Shown here: positions 1 to 64,000 of the stretch, in pieces
Layout of the letters: each line of letters opens with the position of its first letter
Numbering within the stretch: position 1 is the first letter of the stretch
Program-made: the position numbers and the translations under genes
The notes under the pieces: generated by a model
Told to the model about the DNA's origin: nothing
The model's database searches: none
The model's input: the letters and a program-made list of their open reading frames with translations, nothing else
Source: Venturia oleaginea
Taxonomy: Eukaryota > Ascomycota > Dothideomycetes > Venturiales > Venturiaceae
Reading direction: 5' to 3'
NCBI GenBank assembly: GCA_013176395.1
Contig: JABMLP010000017.1
Coordinates: 1,178,001-1,242,000 of the forward strand
DNA length: 64,000 bases

Positions 1-61
1 TTACTCTCCTTCTGGTACCCTTCTTTCCCTTTTAATTCACTAAAGCTCGCGAATACTCAAC

Positions 62-1427
62 ATGGACGCCTTTACCACCCAACAAACTATTGAACTTGTT
101 TCTCGTATAGGGACCAAGAAAGCCCATATGCGAATAGACAAATTGTTCTTCAACTCGTGCATGGCAGGTCCGCTGTTGGGATTTGGATGCGCATGGCTTT
201 TGAGTACGAATGCCGCACCTTGGTACCATGAAAATGCACCTGGTCTCATAAGGACAATAGGGGGTTTGGTGTTTCCTATCGGGTTGGTCATGATCGTCTT
301 GACAGGAGCAGACCTTTTTACCAGCAATACCATGGTGAGTTTTCACTCAAGCTGTTATCCTTTGGTGATGGGCTGATAAAGATTAAGTTTATGACCACCG
401 CTTTTCTTCATCGCAGAGTGTCCATCATTGATGTGGGAAAGTCCTGGTTTGTGTCATTCTTTGGGAATCTTGCCGGCACTTTATTTCTCATGGCGATCAT
501 CACAGGCTACGGTGGCGTTTTTCAGGAGACAAAGGGATATAGTTACGCAGCTATCGACCTGGCCGTACAGAAGGCCCAACAGCCCCAATAGCATCAGGTA
601 TGTCGAGTGCATATTTTTGTCTTACGAGGATTGAAAAGAATGGCCGGCGGCGACGTCCAACGCGTCTTCGTAGCCTTGAGTATACTCGATTCGATCTTGA
701 CAGAGAAATCGGTTGAGGGCCTCTCATCAATCTTACCGACAAAACAGCTGACAGGCTGTTAGATTTTTCTTCGCGCAATTGGAGCCAATTGGAGCCAATT
801 GGTTGGTCTGTATGGCAGTCTTCCTCTCAATTAGTGCTCGAGATATCGCGTCCAAAACCATTGCGATCTGGTTCCCTACAGCCTGTTTTGTCAGCCTCGC
901 TCTGGACCATGTTGTGGCCAACATGTTCTTCATTCCAATGGGCATCTGGTGTGGCGCTCCCTTCACGGTCGGATATTACATCTGGAAGAGCATGATTCCC
1001 ACAGGTATGAGTCTTGGAATGAATCTGAATACTACACAAACTGACTTATTCTGCAGCTCTTGGTAATATAGTTGGTGGATATCTATTTGCAGGGACAGTT
1101 TACTGGTATCTATACCTTACTGGCGAAGCAGCCGTCCAAATTAACTTCGATCTCGGCTCCATCTCTACAGCAATGGAAGCAGGAGGACCTATGCAGCCTG
1201 AGAAGGATTCAACTGCCAGAAGAGTGAGCGACTCAGAGACGGTTATCGAAGGCCAAGATCCGCAAGCTTCGCGGGGCAATGGAACGTCTTCAGGATACGC
1301 ATCTCCAGCGCCGAGCGGTGGCCAAGTTGTCAGCGCTTTCTACAGGGAGTTGGGTGACCACACCCCATATGCGAAGACGCATGCAGAAAGAATGAGGGAG
1401 AAAAACAGAGAGAAGGGAAATGTGTAG
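62..1427 (+). pseudogene. Formate/nitrite transporter (FNT family), damaged copy
   Basis: Four exons are readable: 62-334, 388-597, 763-1004 and 1057-1427. They encode an FNT-family channel of the fungal NitA type, which moves nitrite or formate across the plasma membrane. Visible family segments are GPLLGFGCAWLL, GADLFTSNT, SWFVSFFGNLAGTLF, GANWLVCMAVFLS, LDHVVANMFFIPMG and ALGNIVGGYLFAG, followed by a roughly 90-residue Ser/Gly-rich cytoplasmic tail. Two lesions break the frame. A TAG at 589-591 sits where relatives have Trp in a P-x-W-H-Q motif just before a GTATGT donor at 598. A perfect tandem copy of a 10-mer at 781-800 shifts frame inside the conserved LRAIGANW segment. An alternative intron 565-754 (GTACAG donor, ACAG acceptor) would skip the stop and keep frame through the duplication, but it loses conserved residues. 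Family assignment is firm; loss of function is inferred. Confidence 0.85.
781..800 (+). repeat. 10-bp tandem duplication inside the FNT exon
   Basis: GGAGCCAATT occurs twice head to tail. With one copy, the reading frame from ATT at 763 runs cleanly through the conserved GANWLV motif. With both copies, the upstream and downstream halves of exon 3 are in different frames. Confidence 0.9.
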
Positions 1428-1934
1428 ACTGCGCCGCCGTCATCGGGAATTGCGAGGCTCTCTCGTACATAACGCTATATTGTGTCTTGCATCCGAACTA
1501 GAAGGCTTATCATTTTGTGAAATTACGGCGTTCGGTGCTCATATTCCCACAAGTCGGCGCTCAAACGAGCTAGCCTCATAGATGGAATATTTCCTTTCTG
1601 GGACGTGAGAAAACTTTTTCTTCACTTTATGAATACAGGTAGCAGTGATTCCATGTACCTCAAAGGTCTCCCCGACAGTGACTGAAAATACCCGGCTTGA
1701 ATTTTTAAAGCACCTATCGCCATAAATGCCGGATTTAGTCGACCAGGTCATAGCTTCACACCCTGCTTCACTCTATCGTCATTCCATGGTCTCCAACAAA
1801 CACCCCACTCTTCCAACCTTCCACGACTGATTGTGCTTGGGCCGAGAATTCGGCGCGGATGATTGATCAAATTGAAGCTCCATTCATTGCAATAGTCCTC
1901 TCCTCTGTACACAAGAGGCTCCTTTCTCGACACA
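1428..1934. other. Intergenic, no gene seen
   Basis: This 507-bp stretch lies between the transporter remnant and the dehydrogenase start. It would hold the 3' end of the former and the promoter of the latter. I see no coding or repeat structure. Confidence 0.6.
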
Positions 1935-3684
1935 ATGACTCCCTCAATCCTCCGTTCAGTATTCAGTCGCTCGACGGTCAGATCGTGTATACAGCCCCTA
2001 CCTCGAAACCGCATAGTCTCAAGATCTTACGCCATGGCACGAGCTATTCCTGAGCTCAAGGACAAGTCTCTGTTCATACAAAAAGCCTATGTCAATGGAG
2101 AATGGGTAGACGCGAAGTCGGGCAAGACCTTTGAGGTCCATGGTAGCTCACAGTTCTAAGTACAGCTTCTCTATGTGGCTAATGATGCTGATATATAGAT
2201 CCGGCTTCACACAAGCTCATTGGCACTATGCCAGAATTCGACGCTGCCGATACAGAGAACGCGATTAATGCTGCTGCTACCGCCCTACCCTCCTTTCGCA
2301 AGACCACGGGACGTGAACGATCACGAATGCTGCGGAAATGGTATCAATTAATGATGGACAACCAAGAAGATCTGGCAAAGCTTATTACATGGGAGAATGG
2401 AAAACCACTCGCAGACTCCAAAGGAGAGGTCGTTTACGCTGCTGGATTCTTTGAATGGTTCTCGGAAGAAGCACCAAGGATATATGGGGACAACATACAA
2501 CCAAGTATTGCTGGCAACAGGATCTTCACAATCAGGGAGCCAGTCGGCGTGGCTGGTTTGATCACACCATGGAGTATGGCAACTGTCTCACATGAAAATC
2601 GACAGCTAACCGACCGATAATTAGACTTCCCGGCCGCTATGATTACGCGAAAGATTGCGCCTGCGCTGGCTGCGGGTTGCACTGTCGTCGCAAAATCGCC
2701 CGGTGAAACTCCTTTCACCGCTGCTGCTCTCGCCAAGCTAGCTCATCGCGCAGGCATTCCAAAAGGTGTGGTCAATATCATCACGGCAATGAAAAATACT
2801 CCTCAAGTGGGCGAAACGATATGCACATCAGACACTGTAAAGAAGGTCAGCTTTACAGGATCAACAGGGGTGGGAAAGCTCTTGATGAAACAATCTTCGG
2901 ATACACTGAAAAAGCTATCCTTTGAACTCGGAGGTAACGCTCCATTCATCGTCTTCGATGATGCGGATCTAGAGGTTGCTGTCAATGGAGCCATTGCTTC
3001 GAAATTTCGGTCCTCTGGCCAGACTTGTGTTTGCGCGAACAGAATCTACGTCCAAGCTAGCATCTACGATGCATTCTGCACAAAGTTTGCTGAGAAAGTC
3101 AAGCAATTCAAAGTTGGGTTCGGCGCTGACGAGGGTGTCACCCACGGACCCCTCATTCACGATCGTGCCGTCAGCAAGGTTGACGAGCATGTTCGCGATG
3201 CCGAAGCTCATGGCGGAAAAGTCCTTGTCGGAGGGCAAAAACTGCCTGACCTTGGTTCAAACTTCTTCCAGCCCACGGTGATCAGAGATATGACTTCTGA
3301 CATGAAGTTGGCCCATGAGGAGACTTTTGGACCTGTTGCTGGCGTCTTCTCCTTTTCGACTGAAGCTGATGTTATCAAACTTGCAAATGATACTGAGGTA
3401 GGATTGGCTGGATACTTCTTCTCGAAAGATGTGCATCGCGTGTATCGCGTAGCTGAGGCGTTGGATGTTGGCATGATTGGTGTTAACACCGGACTGATCA
3501 GTGATGCTGCTGGTATGTTCTTACTTCCAGTTTCAGAGTCTAAAGCTAATTACAAAAAGCCCCATTCGGTGGCGTGAAGCAATCAGGCTTCGGCAGAGAG
3601 GGCAGCAAGTACGGCATCGAGGAATACATAATCACGAAAACGGTGACGTTAGGTGGAATGGGTGGTCCACTTCAAGGCGAATAG
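1935..3684 (+). CDS. Succinate-semialdehyde dehydrogenase, probably mitochondrial
   Basis: Exons 1935-2142, 2199-2573, 2625-3512 and 3560-3684 give about 531 residues. The enzyme is an NAD(P)-dependent aldehyde dehydrogenase of the SSADH subgroup (yeast UGA2, bacterial GabD), the last step of the GABA shunt, oxidising succinate semialdehyde to succinate. The ALDH landmarks are all present: TPWNFP (oxyanion Asn, split by intron 2), [10 protein letters not shown], the general base Glu in ELGGNAP, the catalytic Cys in [10 protein letters not shown], the EETFGPV segment, and [12 protein letters not shown] near the C-terminus, as expected for SSADH. The first 35 or so residues are rich in Ser and Arg with almost no acids, resembling a mitochondrial presequence; a second Met at the sequence [10 protein letters not shown] could give a cytosolic form. 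Introns are about 50 nt with good splice sites. Confidence 0.93.
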
Positions 3685-5064
3685 CTTCAAAAATAAATAT
3701 CAAATTATTGTGGTTTGGGCATCATCGTGGGTAGTCAAGTTCTCAAGTCTTTTGATTGACTGATCGAGTAATTCGAAGAGCTCTACCGTACAGCAGAACC
3801 CAGCTAAAACACATAGATCAGGTAATTCTTGCCCCTTGATTGGTAAGATCATATCTAAAAAGGCTCGGCATACTACCAAAGTATGTATATAGTATAGCTT
3901 ACTATTAAAAGCTTCTACTTAGTGAACGGTTCTATCCGGTTCCTTAGCCGTCAATGCATTGCCTTGGCGTAGATAAGAATTGCGGGCGCCAGTCAGTCAG
4001 ACGACAATACAGACCCTCGAGCATCAACTCTTCAGATGGTTCCAGCGACGCTGCGACAAGCCGTCCTTCCAACCGTCCTAACCGCGGTCATTGTCAGATC
4101 CCCAGATCGATCTCCTTGGCTCTGGAAAATGTCCACTTTCAAGGGCCAAGCTGTTCAAGTGCCATCATTCTCGATGGAAGCGTGTTGGATTTTCTCCTAA
4201 GTGAGTAGCCGAATACCATCGATATTGTGCTTCTCAATTGAACGAGCACATTCGTAAGAACGAGGACATTGGCAACATGCGATCGAATGTTTTTCTGAGA
4301 GTCAAGATAGTAGAGTATGAAGACTATACCGATTAAATACGTCGTGTAACGTTGTTTAATGTTAACGTCGTAGATCACCCCTACAAACTTCCTGTCCTGT
4401 GATATGAAACTCTCAAGATTTAATTAAAGTTTTGTGAAGATTCTTTAAAAATGCTATGGGTCTTGATCTATAGCTGTCTTAGCTCTTAGAAAAACACTCG
4501 ATAGTGTAGGTATTGCAAAATATCCTCGTTCACTTGAGAAGCACTACACCATATTTCTGTAAAAGTAAATAATCCCTTTTTCTCCAATACCTATTTTAGA
4601 AGTCTCCCTGATTTTTCTACCTCTATACGCAACCATCCATCCCACCCTCTAATCGCAACTTAAAGGTCTTGCAAATCCTCACTATTGGCTTAATTTTACA
4701 AAACAACGTCTGCGCTTTCATCCTCATCCTCATTTCAATCGACCGCGGTAATTCCAACGTCGCCCACCAACTGGTAATCGAAGGGTAATAATAAGCCTAG
4801 CCCAGCCCACCTCACTTTCCCTTGCTCTTCTCTCCATCTAAACCGAGGGATACTCAGTCTTTTGGTGTAGAGAAACAGTAAAAAAATATCAAGCAATACT
4901 AATTACGTGTACGTGTACCAGTACCAGTACCAGTCCGGAAGAACGAACAATGCAAACTTCCCACCATCCTCACCGTCCTCTTCCTCTCTTATACAGCAGG
5001 TACCAAGGCACACGCTACATACAGAAACTCCTAGTATTCGAACAAAGATGGTTGGAGAAACGCC
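3685..5064. other. Intergenic, 1.4 kb, no convincing gene
   Basis: This is the region downstream of the dehydrogenase, up to the broken end of the Copia fragment. A short open frame on the plus strand (about 4036-4200) has no recognisable features. A small microsatellite built on ACGTGT and ACCAGT units lies at about 4909-4935. Nothing else is visible. Confidence 0.5.
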
Positions 5065-6333
5065 CTAGCCAGAAAAGTCGCATGTGTTACGGGGAACTCT
5101 TTTCTCAACACAGTTGATTATGTCAAGACCTTCTTGACACCTGTGTCCTCTTGTTCTGGTCCGCCGGTTTGGGGTAAGGGCAATATCATTATGGTGAGTG
5201 ATTGACAGCCCTGTGGTGGCTCGTTCAAGATGTTCGATTGCCTTTGATGATATATGTCCGCAAACGTGGTGTGCCGTTTTTCCATCAATAGCTAATGGTG
5301 GTCGAGGACGAGCTGAAGTATGTGTTCTTGGCACTTTTCTGGTGATAAAAGAGCTAGATTGTGATACCTTAGCTCCAAGTTGACCAACTCGAGCTGGTCG
5401 CTGAATAATGGCATCGAGATCTGAGTTTCTGGCTATCACCCACATAGGTCCATCACGCTCAAAATTGATAATGACGTGGCCAGATTTAGAGACCGTATTG
5501 TGCGTGAAGTCCACCGTGTATCCTTTGTCAATGAGCTTCGAAAGGCTGACCACATTGGTGCAATAGTCTGGGCTGAATAGGACGTTTGTGAGCGATATGT
5601 GACGATTACCACGTGGCGAATTGACCGCTAGCCTCACTGAACCACGTCCCTCAACTTGAGTGGAACCAGTACCAGAAGTAATAGCTTCTCCGGGTGATGC
5701 AGGGCTTTCGTGAATGAAGATTGACTCATTATTGGTGATGTGGTCTGATGAGCCACTGTCAATGAACCAGCAATCTCTGTAGCGATTGAGAGCCCTTGTA
5801 GAGAGAGAGAGGTGACTCGTAAACGCTGCAATTTCGCCAGATTTTTGTGGTTCAGGAAGCTTATCAATGACATCTTTGTAACGTGTCAAATTTCGCTTCA
5901 TGGCCTCACTACCTGTGTGCAGGGCATCTCGAAACTTCTGTGTAATCTCTGAGTTTGGCTTCCATCCTGATAGCCTCAATTTGGGTACCAAATAAGGACA
6001 ATCCTTGAAAAAATGAGTGTCACCGTCGACACAAACGAGAGGCTTCCTTTTTGGGACCGAGTCAGATTGTGCAGGACCAGGTTTCGATGAAGCCGTCTGA
6101 TTTGAAGTTGAATTTGGCGCTGTGTTTATTATAGAAGTGGTGGGAGGCTCGCCATTGAGGGTATGGTCAGAGACGAATGCAGAAGCCCCTGGTCGACGTG
6201 TTGCTGTACGTGTCCGGTGGTAGGCATTGAACTCTTCTACCAATTTCGTCATTGTGGTGGGCTTTTCGTCGTTGACGAGGGCCTTCGTAATGAGTACATT
6301 CTGGTTACGAGCCCAGTCGGTATCAACCTTGTC
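5065..6333 (-). pseudogene. Copia zinc knuckle, protease and pre-integrase remnant
   Basis: This is the second half of the retained polyprotein. The zinc-knuckle region is degenerate: the pattern around THFFKDCPYL keeps one Cys and the His, but the second Cys of the C-x-C start is now Asp. The aspartic protease motif is clear as WFIDSGSSDHITN. Then follow a protease-like beta segment with TNVVSLSKLIDKGYTVDF and a pre-integrase-like H-x-x-x-GH segment, AHHVCGHISSKAIEHLERA. After TTGL the true frame is lost by another indel near 5165, and the open frame ends at 5065 in unrelated residues. Confidence 0.78.
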
Positions 6334-6938
6334 TATAGCCTCAAAAAGGCGTACAGAGGAAGGTCTCCGTCGACATCAGGAAGCTTAACTTTCTGTGCAT
6401 CACGAAGGGCTTTGTCCCATTGCAGAAGCCATGTGTCAATGTTTGAGGCTTTGAGGCCGCCCAAAACTGATAGCCATTGCTTCCTTATGGCCAACTTCCT
6501 AGCTCTTTCTGTAGGGGCTATTGCTGACTTCAGAGCGATCAAGATGGCCCTAGCCGTTGTACAGTCATCAATGAGGCTATTGTAGCTTCTAGATACCGTA
6601 GTAGGAATGTCCTCGGTGGCGTCAGAAAGTAGCGACGTGAGGGTTCGAAAGGTGGTCATTTGGTGACTGTATTGTGAGTTCAGAATCGTCAGAACTGACC
6701 GTTCATCGCTAGTCAAGTTGTTGATTGCAGCATCAGTTCTAGTTGAGGCATGAGCTGCTGTAGGAAGGATAGATTCTGTAGGGCCTGAGGGTTCATCCGG
6801 TGTCTCGTCATTCATGTACTTCCAGATCCCGACGCGTTTGGCCCTGGACTTGTGACGGGTATACCAGTCCTCCCAGTCATTTGGAGAGTTGAGGATGATG
6901 TCCGTAACCTTTACTTGTCGTGTAGATGATGCTGCCAT
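6333..6938 (-). pseudogene. Copia gag-like polyprotein, N-terminal part, frameshifted
   Basis: About 200 residues, starting MAASSTRQVK, with the gag-like layout of Copia polyproteins: a W-x-x-W segment near residues 22-25 (DWEDWYTRHK), a helical middle part, and a segment around LSVLGGLKASNIDTWLLQW. The frame ends at a TAG just after DGDLPLYAF. The +1 frame continues sensibly into EAIDKVDTDWARNQN, so one base of a short T-run in coding sense (near 6347-6351) appears to be missing. The following half continues in the next feature. This is a fossil and has no likely cellular role. Confidence 0.75.
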
Positions 6939-7155
6939 GGCCTTTGGTGGCTCGAATGGCTTCAGAATGATAGAATGGTCGTTTCGTGTGTCCGCGGATG
7001 TGTTACTGAATTGCGGGCAGAATAGTCGAAATGTTACCGAGTCTGGTTTAGCGCTCGATGATTAGGGTGAGATCACGCGGCGGTGAGCCCAAAACAGTTT
7101 AGCGTCTACTGAGTAATCGGTGTGTGAACGAAATGTGCAAGGCCGGGCTCATGAC

Positions 7156-7348
7156 TGTTGGAAGCTACAAACGCACGAACTACACAAATACGAGCTTCAA
7201 AAGATAATGGATTGCATGACTTCAAAAGCTAGGAATCTACAGCATACTTAAGTCATTTGAGTACCCTCAATTCATGCATTGATGCATGAACTTTGATGCA
7301 TCAAGTACACATCAGAAACGGGGTCTTAAACGATCCTGAAACCCAACA
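7156..7348 (-). repeat. Candidate 5' LTR of the Copia fragment (boundary uncertain)
   Basis: The stretch begins TGTTGG immediately next to the primer-binding site and ends CCAACA, a perfect 6-bp inverted terminus, giving a 193-bp LTR. It contains overlapping TGCATC/GATGCA palindromes around 7275-7300 but no TATA box. A longer LTR reaching about 7717 cannot be excluded: a TATATAGG box in minus sense lies near 7587, and the sequence around 7640-7720 has repeated GTGTGGGAA motifs. Confidence 0.45.
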
Positions 7349-8030
7349 GCCGTCCGATGTATCTCCCAATTCAATTGTCGTCTAACCGATTTGATCATCA
7401 GATCAATCCTGAACGCTTGTCGGTTAGTATGAAGGTTGGGGGTGGGCTTGCTTCGTGTGCATATGACTTGTGCTTGATTGTGTCTAAGTAAAAGGTCGTT
7501 ACTGTAGTAGGTTGAAGAAGCTCCTATGTGAGAAACATAACATGAGATAACCACGAAGAGAGAAAGGAAAGTCCGTCCAACGTCCTCCCTATATACCCTT
7601 CTGGTTCTGGGTGCCAAGGTGTATTCCCACACCTCTTGGCTCTTTACCACACTTCCCACACCTGTCAGATCTGTGGGCAACTGCCAAGACCTGTGGGAAT
7701 TGTGGTAATATCACGTGACTTCTATATGTACTATTCTCCTTTAGGACTGACACCGTCGCACCATTCTCATCCTGTGTGCTCGAAGGATTCCCCTCCATTA
7801 TCAGCCCTAGCAATAACTTCTTGTTATCCAACCATTCTTTGCGAGTCCTGCCTTCCTGCTCTTCAGCCTTGAGGTGATCTGTAACAGCATGTAACATCAA
7901 CCAAGGGAACAGGTTGAAAATTTCCAGTGTTACCGTTGGGAAGTTTATAGACTTTCGCTCTGCGATGGTGGACTTAATTATGCTGATTTTAACGCGGAAT
8001 GTGAGAGACGAGACACTGTCTTTTTCTTTA
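7349..8030. other. Probable retroelement-derived flank, unresolved
   Basis: Minus-strand frames at 7312-7680 and 7589-7900 look like read-through of repeated, LTR-like sequence (several CCCACA/TGTGGG motifs and a TATA-like box near 7587). The upstream part encodes a charged stretch, DHLKAEEQEGRTRKEWLDNK, that I cannot place. It may belong to the Copia element or to an older insertion. Confidence 0.35.
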
Positions 8031-8041
8031 TGAAGATATAT

Positions 8042-8068
8042 GATTGATTGATTGATTGATTGATTTTA
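8042..8068 (+). repeat. GATT microsatellite
   Basis: Six or more GATT units in a row. Such tails are often left at the 3' end of non-LTR elements, but no LINE coding is visible next to it. Confidence 0.85.
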
Positions 8069-8549
8069 TCCTACTCGGTTGCAGCCGCTTAATCACGCAG
8101 CTATGTCCGGTTAGGAGGACTTCATCAGACAGCCGACACGTGATAGATTATATAATCCACCGCGCCCCACTTCGCCCCGTTCACTGAAACAAGACCAGCT
8201 GTCCCCTCCGTCCTCCCTCTTTTCCCTTAACCAGTATCTCCAAATGCCCGCTGGCTCTTGTAGATACTGGTTATTCTGCTAGTATATCTGTGCTATGTAG
8301 ACTCAAGAGGCAATGCCTCGTGTTTCGCTATCCTTCTACCTACAGTCTCCCTCTAATGCTCAGCTTGTCTATCTGTTTCGCCTTATCCCTCAAGGCCAAT
8401 GGGTTCCCTAAGTATGTTTCTGCTTGTGAAAGTTGCCTTGCACCAGATTCCTATGCGGCGGTGTATTTGGTTGTGTGATGCTGGAGACAATAGTAACCAT
8501 CGTAGTCGTGATTTCGCTGCTTGGGTGTGATACTCCGGGTATGCCCGTG

Positions 8550-9300
8550 GACGAGGCTGTCTGGTAGCTGCCGTATTGTATGGCGCCGATCGTGCTATAG
8601 ACCTGCCGTCTTATAGTCGGAGCCTATCTGCTGCTAGTCGCTCTCCCTACTTGCTATATCGCGCTCCTACTCTTGCCAATGCCATAACTGGGACGCAACA
8701 GTCTGGGGAGAGGCTCAAGGCTACGTCTGCTGGCTTGTAGGGAGGGGATTTGCCGCCAATAAGCTCCTTCTATACGTCCTTACTGCTTACTGTGTTGCGC
8801 ACCTACTCTTGCCAATGCCATAACTGGGACGCAACAGTTTGGGGAGAGGCTCAAGGCTCTGGACATCAGCTTACAGCAGGACGGTTTGCGGAGACGATAG
8901 TAGATGAGGTTCTCTAGCAGCTGCCGTATCGTGTCGCACCGATTGTGTTGTAGACCTGTCGTCTTATAGTCGGAGCCTATCTGCTGCCAGTCGCTCTCCC
9001 TGCTTGCTATATCGCGCACCTACTCTTGCCACTGCCATAACTGGGACGCAACAGTCTGGGGAGAGGCTCAAGGCTACGTCTGCTAGCTTACAGGGAGGGG
9101 ATTTGCCGCCAATAGGCTCCTTCTATGCGTCCTTACTACTTACTGTGTCGCGCACCTACTCTTGCCAATGCCATAACTGGGACGCAACAGTTTGGGGAGA
9201 GGCTCAAGGCTCTGGGCAACAGCTTGTAGCAGGACGGTTTGCCAAGACGTTGGGAGAGATTGTCTAGTCGTTGCAGTGGTGTGTGGTGCCGATTGTTGCA
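8550..9300 (+). repeat. Nested tandem repeat, 353-bp unit
   Basis: A shorter motif, CCTACTCTTGCCAATGCC plus about 40 following bases, begins at 8666, 8802, 9019 and 9155. The spacing is 136, 217 and 136 bp, so the higher-order unit is 353 bp. Another landmark, GTCTTATAGTCGGAGCC, recurs at 8608 and 8961, also 353 bp apart. A third, degenerate unit seems to start near 9240 and fades out by about 9300. Copies differ by a few per cent. All frames are short or differ between copies, so I do not call a gene. Confidence 0.85.
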
Positions 9301-11751
9301 CACCGGGCGTCTGGTGTTTGAGTTGTGTTGAAGGTATTGCCGTTCTAGCAGTGACTCGTCGACTCGGAGCGTTGCAGTGTCATCTGGGGTGATGGACTAG
9401 CCGGGAGATAGTGACTAGATGGTTGCTGTTGTCTTTGGTGGACGCATCGTTCGTGTAGCTTGCTCATGTATTCGTCTGCTTGCTCTGCCGTGGCCGCGAC
9501 GGCGACTCTAGAGATATCTCATCGACGCTGAGGGACGCGCGATGGCCTCTAGAGGCCGGAGCGGCCACTGGCAAAGGTGTTTTGATGATCCTTAGATGAT
9601 ACTTCTGTAAATTCCAAAAATTGAGTTCTCGCTGTGTGTGCTGTTTTTTTTCTTATGAAGATATAGTAAGGAGAGGTTATCTGTCTGTCTTGCTTGCCTA
9701 CAACTTGTTAAAGGTATAAATTCGGGATAGGGGGCCTGTGGCGGGATATTGTCGTAAAAAGCTTAGGTGCGTGGAGGTTTATGACCGATGTTGGCTAGAG
9801 TGTTTGAGGTTGATGTGGATGTAGTTTGAGTATCAATTACAAGATGCGGAATTTATAGCCTCGTACTCAGTAATAGAGCGCCCCTAATAAGATTTCTTTG
9901 TTGTTCCCATTGCAGCTGATATATCCTCGTAGGGAAGAGTGGCTGGTCAGGATCATCTCGAACTGAATTAACAGGGTGAAGCGCGTGTTGTGGGTTTGTG
10001 AGCAGAGTATATAATGGACCAAGTCAGCTGCAATGGATTCATCGATAGACTACTTTCACATCAAACTCTTCATTTCACAATACTCGATTTAGCTTACTCT
10101 GCTTCTATCTTATAATTTCCTTATTCAATACCGCTAGGTTCAATCCTACAAGACGAGACATGCCCGCCCCTCTATAGCGACGAGCCCATCCCCATCCCCA
10201 TCCCCGGCGTAACTTGTACTTACAATGACTGCAAAATACATGCTTGAGGTGTACTTTAGACTCACCACTACTCATCCCCAGTTCGAAAAACTCCACCGCC
10301 ACTTCCCTCACCAATGATTTCACCTCAGGCTCGGCTTGGTCTTTACGTCTTCGACGTTTATTTAAAGGAGATTTCTAACCCACCCACTATATAGCTGATA
10401 TCTCAGCACTCGTTGGTATCGGTATCGCCAACGCCTCTTCCGGAGATAAATCTAGGATAGGATTGGATAGGTCACGGCTCGTGGAATTCGAATTCAGACT
10501 CAAAAATATGAGATTACCATTTACAATCCGCAAGAAGTAAAATAGTCCGTCAGTCCTTGGGTGTTTTTTGATATGAACGGACCGGATTGAGCAAGGAGCT
10601 TTTTCAACTACGCGCTGATTCCGTAGACTTTTGGTATTATTGCATTATTGAGAGCTATGTTTATCTAATACAAGATTCGTAGGGCGACGGCGGACGGCCT
10701 CGCTGTGGCTAAGCTGTGGCTTGAATAAAGCCAAGATTGCTTCTCAGCCAATACTTCACTTCAAATTTGACCAATCGGATTCATTTGACGCAGCCCGACA
10801 TCCATTTGGGCCCCTCCTTACCCAACGATCACACAACCACGTGATGGAAGAAGAATAGAATTTAATTGAGCGAGGAGCTTGTTATTCTTAAGAATCTGAA
10901 TTTCAGATACAATTTTGAGTCCCCGGTCGTTCTTGTTCTTGTTACATACTGTTTCTATAAATTGTAGTGAGATTTTTGTCCGAGTGGAGGGATAGGTTGG
11001 AGGGGTTCCATGTGATTAGGTATTTATTCTGCGGAGCTGGGGGTTACGATTGCGGAGATGGGTAGACTAGGCTTGATTTTAGGGGGAGGGATGAGGTTGA
11101 GGTTATTTCTGGGGTTGTCTTGCATTTGAGGGGTTGAGAGGGATGGGGATGCGGTTATGATGGTGTTGTTTTATGGGTTTGTGGTTGGGGTTGTGGCTGG
11201 GTGAGGGTGAGGTGGATTGGTTTGTTGTCGTATCCTTCCTTTTGAGTGATCTCGGGCTTTTGTCTTTTCCTTTCTTTTCTGGATATGCCGGTTTTGGTCA
11301 AGGCGATGTATGTGTCGAGTGGTACCGTGCAGGCTGAACAGTATTTAGAAAAAGGTGGTTAGAGGCTAGGGTATTGGTTCGGATCCTAGTAGGTCTTGGA
11401 GTCGTGAGCCCATATCTGTCCGTCCGAGGTCGTCGGTTCAGGGCGCCCTACAGACTACACACCTGGTCTCTACCGCGGCGAGACCTACTGACCTTGGTTC
11501 TCTCGTCCAGCGGGAGATGTTTTTACGTAGGTAGCGTGGTTACTACACCGTGTACGCTACTCTTGTATCTTTTAGACCGATAGATGGGCGAACGGTTTCC
11601 CTAAAGTCCGACGGAGGACTATTAATGTCTCTTCCAGTCGCCCTGAAGTTTCCCGCTGCCCGCCGCGTTCGGTTCGAAGGAATGGATCCTAGTGTGAAGT
11701 CATCATCCATTACTCTTGTCATTATTCAATCAGCGGATTCTATCTCCCATT
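9300..11751. other. Gene-poor 2.4 kb
   Basis: No frame here has recognisable protein features. A (CCCATC)n-like short repeat is at about 10190-10205. The segment 11030-11230 is strongly G/T-rich on the plus strand. GGTTC-containing spots near 10137 and 11372 were tested as tRNA B boxes and rejected. Confidence 0.5.
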
Positions 11752-13588
11752 TTATCGAGTCCTCATCGGTGGGCTCTTCGACCGCACAAACGCCTTCAAT
11801 TCTATTGCTCTTGCTCCTTCGTACGTCCTTGATGTTGGCAACGTCGGTGACACTTGTTGGTCATCCCTGAATGGATTCCGCAGAATATCCCACCGTCTCT
11901 CTCCATCCTGACCTTCAGGCGGGTGGTCGGACGTTGTGGAACCCTCGCTGTCTGACCGCCAGAATGTCTCTCTCTCTCTTGCTGTTGCCGTTTGCGTCCT
12001 GCGGTTACTGCCACTCCGCGTCGAATCCGTTTCGCTACAGGCGCACGGTGAATTCGGCTCCATTGTGTATCGTCTCGTGTCTTCAGTTACGTCCACTCTC
12101 GGTGGCTGGTTTCTTCCCGCTCTTGAGTGCCACTCTTCATCGCTTGAACTCGACACTGCTACAACTACAGCGTGATGGTTCTCATGTGAGTCCGGATCGT
12201 TTGAAAGCTTTGGCTCTGGGTGATCCCCGAAGTCTACTTCCCAGCTAACCCTCTGCATAATCTCCAGCCTCCCTCCGTGTGGCGGTTTCGTCAAGGACAG
12301 CTTGACCCTTGGTGTCTTCCCGTCTTCGCGGATCACGTCGATGGCACCAATCTTTTCGTCGAATGTCACCTCCTCGCTGGAGAAGTTTCGCTTAGAGGGT
12401 CCTGAGCTCGTCGACACGTATCCCTTACCTTTGTTGTGGGAGCGGGTGCTTCGACTGCCGGACAGTGAGGCGACCAGTGGTCTGAAGTACATCAACAAGA
12501 ATGGCCGAATGGCGGGGGCACAGGCGCAGATCACAGCGAGGTCGACTTCAACGGCTGCGGCGATCCAAAGTGGGTATGCATACCAAGTCTCGTCGTAACT
12601 GGAAAGCAGTGATTTACAGATGTAGACCGTTCTGCGCCACGTGTGAGCGTTCGTCTTTGATTGACTTTGGAAAACTTGTGGTGTTTTTACCTCACGATGC
12701 CTGCTATTGTCACCACAAACCCGAGACTGAGAAGGACTACCACGCCAATTCTCTGGCGCCGATGCATTTTCAGCCTCATTACCATAGGTATGGGTAGCGT
12801 TGTGATGAGCAGATCAAGAAAACAGTTGATGATGCCACACGCAAGCGTCAAGTGCCCTTCACTCAAACAATTTCCCGTGGATGGGTATATCCAGTAGGCA
12901 GAAATCGGGCTAGAAGATGGTCAGCATGTCTCCTTGAAATGTGGACAAAAGACATTTCCTCACCTGCATTGGAATATAGTAAGAAAGATGAATAAGATGA
13001 AGACCATGGCACTAAAGATTGAAGAGGCATGCAGCACGAGTCTATATGCCTTTAGGGTGGTATCGTGGAGCAGGCGGTAGTAAAAGGAGAGCAAAGATAG
13101 GCGTGTGAAGAATGTTGCAATTGAGAAGAAGAGTTTCGCTGCCAGGGCTATCTGTGCAAGCGATTCGATTTTGGTAAATGGTACATCCCATATGTGTCGA
13201 TCCCTAAGTATCATATTAGGTCATGAAGTGGGGGTATTAGTAGAGACTTACCAGTAGTACTTCTTGTTCGCGAGGACCACACATGTCGTCAATCCAATAG
13301 TGAAGAACTTGTGTCAGGTATCAGCCTCTGGATAATGTAGTTGATTGTTCATACAGTCGTCAGGTCAGCATCAATTTTGCAACTTACCGTCGCGATTAGT
13401 ATGAACCAATCGTCAGCACCCATCCATCTCTTGATAAAGACACGCGTGTATACACGCAGAGCGACAAATGCAACAGTGATTCCAATTAGTATCACATTGG
13501 TGTACAGCAGCGCCGGGCCTCTTGTTTTAGGGTTTGTGTAGTTTGGGAACGGGAAATGAGCGATGACCTCTATCGGAACGTCCCTCAT
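11752..13588 (-). CDS. PTH11-like / fungal rhodopsin-domain integral membrane receptor
   Basis: Five exons, 13388-13588, 13252-13307, 12964-13203, 12691-12909 and 11752-12631, join in frame to about 531 residues. The seven-helix fungal rhodopsin-type domain (Pfam family of PTH11-like receptors) covers roughly residues 1-310. Landmarks are PNYTNPKTRGP at the N-terminus, RVYTRVFIKRWMGADDWF after helix 2, WDRHIWDVP, LAAKLFFSIATFFTRLSLLSFYYRL, the FQC-x-P-x-x-AYW loop, GIVRTVYICKSLL, and WIAAAVEVDLAVICACAP before the last helix. The remaining 220 residues form a polar, Ser/Arg-rich cytoplasmic tail. Such proteins sit in the plasma membrane; PTH11 itself senses surface cues in Magnaporthe, but the ligand here is unknown. 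The first exon is 201 nt, the same as in the damaged paralogue at 57629-59148. Confidence 0.87.
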
Positions 13589-14832
13589 AGTGGTAGCTTC
13601 GCGCTCTCACAGAGAAGCATTCAAAGCTCACGATACAGGTCTAAGCAAAAAAGAAACACGAGGACAGTGAAGCGGCTGTCCAGCAACCGGGAGAGGAGGC
13701 GAGAACATGAGGGGGACTATTGTCTTAACAATAGCGATACCAAGCTTCTACCAAGGTCGTACCATGTAGGAAAGAACCCCCAACCCAAGTCTTGGTAGAA
13801 AATAGATTGCTTGCCCGGCCAGCTACCCCAGGATTGAGCACGGTTGCTCGTCCCGGGTCGGTTCCTAATGCATGACAGGTAGTCGACGGCAGCTAGAAGT
13901 ATCTGAGTGCAAGAGAGCTTGATGTGATCCTGTGTGCGAGCTGGTAGGCAAGGACCATGGATGAACGGCTTGATGGAACTTGCAGCATGGCGGCTACTCA
14001 GGCTGGCAGCCAGGCAGATGCACGGCTGGGTGTTCTTATTGTTCTTATTTTACACAGTAGTACAGTGCTCTTCAGGGAAGTTCAGGTCTTTGGCCCCGGA
14101 AAGGCGAGCAGACGCGAGATGCGATGGGAGTGGAGGATCCGAGCGAGCGGTCAGATCAGGCATGATCCCAGTCGCATCTGTGACAGTCCAGGTGCCAAGG
14201 TGGCTGAGCTGAGCACCCGGAAGACACGGAGAGCTGAATTTTCTTTCTTACTTTGACGCCTCCACCCATCACAGACGATCACTAAGTACTTCAATTCTTT
14301 CGAAACCTCGGGGGATATCGGTTCGCCTCAACCAACAATCTAAAACACAAAGCCTCGCGGGCATCATGCCACATTGTGCAGTCAGTGCAAGAGTAGGAAA
14401 TAACAGTTTACTTGATAGCAATTTGAGAGAAAAGAAGGCAAGCTGACGTTATAGCTAGTATTCAGCGTCAAATAAATGAATGCAGATGGAAGAGTGCAAG
14501 GGAAGGGTTAAGTACAGACAGGATTGCCTTTCAAGAACATCTTAGAGCCCGTGTCTATGGTGTTTTGTGACACCTGCATTCTGCATTGGGCCCGTCACAA
14601 GATAAATTGGAAATTGGTTTGGCGGAAAAGACACGGATTCATAGCCCGTTCGCATACCATCTATTCCCAATCCCAATTCATTCGTCCGTCCATAGAATCT
14701 TTGGTGTTACGTACAAAGGAGGCCTATAGTTCATTTCGCATTCAGCATTCCTCGTCTATTTTATCCCCATTTCATTAGCTATTCAATCCATACTTCGAGA
14801 TGCATGGTGAACCATCAACTTTGCTCTCGAAT
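13589..14832. other. Intergenic, no gene seen
   Basis: This lies between the receptor start and the 3' end of pyruvate kinase. It holds the receptor promoter and the pyruvate kinase 3' region. Short frames around 13934-14256 show no protein-like features. Confidence 0.5.
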
Positions 14833-16946
14833 TTAATCCTGCTCCAACCCAAGGTCCTCGGTCGCTGGCACAATACGGAGGGTGTTGGTGTGACCCATTC
14901 CACCTCTCCATCCTTGGACACATACGACGGCATCACCACGCTGCAAGACACCGAGCTTCATGGCGCTAGTGATACCGTGCTTGAGGCGACGGTCGACATC
15001 CTCTTGCCATGGAACCTCGTTGAAGTCTGGTTTCGCCTCCTTGAAGTGGAATGGATAGACACCACGATACAAGTGGGAGTACTGTTAACCGCGATTAGCT
15101 TCTAATACGTGCCTCAATGGATATGACACATCCAACTCCACGTTGATCGTCCTGAATCTCTGGCAAACACTTCTTGAAATGGCCAGAGATTATCCGATCG
15201 TATCAAGCTGGAAAGTATATACTAAAGTAGGTGATAGACTTACTCTTGATGCGCACTCATTTCGGGTGACCATGATAATGGGGCAGACTGGACGGTACTT
15301 GGCTACGAGACGAGCTGTCTTTCCGCTGCAGATTTGTTAGCATATGCTCCTCAAAAGAAACAAAGTTGAACGAACCTGGTAGTAAGAACGACGATGGCAC
15401 CGGCGTTCTGCTCGAGACTGGCACTGACAGCAGCCATTGCGCAAGTCTCGGTGGTTGGGACAGGAACCTCTGCCAATCTTCTCAACTCATCAAATGCACT
15501 GACGTATGGGATGGCGATTTCAGCCAGCAAGCAGGTGGAGTGCATCATGGTCACAGCCTCGATAGGGTAGTCACCCTTGGCAGTCTCGCCTGACAACATC
15601 ACACAGTCAGCACCATCCAAGACGGCGTTACCGACATCGCTGACTTCCGCACGGGTTGGGCGAGGGTTGTACGTCATAGACTCCAACATTTGGGTTGCGC
15701 AAATGACTGGCTTTCCGACGATGTTGCACTTGGTAATCATCATCTTCTGGGCAATGAAGACCTGCGCTGGTGGAATCTCGATACCGAGATCACCACGAGC
15801 AACCATAACACCGTCCGTCTCTTTCAAGATCTCGTCGAAGTTGTTGACACCCTGCTGGTTTTCAATCTTGGCGATGATCTGAATGTCCTTGCCGTCTTCA
15901 CCGAGAACCTCTCGGATGGCTGTAATGTCGCTGCCTTGTCGGATGAATGAAGCAAAGACCATGTCGACGCCATTCTTGACACCGAATCTCAAATCTGCCT
16001 TGTCCTTCTCTGACAATGGTGGCAGATCGACGTCTGTCTTTGGCAGGTTGACACCCTTGCGCGAAGAGATCTTGCCGTTGTTCATGCACTTGCACTTGAC
16101 GGTCTTCTCGTCGGTGACCTCGAGGACTTCGAAAGAGAGGACGCCGTCGTCGACGAAGATGACTCGGCCGGGTTGGATCACTTTGGTGATGTTCTTGTAG
16201 TCGACGTACCTGTGTCGGAGTTAGTTTTAATTCCCAGCAGAATTGGCGCAGATCAATATACATGTTCTGGTCGTCACTAGCAGTGGCATATTTCTCGTCG
16301 GTGGTGATGTTGATGATGGCACCAGCCTTGATTGGAAGGTCGGCATCGCCAACAGTGTTTCCTGTTCGGATTTCTGGGCCCTTGGTGTCCAAAGCGATAG
16401 CTAGAGGTCTGCCTGGAAATTCCTTTTCTGCTGCCTTGGCATTGTCTATGACCGATTGGTGGTACTTGGCGTGGTGTAAGTATGCGTCGGAGTCCGAAGG
16501 TGCATGTTTCGAAAGCTTACCTCGTACGACCCATGGGAGAAGTTCATGCGAACAACATTGAGACCAACTTGGAAATGTTAGCTGAGACTCGAGAAATGAT
16601 AGCTGAGGTTGGGCTTACCTTTACGGAGGTCGTTGATTCTCTGCACAGAGTTGGTCTTTGGTCCTATGAGTTGTCAGCTTGTAGTTCGAGCGGCCGCGGA
16701 GCAAATATTTGCTTTTCTTCACCACCAGCACCAAATTCGAATTGCTAGTGTATGGAAGAGAAAGCAGACATTTGATCTCCGAAGCTGGAGGATAGCAGAT
16801 AGCGCGCCGTGAGAGATGTGCGTACCAATTGTGCAGATAATGGAGGTCCGGCGGTAGTTTCGTGGAGGAGCGTACTCAGTGTTGAGCTGAGCAAGCCACT
16901 CAATTCGAGTGCGGCCAGCGTTCAGATGGTCCAAAGCGTTTGCCAT
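14833..16946 (-). CDS. Pyruvate kinase
   Basis: Seven exons, 16826-16946, 16619-16663, 16521-16567, 16262-16464, 15376-16209, 15244-15325 and 14833-15081, give 526 residues, the usual fungal length. The enzyme makes pyruvate and ATP from phosphoenolpyruvate in cytosolic glycolysis. Clear motifs are [56 protein letters not shown] (catalytic Lys region), [48 protein letters not shown] and the allosteric-domain stretch [13 protein letters not shown]. The C-terminal part keeps [15 protein letters not shown] of the fructose-1,6-bisphosphate site. Intron 6 (162 nt) is long for this locus because it contains a copy of the dispersed palindrome. The gene is divergent from the DUF1748 gene. Confidence 0.96.
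15145..15200 (+). repeat. Dispersed palindrome, copy 1 (pyruvate kinase intron 6)
   Basis: AATCTCTGGC (15155-15164) and GCCAGAGATT (15182-15191) form a perfect 10-bp inverted repeat around a 17-nt loop. Outer bases GATCG/CGATC extend the symmetry. It shares the CTGGC...GCCAG core with the other copies listed here. Confidence 0.7.
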
Positions 16947-17509
16947 TGTGATATGAGGCTTATCGGTTCAGAGAGTGTAGAATTGTTGGTGTGGGAAGTG
17001 TTGAGAGCTTGAAACTTTGTCCGGGATAGCTTAACATGTACTGCTGTGGGTTTGTCGCGGTTGTGCTTAGCTGAGGATTGGGATATTGATGAGGTGAAGG
17101 AGGGATGGAGCTGGGCAGCTTGGGGCTTTCTTATGGATCTTCTTCAGAGCGAGAAGAAAGATGCACGTCTACGTAGTCACTCAACGGAGGGGTCGTGGGT
17201 CAATCATAATTTTTCTTTTTTTAGTCTTGGGAGACCCCCACTATCGCTGGAGGGAGCTCAACCATCCAAACAGAGCTAGACGCCGATGAAGTCGGCCTGA
17301 TCGCCGGGCACCCCACCAACTTGTCCTGAGGCACGTACGGGCCAAGAGTCAAGCTTATGAGACGGCAAAGACATGCTGCAAGGGCGACCTAATTAATCAC
17401 CCCAGGACTTAAACACCGCAGACAAGACAACCACGAGACAGCCACAAGACAACAATTCGCGCACTCTCACAAACCTCGCACATACCCTACCGCAAACTCA
17501 AAACTCATC
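16947..17509. promoter_or_regulatory. Divergent promoter region, pyruvate kinase / DUF1748 gene
   Basis: These 563 bp separate the two start codons. Pyrimidine- and A-rich stretches near 17400-17510 probably form the DUF1748 leader. No specific factor site can be named from sequence alone. Confidence 0.4.
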
Positions 17510-17966
17510 ATGGTCGTATGTGCTCGCCCGTGGCGTCTGTCTTCCTCGTACCATGTGTTACTAACCGCGGAAACAGCTCGGCAGAATAACCCACTACGCC
17601 GTTGATGCGGTTCTGCGTATGTCCATTCCCATATGTTCTTGCCAATTGCCATGTTAATCAATCGTAGTATCCGCTTTCCTCGCTGGAGTAAAACGATCCA
17701 CCGGCTTAACGTGAGCATCCCCTTCCAGCCTCACCTCCTCTCACCGACATTTTGATTTCGCCTCGACACCGAGCAAAGAGAAGAAAGGCCATTGGCTAAC
17801 CTTTCCCAATCTTATGGGACCTAGACCTAGTCTTAAATCGGAAGACATGACAAAATCTACAGACGTCAAAAAATGGATCGACAACTACCTCTGGGTTGGC
17901 GAGGTGGTCATGGACCAGAGCGTGGCTCTGATGAGCTCGAGCGGATATTTTGAGAGGAAGAGATGA
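17510..17966 (+). CDS. DUF1748 micro-protein (fungal, mitochondrial-type)
   Basis: Four small exons, 17510-17515, 17577-17616, 17668-17710 and 17831-17966, join in frame to 74 residues. The protein begins MV-LGRITHYAVDAVL, continues with SAFLAGVKRSTGLT, and ends TDVKKWIDNYLWVGE followed by VVMDQSVALMSSSGYFERKR. This is the signature of the fungal DUF1748 family, which includes small yeast proteins assigned to mitochondria. Function is unknown; one or two short hydrophobic helices suggest membrane association. Only six coding bases (ATG GTC) lie in exon 1, so automated calls may miss the gene. Donors GTATGT, GTATGT and GTGAGC and acceptors CAG, TAG and TAG support the model. Confidence 0.85.
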
Positions 17967-19940
17967 TATATGGTTGATTATGCGGTACCCGTTGGATGGC
18001 GAAGGCGTTCTAGGCGACACATGGACAGGGTACGATCCTCTAGGACTGCAGGACAACACTCTTCTTCTTCTCACGTTATGAAATGATATCCAAGTTTTTC
18101 ACGGTCGATTCTCGCGAGTCGTTGAATGGATTCATGCACTCATCACTCCGGCATCAAGCTTGTTTCCATGGCGAAAATGCAACCAGTTCAGATGTCGAAT
18201 GTCTTCAGGAATACATCGGCAGATTCTTGTTATCATAGGTGTCCAGCAAGGGCCGTCTTTGTTGAGAGTGGCAGGGCTCCCTTCTGCTGACTTTTCTTTT
18301 CAACGCACGTAAGTTTGCTTTGTGGCCTATCAAAACAGATATCGGTTTCTCAAAGCTTAATTCTGCTCAGTGACCCAGTATGCCCCCTGACAGCTCCTCA
18401 TTTACAGTTTAATATCGACAAGTTTCTGGCAATTTCAATACCAAGTTGCCAGAAATTAATGGACATGAGTGAATACTGCGTATTGAAAAGAATCGTATCA
18501 AAGGTTTGGAGGGCATTTTCCTTTTTGCTATATCAAAGAGTGCCCAACAAGGGCGATAATGCAAGTTTTTCCTTCTAAACCCTTTGTTCTTACCATTTCC
18601 TCGACTTGCGCACCGTGCTGCTTCTCTGCAACATGTCAGCATAACATACCAGTTTCCCTATTCATCCGCATACCTCTCGCTCGTCAATGTTGTAGCAAAA
18701 CTACTTCTACCGCCATAGCACCGCTCGTTCACTAACATTTGTAATATCAGGTTGGATAAATCTTCCAGTCGATATCGCTCCGCCAATTCTAGAAACATCG
18801 AAGGATGCACATGCACCACGTCATGACAGCCTCATGTCCATCGAGACGACTGCGTGTGTGTATACTGGCATCTCGTTTCGTCTCCTCCTGGACAATCATA
18901 CTGCAACACCTCATTGATCAATCGCGCCACTCGCTCGTTCCTCGCAGACACTGGCACCGTTTTTGTTACAAGCGTGCAAACTTCGAGGCTAAAAGAGCTT
19001 TTGCAAAGCAGGGTCCAGTTCTGGGGATGTGGCATCATCTTCTTGCTTCTTCTCGGCGCCCGTTCTGATCATGAAGAAGGTACGAGAGTCTATTGGCCGC
19101 TATTAGCAAATCTGAAGACACGCATGAACATCAGAGCGCAACCGGTGGGTTGTGAATGGCGGGTGCTGAGGCGATATGGCCAATTCCTCTCTTCTTTTCG
19201 GTGACCTTTCAACTTGGGATCACGATTTCTATTTTGATCCATTTGGCGATCACTGTGGTTTAAAGCCTGGCCGTTTCGCCTGTAGAGTTACCGGAACAAT
19301 ATCCGTGTTGATGTCGAGCTAAGCGCAAGCTAACCATGGTGACTATAGGGCAACCATGTTGTATCATGTCGACGCGCGTGTGGATTCCCTGCTGCCTTGA
19401 AGTATGATGCTTGATGCTATTGTCTCAAGACCTATGAACTAGCCCAAGATACAGTTAAAGGGCCTAGAATCAAGAGAAATACACCCTTATCGTTGTCAAA
19501 ATTGAGAGATCTGGAAGTGTGCGCTATCTTCTGCGGTAATGACTTCTTTGATTTGGAACAACGTAAGTTGATATTTATGATGTTATGATCCTTCGCTGAC
19601 TTTGCCTTCATGTTGGCCCTACTTGTGCCTTGAAGTGCCTTTCAATGTGCAAATTCAAGAATCGTCACATCCTCTCAACTTGTTTGATGCAACGAACTAA
19701 GTGCTTGGTTAGACCATGGATCATATCTCCTCCTGGGTGTACTCACCATATTGCAGTATCTGCACTCAATCTCCATCCTGTTTGCTCTGCTGCGATGAAC
19801 GTCAAGTGAATGTACGGTCACTGTGGTGTCCGGACCACCCGAAGCATCCCCGAGCACGCCTAAATACTATCCTCTCCGTCCATACACTCGCCCATCGATT
19901 CTTCTTCAAGCTCCATCTTGATAGCGGTCGATCTAGCATC
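17967..19940. other. Intergenic, 2 kb, no gene seen
   Basis: No frame has convincing composition or motifs. One copy of the dispersed palindrome lies at 18411-18458 (listed separately). Confidence 0.5.
18411..18458 (+). repeat. Dispersed palindrome, copy 2 (intergenic, best preserved core)
   Basis: TTTCTGGCAA (18423-18432) and TTGCCAGAAA (18446-18455) are perfect inverted repeats 13 nt apart. Flanks read AATATCGAC on the left and TTAATGG on the right. This copy defines the core used to recognise the family. Confidence 0.8.
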
Positions 19941-20750
19941 CTATTCATTTGGCTGCTTGCCCTTCGATCTGATGCGTCTCTTGCTCTTCTTGGACGTCGG
20001 CTTGTTCACTTCGGCGTCTCCAGCCAGTTTCTGAAGTTTTTTAATATAGGCGACCAGACTGGCTTGTACAATGTGCATTTCACATCCGTGGTATGCCCCT
20101 TCCACAACCTTCACCTCCAGCTGTACTCCACAGCATCTGAACAGGTGCAGAATCTCCAAGTGCCACCTGAACCGTTTCGTGTCCTCGCAGCGAAGCCTGG
20201 TCATGTACCTTCCATCCGTTCTGATCTCGACGATGAGTTTCGTGGGGTTGCCTGACTTGCGAACGGCAGACATGAAGTACTTCGCATGCTTTTCGAAGTC
20301 CTTGTCCCCGATAGCTCGTGTACTCAGGCTTCGGAGTTCTTTCTCCAGAGACGTAGAATTGATCTGGAGCCGGACCGTCTTAAAGTTGAACAGGGAATTC
20401 TCGAGGGTTTCCTCTGCGGCAATCTGTAGGCGAGCCGGGACTCTACGAGTATATGGAGGAGTCCAATCGCATCCGAATGCTTCGAGTCTTGTCATTTTGC
20501 TTTGACTGAAGGCGGCATCGCGGTGAGCCAAATTGACGGATACGATTACGTTCCTGCCAAACACGTCTTTGGCGCGTTTATTGAGTCGGCGGCTGACGCT
20601 CATGAGATTGCAGAGGTCTATTGCTCTGCTGTGCTGCTGTCTAAAAAACCAATTTATGACTATTGGCAGCTTGTGCGGCAGCGGCAGCGGCAGCGGCAGC
20701 AACAGCTCGAAGATCTTGTCTAGGATTTCTGTAGGTAAGGTGCTGATCAT
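19941..20750 (-). CDS. F-box-like hypothetical protein
   Basis: A single-exon frame of 269 residues. It starts MISTLPTEILDKIFELLLPL, an F-box-like helix (LP-x-E-I-x-x-x-I), followed by an LPLPLPLP run coded by a GGCAGC-type repeat and a segment LCNLMSVSRRLNKRAKDVFG that resembles the second half of fungal F-box domains. The middle has no known domain, and the tail is Lys/Arg-rich (KKSKRRIRSKGK), suggesting nuclear targeting. F-box proteins recruit substrates to SCF ubiquitin ligases; this role is inferred from the N-terminus only. Confidence 0.65.
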   Translation of the reverse strand: MISTLPTEILDKIFELLLPLPLPLPHKLPIVINWFFRQQHSRAIDLCNLMSVSRRLNKRAKDVFGRNVIVSVNLAHRDAAFSQSKMTRLEAFGCDWTPPYTRRVPARLQIAAEETLENSLFNFKTVRLQINSTSLEKELRSLSTRAIGDKDFEKHAKYFMSAVRKSGNPTKLIVEIRTDGRYMTRLRCEDTKRFRWHLEILHLFRCCGVQLEVKVVEGAYHGCEMHIVQASLVAYIKKLQKLAGDAEVNKPTSKKSKRRIRSKGKQPNE

Positions 20751-21280
20751 GTCTTTGGGTGGACCAGTCCTAATTGTTACTTAAGGTTAGAGAACAACAC
20801 CTGAAGAGAGGAGAACGGATTAGACTACAAATCGGATTTAGTGCTGTTATCAGGCTCAACTGGATTGCTCAGAGCGACTTTCACTTTCTTCCGTGGGCGC
20901 CCCATGGCGAGTCAATGGGTGGTGGTGAAGAGCGTGGTGTTGTGTGTTGTTGAGGCGAGAAAAGTGACTGCGAACGCGGACTTCAGTCGATCGCAAAATC
21001 ACGTCATCACGTGTGTCTATCAGGCAGTATTCTGTATCAAGTCATTGTGAGCGATTATTATTTCTGCTTTGTCCTTTGTGCATCAACGTGACCATTCTTC
21101 AAGTTATGTTTACTGACTGACTGACTGACTAGAATAAACGACGCCCGCAATTCCGCTGATCCGAAGTACACCATCGTCCATCTCCTCTTCGACAACATGC
21201 CTCCCTTCGTCACCCTCCCAAACGCCAAAGTCATCTCAGAACATCGTCAACAAGTAACGTCCTACGAACACGATTAGTAC
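20751..21280. other. Intergenic with CTGA microsatellite
   Basis: A (CTGA)5-like run is at about 21113-21131. A short plus-strand frame starting MPPFVTLPNAK near 21198 ends within 30 codons and is not called. Confidence 0.5.
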
Positions 21281-21656
21281 TTAGCCCCCAAAACTCAGAG
21301 AGGGAGAGGTAGAATATACACAGCACGTTCGATCTTGAATCGCAGCAGCAGCTTTAGAGCAGTCAGCATCGCACTTCTTTCTGACGTTGTTACAAATCGC
21401 TTCCTATGTTACTTTATTAGCCCGGAAGTTCCTGTACTAACTTTTAAGCATAACTTACGATAGATTTGGAGCCAGAGGTGTAACAAGTCCCGCAGATACT
21501 CCTCTTCCCGTGTTTTGGAAGTATCCCTTGTCTGGCTTCTAGAGGTTTTGCGATGGGGAGGCCGGCGTTGGTACTGGGAGGGTTTTGAAGAACTGATCCG
21601 GAGACTTGATGTATGACGGGGAGGATGACTAGGAAGAAATGAAGTGGTCAGAGCAT
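21281..21656 (-). pseudogene. Small cysteine-rich secreted protein, stop at codon 3
   Basis: Two exons, 21459-21656 and 21281-21403, are separated by a 55-nt intron (GTAAGT donor, TAG acceptor). They encode about 106 codons. After ATG CTC comes TGA (21648-21650), and then an uninterrupted frame with a typical signal-peptide core (PLHFFLVILPVIHQVSGS), a basic KHGKRS site that looks like a Kex2-type cleavage site, and a C-terminal domain with seven Cys residues in about 45 positions (ICGTC ... AICNNV ... KKCDADC ... TCC). No other in-frame Met precedes the hydrophobic core. It has the look of a fungal secreted or effector-like protein whose N-terminus has been broken; stop-codon readthrough or an unseen upstream start are alternatives. 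No homologue is recognised. Confidence 0.55.
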
Positions 21657-22340
21657 TTTTGGAGTTGATCTTTAAAGTTGAAATTTGGAGTTGAATTGTG
21701 TGAGTTGCGGTTGAGAGTTAACATATAGTCAAAGAGAATATATATTGGAGGTAAAGCGCCGCTGGTGACGATTATTTATCCGACCTTAATTACTACTGTG
21801 GTATCCGGCGGAATAAAAATAGATTCTCGTAATACACCTCCGCAATTCACCTTTGCTTTCGGTTATCCGGTCAAGTCAATCCTAATTACTTACCGTAGAT
21901 TCCGTGAAAAGTTGTACTCAGCCGTGGACTGATCGCTCGTCTACAACCTTGCACGGAATTTACGGTACAGGGTAATCTGATAAGTACGTGATATGGCAAC
22001 GCTCCAAGGCAAAAACTATCTAATATAAGCCAGTACAGTACGGGAAGACGACATTTCTGCTTAATTTTCGCGCGAGTAGATCGAGAAGGCTAGATTACGC
22101 CCATTTGCTTATTTACTTTTCTTACTTTATATGTTACGGATACCGTCACGTGGACATGTATTCAATGGTATTCGGTTGTATTTGACTGCATTCATATGCA
22201 TTCAAATACGCCATCAGTCTGTTTCTTTATGATTGGTTGAATGTCACACAGGATCCATAGGGATCACATGTTGGCACCATGAGCGATCCATAGGGATCAC
22301 GTGTTGGCGCAACGCTCAGGTCATGAGCCATGAGTGAGCC
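21657..22340. other. AT-rich flank of the Mutator-like element
   Basis: No coding is seen. GATCCATAGGGATCAC plus GTTGGC occurs twice, at 22252 and 22285 (33-bp period), just outside the inverted duplication. Repeated GTATTC/GCATTC words are at 22160-22210. These may be remains of the transposon terminus. Confidence 0.4.
22252..22310 (+). repeat. 33-bp direct repeat next to the Mutator-like element
   Basis: Two near-identical copies of GATCCATAGGGATCAC followed by (A/G)TGTTGGC(A/G). The unit is itself partly palindromic (GATCC...GGATC). Confidence 0.75.
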
Positions 22341-22726
22341 TCATCTTAGTATTATCACTGACCGCGGCAAAGGCCTTGATCCAGCCATCAAAAAGTACTT
22401 CCCTACGCCAATTGCTCATCACTACTTCTGCACACAGCATCTTGCAATGAATATACGAAAACATCACGGTCAAGACATCGAAATGATCTTCCGCCGCGCT
22501 ATTCAAGCTCCTACAGTAGCTGCCCATCACGCCCTTATTGAACAGATTCGTGAGTTGAGTCCTGCTGCAGTTATTACCACAGAGAACATTGGCAATAAGG
22601 ACAGATACTGTAAAGCCTACGCGCCACTTGACTCTTACCCTCGCTATGGTCATACAACTTCCAACATTGGCGAGTCAATGAATGCACGATTTCTTGAGGA
22701 ACGCAAGTTATCACCTCTATATATGC
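22341..22726 (+). repeat. Inverted-duplication arm A (386 bp)
   Basis: It reads the transposase middle part in plus sense, from the Asp-containing segment SIITDRGKG to SPLYM. By eye it is identical over 386 bp to the reverse complement of 22888-23273: both strands give the same peptides in the two arms. No mismatch was noticed. Confidence 0.88.
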
Positions 22727-24102
22727 GCTGGAGGTATACGCAACCATCTTACGGCCAATCTCGTAGCGGTCAAATTGATGCTCGGTAGCGTATTTTGTAA
22801 GATATTGGTCATAGATGACTTCCTCCCCGTGGTTGAAGATTGCGCGTGTATGTACTAACTGCATCTGCTTGGTCCATATAGCCTCAAGCATATATAGAGG
22901 TGATAACTTGCGTTCCTCAAGAAATCGTGCATTCATTGACTCGCCAATGTTGGAAGTTGTATGACCATAGCGAGGGTAAGAGTCAAGTGGCGCGTAGGCT
23001 TTACAGTATCTGTCCTTATTGCCAATGTTCTCTGTGGTAATAACTGCAGCAGGACTCAACTCACGAATCTGTTCAATAAGGGCGTGATGGGCAGCTACTG
23101 TAGGAGCTTGAATAGCGCGGCGGAAGATCATTTCGATGTCTTGACCGTGATGTTTTCGTATATTCATTGCAAGATGCTGTGTGCAGAAGTAGTGATGAGC
23201 AATTGGCGTAGGGAAGTACTTTTTGATGGCTGGATCAAGGCCTTTGCCGCGGTCAGTGATAATACTAAGATGAAAATCATCATCTTCTTCTTCCGGGTCA
23301 TCTTCCCGAGGCTCCTGAAGGTATCTTCCAATAAGATTGATTTGTAGGAGCTGAAAGAACCAACTCCACCACTCTGATGACTCCGTTGGCACGATTGCCC
23401 AGGCCAGAATCAGTGTATTCTCGTTGGCATCAAGAGTTGTCGCAAAAAGTAGAATACCATCATACTCAGAGGAGCAATGAGCACCATCAAAGACTAGTAG
23501 CTTCCTATTGAACTGCCAGGCTACCACCATTACTGAAGGAAGAAATGCAGCCGCCTGGAACACACCTTCCTTGCTCTTCTTGACACGCGTGAATGCGCCA
23601 TCATATTCTGACCCGGGCGTAGTAATCTGAGTAGAGATCTCGTCGGTAATAAGGCTAGTAAGTAGATGCCCATGTTGTTTTAGGAACCTAACCATAGGTA
23701 GAATCAAGCGAAACTGCTCCTTGCCGTCGCCATCAAGCTTGAGTGTAATGGCATGCTTGACTCTCCAGGCCGTATTGTACGTGATGTGGGTCCTGGTAGC
23801 CATACGGGCATTAGTCTTGATATGTTTCGGCTTGATTGTGCGATCGTTGGCAACCAGGGTATAGCTCTTTCGGGCCTGGTAACGGGCGCCTTTTGGAGTC
23901 TTCCAATTGTCGTGGACTGAGGTAGGGCAGTTGTGAGGAACGAGATTACGGAGGACTGGATAGGTAGCGCCTTTGATGAAGGCAATACGAGCCTAGAGAG
24001 GTTAGTAATATATAGTATAACTTATATGTTAATGCAATATATCGAGATATATGTGTATTTTGTGTTGAACAGTGGCATGCCAGTCCTTGATACCTCAGGC
24101 AT
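22574..24102 (-). pseudogene. MULE transposase, 3' end replaced by inverted copy
   Basis: Exon 1 (24094-24102, M-P-E) and exon 2 (from 23992 down) are joined by a 101-nt intron with a TACTAAC branch and CTCTCTAG acceptor. The protein starts MPEARIAFIKGATYPV and shows the MULE-type DDE transposase domain: LLVFDGAHCSSEYDG (first Asp), LSIITDRGKGLDPAI (second Asp), the C-x-x-H pair in HHYFCTQHLAMN, and ESMNARFLEERKLSP (Glu). Coding is intact until MVAYTSS near 22730. Beyond that the frame reads the inverted copy antisense and stops at 22574, so about 50 terminal residues are nonsense and the SWIM-type C-terminal part usual in this family is absent. The protein is unlikely to be active. Confidence 0.8.
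22888..23273 (-). repeat. Inverted-duplication arm B (386 bp), native copy
   Basis: This is the original transposase segment in the minus-strand gene. A 161-bp spacer (22727-22887), also native transposase sequence, separates it from arm A. A transcript through both arms would fold into a 386-bp hairpin. Confidence 0.88.
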
Positions 24103-24528
24103 AGTGCACGTGATAGATGCCAAGGAATGCATTGACATGCATATATATGCATGCAGATGCAACGGTGTACTTAACCTCTGCAGTCAATACAGTCAAGTCA
24201 CAGGGTGACACTCGTTCTGTTCATCGGCTCCTATCGTTAAGTTCGTGTTGAATCTACTTCCGAATAACTCTGTTTTGCTCGTTCAGCGTAACAATATCAG
24301 ACTGTGAGAATATTACGAGGTACTAACGGGTCCAGCCTGTACGTATCAAAGATGATATATATATCCGGGACCCCCCCGAACTTGATATCAAATCACCGTC
24401 GTCAACTTTAACTTTCCGCACCTGATTCTAAACCACTGTCCTCAACTTCAACTTCAACCGATCTCAACCTCCAAACTCCAACAACAAGTAAAGAGTTCAA
24501 CTCTATAATCTCGATTCCGCTAACAAAG
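24103..24528. other. Intergenic, transposon flank
   Basis: Palindromic GCATGC/ATATAT words at about 24125-24160 may belong to the transposon end. A CT/AAC-rich segment at 24410-24510 resembles a fungal leader before the small secreted-protein frame. Confidence 0.4.
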
Positions 24529-24840
24529 TTGGTCACAGTGAAGCTCCTCATACCAACTCTAGCCATTCTCGGCCTCTTCGCGCCCGCCTCCTATGCTATC
24601 ATCTGGAACTGTGTTGCAAGCACTACCCCTTCAATCGATTCGGCATACGACAAGTCCTTTAGAGATTTTAGCAATAGAAACTGCGGAGCAGGCAAAGGTG
24701 TTTTTGCATACTACCCTACACCTACGTGCCGCATCGCATCCGATTCTCAACCTGCGTATTTTACCAAAGTATTCCATCCTACCCTTAGCGCCCCTGGACG
24801 CATTGGGATTGCGGTCCGCGTCTCTTATTCATGCAGTTAA
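24529..24840 (+). pseudogene. Small secreted-protein frame lacking an ATG (starts TTG)
   Basis: An open frame of 104 codons begins TTG GTC ACA GTG and then encodes a textbook signal peptide (VKLLIPTLAILGLFAPASYA) and an 80-residue mature part with four Cys (WNC, RNCGAG, PTCRI, YSCS). No ATG lies upstream in frame before a stop. If the TTG was once ATG, the product is a normal secreted protein. The preceding 100 bp are CT/CAAC-rich like fungal 5' leaders, which favours a real gene with a lost start over a chance frame. A non-AUG start is possible. I do not recognise the family. Confidence 0.5.
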
Positions 24841-24888
24841 TATGGATAGGAGAGCAAAAGTGGCGAATGGCATCCGATGCGGAGAGTA

Positions 24889-24912
24889 GGGGGGGGGGGG
24901 GGGGGGGGGGGG
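24889..24912 (+). repeat. Poly-G tract
   Basis: 24 consecutive G lie directly after the small secreted-protein frame. The true length is likely uncertain in the assembly. Confidence 0.9.
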
Positions 24913-25063
24913 AGGTCAAGGGTATGGAATTATTTTGCGAGATTGTAATGGCGGTGGAGCTTCCGGTGGACCTTCGAGAGAGCGAGAAAGAGGATTCCTG
25001 TAATGATTATATTATCTAAATCATTTCGGGGGATGATCCATGCCTTGTTGAGCCCTCTGAACG

Positions 25064-25790
25064 CTACCCAATGACGAGGAGATTGCCATACCAGATGTCG
25101 TCCCGAGGCTTGGAGGCTTCAACCTTCAATTTCTGAACGTACTCCACCAAGAAGACTTCCTTGGGCTGTGTTAGTACTTCCAATGTTTCGCGGCCATGTT
25201 CCTCAACGAACTGGACTTCCAAATCAACGCCCTTGAGAGCCTGGAATGGACTGAGCAAAGACTGGAGACGTTTTTAGTTTGGTTCGGAATTCATCTGTTT
25301 CAAGTATGCTGGTCTTATCTTGATCTAAAGGGTGACCTTTTTTCAAGAATCGGCAAGTATTCATGGCGCTAAGGAGATAACGCACATTGGTACAGTCCAT
25401 TTTCCCAGTAACATTTGTCGGTGGTGTTATAGTAACATTTTTCGATGCTGTCCCGACGAACTGAACCGCTGCAGATTGCGATGTTGACGTGGCGAACATG
25501 TGTGAGCCAATCTGGGAGTCCCTCGTGTTTGAGTTGGTTCAGATAGTCCTCCAGCTTTGCGATATGCGATACGCTTTGTATTAGACGCCCGCCAAGTACA
25601 ATTGAGGCCTCTGATGTTATGTAGCTTCCTCGCCGATACGTTTGCTGCCACACATGAGCATGCGGAGGTCACGTCCAGGCGTTGTGTCCAGAGGTCCTCT
25701 TCCTCCCTCTGTACTGTAACACTGTGACTATTTGGTAGAAGGTATTTGAAAATCTCGAGTCGCATTTCAGCTGGTATGGTGTTGAGGGTC
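25064..25790 (-). pseudogene. F-box-like (2EXR-type) fungal protein, multiply frameshifted
   Basis: Minus-strand pieces in different frames follow each other as one degraded gene. It starts with IPAEMRLEIFKYLLPNS, the LP-x-E-I/MR-x-x-I-x-x-x-LLP start of 2EXR/F-box-like proteins. A second frame continues with HVWQQTYRRGSYITSEASIV, where relatives have a 'C-k-q-i-x-x-E-a-x-x-i-l-Y-s-e' segment, then LPDWLTHVRHVNI. A third carries AMNTCRFLKKG, and a fourth ALKGVDLEVQFVEEHG. At least three frame changes are needed and none falls at clear splice sites, so I call a pseudogene. The function of intact relatives is unknown. Confidence 0.6.
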
Positions 25791-26450
25791 GGCGGTGATT
25801 ATCGTGGGCTCAGACTAAGCGAAAACTCAACACCTTAGCCGTTATTATTACCAACTAATTTAAAAGAAAAGAGAGAGAGGGAGAGATATCCGGAGAAAGA
25901 AGTTCTGTCGATTCCTAAGTTTCTCTCACTCTCACTTAATTAAATTCAGACTCGTAAACGCTCCGCGCTCAATTCGGTCCGTTCACATCAAGATCATACA
26001 AAGACCGACGGACTATTTTTACCATCGATAGCTAGCCGCGCTTTCTTTGTTGGAGGCTCCATCTCAAATATGTTTTCTTAGATGGGTAAGTGAAAGGTGT
26101 TGGCGGAAGTGGTGGAAGCCCTGAGAGTTTGGTCCCTCTATCCCAATCTTCATAACAGGGTCATGTCAGGCGGCCGAGCCTTGAGGAGCTTGTATAACCC
26201 CTATTAAGCACTATCGACACGAGAGAGCATACGAGTCCCTCCACATACCATACCATGTGCTGGAGACGTGTTCGTATACACACTCAACCAACATCATCGG
26301 CGAAGAAATATTTCTGAATTTCCATAACACTCAGTCGCAGCCAAGTTATCCCAGACTATCAAGTTCGACGCCAGGTCAAGCTGTGCACAAATCAGTCGCC
26401 TGTACCATGGTCGTTGATAACACATAAAGTTCATAACACGAAAAGCTGCC
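25791..26450. other. Intergenic, no gene seen
   Basis: This spans from the pseudogene start to the 3' end of the seven-helix gene. A GA-rich stretch is at 25866-25890. Confidence 0.5.
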
Positions 26451-27728
26451 TCAGACCGTCTCATAGATTTCCTCCTCTCTCGACCGAGGGTACACTTTTT
26501 CCATCTCTCTTTCCCTCGGTTCGTGATACCGTATACCATGATGACTTGGTTCATACGATTTGTCTTCTCCTCCAAGACCCAACCCAAAACTGCTGACGCC
26601 GTCCATATCCTCATCTCGAACAGTCTCACCGCCTACAGAGTGAAATTGCTTGTCTCCAGGACTCGGGGGCGAATTGCTGACAGCCGTGACGGAAGACACG
26701 TTGGACTCAAGAGAGAGTGGCGTGAGGGAGGCGGTCGAATCTTGTTTGGCAATCTTGATGATGAGCTTGGTCATGGAGAGCTCGATCTTCAACTTCGTGA
26801 TGTATGTTACTGGAAGGAACGGTACAAAAAGGATGCGGCCCGGCAGGAAGGTCATTGCGAAGAGGAAGAGCTGGTGGTCTTATTAGCTTCTTAATGAACC
26901 ACAGGGAAAGGATGTAGACGTACATCCATCAGCACAGACACAACGATGATGCCCATGTTGAAATTGGCAAGTTTCTCATACTTCTTCAGGCCGTTGCGGA
27001 TGAGATTTTCCTTGACTTCTGAGATGAAATAGACGTTGAGAACGCAATCCGTCAAGAGGATGATGACTTTGGCAGCCTTGACATATGCTTCGCCACCATT
27101 CGTGACTCTGGCCAATATGTTAGCAATGTCTATGTTACTCGGGAGCGGGGATACGAACGCAGTGGATACTCCCATGACGGCTGGAATGAATGCACCCATC
27201 ACGGAGATGTTAACGAGCGTAATCAAAACGGCCACACCAATCCGAACCCGGTGAACAATTTCTTGTGAAGTAGAGATGATGGCGATTCGATTAATGATGA
27301 TCTGAAATTGTCAGCGAGTCTGGCGAAATGAGGCTGGGATGTCCATACCTGAAGGATAAAATGAACTTGGACAACCCAGAGCAAGACTGCGTTTCTTGAT
27401 TAGAGCATGGTAAGCTATCAATTGCGGTGGGCTTACGGGTAAGGAACAAGCTGACAACACTGTATCCACATTAGCTATTTGAAAGGTCAAGATTGGGGTC
27501 ATGAACCTACGAAACATGGATATAGTCATGCAGGACCAACCATGCTCCCACTGACATGGCCACACATGAAATGATCACGCCGTATACCATCCAGGTGAAC
27601 ATATTCCTTGCTGGGTTCTTGGCCCTTGACATGAGTTTGTACGCATCCCAAGCAGTAAGATAGCCAAATCCAATGACATATCCAAGGCATAAGGAACCAA
27701 GCACGGAATGAAGATTGGCGCTGCCCAT
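26451..27728 (-). CDS. Seven-helix integral membrane protein of unknown function
   Basis: Five exons, 27511-27728, 27437-27459, 27349-27386, 26924-27301 and 26451-26870, join in frame to 358 residues. About seven hydrophobic helices span residues 8-240: SVLGSLCLGYVIGFGYLTAW, MVYGVIISCVAMSVGAWLVL, SLFLTLLLWVVQVHFILQII, RIGVAVLITLVNISVMGAFI, AAKVIILLTDCVLNVYFI, NFNMGIIVVSVLMDLFLFAM and FVPFLPVTYI. The last 110 residues are polar, with Ser- and Glu/Arg-rich stretches typical of a cytoplasmic tail. Exons 2 and 3 are only 23 and 38 nt. The layout resembles uncharacterised fungal seven-helix proteins, not PTH11 (the WDRHIW and FQC landmarks are missing). No function is claimed. Confidence 0.75.
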
Positions 27729-28749
27729 GATGAAAAAAGGTTGAGAGTAACCGAAGAGAGGAGGATGAAAGTGAATGGACGTGGAGAAGCGTACGGTATA
27801 GCTGATTGAGGTCACCTCTGACTCGGTCCTCGCGGATCTTATACTCGACTATCTGTTGTCAGCCATGGCTGCAATTGCTGTTATTTAAAAGAACAACATG
27901 CAGAACCCTATCCTCCGCCGTACGCCAGCATCCAGCTTGGTCAATTCGCTTACCCCTGGCATAAGCGTTAACGCGTGCTATTGCCGGTGTCTAGGTGCCT
28001 GGAGAGCGCAACACGCCTTGCAGTGTAAACATTCCGATGTTAGCAGTTTTAGGACGGGCTGTAGATTCTACTGCGGCCGTTGCAGACCACAATCCTAGAA
28101 GACTTTCATGATGGGATGATTCCGAAAGGACGTCGATCTCTGTTCCAGACGTCGGCGTGACGGAAAGGTACGGAGAGGGTGTTGTTGTTGATTGTTGTTG
28201 ATGGGAGAACGGTCTCGGCTAGTCAATGACCGTGGTAGTTGCTTTCCCCCCGGTACTGGCAATGTCCCCGTCAACATGTGAGCTTTGTCTCCATACGGCA
28301 AGATCCTTAGCGATCTCGTTTGCCTTGGGGGCCCACCCGGACGGATCAGCCGCTTACCAGTGAAGAGGGCCTGTTCTCGAGCTGGACCTCCCTAAAATCT
28401 AGGCTCTACGGGAGAACCGCGGCAATGCGGGGAGAAGGTACATATTCCCAGAACAGAAACGTCGTTGAGTTTAAGGAGATAGTCACAACGGCTTCATCGA
28501 CACTCACAGCGGCTCCATCGATACTCACAGCGGCTTCATCGATACATATCCGCTTCCACTTCGAACTAACCAGAGTTGGAATCGGAAAGTTTGGAAATAT
28601 GCTATCAAAGCATGGGAAATTTGCTGAGACGACGAGAACAAGTTATTTGGAAAAGACAAAAATACAGTAACTATTTGACTATCCCAGCGACGAGAACAAA
28701 CTCTCGAGGTATCATATCAAGTGCCAGATGCGTAAACCACCATCTTTTC
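27729..28749. other. Intergenic, no gene seen
   Basis: A 21-bp direct repeat (CACAGCGGCTTCATCGATACT type) occurs three times at about 28484-28546. Other frames look random. Confidence 0.5.
28484..28546 (+). repeat. 21-bp tandem repeat, three copies
   Basis: Copies start at 28484, 28505 and 28526 and differ at a few positions. Confidence 0.75.
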
Positions 28750-30715
28750 TCATGCCACACCCCCGATATCCTTTTCCATCCCAGCTAACGAACCCAGTAC
28801 ATCAACCCACTCCTTGGGCTTCACTCGCCCACCCTTCAGCCCATCCCTTAGCCACTCTTCACTCTCGTACCCAAAGGAGATCAAGTGCTCCTCAGCACCC
28901 CACTCGGCCATTCCCATCAGCCCAACCGGGAATTCCCCATTCCCCTGAACGGGATCAACGTACCCAACAGGCACACTAATACTGGGGCACCCTGTGAAGT
29001 TGGCAAGCCAGACATATTCCATATTGCGAATGGACTGGTTTCCATTGCTGCAGCGGTACTTTGCATCTTTCTTGTGGATCGGCCATCCAGCATTGGGTGT
29101 TGTTGGTGTTACGATGATAAGGCCTGGATGCGTCTTGAACAGGTGGGCGAGGTGTTCCATTACCATCGTTCGCAAACGCTGCGCAGCCAGGAAGTCAGTG
29201 ACACTGGCCGAGCGACCAACCGTGATGAGAATCCTGTTTGGAGGAGTCAATTTTTTGATCTCTGCTTTTGTCAACGTCACGTTCGCTTCGTTGAGAATAG
29301 TGAGGGCGTGGGCCATTTGTGCTTCCTTGATGTGAGGAATGGTAATGCTGACCAATTCGTAACCCAGTTTCGTGGTGTAGTAGTCTATTGCATCCTGGCA
29401 TTTTTTCTTCACCTCGGGATCAGCGCGCTCGAACCAATCTCTGTAGATTCCAATGCGTCTGGGGCTTTCGAGTTGACTCTTGCTTGGGATCGGAAACTGT
29501 CTGCTGAGAGCGCACTTCGGATCTGGTTGAGCCATGACTCGCCATGCAACCTCTAGATCAAGCATAGTCGCAGCCATGGGCCCTGCGACCCCAGTACTTC
29601 GTGCAGGAGTCTTGTAAGGACGTGTAGAAACCCAGCCATGAGTTGTTTTCAGGCCATATATGCCGCACCACGAGGCCGGCAGCCGGATCGAGCCGCCGCC
29701 ATCACAGCCAAGCGCAAAGGGAATTATGCCTGCTGCCACTGCGCTGGCACTTCCGCCTGAAGATCCTCCTGAATAGTATGACAGATTGTAAGGATTGATG
29801 GGAGTTCCGTGATTAGGGTTGTTATTGCTTGTATCCATCCCGATTTCTGTTCTTCGTCAGATATGTGATGTTCTCTATGTTCTTTGGACCTATCTCGAAT
29901 CTATCCAATTCATTATACTCACCATGCATACTGGTCTTGCCCATGAGTATCGCACCAGCCTCTTCCCACTTCAGAACACACCAACTTGTGCTGTCCGATG
30001 GATTATTCCAATTCATAGTCGATCCCATATTTTTCTTGAAGTATCCTTTGATATCAGCCTCATCCTTTGCTCCCATAGGCACACCATCCAATATTCCCAA
30101 AGTTAAGCCAGCCTTCCATCTCTTGGTAGATTCTGCGGCTGCAGTCCTGATCAGCTCTAGATTGGAGTCCAGCCATGCCTTGGAGTGATGGGTAGAATTC
30201 CCCTCGTTGCGAAGGATGAATGGGAGGAGAGCTTCAATCACTTCGGTAGGGGTCGTCTTGCCAGATTTGTATGCTTTATGGTAGTCGGCAATTGAGTGGA
30301 AAGCCCATGCCTCAGGAGACGGCGTAAGTTGTAATTGAGCTGGATCAGTGTAGGAGACACTATGGCATTGAACTCTCGGTCTGAGAGGAATCACGATAGG
30401 ATCATATGTCGCATCGACGTCTTTAATGCCTTCAGTATATCGCAATTTGGACCAGCCAACGTTTCTGTAGAACAAAGATGGGAGACCGGGTATGAGAGGT
30501 AGTAGAGCTGAGCCGGCCTTGACGACTGCACCTCGCAAAACAGGATTTTTGGGACTCTTCGATGGCGTGTAAGGATAAACATGTGGTTTTGCTTCCGGGT
30601 ATCCATGGAAATCCAGGGCATTGAGTTCTTCAGGTCCTTCAAAGGAAAATGGGCGCTCTGGGCGCTCCATTGTTGCTGTTCCCGTGAAGGTGAATTGTTG
30701 CTGTTGTTGCGGCAT
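28750..30715 (-). CDS. Amidase (amidase-signature family)
   Basis: Exon 1 is 29923-30715 and exon 2 is 28750-29846, joined in frame (GTGAGT donor, CAG acceptor) to about 629 residues. The protein hydrolyses a carboxamide; the substrate is not predictable. The amidase-signature Ser-cisSer-Lys triad is visible: the Lys in [17 protein letters not shown], and the two Ser in [18 protein letters not shown], followed by [21 protein letters not shown]. The intron falls inside [18 protein letters not shown], a conserved stretch just before the signature. The N-terminal 130 residues before the catalytic core start with a Gln-rich run; a second Met (MERPERPF) 15 codons on could also serve as start. No signal peptide is seen, so a cytosolic location is likely. 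Confidence 0.9.
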
Positions 30716-32209
30716 TGTTGATATTGTTTGTTCATACAGAACTCAAAGTGCAGGATAATGCTCGTAGTCTGAAGGATCAAATTTCTCAAGGACTAGAGAG
30801 GCCTACACGACGTATATGAAATGCGCAACAGCGCATCATGATATATTAATCGTCCGAGAGGCATTGTATGTGGAACTGAAACACGTGAAGCTTACTGATT
30901 CGGGCAGGTCAGAGATACTGGTATCAGTGGTATTTGGAAGAGATGTTGGTGTTCTTGCACGGGTGATGGTGATTTGGACATGTAGATTGTAAACGGTTCG
31001 CAAGGTGGTCAAGGATGACGATGACAAAGAATGTGTCGCGCTTAGATTACCTCATTCGGACGAATGATGCATGGGTACTCATATGAAGAACGAATAAAGT
31101 GAGGCCAGATTCTTCCTCGTCTTCTACCACCGATGTTCAATTACCTAGCAACAACTGCTGGTTCGCTCAAGGCTCATTTATGCATCACCTCGCCTCGATA
31201 TCACAGCTGCATCCCGAAACAGTCTCTCTCAATCTCAGACGAATGCCGATGACTTTCTGGTTATCTAAATTTGTGAAATCTATCAACAAATTATCTATAT
31301 CCATTTCAGATTGGTCGTGGTGAACAGGTCATTCAACAGTCCGCGGCGGCGACGAGTGGATCAAGGCCGAGTAGGCGGGAGGGCTTTAATTAGATATCCG
31401 CCTTATAGCCCGGGGTACTAGACGGGAGTCCCTCGCTTTAGTTAAATTCCTATATAATTTCCCTAATTAGGAAGTAGAAGACTACTTGAGGTTCCGTAAT
31501 TATCTTCGTACCCCTTTTCTATCTCCGGCTTTCTTCCGTAGCCCTATCCAAACCCTACTTCCGCCCTCTCGTTCAACGGGAGAACGAGTATATCGAGGCT
31601 GGGAGAGCTCGTCGGCGGTGGAAGCTAAGTTTGCAAACTGTCTGGCATCCGGCGAGTCTCGGCGGTCAATGTTAGGCGGGCGGTTGAATGGCCCGGTGGT
31701 GACCAACATTGGCTAGCTTCAGCATTCAGCGAGGAAAGATATGAATCGAGAGCCCAGCGCGAATACTATGCTACGGCCTTGTCAACCAAAACTGACAACA
31801 CTTCAACTGAGGAACACTCTGGTGTGCTAACTGTGGCTGGCGAACAGATACATCTTTCATCTTAGTTCCTTGGCGATCGCAACAATGCCTCAAGGAGAGT
31901 TCTGGTCCGACTGCCTTTCATCAATGCGCCGCATTTCATGCCTCTTGTCGAGGTAATACTTCACCCAGGTACGACTACTCAATGGCTATAGCTATAGCTA
32001 TGCTGTGAAGCTAGCCTCCACCTATACTCAGTCAACCCGAACTCGGATAGCGGAAGCCATGGCATCCGATGAATCCACGGAACCCCACGTGATAAGGAAG
32101 ACGACTGACACAAAGTCATCACAGCCTCGCAGAGCAAGAACCAGCCCAACCACAAGTACATTGGAGCACAGCAACTACATATATTTTCTTCACAAAATCC
32201 ACCAACAAA
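30716..32209. other. Intergenic, 1.5 kb, no gene seen
   Basis: AT-rich sequence at 31380-31500 is followed by a GC-rich stretch with the hairpin CTCTCGTTCAACGGGAGAACGAG-like symmetry near 31570. CTATAG repeats are at 31985-32000. No protein features are seen. Confidence 0.45.
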
Positions 32210-33217
32210 ATGGCGGCCTCAACACCGTCTAACAGCTCGGTCGTCCCGTCACGCAAGCTCACCATACCCGCCCATCTGAGCCCAGCAGCACAAGCAAGTC
32301 TCAAAGTCCCAGCACCAAAAGCATTCCTCCAAATGACCCAGCCAGAATCCTGGCCAGCCCTCTCAGATAAAGCAGCTTGGCGCCAAATGATCGACGCGGC
32401 AGCAACCGGTCTACAACAAATGACAGGCTCAATGGTGCCCGACTCCTCCTCAGGAACAGAAACAATCACCTTATCCAACTGCAAAGTCTACAAAGTAACG
32501 CCTAAGAGCGCATCGCCCGCCTCACAACGAGGTGTCATCCTGGACGCACACGGTGGAGCATTAATCCACTGCGCCGGCAACCAATGCAGAGTAATGACCC
32601 AAGGAACAGCACAAACGCGACAAATGAAAGTATGGGGCGTGGATTACCGCATGCCGCCTGAACACCCATACCCCGCCGCCCTAGACGACTGCATAGCCGT
32701 CTACAAAGCCATCCTAAAAGAATACGCTCCAAGCGAGATTTTCATCCATGGAAACTCAGCTGGCGGTAACCTAGCCGCTGCCCTCATCCTCCGCGCAAGA
32801 GACGAGGGACTCCCCCTACCCGCCGGCGCCATCCTCATAACGCCCGAAGTCGACCTCACGGAATCTGGTGACTCGTTTCAAACAAACCTAGGCGTCGATC
32901 CGATTCTCGGTCCACTCATGCCTGCTAATCTCCTCTACGCCAATGGCCACGATCTAAAATATCCGTATGTATCTCCTCTCTATGGTGATTTTACAAAGGG
33001 GTTTCCACCGACGATTTTGACAACGGGGACGCGTGATTTGTTCCTCTCGAATACGGTGAGGATGCATCGTGCGTTGAGGAAAGCGGGGGTTCCGGCGGAA
33101 CTTCACGTCCTTGAAGCGGCGGGTCATGTCGGTTTCGGGGGGTCGCCTGAAGGCGCAGAGATTGACAAGGAGATTCGAGGTTTCATAGATAGAATACTGG
33201 ATTCTGGGAAGAAATGA
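32210..33217 (+). CDS. Alpha/beta hydrolase, hormone-sensitive-lipase (esterase) type
   Basis: Single exon, 335 residues. It is an HSL-family carboxylesterase or lipase. The oxyanion-hole motif is HGGA at residues 114-117 (usually HGGG), the nucleophile Ser183 lies in HGNSAGGNLA, Asp276 in TGTRDLF is the acid and His306 in AAGHVGFGG the base. The MPPEHPYPAALDD segment before the nucleophile is also typical of the family. No signal peptide is seen. C-rich codon use (many ACC/CTC/GCA) is stronger in the first two thirds than in the last third. The physiological substrate is unknown; relatives cleave short-chain esters or xenobiotics. Confidence 0.88.
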   Translation: MAASTPSNSSVVPSRKLTIPAHLSPAAQASLKVPAPKAFLQMTQPESWPALSDKAAWRQMIDAAATGLQQMTGSMVPDSSSGTETITLSNCKVYKVTPKSASPASQRGVILDAHGGALIHCAGNQCRVMTQGTAQTRQMKVWGVDYRMPPEHPYPAALDDCIAVYKAILKEYAPSEIFIHGNSAGGNLAAALILRARDEGLPLPAGAILITPEVDLTESGDSFQTNLGVDPILGPLMPANLLYANGHDLKYPYVSPLYGDFTKGFPPTILTTGTRDLFLSNTVRMHRALRKAGVPAELHVLEAAGHVGFGGSPEGAEIDKEIRGFIDRILDSGKK

Positions 33218-33299
33218 TGGATGGACGGGCCGATGACAGTGCGGGCAAATCATTGTCGTTGGGACAATCAGCTTGATCCGTTGTATCATGCTCCTAGCA

Positions 33300-33337
33300 A
33301 CATCGATAATCATGAATTCCTGGCAATTCCAGAATCC
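33300..33337 (-). repeat. Dispersed palindrome, copy 3 (compact)
   Basis: Contains ATCGATAATCATG and AATTCCTGGCAATTCCAG. On the minus strand this reads TTCTGG, two bases, TTGCCAGGAATT, i.e. the core with almost no loop. Confidence 0.5.
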
Positions 33338-33420
33338 ACGCGGTGACTTCGTTTCCGTGCCCCTCCAAGTACCTCAACACCGAAGGTACCTTTAGTTTGG
33401 ATTCCCTAGACTGCAAATTA

Positions 33421-33480
33421 ATATCGATAGAATTCTGGCGATCCTCGAAGTCAGATTTGCCAGGAGTTCATCGATATCGA
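33421..33480 (+). repeat. Dispersed palindrome, copy 4
   Basis: Left arm ATATCGATAGAATTCTGGCG and right arm ATTTGCCAGGAGTTC plus ATCGATAT pair with few mismatches over about 22 bp. This copy shows both the CTGGC core and the outer TATCGAT boxes. Confidence 0.75.
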
Positions 33481-33793
33481 TGTCGAGTATACTAGACAAG
33501 CAATAGGGCGTCGAGGTGTAGAGGATGCTAGTAGGCTTTCTCTTTCTGGATTGGTATCTTTCTGATGTTCGAACGGCGAAGAAGATGTTCTATCAAGAAG
33601 TTGAGATGGTATTGGCACAAACAGATGATCTAACCTTTTACCTGAACGCCGAACATCCATTCAAATGCGAGTTCAGACACATCATACTCCTTTTCCACGT
33701 CCACGTCATATGTTACAGGTCCACCTTTTCATCCAATCAAGATCGCCATGCATTCAAAATCCCAACTCTTTGCTCATTACTAAGTCCATACGC

Positions 33794-36284
33794 TCACTTC
33801 TTGTTCCTGTCTGCCTGGTACTTCTCATACTTGGCGACCAGCTCCCTTTGCAATTGTGGAGGAGCTGGGTTATAGTGTGAGAACTCCATCGAGAACTCAC
33901 CCTTTCCTTGCGTCGCGGCTCTTAGCAAAGACGAGAAGCCGAACATACTGTTCAATGAACAATCAGCGTATAATGTAAAATCCTCGGCCTGGATGTCCGT
34001 CTCGTTGATGACGGCATTTCTTTTATTCAGCAGACCGACAATGTTACCCTGGAATTCGTTGGGTGCCGTGATTGTCGTCTTCATGAGAGGTTCGAGGACT
34101 TGCGGTTCACCCATGGCGAAGGCCTTTCGGAAAGCTTGCTGCGTTGCGATCTTGAAGGCATGTTCAGAGGAATCGGTCATATGGGTTGCACCATCATTGA
34201 TAACCATGTTGGTGCCCAACACTCTGTGCCCAACCAAGGGACCCTTCTCACAAGAGGCGTGAAAGCCCTTCTCACAAGCGAAGAGGAACTTCTCGGAGAT
34301 ATGCCCACCAGTAACCTGAGACTCGTAGACGTTCGAAGAAAGATCCCCTGTTGGCTCGAGCCATCCACATACGCGGGCGTAATCTCCGGAGCCACCGGTT
34401 TGCTTCCTGAGAAGATGGTCGAAAGTAACGTGCTTGGTGACGGTTTCGCGGTAAGCGACCTGTGGCTTCCCAGTCTCGCATTCGACATTGTATTCTCTTC
34501 GCATGCGCTCGACGTAAATATCGAGATGCAATTCTCCCATACCCGAAATAATGGTCTGTTGTGATTCCTGATCAACGTGAACTCTGAAGGTCGGGTCCTC
34601 CCGCTGGAAGCGATTCATGGCTTTCGAAAAGTTGTTCCCGTCTCTGCTGTTCTTGGGCTTGATGGAGAGCGAAATAACTGGTTCAGGTACGAACATAGAG
34701 GTCATGCTGTAGCCCAGAGTGCCATCAGTGAAAGTATCTCCAGATGCGCAGTCCACACCAAACACGGCGCAAATCTCACCAGCACCGATTTCGGAGACTT
34801 CCTCCATTTCGTTGGAGTGCATTCGTACAATACGCGGAATTCGTACCTTCTTGTCGTTACGGGCATTGAAAATGTTCATTCCTTTCTTGATGCTTCCCTG
34901 GTAGACTCGGATATAGGTGAGTTGTCCGAAATTGCCCTCTTCCAGCTTGAAAGCCAAGCCAACGAATGGAAGTGAGTTGTATGAAACCAGCTTGACAGGT
35001 GCTTCAGCTCGCCGTCTATCAAGAGCCAAATTCTCGACTTCGGCCGGGTTGGGTAGGTAATCGCAGACGGCATCCAACATCGGCTGAACAGCCTTATCTG
35101 CGAGGGCGGATCCCATGAGAACGGGTGTGAATTTGAGTGAGATGGTGGCTCGTCGAATTGCAGCCTTGATCTGCTCCTGCGTGGGCTCAACTTCTTCCAA
35201 AAACAACTCTGCCATTTCGTCGTCAACATCAGCGAGCACTTCGATGAGTTTCGACCTTCTTTCTGTCGCGATAGGAAGTACATCTGCTGGGACCTCGTCC
35301 GTTTCTACCACGTTGATACCTTTGGGTCCTTCAAAATATATTGCCTTCATGCGCACCAAGTCTACCACTCCCAGGAAACCGTCTTCTCGGCCAATTGGTA
35401 CTTGTATCGCAGCTGCCGGTATACGTAGTTTGTGGTTGATTTGATCGATTGCCTTGAATGGATTGGCTCCCATACGATCCATCTTATTGATAAAAGATAA
35501 TCGGGGAATATTGTACCGTCTCATCTGTCTGTCCACTGTGATTGTTTGCGACTGAACTCCTGAAACTGCACACAAAATCATTACGGCACCATCCAGCACT
35601 CTTAACGCTCTTTCGACTTCAATCGTGAAATCAATGTGTCCAGGAGTATCGATCAAGTTGATGTGGTAGCTTTCCTCCTTGCCCTCTGATTTCTTTATCC
35701 ACTCGCAGAATGTTGCCGCAGATTGGATTGTGATTCCCTTTTCTCTTTCCAACTCCATAGAATCCATCTTGGCGCCTACCGAGTCTTTTCCTCGTACCTC
35801 GTGAATGGAATTGATTCGACCAGTGTAAAAGAGTACTCGTTCCGTTGCCGTGGTCTTGCCGCTGTCTATGTGTGCCTGTTGCGATCAGTCTCTACCTTCA
35901 TCGCTCTAGTCGAGTCCTTCATACCGCAATACCAATATTCCTAACTTTTGATAATCGTTCGGCTTCCTTGGGGTCCAGATTCTTGATAATAGTCTCCTGC
36001 GCGAGTGCCATAGGGTCCTCGGTGGCCTTTTCAAGTCTGCTCTGGTGTCAGTCCTGCTACGTTCGACTAGGGCAAATACCATACACAACAGCAGCGGCAC
36101 CAGACTGATGCCTTAGAGATTGCCATTGAGTCAGAGCGGAGATTCGGTTGGTATGTACAGGTCGGAGTGTGGTGGTGGATAGACATCGCGCAGAGTTGGA
36201 AGACGTTCGACATTGTAGAGAGGAGCCATTTCGAACAGAGCGCAGTACCGTGGCCTGCGCTCTGGCAGCGGTATTCGGCCTCAT
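33794..36284 (-). CDS. MEF1: Mitochondrial translation elongation factor G
   Basis: Exons 36085-36284, 35925-36036 and 33794-35875 give about 797 residues. The protein is the GTPase that translocates peptidyl-tRNA on the mitochondrial ribosome. G1 is AHIDSGKTT (split upstream by intron 2), G2 lies around [13 protein letters not shown]3 is DTPGH and G4 is NKMD. Domain II, IV and V sequence follows, with [20 protein letters not shown] and a C-terminal [17 protein letters not shown]. The first 90 residues are Arg/Ser-rich and lack homology to EF-G proper, fitting a mitochondrial presequence. The LLNKRN and [12 protein letters not shown] segments favour mtEFG1 over the recycling factor mtEFG2. 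Intron phases 2 and 0 restore the frame exactly. Confidence 0.94.
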
Positions 36285-36582
36285 AGCTGTTTAGTGAAAG
36301 GGTTGGTGGCACGTAGTGAGTGATGCAGGTGATGCTAATTCTCCAAAAAAAATAGTTCGAGATGCTCCTCCGGCCATTTCGCGCGCATTCGCCGCAATCT
36401 GACTCGCGCAATCGCAGTGGGACAATTGAATGAAGGTTAGTAGATTTTGAAAACACTCTCTAATTACGATCGTAATCGATCTATTTCTGGCGCATCTTGA
36501 TCTTGAACCTTGCCAAAATTTGACAACGTAGACACTAGCCATAGATATTACTATTCAACAGCTGCCTCAACGGTTCCTCCAG
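36285..36582. other. EF-G promoter side and NMT 3' region
   Basis: About 300 bp holding the 5' flank of EF-G and the 3' end of the N-myristoyltransferase gene. Palindrome copy 5 lies here. Confidence 0.5.
36469..36525 (+). repeat. Dispersed palindrome, copy 5
   Basis: TCGTAATCGATCTATTTCTGGC on the left (two words of it TCGTAATCGAT and TTTCTGGC) and TTGCCAAAATTTGAC on the right, about 20 nt apart. It matches the family core with one mismatch. Confidence 0.6.
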
Positions 36583-38504
36583 CTACAACATCACGACTCC
36601 CATACCTCCCATGTGTTTATCGCTAACCTTGTTCTTCTCGTCGATTCCACCTGCGATAGGAGCTGCTCTATAGTTATATAGATAGTAGTGTAGTGATCCA
36701 TCGCCTGCTCCGAAAAACTGCTTCTTAAGGAAGAGCGGATTGTCCAACAATGTCAACGCATTGAGGACATCAAATTTAGCCTAGAAAAGAGGTTAGTCGG
36801 CTGCAATCGATTGCTGGTGATCGCCTCGAGATCGATATTGATAATAACCTGGTAACGTGATATATAGGAATCGCCAGAAATCTATCCACATTGATGTTGT
36901 GTTGAAGACGATGCAACGTCGTGATAGTTTACTAGTAGATGGGTTATGAGGGAGCTGAAGCATAGTCACGTACCTTCTTAGCCAATATCAGTGCGTCTTT
37001 CATCAAGAGATTCAGCCGGATCCCAAGCTTGGCCTTGTCAGAATCGAAGGCGGCATCCGAAGCGTAGTAGTACATGTATGCAGCGTTGACATATTTGTAC
37101 TTGGTGCTGGCAATGGCAGTCGAAGCCAAGCTGTAGAAGGAGAAGAAATCCGTGACCTTATGAGACGAGGGATCCTCAACGACGTAGGCGTACACCACTC
37201 GCTCCGGGCAGATCGTCTCGTCGTGCAATATCCAATGTTTGACCTCCTCTTCCGAAAAGTGCTGCTGCATGTCAAATCGACCTAAGTATCGGTTTAGCAG
37301 TTTTGTGACTGCGGCGACATCTTTCGCTTCCATTTCCCGCAGTCCAGGGGTGGCAGTCTTATCCGGCAGCTTGTATTTTGCAACTTGTCGTGCTGGAGTT
37401 GATGCAGCAGGAAGTGGCGAGAATTTGAGTTCGTAGAGCTTCATCCAGTCCAGAGCACGGTGGAAATAGCGACATGTGGTCACTGGTGTGGGTAGCATAA
37501 CTCCGGCGGTATATATGGCCTGATTCGTACCAACCAGGTAGCACCTTCGAGTGATCTCCTTGATCAGGAGTGGCGTAAGACGTTTGGCGCGCAATTTCTT
37601 GTGGATACACAGGAAGTTGACCTCCGAGCTCTTGAAAGTATTCTTTCGTACTCGAAGATCCACAGGTATTCCAGAGATGAACGCGACCAGCTTTCTGGGT
37701 TCTTCTTTACCGCGAATTCCTACGTGCCAGTCTTTCTTCCAGCCAGGTGCCTTCAAAGCCCAATTGAAGAACGAAGCAGTGTAGTGAAAACGAAACATTG
37801 CTTCCTTGTCTTCGACGTAGTGCTGAGACAGTAGCTTGTAAACTTCTTCAAGCTCCTTGGGGTCTTCAAGGTCCATAGTCACCCACTCGTAAGCTGGGTC
37901 CAATGCCTCGGGCTCTTTTGGCACTTTTTCGATGTCGATTTGCTTGATGGGTCCATCCTGAATGTTTTTCTTATTTGCATCCTCTATTGGGCCATGTGAG
38001 TATGAAGCTATTCATCAAAGGCAAAGACTTACCGAAAGAAGTGACGGGCTGGGTTTTCCAGAACTTGTAGCTTGCCATGTCGGTTTTGTTCGTGCCGTCC
38101 AATGACTTGCATGTTCGTTAGCAATAGAAAATGATTGATTGGGTTACAGCTGGATATACCATGCCAGAAAGCGCCGTCGTCAGGTCCATGTTCTGCATCA
38201 GCTCCTTGACCTTGGCCGGATCCATGGATGCAACCTCACTCTTGAGCGACGGGTTCATTGACAATAGCTGTTGAAATTGCGCTTCAGTCAGAACGGCTTT
38301 CGTGGGATCGGTTTCGTTTGCTTCTACGGTTGGCCCGCCGGTCAAGGCATCTTTGATCTTCTTCTTCTTTGGCTTTCTCTTTTTCTTCTTCTTGTTCTCG
38401 GTCTGTCCGTCGGCAGCATGGCCAGCATCCTCTTCTTCTTCGTCGGATTCTGCATCGGCGACAGCAGCCAACTCGGGGTCGATTTCCTTGGACTCTTCCG
38501 TCAT
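36583..38504 (-). CDS. NMT1: Glycylpeptide N-tetradecanoyltransferase (N-myristoyltransferase)
   Basis: Exons 38160-38504, 38033-38105, 36974-37983 and 36583-36780 give about 541 residues. The enzyme transfers myristate from myristoyl-CoA to N-terminal Gly of proteins in the cytosol. The N-terminus is acidic, then Lys-rich ([14 protein letters not shown]), which is the ribosome-binding type of extension. The fold starts with [18 protein letters not shown]. Family motifs are [42 protein letters not shown] (acyl-CoA region), [11 protein letters not shown] and CRYFHRALD. The last exon adds [29 protein letters not shown] and the C-terminal GGMGVVML, whose terminal carboxylate is catalytic in the family. 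Intron 3 (193 nt) contains a dispersed palindrome. The gene is divergent from PRP17, 264 bp between starts. Confidence 0.95.
36828..36888 (+). repeat. Dispersed palindrome, copy 6 (NMT intron 3)
   Basis: GAGATCGATATTGATAATA and CCTGGTAACG on the left, GGAATCGCCAGAAATCTATCC on the right side (21 bases counted from 36867). It is more degenerate than other copies but keeps TCGATAT and GCCAGAAAT. Confidence 0.5.
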
Positions 38505-38768
38505 GATGATTTGTACGTTGTTCCGAGATTATACATGTAATTTGAAGAATTTATGATGTTCTTTGTTGAATACTTCACTAGGGAAGTGGTGGGAAGGAGG
38601 CAGTAATTCCGCTGCAAATAGCGCTGCAAATAGCACTGCAACTGCCTCTGGGTTGTCACGAGGCCCTCCCTTGTCATCACGTGATATATATTTAAGAGTT
38701 CGTTCCCAGAGTCGCGTCGCAAGCTGAACTATCCACATCACTCCCCCAAACCTTTTCAACTCGCAAAC
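38505..38768. promoter_or_regulatory. Divergent promoter, NMT1 / PRP17
   Basis: 264 bp lie between the two ATGs. It includes a short direct repeat GCTGCAAATAGC(G/A) at about 38610-38640 and a CACGTGATATATAT stretch near 38678 that could serve as a bidirectional core. Confidence 0.5.
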
Positions 38769-40224
38769 ATGGCCGACCGGATCAAAGACCTCGCCGTGAT
38801 GGACCTTGTCGCGACCAATTCTTCCTCCAAAGGAAAGGTCCCCACTGGATATGCCGACGAAATTATCATCTCAGAGCACACCTTCCGGTCAGGACGACGG
38901 GAAGTCGAGTCGCAAGGCAAAGCAGGAGTGAAGCGAAAGAGGGAGACGAAGGGAGATAGTTCCAAAGTCTATGGGGCGGGTAGCTACAAAGGACCATGGG
39001 CAAAGTTTCGCGATCCGACGCCTGAAGAGAGTGGAAGTGAAGAGGAGGTCACAGATTGTTCCGAGGAAGAAGGAGGAGAAGCTGCTGTGACGAAGGCATT
39101 ACCGAAGATGGCGACAGATTACTCGGACGGTGAAATTGGAGAGACAAGCGAGTTTCATGGAGAGAACATGTATGATTACCAGGGACGGACATATATGCAT
39201 ATTCCGCTGGACCTGGATATCGATTTAAGGTATGATCTTGACCTCCAATCATGGAACCACAGAGCAATACTAAGATTTGAATAGAGGCAGTACAGACGAG
39301 CTCAAAAATTACGTACCCAAGAAAAACATCCACACCTGGAAACAACATTCTGGCGCTGCCATAACCCAAATGCGCTTTTTCCCATCCTCAGGCCACCTCC
39401 TCCTTACAGCCTCTGCTTCTGGAAAAGTGAAACTATTCGACATGTACCACCAGCGGGAGCAGCTACGGACATACTCTGGGCACAACAAGTCCTGCAACGA
39501 CATTTCCTTCAACAACGATGGCACAGAATTCTTGACGGCATCCTACGACCGATATATGAAGATATGGGATACCGAGACGGGCGCATGCAAAGGCAAATTC
39601 ACGACCGGAAAGACACCGCATGTAGTGCGGTATTACCCGTTGGACAATAATCAGTTCGTAGCTGGTATGGCGGACAAGAAAATCGTGCAGTATGATATGC
39701 GAAGTGGGGAGATGGTGCAGGAATACGACCACCATCTCGGACCCGTCAACACCCTCACATTCTGCGATGAGAACAGAAGGTTCATTACGACATCTGATGA
39801 TAAGAGTTTGAGAGCTTGGGAGTACAACATCCCAGTCCCGATCAAGTTCATCGCCGAGCCATATATGTTCAGTATGAGTCGCGCAGCATCACATCCGAAG
39901 AAGCCCTTCGTAGCTTTCCAATCTGCAGACAACCAGATTGTGGTTTATGCCTCAAGCGAGAGGTTCAGACAGAACAGGAAGAAGTCATTCAGGGGCCACA
40001 ACACGACAGGTTACGCGATCGATTTGGATATCTCGCCCGACGGGGAGTATGTCATGTCCGGAGATACTGGAGGATACGTCTGCTGGTGGAGCTGGAGGAC
40101 GTGTAAGATGGTGCATAAGATACAAGCTTCGGAATCTCCTGTAGTATCTTGTGCATGGCATCCAAGGGAGACTTCCAAGGTGGTGACGGGAGATCTTAAC
40201 GGTGTTGTCAAATACTGGGATTAA
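38769..40224 (+). CDS. PRP17: Pre-mRNA-splicing factor PRP17 (CDC40), WD40 protein
   Basis: Exons 38769-39229 and 39285-40224 give about 466 residues. PRP17/CDC40 acts in the second catalytic step of splicing in the nucleus. The N-terminal third is charged (KVPTGYADEIIISEHTF, GPWAKFRDPTPEES, Ser/Glu-rich acidic run), then YVPKKNIHTWKQHSGAAITQ marks the start of the seven-bladed WD40 propeller. Repeats are visible at TASASGKVKLFDMYH, TASYDRYMKIWDTET, GMADKKIVQYDMRSG, TTSDDKSLRAWEYN, QSADNQIVVYAS, SGDTGGYVCWWSWRT and TGDLNGVVKYWD at the very end. The N-terminus is somewhat shorter than in many relatives, so an upstream coding exon cannot be excluded, but this ATG lies just after a clean promoter. 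Confidence 0.92.
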
Positions 40225-40411
40225 GTATCGAGTATTTTGGAAGAGTAAAGTCAATGATACCCCCTTGAACTCGCTGCTCTATCTGTTGGCTCTAAATATC
40301 TTTCCTGGTTGCCCAGACCCCTGCCGCCTACCCTCATGAGCCATGTTGCGCTTGCAATTGATGTCCTTCCACTGGAAAATAGCTGGATACGGTAGACGAC
40401 GTCTAACTCGA

Positions 40412-40474
40412 AATCGATAGTCCCGAATCCCTAGCCATGTAATGTTCCGACCTTGCCAGAAATCAACCTCGACT
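40412..40474 (+). repeat. Dispersed palindrome, copy 7
   Basis: AAATCGATAG, GAATCCCTAGCCATG on the left and CCTTGCCAGAAATCAACCTCG on the right (21 bases from 40451). The right arm is well preserved and the left arm degenerate. Confidence 0.5.
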
Positions 40475-40522
40475 CCAGCGACCGCTACGAGATAGCTAGC
40501 TAGATCCGTGGAGTCACAGGCA

Positions 40523-40523
<1 letters not shown>

Positions 40524-40553
<30 letters not shown>

Positions 40554-40559
40554 AAGAAA
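40524..40559 (+). repeat. AAG trinucleotide repeat
   Basis: Twelve AAG units just downstream of PRP17. Confidence 0.9.
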
Positions 40560-41502
40560 GGGAATCAATTAAAGGTATCCTTACAGAGTTATTCTCACCA
40601 AGCTACGTAAAGGTTATCATTATTCTCACTCATTCTCATAAGGAGGAAGGTAGGCAAACCTCACCCCTCTAATCAATACCACCTCCCCCACCACCCAAAC
40701 CTCAACCTCCCACCCCTTTAACAAGCAAGATACAAATCCACCCCCTCTTACCCTTCCATTCCCACCCCCCACACCACCAGGCGCAGGCCACGGACCCAAG
40801 AACCTACCCTTCTCACACCCATTCCTTCCTGGAACGGCGATATAATATCTGTCCATTTTATTTCTTTTTTCCTTCTTTTGCCTGTTCCGTATTGTGGGTC
40901 AGGCGAGATAGTGCGAGGAGGAGGTGTTTGTGGGGTGTATACTGTGATTGATGGGTGGGTGGTATTGGGGATGGAGTTATTATGGGTGGTTTTATGGGGG
41001 GAGTGAAGAGGGGGGCATTGGCGGTCAGATGGAAATGGAGATGTGATTGTTCTTGTTGTGAGTAGCTAGACTCATGACCTGGACAGCCAGAAACGGCTAT
41101 ATTCATGCCAACGTCAACATTGGGATTTGAACATGACTAGCGAAAGACATTTTCATTTCTACATCGATATTCCTCGACTCCTAGCAATCCCCGTTTCTGG
41201 TCCTTAAGAAAGTTTGCAAACTCAACCTTCATCCAACAGCCCATCCCCAAAGCAAGAAGATGAGAAATCGCATATATGTACACACCCAATACAAAAGGCG
41301 AGCGCACCAGCGACGAGCCTGTCCAAGAAAGCCACAAAGAACCCGCCACGACGAAGTAGAAAGAAAGTCATACAAATACATCTCCGTGTTTATGCCTCAC
41401 CCACCACATCATCTTATCAATACATATATCTTCCCCCACTCCCCTTCCCATAACCCCAAGCAAACCCAACAAGAAATAACACCAGACCTCACAACCCAAG
41501 AA

Positions 41503-42051
41503 ATGTGCCACAACGTCTCCCATTTCTTCCACCACCACCCCCTTTACAACTGCACCCACAAATACCGCCTAACCTCCTCACGTCTGCATCCTTGCGAAAA
41601 GCTATACACCACCACTCCATACGACTTCATCTACGACGACCAAAAGTTCATCTGCGACGACCAAAAGCCCATCTGCAGTCTGGCAGCCTGTCCCTTATGT
41701 CTAACCTATGAACTGGAATCATTGCTTCAAAAAATCATGATGAAAGGAAGTGTTCATGGTGATGACGGATCCAGAAGGGACGTCTATTCCAGCAACCGTA
41801 CGACCCGTGAGTTTTTGGAAGACGAGGCGCGAGAACGAAGGTTATCTAGAGAAGGGGAATCGGAGATTGAAGCGCTGGAAATGAACTTAGTCGAACGTTG
41901 TTCTGAGTCCCAATTTAGGGACGATGGGGTACTGTTGCAAATTCAGTTCGATCGAGTTCATCATAGGAGAGCGCGGAGTGCAGATGTGTGGAACATGTGG
42001 AGGTCTAGGAAAGTTGGGGCGGGCGAGGAGTCGAGAGCTAGCAACATTTGA
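41503..42051 (+). CDS. Hypothetical His/Cys-rich small protein
   Basis: An open frame of 182 codons from the Met of MCHNVSHFFHHH; the same frame is open further upstream to 41260, but that part is low-complexity. The N-terminal region has CHNVSHFFHHHPLYNC, HPCEKLYTTT and a repeat DDQKFICDDQKPICS followed by AACPLC, which hints at metal binding. The C-terminal half is charged and predicted helical (EFLEDEARERRLSREGESEIEALE) with RSADVWNMW near the end. Short Cys/His-rich proteins of this style occur in filamentous ascomycetes, but I cannot name a family. It could be a chance frame, though the even amino-acid use in the second half argues for a gene. Confidence 0.4.
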   Translation: MCHNVSHFFHHHPLYNCTHKYRLTSSRLHPCEKLYTTTPYDFIYDDQKFICDDQKPICSLAACPLCLTYELESLLQKIMMKGSVHGDDGSRRDVYSSNRTTREFLEDEARERRLSREGESEIEALEMNLVERCSESQFRDDGVLLQIQFDRVHHRRARSADVWNMWRSRKVGAGEESRASNI

Positions 42052-42100
42052 GCAAGCCTTTAACATAAACATTATCCGCTAATTTTCGAGCAACGTATCA

Positions 42101-42140
42101 AATTTCCTGGCAGTGTTGTCCTGAAACTTGCCAGCAATCT
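42101..42140 (+). repeat. Dispersed palindrome, copy 8
   Basis: AATTTCCTGGCAG and ACTTGCCAGCAAT, loop about 15 nt. It lies between the hypothetical frame and ERV14, on the 3' side of both. Confidence 0.65.
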
Positions 42141-42348
42141 TTCCACCTCTTTCTCCAGTCCCACGATCATAAGAAAGCTAAGTAAACTCAAAAATTCTGC
42201 TGATTTAACCTTCGTGACGGACATTATCCTTCTCTCTCTTGTCTTCTCTCCTCTTTGTGCGGCGAGGCATGGCCGTGGCTTGTCCGTTCGGTCCATCTAT
42301 GGGGATTCATCGCGAATGAGCGCAACGATCATGCTGCGCCAGGTTAGA

Positions 42349-42937
42349 TCAATCAATTACGCTGTTCTCTTTGAAAACATACCTGTAGAGATAGAAAAAG
42401 AACATAATCAAGTGGAAACCAAGCTTGATAAAAGATTCCTAGTATGGTGTCAGTTCCCATATCAACGAACAGCGTTGAAATCGACCACGCGAGCAAACCA
42501 TGTAAACTCGACGTCAATGTACTCGTCCTATCTACCGGAGAAGATGGTGAAACGTACTTTTTTATGCACGTTGAGCTTCCTGAAGATTTCTGTAGCGTCG
42601 AGGAGGTGCTGGTTCTCGAAGATCTTCTTGCCATTCCACAAGAGAAGAGGCAGATTCAGCAATATGGCGAGCCAGTATCCATTTATAACGAAGAGAATGG
42701 TGAGAAAGGCGTGAACAGCGGCTTCTGGTATGATGTAGGTGTTGAGGCGGTTGCAGAGGTCGATAGGGTTGATGTAGTCGCTATGGGGACTGTTAGCAGT
42801 GTACAGAAAAAGACAACAGGTGGAAAGAGAGCATACCATTCCAGATCGCTGTACATGATGGTGAAGAAGACTTGGAGAAACAGGTTGACGGCATTGATGA
42901 GGACCGCCAGTAAGTACAGCCATGCCTCGCCCGACAT
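42349..42937 (-). CDS. ERV14: ER-vesicle cargo receptor ERV14 / cornichon
   Basis: Exons 42837-42937, 42558-42780 and 42349-42438 give 137 residues, the usual length. ERV14 packages transmembrane cargo into COPII vesicles leaving the ER. The sequence starts MSGEAWLYLLAVLINAVNLF and has the cornichon-diagnostic CDYINPIDLCNRLN after the first helix, then EAAVHAFLTILFVINGYW, LLLNLPLLLWNGKKIF-like residues (LLNLPLLLWNGKK), IFRKLNVHKKESFIKLGFHL and a last helix IMFFFYLYRYVFKE, ending SVID. The second donor lies right after AAAAAA; a GTATG inside the last exon could act as a cryptic donor but using it would remove the conserved tail. Confidence 0.95.
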
Positions 42938-43654
42938 GGTGGATTATGGCCTTGGGCGCGATTGCAAGAATCTAAGTGGGTTCAAAGTATCGAAGGATTT
43001 GGCAGGCAGGTGGGTTGATCGGGTTTGATGGTTGTGCTACAGTCGCGTGAATGTCTGGATGTCGAGTGGCTGGGCGCGGAAGAAGGTTGAGCTTCGAAGC
43101 AGGGCGGGAAAGGGCATGCGTCACTGGCACAACACCACACTTTTCAGGGTACGCGGAAATCAGTTCAAGATGAGCCAAGTTGATCTCGACATGGATAAAT
43201 AAATTTCTGGGTATCCGGAGAGGGAGCCTCTCAGATTTTCATAAGATTGATCCCAACGTGAGGATTATCTTTTGGACGCTGCCTTCAAAAGCACAGCTCC
43301 GTGTCAAGGCTTCTGTCAGGCTATCGATCAAAGGCATGGGCCACAGACAGTACATCTCAGGAAGTTATATCACAGACAATTTTCAAGGGATTCCTTTCAT
43401 TTTCATTGTCCCACATTGTAACTTTTGGATTACATATCCCATAAATCATACGCGAGCTCTTGGACACACGGCCCATGAAGCTTGCATCTCCGATCATGCT
43501 TCATAGAGCACACACGGCCATCGTCATACAGCTTGCTTATTGTTCTTGCCTGTCACAAATGGAGCGGCATTCGTAAATCAGATGTGGTAGAACATTGCAG
43601 CAGATGGCTTATGGCGTGTCTTAGTAAATACCACATATGTGATTGATCATGCAC
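42938..43654. other. Intergenic, no gene seen
   Basis: ERV14 promoter side and MetAP1 3' region. A weak stretch at 43195-43255 with AAATTTCTGG and CTCTCAGATTTT resembles a very decayed palindrome copy. It is not counted. Confidence 0.45.
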
Positions 43655-45065
43655 TCAAGAGGCAGCAGTGGTGGTTTCTCCCTTCGCCGCTTCGACCTGT
43701 GGCATAGGGACAGGTCCTCCTGGCGATGTTGGCAACCTAGCTGTCAACACCTCGACTCCATCTTCTGTGACAAGTAATGTATGTTCTATCAGCTTTGTTA
43801 GCATGCCATTGCGGAAGAAGACGACTGGCCAATTCTCTTCCTAAGCAACCATCATTCTCCATAAACTCACCAAATTGCGCTGTCCTCTTGCCATCCACGG
43901 TGACACTCGTCCAGTCGTCAGGCCATGTCTTGTCCTTCCAGCTGCCCAACGCAATCATAGGTTCAATCGTGAAACACATGCCTGGTTTGCAAGCGCCAAC
44001 GGCCTTGTTCTTCGCATAGTGAGGAATGTTGGGAGCGCAGTGAAACAGCTGATTGATACCGTGTCCACAGTATGTCTTGATAACACTGCAGTCCAGCCGT
44101 TTTGCATGCTTTTCTATTACGTTCCCGAAGTCTCTAAACAGTGTGCCAGGCTTGACTGTTCCGATTGCAAGGTCCAAGGCTTGTCGCGTGCACTCCACTA
44201 GCTTGACCGAGTCTGGATCTGCCAGAGCGTTCTCGCCTACGTAGTATGTCTCATTCAGATCGCCGTGGAATCCGCCGTGGTACAGGGTTACATCGATATT
44301 CACAATGTCTCCATCTTTCAGGACATAGTTGTCTGGAATACCGTGGCAAATGACTTCGTTAACGGAGGTGCAAACAGATTTGGGAAAGTGGCAGTAATTG
44401 AGCGGAGAGGGGTATGACTATGCAAATTGTCAGTCATTGTCATGATTCGAGGCTCGTGTCTCCTCACATCTCGCTCCAAACACGCCTTGTGCACCACCTC
44501 GTCAAGGTAATCCGTGGTGATGCCCGGCCGCACTTCCGCCGCAGCAATATCGAGAACTTCTCTTGCAAGCCTGCAAACCTTGCGCATAGCCTCCTGCTCT
44601 GGCTTGTTCAAGATGGTGATATTCTGTCGCCCAACAAAGACCTGCTCTGATTTAGGTTGTCCATCGACTGCGTAGTCGGGGTGCTCGATCTTCTTGGGAA
44701 CGGCTCGTCGCGGCGAAAGAGGATATACTGGTCGTAAAGTGCCCGTGAATGAGAAGGTGGGGAATGGATTGAAATGGCCTGTAGCTGGATCTGGTTCAGA
44801 AACGACCTTGGGAGGGAAAATACTGCGGAAAGAATTACTCTGAGATTTATGGCTCTTCTTATGATCGGCCTGGGGTTTGTCAGCATGTAATTGCTTGTGG
44901 TGTTTGTGAGACAGTATTTACCCAATTCCGCTTGAAGCAGTCTTGTCCACAGAAGAAGCTCTCTTTACCTATCTTCTGGCACGTTGGGCATTGTAGAGTG
45001 TCTGCGTCTTTGTCGCAGTCTCCTCCGGCACATCTGCGTACCGTTTTGTCAGCGGCGTCGGCCAT
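43655..45065 (-). CDS. Methionine aminopeptidase 1
   Basis: Exons 44922-45065, 44468-44869, 43871-44417 and 43655-43785 give about 407 residues. The enzyme removes the initiator Met from nascent proteins at the ribosome. The N-terminal C6H2 zinc-finger domain of eukaryotic MetAP1 is seen in [32 protein letters not shown] and ADHKKSH. The peptidase core carries the five metal ligands: Asp in VNIDVTLYH, Asp in [12 protein letters not shown], His in [11 protein letters not shown], Glu in CFTIEPMIA and Glu in [14 protein letters not shown]. All four introns are in-frame with strong signals. The start is 445 bp from that of kynurenine 3-monooxygenase on the other strand. Its substrate pool overlaps that of NMT, encoded 5 kb away. 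Confidence 0.95.
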
Positions 45066-45509
45066 GTTTGGATTCTTCGGTGGGAATTGTCGAAGTCTGT
45101 GTTAGTTGTGGGGGACAGAGCCGTAGAAAATGCCAGTGGTATACGATGGGCAGAGACTCGTCTCTTCGCCACGCATTCAGCAAGTGGGCGAATTGTTCCG
45201 TGTCTGCTGCTCTCACGATAAATCCAATGGCCCTAACAAACGCGGTTAGCCTCTTTGGCGGATAGAGCCGCTTATGATTCATCAGATCTCAATAACAAGG
45301 CCTTCCCTCGTATTGTAAATTTCTCTCTTCTTCCCTATTTTCCAGGAACTCACAGGCTTGGGGTTGTGTGACAGAGGACTGACAGAAAACGGCCGGAAGA
45401 ATACCATCAGGGGCAAAAGCTTGGAACTTATCAAACATCAATCGCCATTCTTCAATAGCAACCGAAAGAAAGCCTCAATACTCGGTCAAATCAATCTCGA
45501 AAAGTACAC
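45066..45509. promoter_or_regulatory. Divergent promoter, MetAP1 / kynurenine 3-monooxygenase
   Basis: 444 bp between two start codons on opposite strands. Frames inside it show no protein features. Confidence 0.45.
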
Positions 45510-47186
45510 ATGGCATCAGGACGTCCACAGAAGACATTGGTGATTGGAGCTGGTCCCGTGGGTGCTCTTGCTGCTCTCTACGCTGCAAAAAGAGGAGATG
45601 AAGTTGAGGTCTACGAATTACGAGGAGGTGAGGTTATGATCGATAACATGAGCTTGTACTAACTTCTTTTCTAATAACTATCAGACCTCCGAGATGCTTC
45701 CACGGTCCCACTCAATTTCACAAAGTCCATCAACTTGGCTCTTTCAGAACGAGGCATCAATTCCATGAGAAACGCCAACTGTCCCGAGCTTCTCGATACT
45801 GTTCTTGCTGAGACGATTCCTATGTATGGTCGCATGATTCATGGTGAGAAGAAAGGGAAGCTATTTGAAGAGTCTCAAGCATATGACATTCATGGCAGAG
45901 TAAGATACCTTCTCAGTCCCAAATAAACTTGCTGACAAGTCCAGTACATCAGAGCAGTCGACAGAGCTGGTCTAAATAAGATCCTCCTGGACGAACTGGA
46001 AAAAATGCCCAATGTAACGCTCAAGTTTAATCAAAAATTCAATGGTGCAGATTTTACGAAAAACCTGGCTTGGTTCGAGCAAAAGGCCTACCTGAAGACC
46101 GATCATGCAGCCAACCCAACACAAACGGAACCGCCTAGGAGAGGTGTTGAAACCGAGGTGAAGTTTGACTTCATGATCGGAGCCGATGGCGCACATTCAG
46201 CAGTCCGCAACCACCTCATGAAATTCGCACGCATAAACTATGAGCAAGAATACATCGACACACGTTGGTGCGAGTTTCATATCGAACCGAAAAAAACCCC
46301 AGACGGCAACGACTTCGCTATCTCACAACATCACCTCCACATTTGGCCTGGAGGCGATTTCATGTTCATCGCCATACCTTCGCTTGACAAATCATTTACC
46401 TGCACCCTCTTCCTCCCCGACTCTCGTTTCCGAGAACTCTCTGCCGATTTGTCGACCCTGATACCCTTTTTCAAAGAAAATTTCCCTGGGGTGGTGCCAA
46501 ACCTGATATCTGAAGAGAATATCAGGAAGCAGTACATGAACAATCCACACCTACCATTGATAAGCATTAAATGCACGCCCTACCATTACGGCTCTTCAGT
46601 CGTCATCCTCGGCGACGCAGCACATGCCATGGTTCCCTTCTATGGCCAAGGGATGAACGCTGGACTCGAAGACGTGCGAGTCTTGTACGAATGCCTCGAC
46701 GAGTTTCTACCTCCATCCGCGCCCAGTCAGCGCGACAGACTTCGAGGCGGAGCTCTGGAGAATTACACCAAGACACGAACACCCGATGCGAAAACAATCA
46801 ACGACCTGGCATTCAAAAATTACCAAGAAATGAGGAGCGATGTCACGAGTCCACTCTATCTCGCGCGAAAGTTCATCGAGGAGAGGCTCTATGCTTGGGT
46901 GCCAAGTTGGGGATGGGCGACTCAGTACTCCCGTATCAGTTTCGGCAACGATCGGTATTCGGAAGTTGAAGCTCGAGCGCAGAAACAGACGAAGATTCTT
47001 TCGATTTGCATGGGCGTTGGTGCTTATGCGGTCGCTTTGACGGTGCTTTACGAGCTCCTTTCGAAAAAGTCACCTACGACCAGAGGAAATATGGGGTTTC
47101 TCCAGTATACTGGCCTAGGACTCGTTGGCTGCGGAAGAACAATCCTCAGAATCGGCTTCCAGCTCCAGAAATTGGGATCAAGATGA
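45510..47186 (+). CDS. BNA4: Kynurenine 3-monooxygenase
   Basis: Exons 45510-45627, 45685-45899 and 45945-47186 give about 524 residues. The FAD enzyme hydroxylates kynurenine to 3-hydroxykynurenine with NADPH, in the tryptophan-to-NAD pathway at the mitochondrial outer membrane. The FAD motif is [20 protein letters not shown] at the N-terminus. Further KMO landmarks are [69 protein letters not shown], the second FAD motif [20 protein letters not shown], and [12 protein letters not shown]-terminal hydrophobic segment, [20 protein letters not shown], fits the membrane anchor of the family. Introns are 57 and 45 nt. Confidence 0.95.
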
Positions 47187-47920
47187 AAGTTCGATAGGGT
47201 ATTAAGTAAAGAGCAAGGATGAAAAAACCATGATGTACGATGAGCTACGAATCTGCTTTCCTTCCTGATGTAACATTATTCTAGACCATGCAGTATTCAC
47301 GCCTTATCGATTTCGATGGGCTCCTCCCGTTTCTGAAGAAGAGGAGAAGCCTAGTTCAACAACGGGTGCAAAAAGAGCCGGAAAAGTTATGATTCTATGA
47401 AATGGCGCTCAGGAAGAAAATCAATGGTATGGAATGTAAGAATAAGAATCAACAATACCGCACAAATCACTGCTTCAGCTGTAATCAATATAACAATAGC
47501 ATCCAAATAAAGGACATCCCATCATGCCCCGTTTAATCTTCCTCCCCATCTCCACCCCCTCCATATACTACCACAGAACTCCCTTCCCATTCAAAAACAC
47601 TCCTAAACTCAAATTAAGTCACTGCCCCATCCACTGCCAATTAGGCTGACCCTACAGTTCCACACAACAAGGCGCGTATATATCGCCCTCACCCTAATTT
47701 GCCAGTCCTCTAGTTAGATCGAGGACACTCAATAACGCCTCTTAAGAAACATTTTGTGTTCGCGCGCTTTGTGGACTATGAGTCGTTTCGGTAGGATTTG
47801 ATTGTGGGTTTTAGAAGGGTGAGGACGAAGGTCATCGTAATACTTATTATAGCGAGGAGGGCGAGGAAGGTTGGAGATGCACCAGGATGCCAGAAACGTA
47901 AGATATCAACGAAAGATATA
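47187..47920. other. Intergenic, no gene seen
   Basis: 3' flank of kynurenine 3-monooxygenase, up to the solo LTR insertion. Confidence 0.5.
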
Positions 47921-48194
47921 TGTGACGGCTTGCTAGGCTACTGGAGCAACCACAGTGTTCAAGCACCTAACAAGGCGCCACAGTACACGAGCCATGTGAT
48001 GGCTTGCTAGGCTACTGGAACAACCACAGTGTCCAAGCACCTAACAAGGCGCCACAGTATACGGGCCACAGCAAGACCTATAAGTAGGCCTTGCCCCCAG
48101 CCCCCATTTACATAGCTACCTGTAGTTCACTATCACATTTAGTCAATACCTGATTGCTGCTCACGCCTTTCATTAGTTACTACTAGCCGTGACA
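47921..48194 (+). mobile_element. Solo LTR with 5-bp target-site duplication
   Basis: The 274-bp element starts TGTGACGGC and ends GCCGTGACA, near-perfect inverted termini with TG...CA ends. ATATA flanks it on both sides (47916-47920 and 48195-48199), the 5-bp duplication expected for LTR-retroelement integration. A TATAAG box is at about 48072. It contains a 74-bp tandem duplication. No internal retroelement genes are nearby, so it is a solo LTR left by recombination. Which strand the element reads is inferred from the TATA box only. Confidence 0.8.
47922..48069 (+). repeat. 74-bp tandem duplication within the solo LTR
   Basis: Copies start at 47922 and 47996 with GTGA(C/T)GGCTTGCTAGG and differ at about six positions. 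Confidence 0.9.
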
Positions 48195-48370
48195 ATATAT
48201 CTGGGACCTCTGAAGCTGGACGCTGGAAGGGGTCTGGATTAGAGCCCGGCGTTCTGCTAGTAGAGCGAAGAACTGTAAAAGTTATGATTTTTTGGGTTAC
48301 GGATTGCTAGTTAGGCTTGTTTTGTCTATGTGAAACTGTACTACACTACCTTTTTACTCGGTACTTCTGG

Positions 48371-48970
48371 CTATCGATGTTGATCCTTGTCAGGATTGTT
48401 CACATAAGACCACCGATGATTCCTAGCCACCATATGCTGATTAACCGCATCCTGGGTCAAAAACTTCATATTACAAGTCTCGCATTTAACTTTCGGGCTC
48501 TCTGTCTGATCCCCCTTCCTCCCCTTTTTCTTTCCCCTCTTCTTCTGTTTCTTTGAAATGGGCATGGGGGCATCGTCGCTCTCCCTGGTCCCGGCGTTGG
48601 AGTTGCGAGAAAGTTGATTGTCAAGCCATTGATTGGTTCGATCAGATAGCGCTGATGCCGGAATGCGGACGCCCTGTCCTTTGTCGTCACAGGAGTTGCT
48701 GAGCGGAGACGAGTCACTGAGCTGGATGTGTTCGAGATTGTTGTCGTCTTGACTGAGCGGCATTGGCATCAGGTGTGGAAAGATATTGGGGCCTAGAGAT
48801 TTGCTGCCTGATGACGGAGATGCGCTCGAATCAGGCATGATGCGATTTGTAGCCAGATTTCGGTCCCCCGATTTGTCGCTGCTCACGAAATGTCCCAGAT
48901 CTCGCATGTGTTGTTGACAGGTCTCCTCGCTCTCGAAAGTCTCGTCGCAGGTGTCGCAGTCGTGTAACAT
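48371..48970 (-). CDS. C2H2 zinc-finger protein
   Basis: Single exon, 199 residues. Two fingers lie at the ends: CDTCDETFESEETCQQHMRD followed by LGH near the start (C-x2-C-x12-H-x-x-x-x-x-H type), and CETCNMKFLTQDAVNQH plus MVARNHRW near the C-terminus, of the U1/Jaz-like kind that binds structured RNA or DNA. The middle is a Ser-rich linker and a basic run (KKQKKRGKKKGRKG), a probable nuclear signal. An out-of-frame open stretch upstream (to 49148) has protein-like residues (MARKHNLFEYEQRSS), so a longer model with an unseen frameshift or intron is possible. No specific target is known. Confidence 0.7.
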   Translation of the reverse strand: MLHDCDTCDETFESEETCQQHMRDLGHFVSSDKSGDRNLATNRIMPDSSASPSSGSKSLGPNIFPHLMPMPLSQDDNNLEHIQLSDSSPLSNSCDDKGQGVRIPASALSDRTNQWLDNQLSRNSNAGTRESDDAPMPISKKQKKRGKKKGRKGDQTESPKVKCETCNMKFLTQDAVNQHMVARNHRWSYVNNPDKDQHR

Positions 48971-49971
48971 TGCCCAAGGCGGGTGATGTCTCTTCGTCGT
49001 TCGTGGATTGCCGATAGATTGGAAGCGCCGACGTTGAAGTGAGTTGAACGCGGTGGAAGTTGTTTGTATCAGGCGAAAAGCTGTGGCTAGCTTGAAGTGA
49101 GAGCGAGGAACGCTGTTCGTATTCGAAGAGGTTATGTTTACGAGCCATGAGAAGGGCGCAGAATTGGTAGATGGTCTGAGCTGTGTGTTTAATGCGTATG
49201 TGTGTCGATGTGTTGTGACATTTCCGGTGATTTTATATTTTCCTACTGTCCAGAAATCCGACCTGATTTACCGGCTGAAACAATTGGAAGTGTTGAGAAA
49301 TCCTAGGCATCCGCTCAAGACACAGGCATGGATATGCTCAAATCTCCCACCTCTGGTGCCTCTGATGTAGGACGGTAATGGCCGCTGGTTTCTCTTGCCT
49401 GTATTGGTGTATCATCTCCACCCAACTAGTCGTATATCGCTGCTGTGATTGGCATGCGGTAGCGAGCAATTCCATATTGCCAGCCCTCATCGAGCATTCA
49501 TCAGGTTCTTGTCACATCTCTTATTCTCCTGCCTGTGCGAAACTCGCGTCCGTCCAATGTGGGCTCAATTTCAAAATCACCAACCCTCTAGCGACTCGTT
49601 TCACAAGACTATCAGCGCACGATCGATATCAATACATGGCTGATTTCTGTCCTCTCGTGTTAGCTGCATCAAGAGGAAATGGCAGACCCTCCACTCAAGT
49701 GATCATGTACAACGAAACATTTGGGAAATCCTCACGTCAAACAAGCACATCAAAAAGTCTCTACCCATATTCCATTCATAATATCAAACCTTAGCAAGCC
49801 GGGGTATCAGTAATAGCAATCCCCATTTTCGGTTTCGCCATGACTATGCCAAATGCATCGCTCCTTTTTGAAACCTTCAAATCTACTTGTCGTTGTCGAT
49901 TATTTCTGGCGAATTCAGAAGCGATTTTGCCAGACCTTTCTGTTATCGATATCCGGTTCAAGGAGTCGTGA
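48971..49971. other. Intergenic, no gene seen
   Basis: 5' flank of the zinc-finger gene and 3' flank of SGT1. Palindrome copy 9 is at 49897-49952. Confidence 0.45.
49897..49952 (+). repeat. Dispersed palindrome, copy 9 (SGT1 3' flank)
   Basis: TCGATTATTTCTGGCGAATT on the left and GATTTTGCCAGACC then TTATCGATAT on the right. Both the CTGGC core and an outer ATCGATAT box are kept. It ends 20 bp from the SGT1 stop codon. Confidence 0.75.
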
Positions 49972-51304
49972 TCAACTGCCCCATTTCTTCGCCTCCATAC
50001 CTTCTGGTGGAGATGTCTCAACCGGGCCCTTGCTCACCTCATCCCAATTCGTACTTAGGACGGTGCCATTACTCTCCTGATATGACTTCATCATAGCTCG
50101 CTGGGTCTCTGCGCTAGCGCCCTTGAACAGCTTCTTGAAGAAGTAGTTTGCCTCATCGCCGCTGTGATCTTCCAAGTCGTCATACCCATCAGCAGCAGCA
50201 GCAGGACCGTCAGTCTTCTTCGGCTTCTTGGTGATATCGTCCACGACCTTATCCCAGTTCTTCGGCCCCTTGCGAGAAGAGGTAGGGTATTCAGGTGGTT
50301 TGTCGGTGAGCACAGCCTTCTTGACAGCAGAGTTTGAGGCGGTTGCAACGGCTGCTGTAGGAGCTCCTGAGCCTTCCAGTGTCTTCCATGACTGGCCGGG
50401 CGTCTTCTTCTTGAGCACAAGCTCGACTCTCGTAGGTGTGATTCTGGAGGTAGACGCGGTTGGATCGATAGGAGCGTAGAGCGGGTCAAGGGAGAACTGG
50501 TAATCGGTGCCTGTCAGAGTTGGGAACGAGATGCTAATCTGTTTTATTTGTTAGTGTGCTTCTTGAATTGAATCTCAGGACTGATGCCGCTGAACTTATG
50601 GCTAATTTCAAGATCCAATTGCCAAAGTTCAGCCTCATTGTTCCCAAATCCAAGATTTACCAATGATCAGAGAAACTCACCGAATTTTCCTCAATTTCAA
50701 TCTCGGCCTTGTCCTGTGGCACACCTTTGGCGAGAAGTGTGAAGGTGACGTTCTCGCGGTTCTGGTAGAATTCGTGCTTGATTTGGCTTGCTGGAGTCTG
50801 TATTAGGGCTTTTGGAGCTGCAACAGGTATCGGAACGGCCTCTTTGCCTTCCTCGCCTTCCTCGTCTTCCTCCTCTTCTGGGATCTCCTTTACTGTGACC
50901 ACTCGTCTCTCGTCACCCTCTGGGATACCCTTCAGCTTTGTGTCGATTTTGGATTTCCAAATAGGCAGACTCTTGTTCTTCTCATCTAGCTTGCTCACAA
51001 TGCCAAGGATGAACTCGGCATCAGCATATTTGCTCATGTTGAAGAGGAGAATGGCGCGGCGGAGCTGTGCCTGGCTTATTAGTTCCCGCTTGGCACGATC
51101 CACAGCTAGCCGGACGGCGTGGTTGACATCTTTCATGGCAGCATCGTATTGGGTCGGAGAAGAACGCGAGTAGGCAGTCGATCGCTTGAGGTGGTAGTCG
51201 ACTGATCTCGGAAAGTTTGATATAGCTGTCGAGAATTCTTTGATAGCTTCGTCGAATTTCTGCTGTTCCAGAGCAGCCTCCCCACGCTTCACACAGGCCG
51301 ACAT
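49972..51304 (-). CDS. SGT1: SGT1 co-chaperone (SKP1 / HSP90 partner)
   Basis: Exons 50681-51304 and 49972-50538 give 396 residues. SGT1 links HSP90 to SKP1-containing complexes (SCF ligases, kinetochore CBF3). Three domains are seen. TPR repeats occupy residues 1-125, starting ACVKRGEAALEQQKFDEAIK. A CS domain follows from about residue 178: IKHEFYQNRENVTFTLLAKG then VPQDKAEIEIEENSISISF and YQFSLDPLYAPID. The C-terminal SGS domain contains KNWDKVVDDI, EANYFFKKLFKGASAETQRA, MMKSYQESNGTVLSTNW and the final PPEGMEAKKW. The 142-nt intron interrupts the CS domain and carries a palindrome copy. The start is 176 bp from the start of the small gene on the other strand. Confidence 0.94.
50583..50637 (-). 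repeat. Dispersed palindrome, copy 10 (SGT1 intron)
   Basis: GCCGCTGAACTTATGGCTAA and AATTGCCAAAGTTCAGCC pair around a short loop. The core is changed to TGGC(T)AATT/AATTGCCA, but the layout is the same. Confidence 0.5.
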
Positions 51305-51480
51305 TTTGGTACTTGATGGGTTGTAGAGGGGAAGTGTCGAATTGACTGGGAGAGCTTAGAAGTGTCGGCTCGACGGCTATTTATGGGCCGCCGCTGCCTC
51401 TGTCCAGAATGTTCGATTGACCCTATCCCGGGACACAATGGAATGCTTGGCGGCCAGAATGGTTCACTCTTGCAACAGCC

Positions 51481-51943
51481 ATGTCTACTCAGCGTGCCAG
51501 TACCCAGCTGTTCAATGCCTTGATCAGAACACATCACATCACATCCAAGAAGAAGGTCGCTCGTCTGAAGAAGGCGGCAGCCACTCACGATTGCTATGTG
51601 TTGTTGAGGAGCGGAGGCTGTCCTGGCATCATGTACTGCGAAGGCGACGAACATGGCGTCAAGGGATGGGTGGCCGTGGTTCAGGTATGAGATTCCAGGG
51701 CATGAAGAATATGCTGCGAAGATGGCTAAGAAGCACACATAGAGCCTACGTTATAAGGACTATTCGCTCTCAGCGAGACCTGCTCCCGTCGAGGCAAACC
51801 CTCAGGCAAACCCTCAGGCAAACCCTCACCTGGTCAAGTATGGCAAACTATTTGAAGTGGCGCAAGTCAAGGATTTCGGTGTCGTTATGGACGAACGAGG
51901 AATTGTGCCCTGGTGGAGGAAAGCTATGGGCTGGCCGGTTTAA
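51481..51943 (+). CDS. Small conserved-looking protein, unrecognised
   Basis: Exons 51481-51684 and 51743-51943 join in phase 0 (GTATGA donor, TAG acceptor) to 134 residues. The N-terminal part contains HHITSKKKVARLKKAAATHD and VLLRSGGCPGIMYCEGDEHG, then VKGWVAVVQ runs into SLRYKDYSLSARP. A 12-bp repeat codes three NPQA/ANP units. The C-terminal part is FEVAQVKDFGVVMDERGIVP followed by WWRKAMGWPV. The regular codon use, the exact splice join and the divergent promoter with SGT1 support a real gene. I do not recognise the family with confidence; a mitochondrial or nuclear location cannot be read from it. Confidence 0.7.
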
Positions 51944-52064
51944 CACCTCAGGCAGACGGTCACCTCAGGCAGACAGTCGTGAAGACGTCACCGACGAGTC
52001 GTCCGCAATTGGTTAGGAGAATCCACCGGCGACGACCTCACCATGATGAAATCAAGGTTGATGG

Positions 52065-52130
52065 AGACCTGCCATTCACGTGATGCTTGAGCTGGCTATC
52101 TCCAGACCTGCCGCTCACGTGACGCTTGAG
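52065..52130 (+). promoter_or_regulatory. Duplicated CACGTGA element upstream of phosphoketolase
   Basis: AGACCTGCC, two variable bases, TCACGTGA, one variable base, GCTTGAG occurs twice with a 39-bp period. This places CACGTGA sites at 52077-52083 and 52116-52122, about 95-140 bp before the ATG. CACGTG is the bHLH E-box core. A TATAAGAA box follows at about 52159. Confidence 0.65.
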
Positions 52131-52214
52131 TGGTGTGAGGTGGAGTCATCTTTCCATTATAAGAACCCATTCGCCCTTCAATTCCCTCGCTATCACAAAC
52201 AACATTTTCTCATC

Positions 52215-54898
52215 ATGGCTTCAGAATCGAATGCCAGCAAACATGACGACCAGAGCTTGTCCCCCTTTGGAATTGCTCGTGGTGCCGTCAACGAGCAGCC
52301 TCTCACTAAAGAGGAGCTCGACAAGTACACAAAATACTTCCACGCCACCCTCTACCTCTGCTTGGGCATGATCTACCTGAAGGATAACCCACTTTTGAGA
52401 GAGCCCCTCAAAGTCGAACACTTCAAGCGTCGTCTTCTTGGTCATTGGGGCTCCGACGCTGGTCAGAGCTTCACGTACATCCACTTCAACCGCCTGATTA
52501 AGAAATACGACCTCGATGCTATTTTCGTTTCCGGCCCTGGACATGGAGCTCCAGCTGTCTTGTCCAACAGCTATCTCGAGGGCACCTACTCGGAGGTCTA
52601 TCCAGATAAGACTGAGGATGTCGAGGGAATGCGTCGCTTCTTCAAGCAGTTCTCATTCCCAGGCGGAATCGGCAGTCATGCTACTCCTGAGACACCTGGA
52701 AGCATCCACGAAGGCGGAGAGCTTGGATACTCCATTTCTCACGCCTTTGGAACTGTTTTCGATCATCCAAATCTCATCACACTTACCATGGTTGGGGATG
52801 GCGAGGCTGAAACCGGCCCACTGGCTACCAGTTGGCACAGCACCAAATTCCTTAACCCAATCACCGATGGCGCTGTCATTCCAGTCTTGCACCTGAATGG
52901 GTACAAAATCAACAACCCCACGGTCCTTTCTCGTGTCTCTCACGACGAGCTCGAATGTTTGTTCAAGGGCTACGGATGGACCCCTTACTTTGTCGAGGGC
53001 AGCGATCTCGACACCATGCATCAGAAAATGGCCGGTACACTCGAGAAGTGTGTGACGGAAATCAAAGCCTACCAAGAGCAAGCCCGTGACTCTGGAAGGC
53101 CCTTCCGTCCACGATGGCCCATGATTGTGTTGCGAACACCCAAGGGGTGGACTGGTCCTCGTAAACTCGATGACCACTACTTGGAGGGTTTCTGGAGAGC
53201 CCATCAGGTTCCCATCACTGATGTTCTGACCAACCCAAAGCACATGAAGGTTCTTGAGGACTGGATGAAGTCCTACAAACCAGAGGAACTTTTCACCGAG
53301 GACGGAAAGCTCCAGCCAGAACTCAGGGAACTAGCACCAACTGGCATGAGCCGCATGAGCGCCAACCCCGTTGCCAATGGTGGTATCCTGCGTCGCAAGC
53401 TGAAGATCCCAGACTTCCGAGATTACGCCTACGACATGAAGAAGGCTGGTGCCGAGAATGGTCCAAGCATGGAGCTCTTCGCCAAATTCTTGCGGGACAT
53501 CATGGCACAAAACATGGAGCACTTCCGCGTTTTTGGCCCCGACGAGACCGAGTCTAACAAGCTTGGTAAGATCTACGAAGCTGGCAAGAAGGTCTGGATG
53601 GCGGACAACTTCGAGGAGGATGCTGATGGCGGAAACCTTGCTTTCGCCGGTCGCGTTATGGAGATTCTCAGCGAGCATACCTGTGAGGGTTGGCTCGAAG
53701 GATATATTCTCTCTGGACGTCACGGATTGCTCAATAGTTATGAGCCTTTCATCCACATCATCGACTCCATGGTCAATCAGCACTGCAAGTGGATCGAGAA
53801 GTGCGCAGACGTCGAGTGGCGTGTTCCGGTGGCTTCCTTGAACATTCTCCTGACGGCAACCGTCTGGCGACAGGTAAGATACCTCACTTGTCTTTTTTTA
53901 TAAACCACTAGGCCTGCAGTTTATGTACCTCCCACGAACAGCTGAGCGGGATATAACTCGTGAGCGATATCGCTAAGGTTCTGGCAAATTGGTTTTTGAA
54001 CTTGTTTAGAAATTCAGCGATATCGATCCCAAGTTAATTAACTGCTGTGCGCGAGCTGGAATCAGAGAGCCCAAGGCAGGACAAGAGCTTTGACTTGAAA
54101 GAATATACTAACCCTCGATAGGATCACAACGGCTTCACTCATCAAGACCCTGGTTTCCTCGATGTCGTTGCCAACAAGTCTCCTGATGTCGTGCGAATCT
54201 ACCTCCCACCAGATGCCAATTGTCTGCTTTCCGTGACAAATCATTGTCTTCGCAGTGCCAATTATGTCAATGTCATCGTTGCCGACAAGCAAGAACATCT
54301 CCAATATCTCAACATGGACGATGCCATTGTCCACTGCACTAAGGGTGTTGGAATTTGGGAGTTCGCCTCCAACTGTGAGACCGAGGAGCCTGATGTGGTC
54401 ATGGCCTCTTGCGGTGACGTACCGACACAGGAATCTCTTGCTGCTGTCGCCCTACTCCGAGAGCATCTGCCACAAGTCAAGATCCGCTTCGTCAACGTGG
54501 TGGACTTGTTCAAGCTGATCCCACATTACGATCATCCTCACGGCCTGAGTGACTATGAGTTCAAAGCTCTCTTCACTGAGAACAAGCCCGTCATCTTCAA
54601 CTTCCATTCCTACCCATGGTTGATTCACCGATTGACCTATAACCGCAAGGGCACTAAGTGGGTTGTTTCTGGATACCGTGAGAAGGGTAACATTGATACA
54701 CCTCTCGAGTTGGCTATTCGCAATGGCGTCGATCGATACAGTCTTGCCATTTCGGCGCTCGACAACATGCCGTTACTAGGCAACAAGGGCAGTTCGCTCA
54801 GAGAGCTGTTACTTGATACCCAAATTAAGGCGAAGAACTCCGCCTATTTCGAAGGCATTGATCCCAAGGAGACGACAGATTGGAGGTGGACATTATAG
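52215..54898 (+). CDS. Xylulose-5-phosphate / fructose-6-phosphate phosphoketolase
   Basis: Exons 52215-53873 and 54122-54898 give about 811 residues. The thiamine-diphosphate enzyme cleaves xylulose 5-phosphate (and often fructose 6-phosphate) with phosphate to acetyl phosphate plus a triose or tetrose phosphate, in the cytosol. Motifs are YLKDNPLLREPLK, GHWGSDAGQSFTYIHFNRLI, VSGPGHGAPAVLSNSYLEGT, SFPGGIGSHATPETPGSIHE, GELGYSISHAFG, the ThDP-binding GDGEAETGPLATSWHS (about residue 194) and LHLNGYKINNPTVL. After the intron come DHNGFTHQDPGFLDVV, NYVNVIVADKQEHLQYLNMD, CTKGVGIWEFASN and FHSYPWLIHRLTY. The 248-nt intron, longest in the window, contains a palindrome copy. The promoter carries a duplicated E-box. 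No acetate kinase gene is adjacent. Confidence 0.95.
53964..54027 (+). repeat. Dispersed palindrome, copy 11 (phosphoketolase intron)
   Basis: GCGATATCGCTAAGGTTCTG then GCAAATTGG on the left, and CTTGTTTAGAAATTCAGCG then ATATCGATC on the right. The outer GCGATATCG boxes match exactly in inverted orientation and the inner core is partly decayed on the right arm. Confidence 0.7.
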
Positions 54899-55984
54899 AT
54901 GGTGAGCGTTGCGTTAGTAGCTCTTCATCTTCGGGTCGATTTTGATGAGTTGTTGGCGAGCTTTCGCATAAATTCTCAGAATATTATCGACATCGATTAC
55001 GGTCTGAACATCTTGAAACGTAGATGGCTTGTCTCAGGCGAACGAAGTGGAGGCATGTGTTCCTTAGTACGAACATCATAGCGATGGCAGGTATCTTCTA
55101 TAATTGCTATTGCCATAAACGATAAGACGATAAATGTTCTCATGATAATCATGAAAATTCTATAATAATCTCATAACCATGCCTCTATCCGCTTGGGCAC
55201 TTCTTCCCACGCTTTCTCAAATCCAGCACTCCTCACACAAATAGCCTCGGCCTAGCTAATCCTCTCAAATGAATCAATTACCACACTCACCATCTTCTCC
55301 TAGCTTCGCTTTATTCCTCAACTGCTCCTTTCCCTCAGAAGGCTCGAAATAACAACACCATATGCAAAAGTCCTAATTAACTTCGAAGGGTGGCGTCATC
55401 ATCAGTACTCTCGCTCTCACCCTCTTGAAAACCTCCCTACAGAAGAAGACAATCAAGCCTTATACTCGTACACTTCTTCAAGTAAAGGCTTAGGCCAAGT
55501 ATCGCACACAAACCATACATAACCAATCATCTACGATAGAATCCTCACCAGCCAGCATAAAGTATCGCAAGTAATTCTTTCGCGCTTTCTTCTCTTTTGA
55601 ATAGATACTTTGTATGATATTCTTCTACCCTTTTTCTTTCTGGTTTCCGGTTCGTGCTGGGAAGGCGAGGACGAGGTAACGCATCTAATAGCGAAATCTG
55701 ATAGCTCAAAACCAAGGCCCTAGGCTAGCAGTGGGGATAATTATTATTTTTCCCCTTGAAATTCTCCAGCTCGTTATGATTCTATTTGCTCGAAAGCTGG
55801 CGTCTTAACTTTGAGCTAATGAATTTTGCTGATTAATACTGTGGTTGGGATGGTGGTTTTGATTTTGTGGAGATTTTTTGGAGTGAGGGGGTTGGGGAGA
55901 ATTGGGGGGGGATTGGGGAGGGGTTTAATTGTTTGGGGTGAGATAGGTAGGGTGGATGATACTATCCTATATTATTACTGTCCG
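54899..55984. other. Intergenic, no gene seen
   Basis: 3' flank of phosphoketolase. A faint palindrome copy is at 54935-54998 (GGTCGATTTTGATGAG, TTGGCGAGC, AATTCTCAGAATATTATCGA). G-rich stretches are at 55860-55925. Confidence 0.45.
54935..54998 (+). repeat. Dispersed palindrome, copy 12 (weak)
   Basis: GTCGATTTTGATGAGTTGTT, GGCGAGC and ATTCTCAGAATATTATCGAC keep the outer TCGAT and part of the inner arms. Membership is uncertain. Confidence 0.35.
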
Positions 55985-56397
55985 GTGCGACTTGGTCTAA
56001 GGAGTGGGAGGACGAGACACTGGGTCTGTACGATGGCCTCACGAAACTTGAAGCTACAGCGGTGTTTTTGATGAGAACAGAGGTATTGGGACTCCGGTCC
56101 TGGCTGGCAGCAATACATGTGCCAGGGATAACCCCGGAATGCGCGTGTGGATGGCGACACCAGACACTAATTCATGTATTCGACTTCTGCCCCAGATACA
56201 ATAGAGGCCATCTGAGGAGCGAAACTGGTACAACATCGATAGGTACGGCACTCAATACCAGCAAGGGATGTAAGGCTGCTACCAGGTGGATGCTCGACAA
56301 TAATATCCTGCCCTATCTTACCGTGGCAAACAACGCACAAAAGGAGGACAGGCCAAACTTCTCCGCGGCGCCGCACCTGGTGGGGAGGGTTGAGTAG
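55985..56397 (+). mobile_element. Non-LTR retrotransposon (Tad-type LINE) 3' coding fragment
   Basis: One plus-strand frame, open from about 56011 to a TAG at 56397, encodes GLYDGLTKLEATAVFLMRTE, VLGLRSWLAAIHVPGITPE and CACGWRHQTLIHVFDFCPRY. This is the region after RNase H in Tad-like fungal LINEs, ending in a zinc-knuckle-like C-x-C-x8-H-x4-C. The ends, QMLDNNILPYL-like residues (MLDNNILPYLTVAN), also fit. Everything upstream (APE endonuclease, reverse transcriptase) is absent, as expected for a 5'-truncated insertion. It has no cellular role. Confidence 0.75.
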
Positions 56398-57628
56398 GAA
56401 TACACAGAATAGGAGGGGGGACGTACGAGCAGAGACTACGGACGGGAAGGAGGAGAAGCTGAAGTGAGAAATGAACGGAATTCCCGAACCATGGAAGGTA
56501 CAAACACCGTCCATCAGTACGAACTCCAGTCAACCAGGAGGAAGCGTTGGAGAGCTGAAGGTGCGATGAGGGTCTTGAGGAGGGACTGAGGAGATAAGAG
56601 GAGGCGTGGACTGAAGATTGCTGTAAGGTGAAGGAGGGAGAAGAGATTGGGGTGGAAGTTGTTTATTTATTAACGGCGCGTTACCAGGGCGCGCCGTATC
56701 CGTTACCACGCCCTCACCTGGACTCACAATGTTTGGGTCCTCACGATGTTTGGCTTATTGGATCCTGGTGTTGTAAAAATCCTGGACCCTGGATTTACAA
56801 CAATGGCCAACTCGGAATCTGGACAACACCGGACCCGGAACAGAGGATTGGGAGCATCAGGACCGGAGGGTGTCCTATACTGACCACATTATAGATGACT
56901 CGGGTAGTGAACGGGGGGGCATAGTTCGACGGCGCTGGTCCATGGACGGGGCGCGGTCTGGAAAGTGACGAAAGGCTTTTTTATCCCAGAGAGTTGGGTT
57001 TTTGCAATTGTAGATAGAGATTGTGGGCACACGGTACATACGCCATAACATACCACGTAAAATCCGATTATTATTATATTATTACTGTGTTGCTTTTACT
57101 ATGGTATATCTCTTACTGCGTCCCGGCACCAATAGCGTCGTAAAAGACCTGGACTAGCACTATTGTTCCTTCCCACTTAAAGCCAATCCCCAATAACTCC
57201 TAAAGCCTTCCCTTCCCCACAACCTCCCTCCTTACCTAAATAAGAGGACGGTAAGAGCTCCTCTTTTCCCAATCTAGCACGCCTAGACTATATTAAGGCA
57301 TCTTGCCAAGCTGCGGGAACATCGTCGGGAACATCGCAGCCGAAAATTGACTGCAAAAGGAGTCTATTGCCGTCCTAGGGTCTTGGTTTTGAGCTATCGA
57401 ATTTCGATGAATGTGGTACTCTCTAGTGGAGAGATCGAGCCTGGGAAACTTCATTGGACGTGGGGATTTCCAAAAGCGAAAGCAGTTCTCCCTCTGCTCG
57501 AAGCTATCAACATATATTACACTAGAGAGACCAGTCTCGAGGGGACTGCAGGGGCCCAACCATTTCCGGAATGCTAAACGATCACTAGATAAAAAAGAAG
57601 ACAGGGGTATCCCCGAACCAGCCCAACG
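56398..57628. other. Intergenic, probably LINE 3' tail plus unknown sequence
   Basis: No protein-like frame. The GCGCGTTACCAGGGCGCGCC palindrome-like segment is at about 56674-56695. TTATTATTATATTATTATTG at about 57068 may be the remains of a LINE tail. Confidence 0.4.
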
Positions 57629-59148
57629 TTACAGAACCATCCGATCCCACCCACGGACCGTCCGATCAGGTCTGAGGGTATCTTCAAACACCTCCTTCAC
57701 TTCCAAACTCTTCCTCTGACTGACCATGATCCCCCCGTTCGAATTCGAGGGGATCCGATGCATCGACCAATTCTCGTCGCCTTTCTCCACGTCCACATTA
57801 TCCGGGACGGCAGATTTCCTCTTTCGCAGACTGCGTTTCTTGGCGGGCTCGCCGGCTGTGATGGTGACGGTGTATCCGAAGCCATCGAGGCCGATACCTT
57901 CCACATCGACGGAGCGGGAGAGTTGAAGTTCTGCTTGCGTGGCGTAAATGGACAGTTTGGGATCCAGGTTTTGGCGACTGCTCTCGCTGACGGGGCGCCC
58001 GTTGGGCGAGAGTTGCGGCCTCCTCGTCAACGATCTGCTTACTTCTTCTGGGAAGGTCCGTAGTGCTTTCCCAGCGTGTTTGAAGAGGGATCGTATTGAA
58101 GGGACGCAGGCACATATCTATTTGAGAGTCAGGGACATGATTAGGCATCATAGAAGAGCCTTCCACATACCAAAGCAACGCAGATTTCTCCCTCACTGCA
58201 TATCTAATGCGGGCTGGCGTACCAAGTGAGATCATCTGAGGCGAATGTGATATACACAAAGTATGTCCGTACTACACCGACAGCCGCAACAAGAAAGCCG
58301 AGACACAAGAGTAGAAGTACTTCCCAGCGCTGACTCGATTTCATTTTCAGATGAAAAAGAACGGGTATGGGAAGTGCGGCCATAACAGCTTCTGAGAATG
58401 TATTGATCGCAGAAAGAGTTGTGATGGCATATAACTCGTTTATACAGACGCCCGGTGAAGGCCAAACGAAGTACGCTTCTGTTGGGCTGTTTGTGGAATT
58501 ATGTTAGTATGTATCCAAACTTCGCTCAGGCCAAGTTCTTACACGCAAGCAAATATTGCAGTTCCCAGATATGACAGATATATCCCTACAACGAAGAAAG
58601 TGTTCAGGTGAAGAACCCATCTATACTGTTGCACCCCGACATGCTCGACCAGTCGGTAGTATAGAACCAATATGGACATTCTAATGAACGATGACGAGGT
58701 GCACCAGAAAAGCTTAGCCGCCAACAGGGTTTCAGCTCCAGCTACATTCGCATGTTAGAATACGTGATACGATGGGCGATAGACTTGGTGTTTGCCTACA
58801 AACAAAGAACGGAATGGGGATGTCCCAAATATGGCGATCCCAGTGTAGACGAGAATATCCCCAGAAGACCGCGGCCATGTCACCTGCGGAGCAAAGCTAT
58901 TAAAGTTAGTTGCAGGCACTTCGATACAGTAGGTGCTGGAGACAAACCCAAGCAAACGTAATGAGATAATCGTCGAGTCCAACCCATCTCCGCATGAATA
59001 TTCGAACATAAAGGCGTGTTACGATGGTGAGCGTTGCCAAACCGAAGAAGATGCCATTGACAATATAGATCTCCGGGCCGCGAGTCACAGGATCAACGTA
59101 GTTTGGTTTTGGCCAGGTTGCGATCAACTCTGGGTGATTGAAGCGCAT
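57629..59148 (-). pseudogene. PTH11-like receptor with in-frame TAG
   Basis: Exons 58948-59148, 58800-58896, 58543-58741, 58171-58486 and 57629-58117 join to about 433 codons. The fungal rhodopsin-type landmarks are PNYVDPVTRGPEIYIVNG, RLYVRIFMRRWVGLDDYLIT, LHWDRHIWDIPIP, ETLLAAKLFWCTSSSFIRMS, ILVLYYRLVEH, EAVMAALPIPVLFHLKMKSS, FLVAAVGVVRTYFV and ICACVPSIRSLF. A TAG at 58204-58206 lies in the loop before the last helix. Aligned with the intact paralogue at 11752-13588, it falls exactly on the Trp of PLWIAAAVEVDLAVICACAP (here PH, stop, ICSEGEICVAL, ICACVP). Exon 1 has the same 201-nt length in both genes. If translated, the product would stop before helix 7. The exon 2/3 join (GTAGGC donor) is less certain. 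Confidence 0.78.
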
Positions 59149-60271
59149 GATATATACTAGAGAGCGTAAACACCACGAAGACGGGACGTCTGGATATAAG
59201 TTTCTAAATAGATGGCGACTGACAATTCGGCGAAGTGGGGGTTCCAACTAGCTTAAAAAAACAAACGAAGACGCAAGGAATTCCTCACTAGTGGGCGTGC
59301 AACCAGGGAAATCGAGATGGGGGAAAAAGGCTGAGGTGGATCAGTGCCCTGTCTTGTCATGACGGCAGCCATGCTCTCGTGAACTACTCATGAATCGCAC
59401 TGATTTTATAGAGCCCGCCAGGATAATTGGGGACGGATTGGAGTGAGTGTAGCCACATAGAGTGTAGCTAGCCAGTGTAGCCAACATATGGTGTAGGACT
59501 AGATGAGGAGAGTGAGGAGACGCACGAGACGGCATGCCAGCGTGGTTCATCCAGCCAATTCCATGCCTCAGATTATCCTGTACCTGGCGAAGCCTGTGCT
59601 TGCTGTGAAGAAATTCTTGCGAAAGCGCACATCAAAGGGGATGCGAGCTCGTTATGGGAAATCGGACTTGACCCCGTCTCGAGATCTTCATGATGAGCAA
59701 CGAGCGGTATTCCTTTTCAGGTAAGCGTACCACTTTCTTTGCCATGCCGCCGGCGGACTCTTTGAGAAGAAGCAGACCTTAATGAGCGTGGTTCCATCCT
59801 GCAATTATTCCTCGAAACGTCGTGCCTGTCGTGGTTCGTGAGGGGGTAACGAGATGAGAGAACGCACAGTCTCAACTTGAACATGGTCCTTGTCAGAGGA
59901 GGGATGACAGCGGATACCGCATGCAGATTGAGGATGAGTGGTTGTTGGGAAAAGGGAAAATGTCGTGCAGCTGGAGTTGAATCGACGAACGGCAAGGCAG
60001 CCGCGAACCGGTCATCTGGATAAGAGCCCGGAACGAAGGCCCGTTGCCGATCACTGCTCCAACATAGCGCTAGCCTCAGGAGTTCCGATTCTGCGTACTC
60101 CGCAGCACGTCTAGATTCAGCCCAGAGCCCATGTCACGTTTTTACAGACAAGAATCGTCCGTCACTGGATTCATGGTGCTTTAGCTTGGAGACGGGTTGG
60201 AACTATTGGCACCACTGCATTACCAGTGGTACCCTGGGTACTACTACTCCCGTCACAGCGAGTCATATTAG
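59149..60271. other. Intergenic, no gene seen
   Basis: Receptor 5' flank and beta-glucosidase 3' flank. A GTGTAGC motif repeats at 59450-59490. Confidence 0.5.
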
Positions 60272-62792
60272 TCAGACTGTTAACGACCCATTGAGTTTGA
60301 AATCCCTACTGCTCGCTCCAACGTACATTGGGTAATCCCCCTGCTGTAGGCGCCATTGTTGAACAACCACATCCCAGATACTCATATCTCTCCTCGTCAA
60401 CTGGAACGCAACCGTCTTGCTCTGTCCGGGATCAAGTGGGACGCGCGCGAAGCCACGCAACTGTCTTACTGGGGAATTGGGAATACCAACATAGAGTTGT
60501 GGGACTTCGTGGGCAAACATGTCGCCGGTATTCGTGATCTCGGCAGTGACGTTAAAAAGAGTTTCCCAAAGCTCCGGGTGCCCTCCTTGGACGATTGGTA
60601 CATTTGGGTTCGGCAGTGCTGACATATTTGCCCCGAGGGACATGACTTTCAAATCTGAGTACTCGAATGTGGAATAGCTCAGACCGTAGCCGAATTCAAA
60701 GCGTGGTTCGATACCCTTCTTGTCGAAATGTCTGTAGTCGATGTATAGACCTTCGCTAAAGTTGTTTTGCGGAAAGGCGTCGAACGAGACGGTGGAGTTT
60801 AAGAGAATTCCATAGTCGCTCTCATTCTTGGCTACAGTGTATGGAAATCTGCCGCTTGGATTGACGTCTCCGTAGAGCACGTCGACAATCGAACGGCCTG
60901 ATTCCTGGCCTGGAAGACCGGCAAAGAGCACAGCAGTAATATTGGGGTGATTTATCCATGCATCAACCACACGAATACCTGCTGAATGAATGACCACGAT
61001 AGTGCTGCTGTAATTGGCGGCAACATTCTTGACAAGGTTGTCGCTGAAGGTGTCGGCCAGAGTTTCTCGGTCGAATGTTTCGGAAGAATAAGCATTGATG
61101 AAAACGATTGCAGCATCAGCGTTTGCGTAGGCCGGAGAAGGATTTTCAGAATAGAAATCCCATCGAAGGATACCTCTGTCTTTGGAAATACGCTCCTGGA
61201 TAGCTTGAAAAGGACTGACAACATAAGGAGGTGAATTGCTTCCGGAGCCGCCAGCTGTGATTAGCGTTCCATTGAAGGTGTTCCAGCCAAAGTTGACTTC
61301 ATAGCCTAGTTCCGATCAGTATCTTGCTAACTAGAAGACAGAGAGAGAACCATGCTTACCTCCTCCATATCTCGACGGGTTCTGCCAAACAGATGCGTCA
61401 GCTTTGACGGTGGCATCGTATCCGTAAATGGCCAGGAATCTGGGACTCTTGAGAGGGAGGGTCTTGTTGATGTTTTTGACGAGGATAGTTCCGGCCGCCC
61501 CGATCTCGCGAATGAGGTCTGCGTGATCGCCCTGAACATCAACGGGCAAATGCTTTTGCGCATAACTATAGACACCGAGATCAGGAAAACCCTGATCTTG
61601 CCCCAACAGGTAGTAGGCAGCGAATTGTCGAACAACCATATCATCGAGACGCTCGATGCTGACAGAGCCATTGTTGACGGCGTTTGTGAGGTTGCCGCCC
61701 CACCAGCCTCCATCAGGCATGATAAGGTCAAGACCAGCATTTGCGCTCGCCACGCCGGAATGTTGTGCTTCCCAATCACTGCCGTAGATCCTTAGCCATT
61801 TGTAGCAATCACTCGATATTAAGACAACTTACCTCATGACAAAGCCTTCAAATCCAAGCTCCGTCTTAAGAATACCATTGAGGACTTTAGAGTTCTGGCA
61901 GCCGTAGCTGTTGTTCAAGCGTTGGTACGAACACATCACCGATCCGACATTTTCCTTAAGTGAGTCCATGAAAGGGAAAACGTAGAGTTCGTGTATTGCC
62001 CTGTCGTCCACATTAGACGAGACAGCTGAAGATTTCTTATTAGCATCGGAGAGCTGAAAAGTAGAAGCAACACCTTACCTTCACCATACCGTCCAGGATT
62101 GCGTCTGAATTCTTGCTCATTGAGTAACCAATGCTGGAACATCAGTTAGCGTGCGATCTCAATCCACTCCAATACCTATGCTTACTAACTTTAGCGGTTG
62201 CGATAACTCCAGCATCTTGCATACCCTTTGTTGAGGCAGCCATTCCAGCACCCGCAAGGAACGGATCCGCCCCTAGCCCCTCCCAATTCCTCCCTCCTCG
62301 AGCTACACGTCCCATTGGACCTGCTACAGGACCCAGTGCAATGTGGATACCCTTTCCACGGTACTCTTCCCCAAGTGCTACACCCCATCTGTATATCAGG
62401 GACTTGTCAAAAGTAGCTGCAGCATGGATACTAGCAGGAAACGACGAAACAAACTCTTGGCCTCGGATTCCATTCGGGGCATCACCCAGACACAGTGGCT
62501 TTATACCCAAACGAGGAACAGCACCAGTGTTGCCGACACACTCGCCAGTGAAGCCTCGTGTAACGTTGACCTTTTCTTCCAATGTCAGTTGCGATAGTAG
62601 AGCCCGAGCCTTTGCATAGGCGGCCGACCAAGCCGAGTTGCTGTGACCGTCTGCCTGTGGTGATGGATAAACGGGTGGACTCTGGCCATATAATGGAACT
62701 TCGGATTGATTCGTATAGAAGGGAGATGTGTATCCATAGCAACCAATGGCGTGGACGCTGAGAAGCAGTCCAGAAGAAACGGATATCCTCAT
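60272..62792 (-). CDS. Secreted beta-glucosidase, glycoside hydrolase family 3
   Basis: Exons 62190-62792, 62079-62133, 61833-62025, 61360-61778 and 60272-61305 give about 767 residues. The enzyme releases glucose from the non-reducing end of beta-glucosides outside the cell, completing cellulose breakdown. A signal peptide ([19 protein letters not shown]) opens the protein. GH3 landmarks are [37 protein letters not shown], the [20 protein letters not shown] loop, [33 protein letters not shown] and the nucleophile Asp in [13 protein letters not shown] (across intron 3). The C-terminal half has the alpha/beta sandwich ([47 protein letters not shown]) and a fibronectin-III-like end ([20 protein letters not shown]). 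Many N-x-S/T sites suggest N-glycosylation. Confidence 0.95.
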
Positions 62793-63707
62793 CTCAACGA
62801 AGAGAATTTGCTATTTGCCGATACCTGTCTTACTACGGCTGGTCAACTAGCCTTTGTACTTGTCTACTTCACCGTAGTTCGCGGCTGGAGACTGGTGCCA
62901 TGGCGTGCTAGATGGGAAACAGTTTAGATTTGTACCGGCATCGTGATAAGTATCTGCCGAAAAGCGAGGCTCAAAATGCGGAGGCGAGCATCCGACCAAC
63001 AACTGTGGAGGCCCATGGAGTACGATCCGCAGAATTCGATGGAGTCGGATGCAGAAGTTGATGAATGTCAGACTCAACCACGAGACCTGCAGAAAGAAGT
63101 GCAAGCCGGCTGCGTTGAACTCTTTACCCCAGTACAGGACCATCGCGGTATACGCACGGCAGCCTGCCCCGGGCGGGTCAGTATGGACATCTCGGGCGAT
63201 TCGTTACCGCAAAGTTGATCATTTGTTGATGTTGGTGGAGTAGCACTCAAATTAAAAGGCGCGGGAAGAAGCCCATCCGCCAAGCCTTTAGCCTTGCAAG
63301 AAGGCTAGCGAATCGATGGATTATATCGAATTATCGAAATATCCTGATCTCTAATCAGATTCCGATGGTTCTCGCTCAATGAGATACCGCATTGTCAGTT
63401 TTTGTGCCAGTAAAAACGCAGAAGTGTCATTTGTACATAATAGTGGCCGATTGGGCGTGTATGAGTGTCTTACTGTGGAATACCAATCCGGACTATAGCA
63501 AACTGGACAAACTGGAGTGTTCGAGCCGTTCGGCCACCTCTTTCATTGGCACTGCGTTTGACAACTCGAAGTCCTTGGGCAGCACCGATGGACTATTGTG
63601 CAAGCATATAATCAACCTGTTCCTTCATTGCATCCGTATCCAAGACATAGCAAAGGGTATACCACATCAAAACAACCACCCAAAAACAACACCCAGATTG
63701 ATCACCA
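62793..63707. other. Intergenic, no gene seen
   Basis: Beta-glucosidase promoter and 3' flank of the chaperone gene. AT-rich TTATCGAAATATCC-like sequence at 63325-63350 is not counted as a palindrome copy. Confidence 0.5.
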
Positions 63708-64000
63708 CTAGACTTTGCGTGATTTTGGTGGAGGTGTTTCGCCATCGCTACTCTTCTCCTTGCGTTTTGAACCTTTGCCCTTGACGAGAGCTCGGATATC
63801 GACTTCCATGTCACTGCCATCGCTCACTTCCTCAAAGTCAAGCTCCGAGAGCTGTTCATCATCGACTTCTTGTGCTTGAGCTAGATACTGTTAGCCATAT
63901 TCTGTGCTTGACTTAGCCAACGAGTGTGCTTACTGAAGTACTTGAGGGCATTTGGCCACACGTCCTCCGAAATGATCAAAGCAAGATCACCGCCCCAGGG
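63708..64000 (-). CDS. NAP/SET-family histone chaperone, C-terminal end (partial)
   Basis: Only the last two exon parts lie in the window: 63934-64000 (cut by the window edge) and 63708-63880, joined across a 53-nt intron (GTAAGC donor, TAG acceptor). The visible sequence is PWGGDLALIISEDVWPNALK, YFTQAQEVDDEQLSELDFEE, VSDGSDMEVDIRALV and a basic tail KGKGSKRKEKSS...PPPKSRKV. The DLALIISEDVWPNALKYF segment is the conserved end of the NAP domain of SET/Vps75-type proteins, which bind H3-H4 in the nucleus. The short acidic run and the Lys-rich end (nuclear signal) also fit. The N-terminal part is outside the window. Confidence 0.8.

What the first reader, a model, noticed from the sequence alone, without database searches (positions are those of the whole stretch)
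22341..23273. 386-bp inverted duplication inside a MULE transposase: a candidate hairpin-RNA silencing locus
Arm A (22341-22726) and arm B (22888-23273) are equal in length, appear identical, and face each other across a 161-bp native spacer. Transcription across them would give a long dsRNA against the catalytic region of the transposase. A comparable inverted derivative, Mu killer, silences Mutator elements in maize. Near-identity of arms implies a recent event, and the loss of the native 3' end indicates that this copy no longer makes active transposase.
Basis: partly seen in the sequence, partly recalled or inferred. Interest (0 to 1): 0.75.

Follow-up and report, generated by a model that had tools for sequence, protein, structure and literature searches.

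The report
Fold-back repair scar in dead transposon
A broken copy of a jumping gene carries a perfect 386-base mirror copy of part of itself, most likely a scar left when a broken DNA end folded back and copied itself; it could in principle make a silencing RNA, but nothing found here shows that it does.

Summary
The inverted repeat is real in the assembly: arms 22341-22726 and 22888-23273, 386 bp, 100% complementary, 161-bp spacer. It lies in a MULE transposase gene (PF10551) of a 46-Mb, 61-contig genome, inferred to be fungal. Four close copies (98.5-98.7% identical to it) have one arm only. The turn falls exactly on a 10-bp inverted microhomology (CTATATATGC/GCATATATAG) that all four have, with a 160-161 bp loop; there the window copy leaves the family sequence and reads back 376 nt. 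The outer end of the new arm is joined, with at most 1 bp shared, to a truncated solo LTR. Both arms carry the copy's two private substitutions of that stretch. This is the anatomy of fold-back priming with end-joining capture known from yeast (PMC11724301), so I read it as a DNA-repair scar. Silencing is untested: Argonaute, Dicer and RdRP domains are present, but this copy has lost its 5' region, no promoter was identified, and all four close relatives have interrupted frames (introns not modelled). An artefact is unlikely, since two different junctions are needed. An ordinary kind of event, unusually long.

The parts
22132..22340 (+). 5' 209 bp of a solo LTR of about 500 bp (LTR1, TGTTACGG...CGTAACA in longer copies); its remainder, which in L018, L019 and L020 includes a TATA-like stretch, is missing
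   Evidence: copies L018, L019, L020, L043; window match ends at 22340/22341
22340..22341 (.). Junction of truncated LTR1 with the outer end of arm A; at most 1 bp of shared sequence (T) when compared with L020
22341..22726 (+). Arm A: inverted copy of transposase sequence; 22341-22716 newly copied, 22717-22726 also matches the native continuation
22717..22726 (.). Inner 10-bp microhomology CTATATATGC, inverse of 22888-22897; the fold-back point
   Evidence: pair present in 4 of 4 close copies
22727..22887 (-). 161-bp native spacer (loop), transposase coding sequence
22888..23273 (-). Arm B: native transposase sequence, template of arm A; covers ITDRG and NIGES, read from memory as the second and third catalytic acidic motifs
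22717..24019 (-). Native remnant of the MULE transposase gene (PF10551) collinear with four relatives; 3' half missing
24020..24062 (-). Internal-deletion scar (about 670 bp missing relative to L010, including an upstream ORF of 86 aa) and a truncated TIR lacking its outer 12 bp CGGTCAATTGCT
24063..24293 (.). Complete 231-bp solo LTR of another family (LTR2; strand of transcription not determined); no matching 5-bp TSD here

Best explanation
A DNA-repair scar in a dead MULE. A free 3' end of the minus strand, running leftwards through the transposase gene and ending at or trimmed to 22717, folded back and annealed its 10-nt end (GCATATATAG) to the complementary CTATATATGC that lies 161 nt upstream on the same strand. 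A polymerase extended it, copying 376 nt of the same strand (arm B) to make arm A. The new end came off and was joined by end joining to a broken solo LTR (LTR1); the rest of that LTR and the 3' half of the MULE were lost. The free end may have come from a break or from interrupted gap repair after excision of the element; the sequence cannot tell. Shown: the anatomy, the microhomology in all four relatives, the shared private substitutions, the nearly homology-free second junction. Inferred: the strand, the polymerase and joining pathway, and the lack of present function.
For: Arms exact and equal. Four relatives are collinear through the turn; only the window copy turns back. The turn coincides with a 10-bp inverted pair found in 4 of 4 relatives with a 160-161 bp loop, and this is the only such pair (loop up to 400 bp) in the 1303-bp native part of the window copy. 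The two substitutions private to this copy in the arm region (23105, 23034) are in both arms, so arm A was most simply copied from arm B or its sister, not from another of the four family members. The outer junction shares at most 1 bp with LTR1 as seen in L020. Yeast fold-back insertions have the same layout: 10-bp imperfect inverted microhomology, 41-nt loop, Pol delta synthesis, NHEJ capture with 0-5 bp (median 2) microhomology (PMC11724301, abstract and passages).
Against: The copied 376 nt is longer than the yeast insertions (2 to about 150 bp, most under 14 bp), and the loop (161 nt) is longer too, so a longer-lived synthesis step or a different setting is needed. Other 10-bp inverted pairs exist in whole relatives (7-13 listed per element, many of them overlapping pairs next to a TIR; 1-4 in the coding part), so the family is not uniquely poised at this spot. 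No second strain or raw reads could be examined, so an artefact is not formally excluded. Lack of function is an argument from absence.
Confidence: 0.78

Rival explanations
1. A working hairpin-RNA silencing locus, like Mu killer: read-through transcription makes a 386-bp duplex RNA, Dicer cuts it, Argonaute-bound siRNAs silence the MULE subfamily. The repair event would be its origin, so this rival concerns function.
For: Near-perfect hairpin RNA; Piwi (12 matches, 11 over cut-off), Dicer-dimer (3) and RdRP (4) domain matches in the genome, counted by exon or fragment; 283-307 of 366 arm 21-mers occur in the loci of each of the four close copies. LTR2 lies next to the 5' side of the remnant and could act as a promoter (inference).
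Against: MULE 5' region deleted; LTR1 part with the TATA-like stretch missing; no gene model found that would read across it (ORFs only); all four close copies have interrupted frames (introns not modelled); the three loci tested from the 74% family share only 11-17 of 366 21-mers. No transcript or small-RNA data. For Mu killer itself, PMC3440606 offers short antisense transcripts, rather than the long hairpin, as a new model (passage).
Confidence: 0.1
2. Assembly or library artefact: a fold-back chimeric read or an amplification chimera was built into the contig.
For: Perfect arms with a microhomology turn are also typical of amplification chimeras (recalled). No reads available.
Against: One artefact explains one turn; here the outer end of arm A is joined to a different repeat (LTR1) and then to flank without close copies, so a second artefact would be needed. 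The place lies inside a 1.39-Mb contig, about 190 kb from its end; the arms stop after 386 bp rather than running on.
Confidence: 0.07
3. Two separate MULE copies in opposite orientation, truncated and joined by a deletion (or by nested insertion).
For: The family has at least five copies, and the four relatives have interrupted frames.
Against: The arms are identical while family members differ by about 1.3-1.6%; 5.4 differences expected, P of none 0.0045. Both arms have the two private substitutions. No TIR-like match at the left in the window. Later gene conversion between arms could hide differences.
Confidence: 0.05

Closest known systems
Fold-back inversions / templated inverted insertions at double-strand breaks (Saccharomyces cerevisiae; PMC11724301 and PMC10622511, abstracts and passages seen)
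   Same: Short inverted microhomology at the turn, native loop between the arms, copied inverted segment, second junction with little or no homology.
   Different: 376 nt copied, against 2 to about 150 bp in the PMC11724301 assay; 161-nt loop against 41; accompanied by loss of the MULE 3' half and most of an LTR; seen in a genome assembly, not in a break assay.
Mu killer (maize; PMC3440606, passages and section 12 seen)
   Same: Partial inverted duplication of a MULE transposase gene, with another part of the element missing.
   Different: Mu killer halves each begin at TIRA and extend 1.298 kb into mudrA, it lies by amy4 from which read-through was seen, and it silences MuDR. Here arms of 386 bp without TIR, no promoter identified, silencing untested. 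The two halves of Mu killer could not be spanned by PCR in that paper; here the turn is known to the base.
Fungal transposon-control siRNAs (review PMC3759863, passages seen)
   Same: RNAi domains present in this genome; inverted repeats generated by transposition proposed there as a dsRNA source.
   Different: No small-RNA evidence here.

Membership tests
Mutator-like element (MULE) | MULE transposase domain | tested here: met
   PF10551, 44.7 bits, cut-off 27.6
Mutator-like element (MULE) | Two TIRs with a target site duplication of about 8-11 bp (range recalled) | tested here: not met
   Met in relatives (three of four with exact 10-bp TSDs, L010 with 9 of 10, read by eye); in the window copy one truncated TIR, the other end lost, no TSD. 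It is a fragment of a MULE, not an intact one.
Fold-back inverted duplication with end-joining capture | Inverted microhomology at the turn, present before the event | tested here: met
   10 bp, in 4 of 4 relatives
Fold-back inverted duplication with end-joining capture | Arm copied from the neighbouring template | tested here: met
   Two of two private substitutions of the arm region in both arms
Fold-back inverted duplication with end-joining capture | Second junction with little homology | tested here: met
   At most 1 bp against L020; the exact ancestral LTR1 is not known
Fold-back inverted duplication with end-joining capture | Dependence on Pol delta and NHEJ | not testable with these tools
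   Genetics needed
Mu killer-type silencing locus | Inverted duplication of transposase sequence | tested here: met
Mu killer-type silencing locus | Promoter or read-through transcript across the arms | tested here: inconclusive
   Own 5' region lost; ORFs of both strands nearby, no gene models made; LTR2 could serve
Mu killer-type silencing locus | siRNAs and trans-silencing of active elements | not testable with these tools
   No RNA data held; the four close copies have interrupted frames

The most novel reading that the evidence does not exclude
A natural long-hairpin siRNA locus in a fungus, born in a single fold-back repair event inside a MULE and driven by an adjacent solo LTR, that silences its own transposon family in trans; the four close relatives carry the same 10-bp inverted pair, so such self-silencing derivatives could arise repeatedly.
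Probability: 0.07. Interest if true: 0.72.

Novelty: new member of a known kind. Interest (0 to 1): 0.28.

Why it matters
It gives a base-resolved natural case of fold-back priming with a long copied arm in what looks like a fungal genome, with the pre-event sequence visible in four relatives. It also shows how a single repair accident can create the structure needed for a transposon-silencing hairpin. The two halves of Mu killer could not be spanned in the paper I saw (PMC3440606, section 12), so a locus of similar layout with a known turn is a useful comparison. If it were transcribed, it would bear on whether long hairpin RNAs act naturally, which PMC9757828 says needs exploration (passage).

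Tried and rejected
Whole-genome comparison for further fold-back copies: 85 matches, at 40 places by my count (40 of 71 candidates scored, so 31 unscored); only the window place has the arms as two separate inverted places.

Balanced rearrangement at LTR2: searched for the reciprocal junction (LTR2 end, TTTTG, rest of the TIR). Five hits, each with 2 mismatches: four carry the TGCATTTTGAGCAATTGACCG of native TIR ends (three lie at L009-L011; the one at C4:477696 I did not look at further), and the fifth (C9:860543) has no LTR2 match in the 9 kb fetched around it. No reciprocal product found with this pattern; a deletion or unequal LTR recombination is more likely. Absence of a TSD at LTR2 is only weak evidence for that: 16 of 25 other copies have exact 5-bp TSDs, 9 do not (counted by eye; two of the 25, L059 and L060, are one duplicated place).

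RIP as agent: 4 DNA-methylase domain matches exist (whether any is RID or DIM-2 not tested), but private changes of the five copies give 16 C-to-T/G-to-A against 22 of the reverse kind, border noise included, so no RIP bias.

Relatives in other species: one protein search with the L010 ORF found 5 proteins, 47-64% identical, none named. The collections searched held no second strain that I could find, so the junctions could not be checked elsewhere.

Strand of LTR2: no full-length element recognised among the copies seen; two copies 463 bp apart in L042 have differing flanks; left open.

Literature: searches; only the listed top rows were seen (15 of 43, 15 of 19, 15 of 56, 15 of 17, 10 of 10, 12 of 162, 8 of 30).

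Full report
Observation. The window holds a perfect inverted repeat at the stated coordinates: 22341-22726 and 22888-23273, 386 nt, 100% complementary, 161 nt between. A script comparison and an exact scan agree. The window is C9:1178001-1242000 of a genome of 46,083,126 bases in 61 contigs.

What the host sequence is. The minus-strand ORF through arm B matches PF10551, MULE transposase (44.7 bits, cut-off 27.6). Four loci are 98.5-98.7% identical to it over the transposase stretch kept in the window (L009-L012). They are elements of about 3.2-3.7 kb (L012 longer, with a nested insertion) with TIRs beginning CGGTCAATTGCTCAAAAT (L012 with one change at one end) and 10-bp target duplications, exact in three of four by reading, 9 of 10 in L010. 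Further out are 18 places at 73-74% identity and 17 at 66-82%, 40 places in all by my count; 31 of 71 candidates were not scored.

Anatomy of the window copy. Read along the transposase (minus strand), the copy has a truncated TIR next to a complete 231-bp solo LTR (24063-24293), then an internal deletion of about 670 bp relative to L010. The deleted part holds the 86-aa ORF that precedes the transposase ORF in L010 (no Pfam match). From 24019 the copy follows its relatives to 22717. There all four relatives continue with TCTTGGTAAGA; the window copy instead continues with the reverse complement of arm B. The new arm ends at 22341, where it meets the first 209 bp of a solo LTR of about 500 bp whose remainder is missing. 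Left of 22132 the best other match in the genome is 69% over about 350 bases, and right of 24293 77% over about 136; otherwise shorter ones.

Evidence for fold-back priming. The turn is made of CTATATATGC at 22717-22726 and its inverse GCATATATAG at 22888-22897. The pair exists in all four relatives with a loop of 160 or 161 bp, so it preceded the event. In the 1303 bp of native sequence kept in the window it is the only inverted pair of 10 bp with a loop up to 400 bp. In coding parts of the relatives 1-4 such pairs occur, against 0.6-0.9 in 100 mononucleotide shuffles each; in whole elements 7-13 are listed, many of them overlapping pairs next to a TIR. The second junction shares at most one base with LTR1 as seen in L020. 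In yeast, inverted insertions at breaks arise through a 10-bp imperfect inverted microhomology with a 41-nt loop, Pol delta synthesis and NHEJ capture with 0-5 bp of microhomology (PMC11724301, abstract and passages). PMC10622511 (abstract and passages) describes larger inverted duplications from short inverted repeats near breaks. Two of the window copy's private substitutions lie in the arm region, at 23105 and 23034, and both are in both arms. One search lists 13 private sites; I set aside five at 24020-24027 as alignment noise at the deletion border.

Age. Members of the family differ pairwise by about 1.3-1.6%. If the arms were as old as the family's spread, 5.4 differences would be expected (at 1.4%) and none would be seen with probability 0.0045. 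So the event is probably younger than the spread, unless conversion keeps the arms alike.

Function. A transcript over the arms would fold into a duplex of the full arm length (-816.6 kcal/mol against a mean of -261 in 20 shuffles). The genome has Piwi, Dicer-dimer and RdRP domain matches (12, 3 and 4, counted by exon or fragment). Each close copy's locus shares 283-307 of 366 arm 21-mers; three loci with 74% relatives share 11, 11 and 17, the last of which also holds a more distant copy. Against a working silencer: the copy's own 5' region is gone; the LTR1 part with a TATA-like stretch is gone; the longest nearby ORF at the left (19941-20750, minus) and the nearest of at least 100 aa at the right (24529-24840, plus) run away from the arms, although mechanical ORFs of both strands exist, such as 25427-25765 minus, which faces them; and none of the four close copies has an uninterrupted transposase frame (introns were not modelled). 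LTR2 could still serve as promoter; its strand is not known. I put a working silencer at about 10% and the strong version at 7%.

Artefact. A fold-back read or amplification chimera would explain the turn alone. The outer end of arm A is joined to a different repeat and then to flank without close copies, inside a 1.39-Mb contig. I put an artefact at 7%; native long reads would settle it.

Comparison. Mu killer has a partial inverted duplication of mudrA; its halves each begin at TIRA and extend 1.298 kb, and attempts to span them by PCR failed (PMC3440606, passages and section 12). That paper also offers short antisense transcripts, rather than the long hairpin, as a new model of its silencing, which makes the analogy with a hairpin weaker. 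This locus resembles it in gene class and layout, but lacks TIRs on the arms and any shown silencing, so I do not file it as a Mu killer-type locus. Searches for natural transposon-derived hairpins or inverted MULE copies in fungi (top 15 of 19, 15 of 56, 10 of 10 and 12 of 162 rows seen) listed no paper whose title or abstract start describes such a case; full texts were not checked for it beyond the passages named.

Noticed in passing
24063-24293 and L022-L024, L042, L052-L071: A 231-bp solo-LTR-like repeat (TGTTGAACAG...CGTAACA), 41 matches at 97-100% identity with only 40 of 260 candidates scored; 16 of 25 other copies have exact 5-bp target duplications, 9 do not, and the window copy does not. 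Suggests recent activity and later recombination between copies.
   Followed up: partly
22132-22340; L018, L019, L020, L043: A solo LTR family of about 500 bp, many partial matches in the genome (40 of 139 candidates scored), with internal duplications around GATCACGTGTTGGCGCAACGCTCAGG.
   Followed up: partly
L013-L015 and other places: A second MULE family, about 74% identical, with 18 places by my count, many alike in score, perhaps a more recent burst than the window's own family.
   Followed up: no
8547-9199: Two direct copies of 300 bp, 92% identical, start-to-start spacing 353.
   Followed up: no
47920-48067: Tandem pair of 74 bp, 93% identical.
   Followed up: no
5065-6938: Two neighbouring minus-strand ORFs that look like retrotransposon remains; the first matches Pol_BBD, PF22936, the second has no Pfam match.
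   Followed up: no
24889-24912: Run of 24 G in the right flank of the MULE remnant.
   Followed up: no
L059 and L060 (C16:54989-55820, C16:30741-31572): LTR2 copies in opposite orientation about 24 kb apart with the same 15 bp on each side, so probably an inverted segmental duplication on C16.
   Followed up: no
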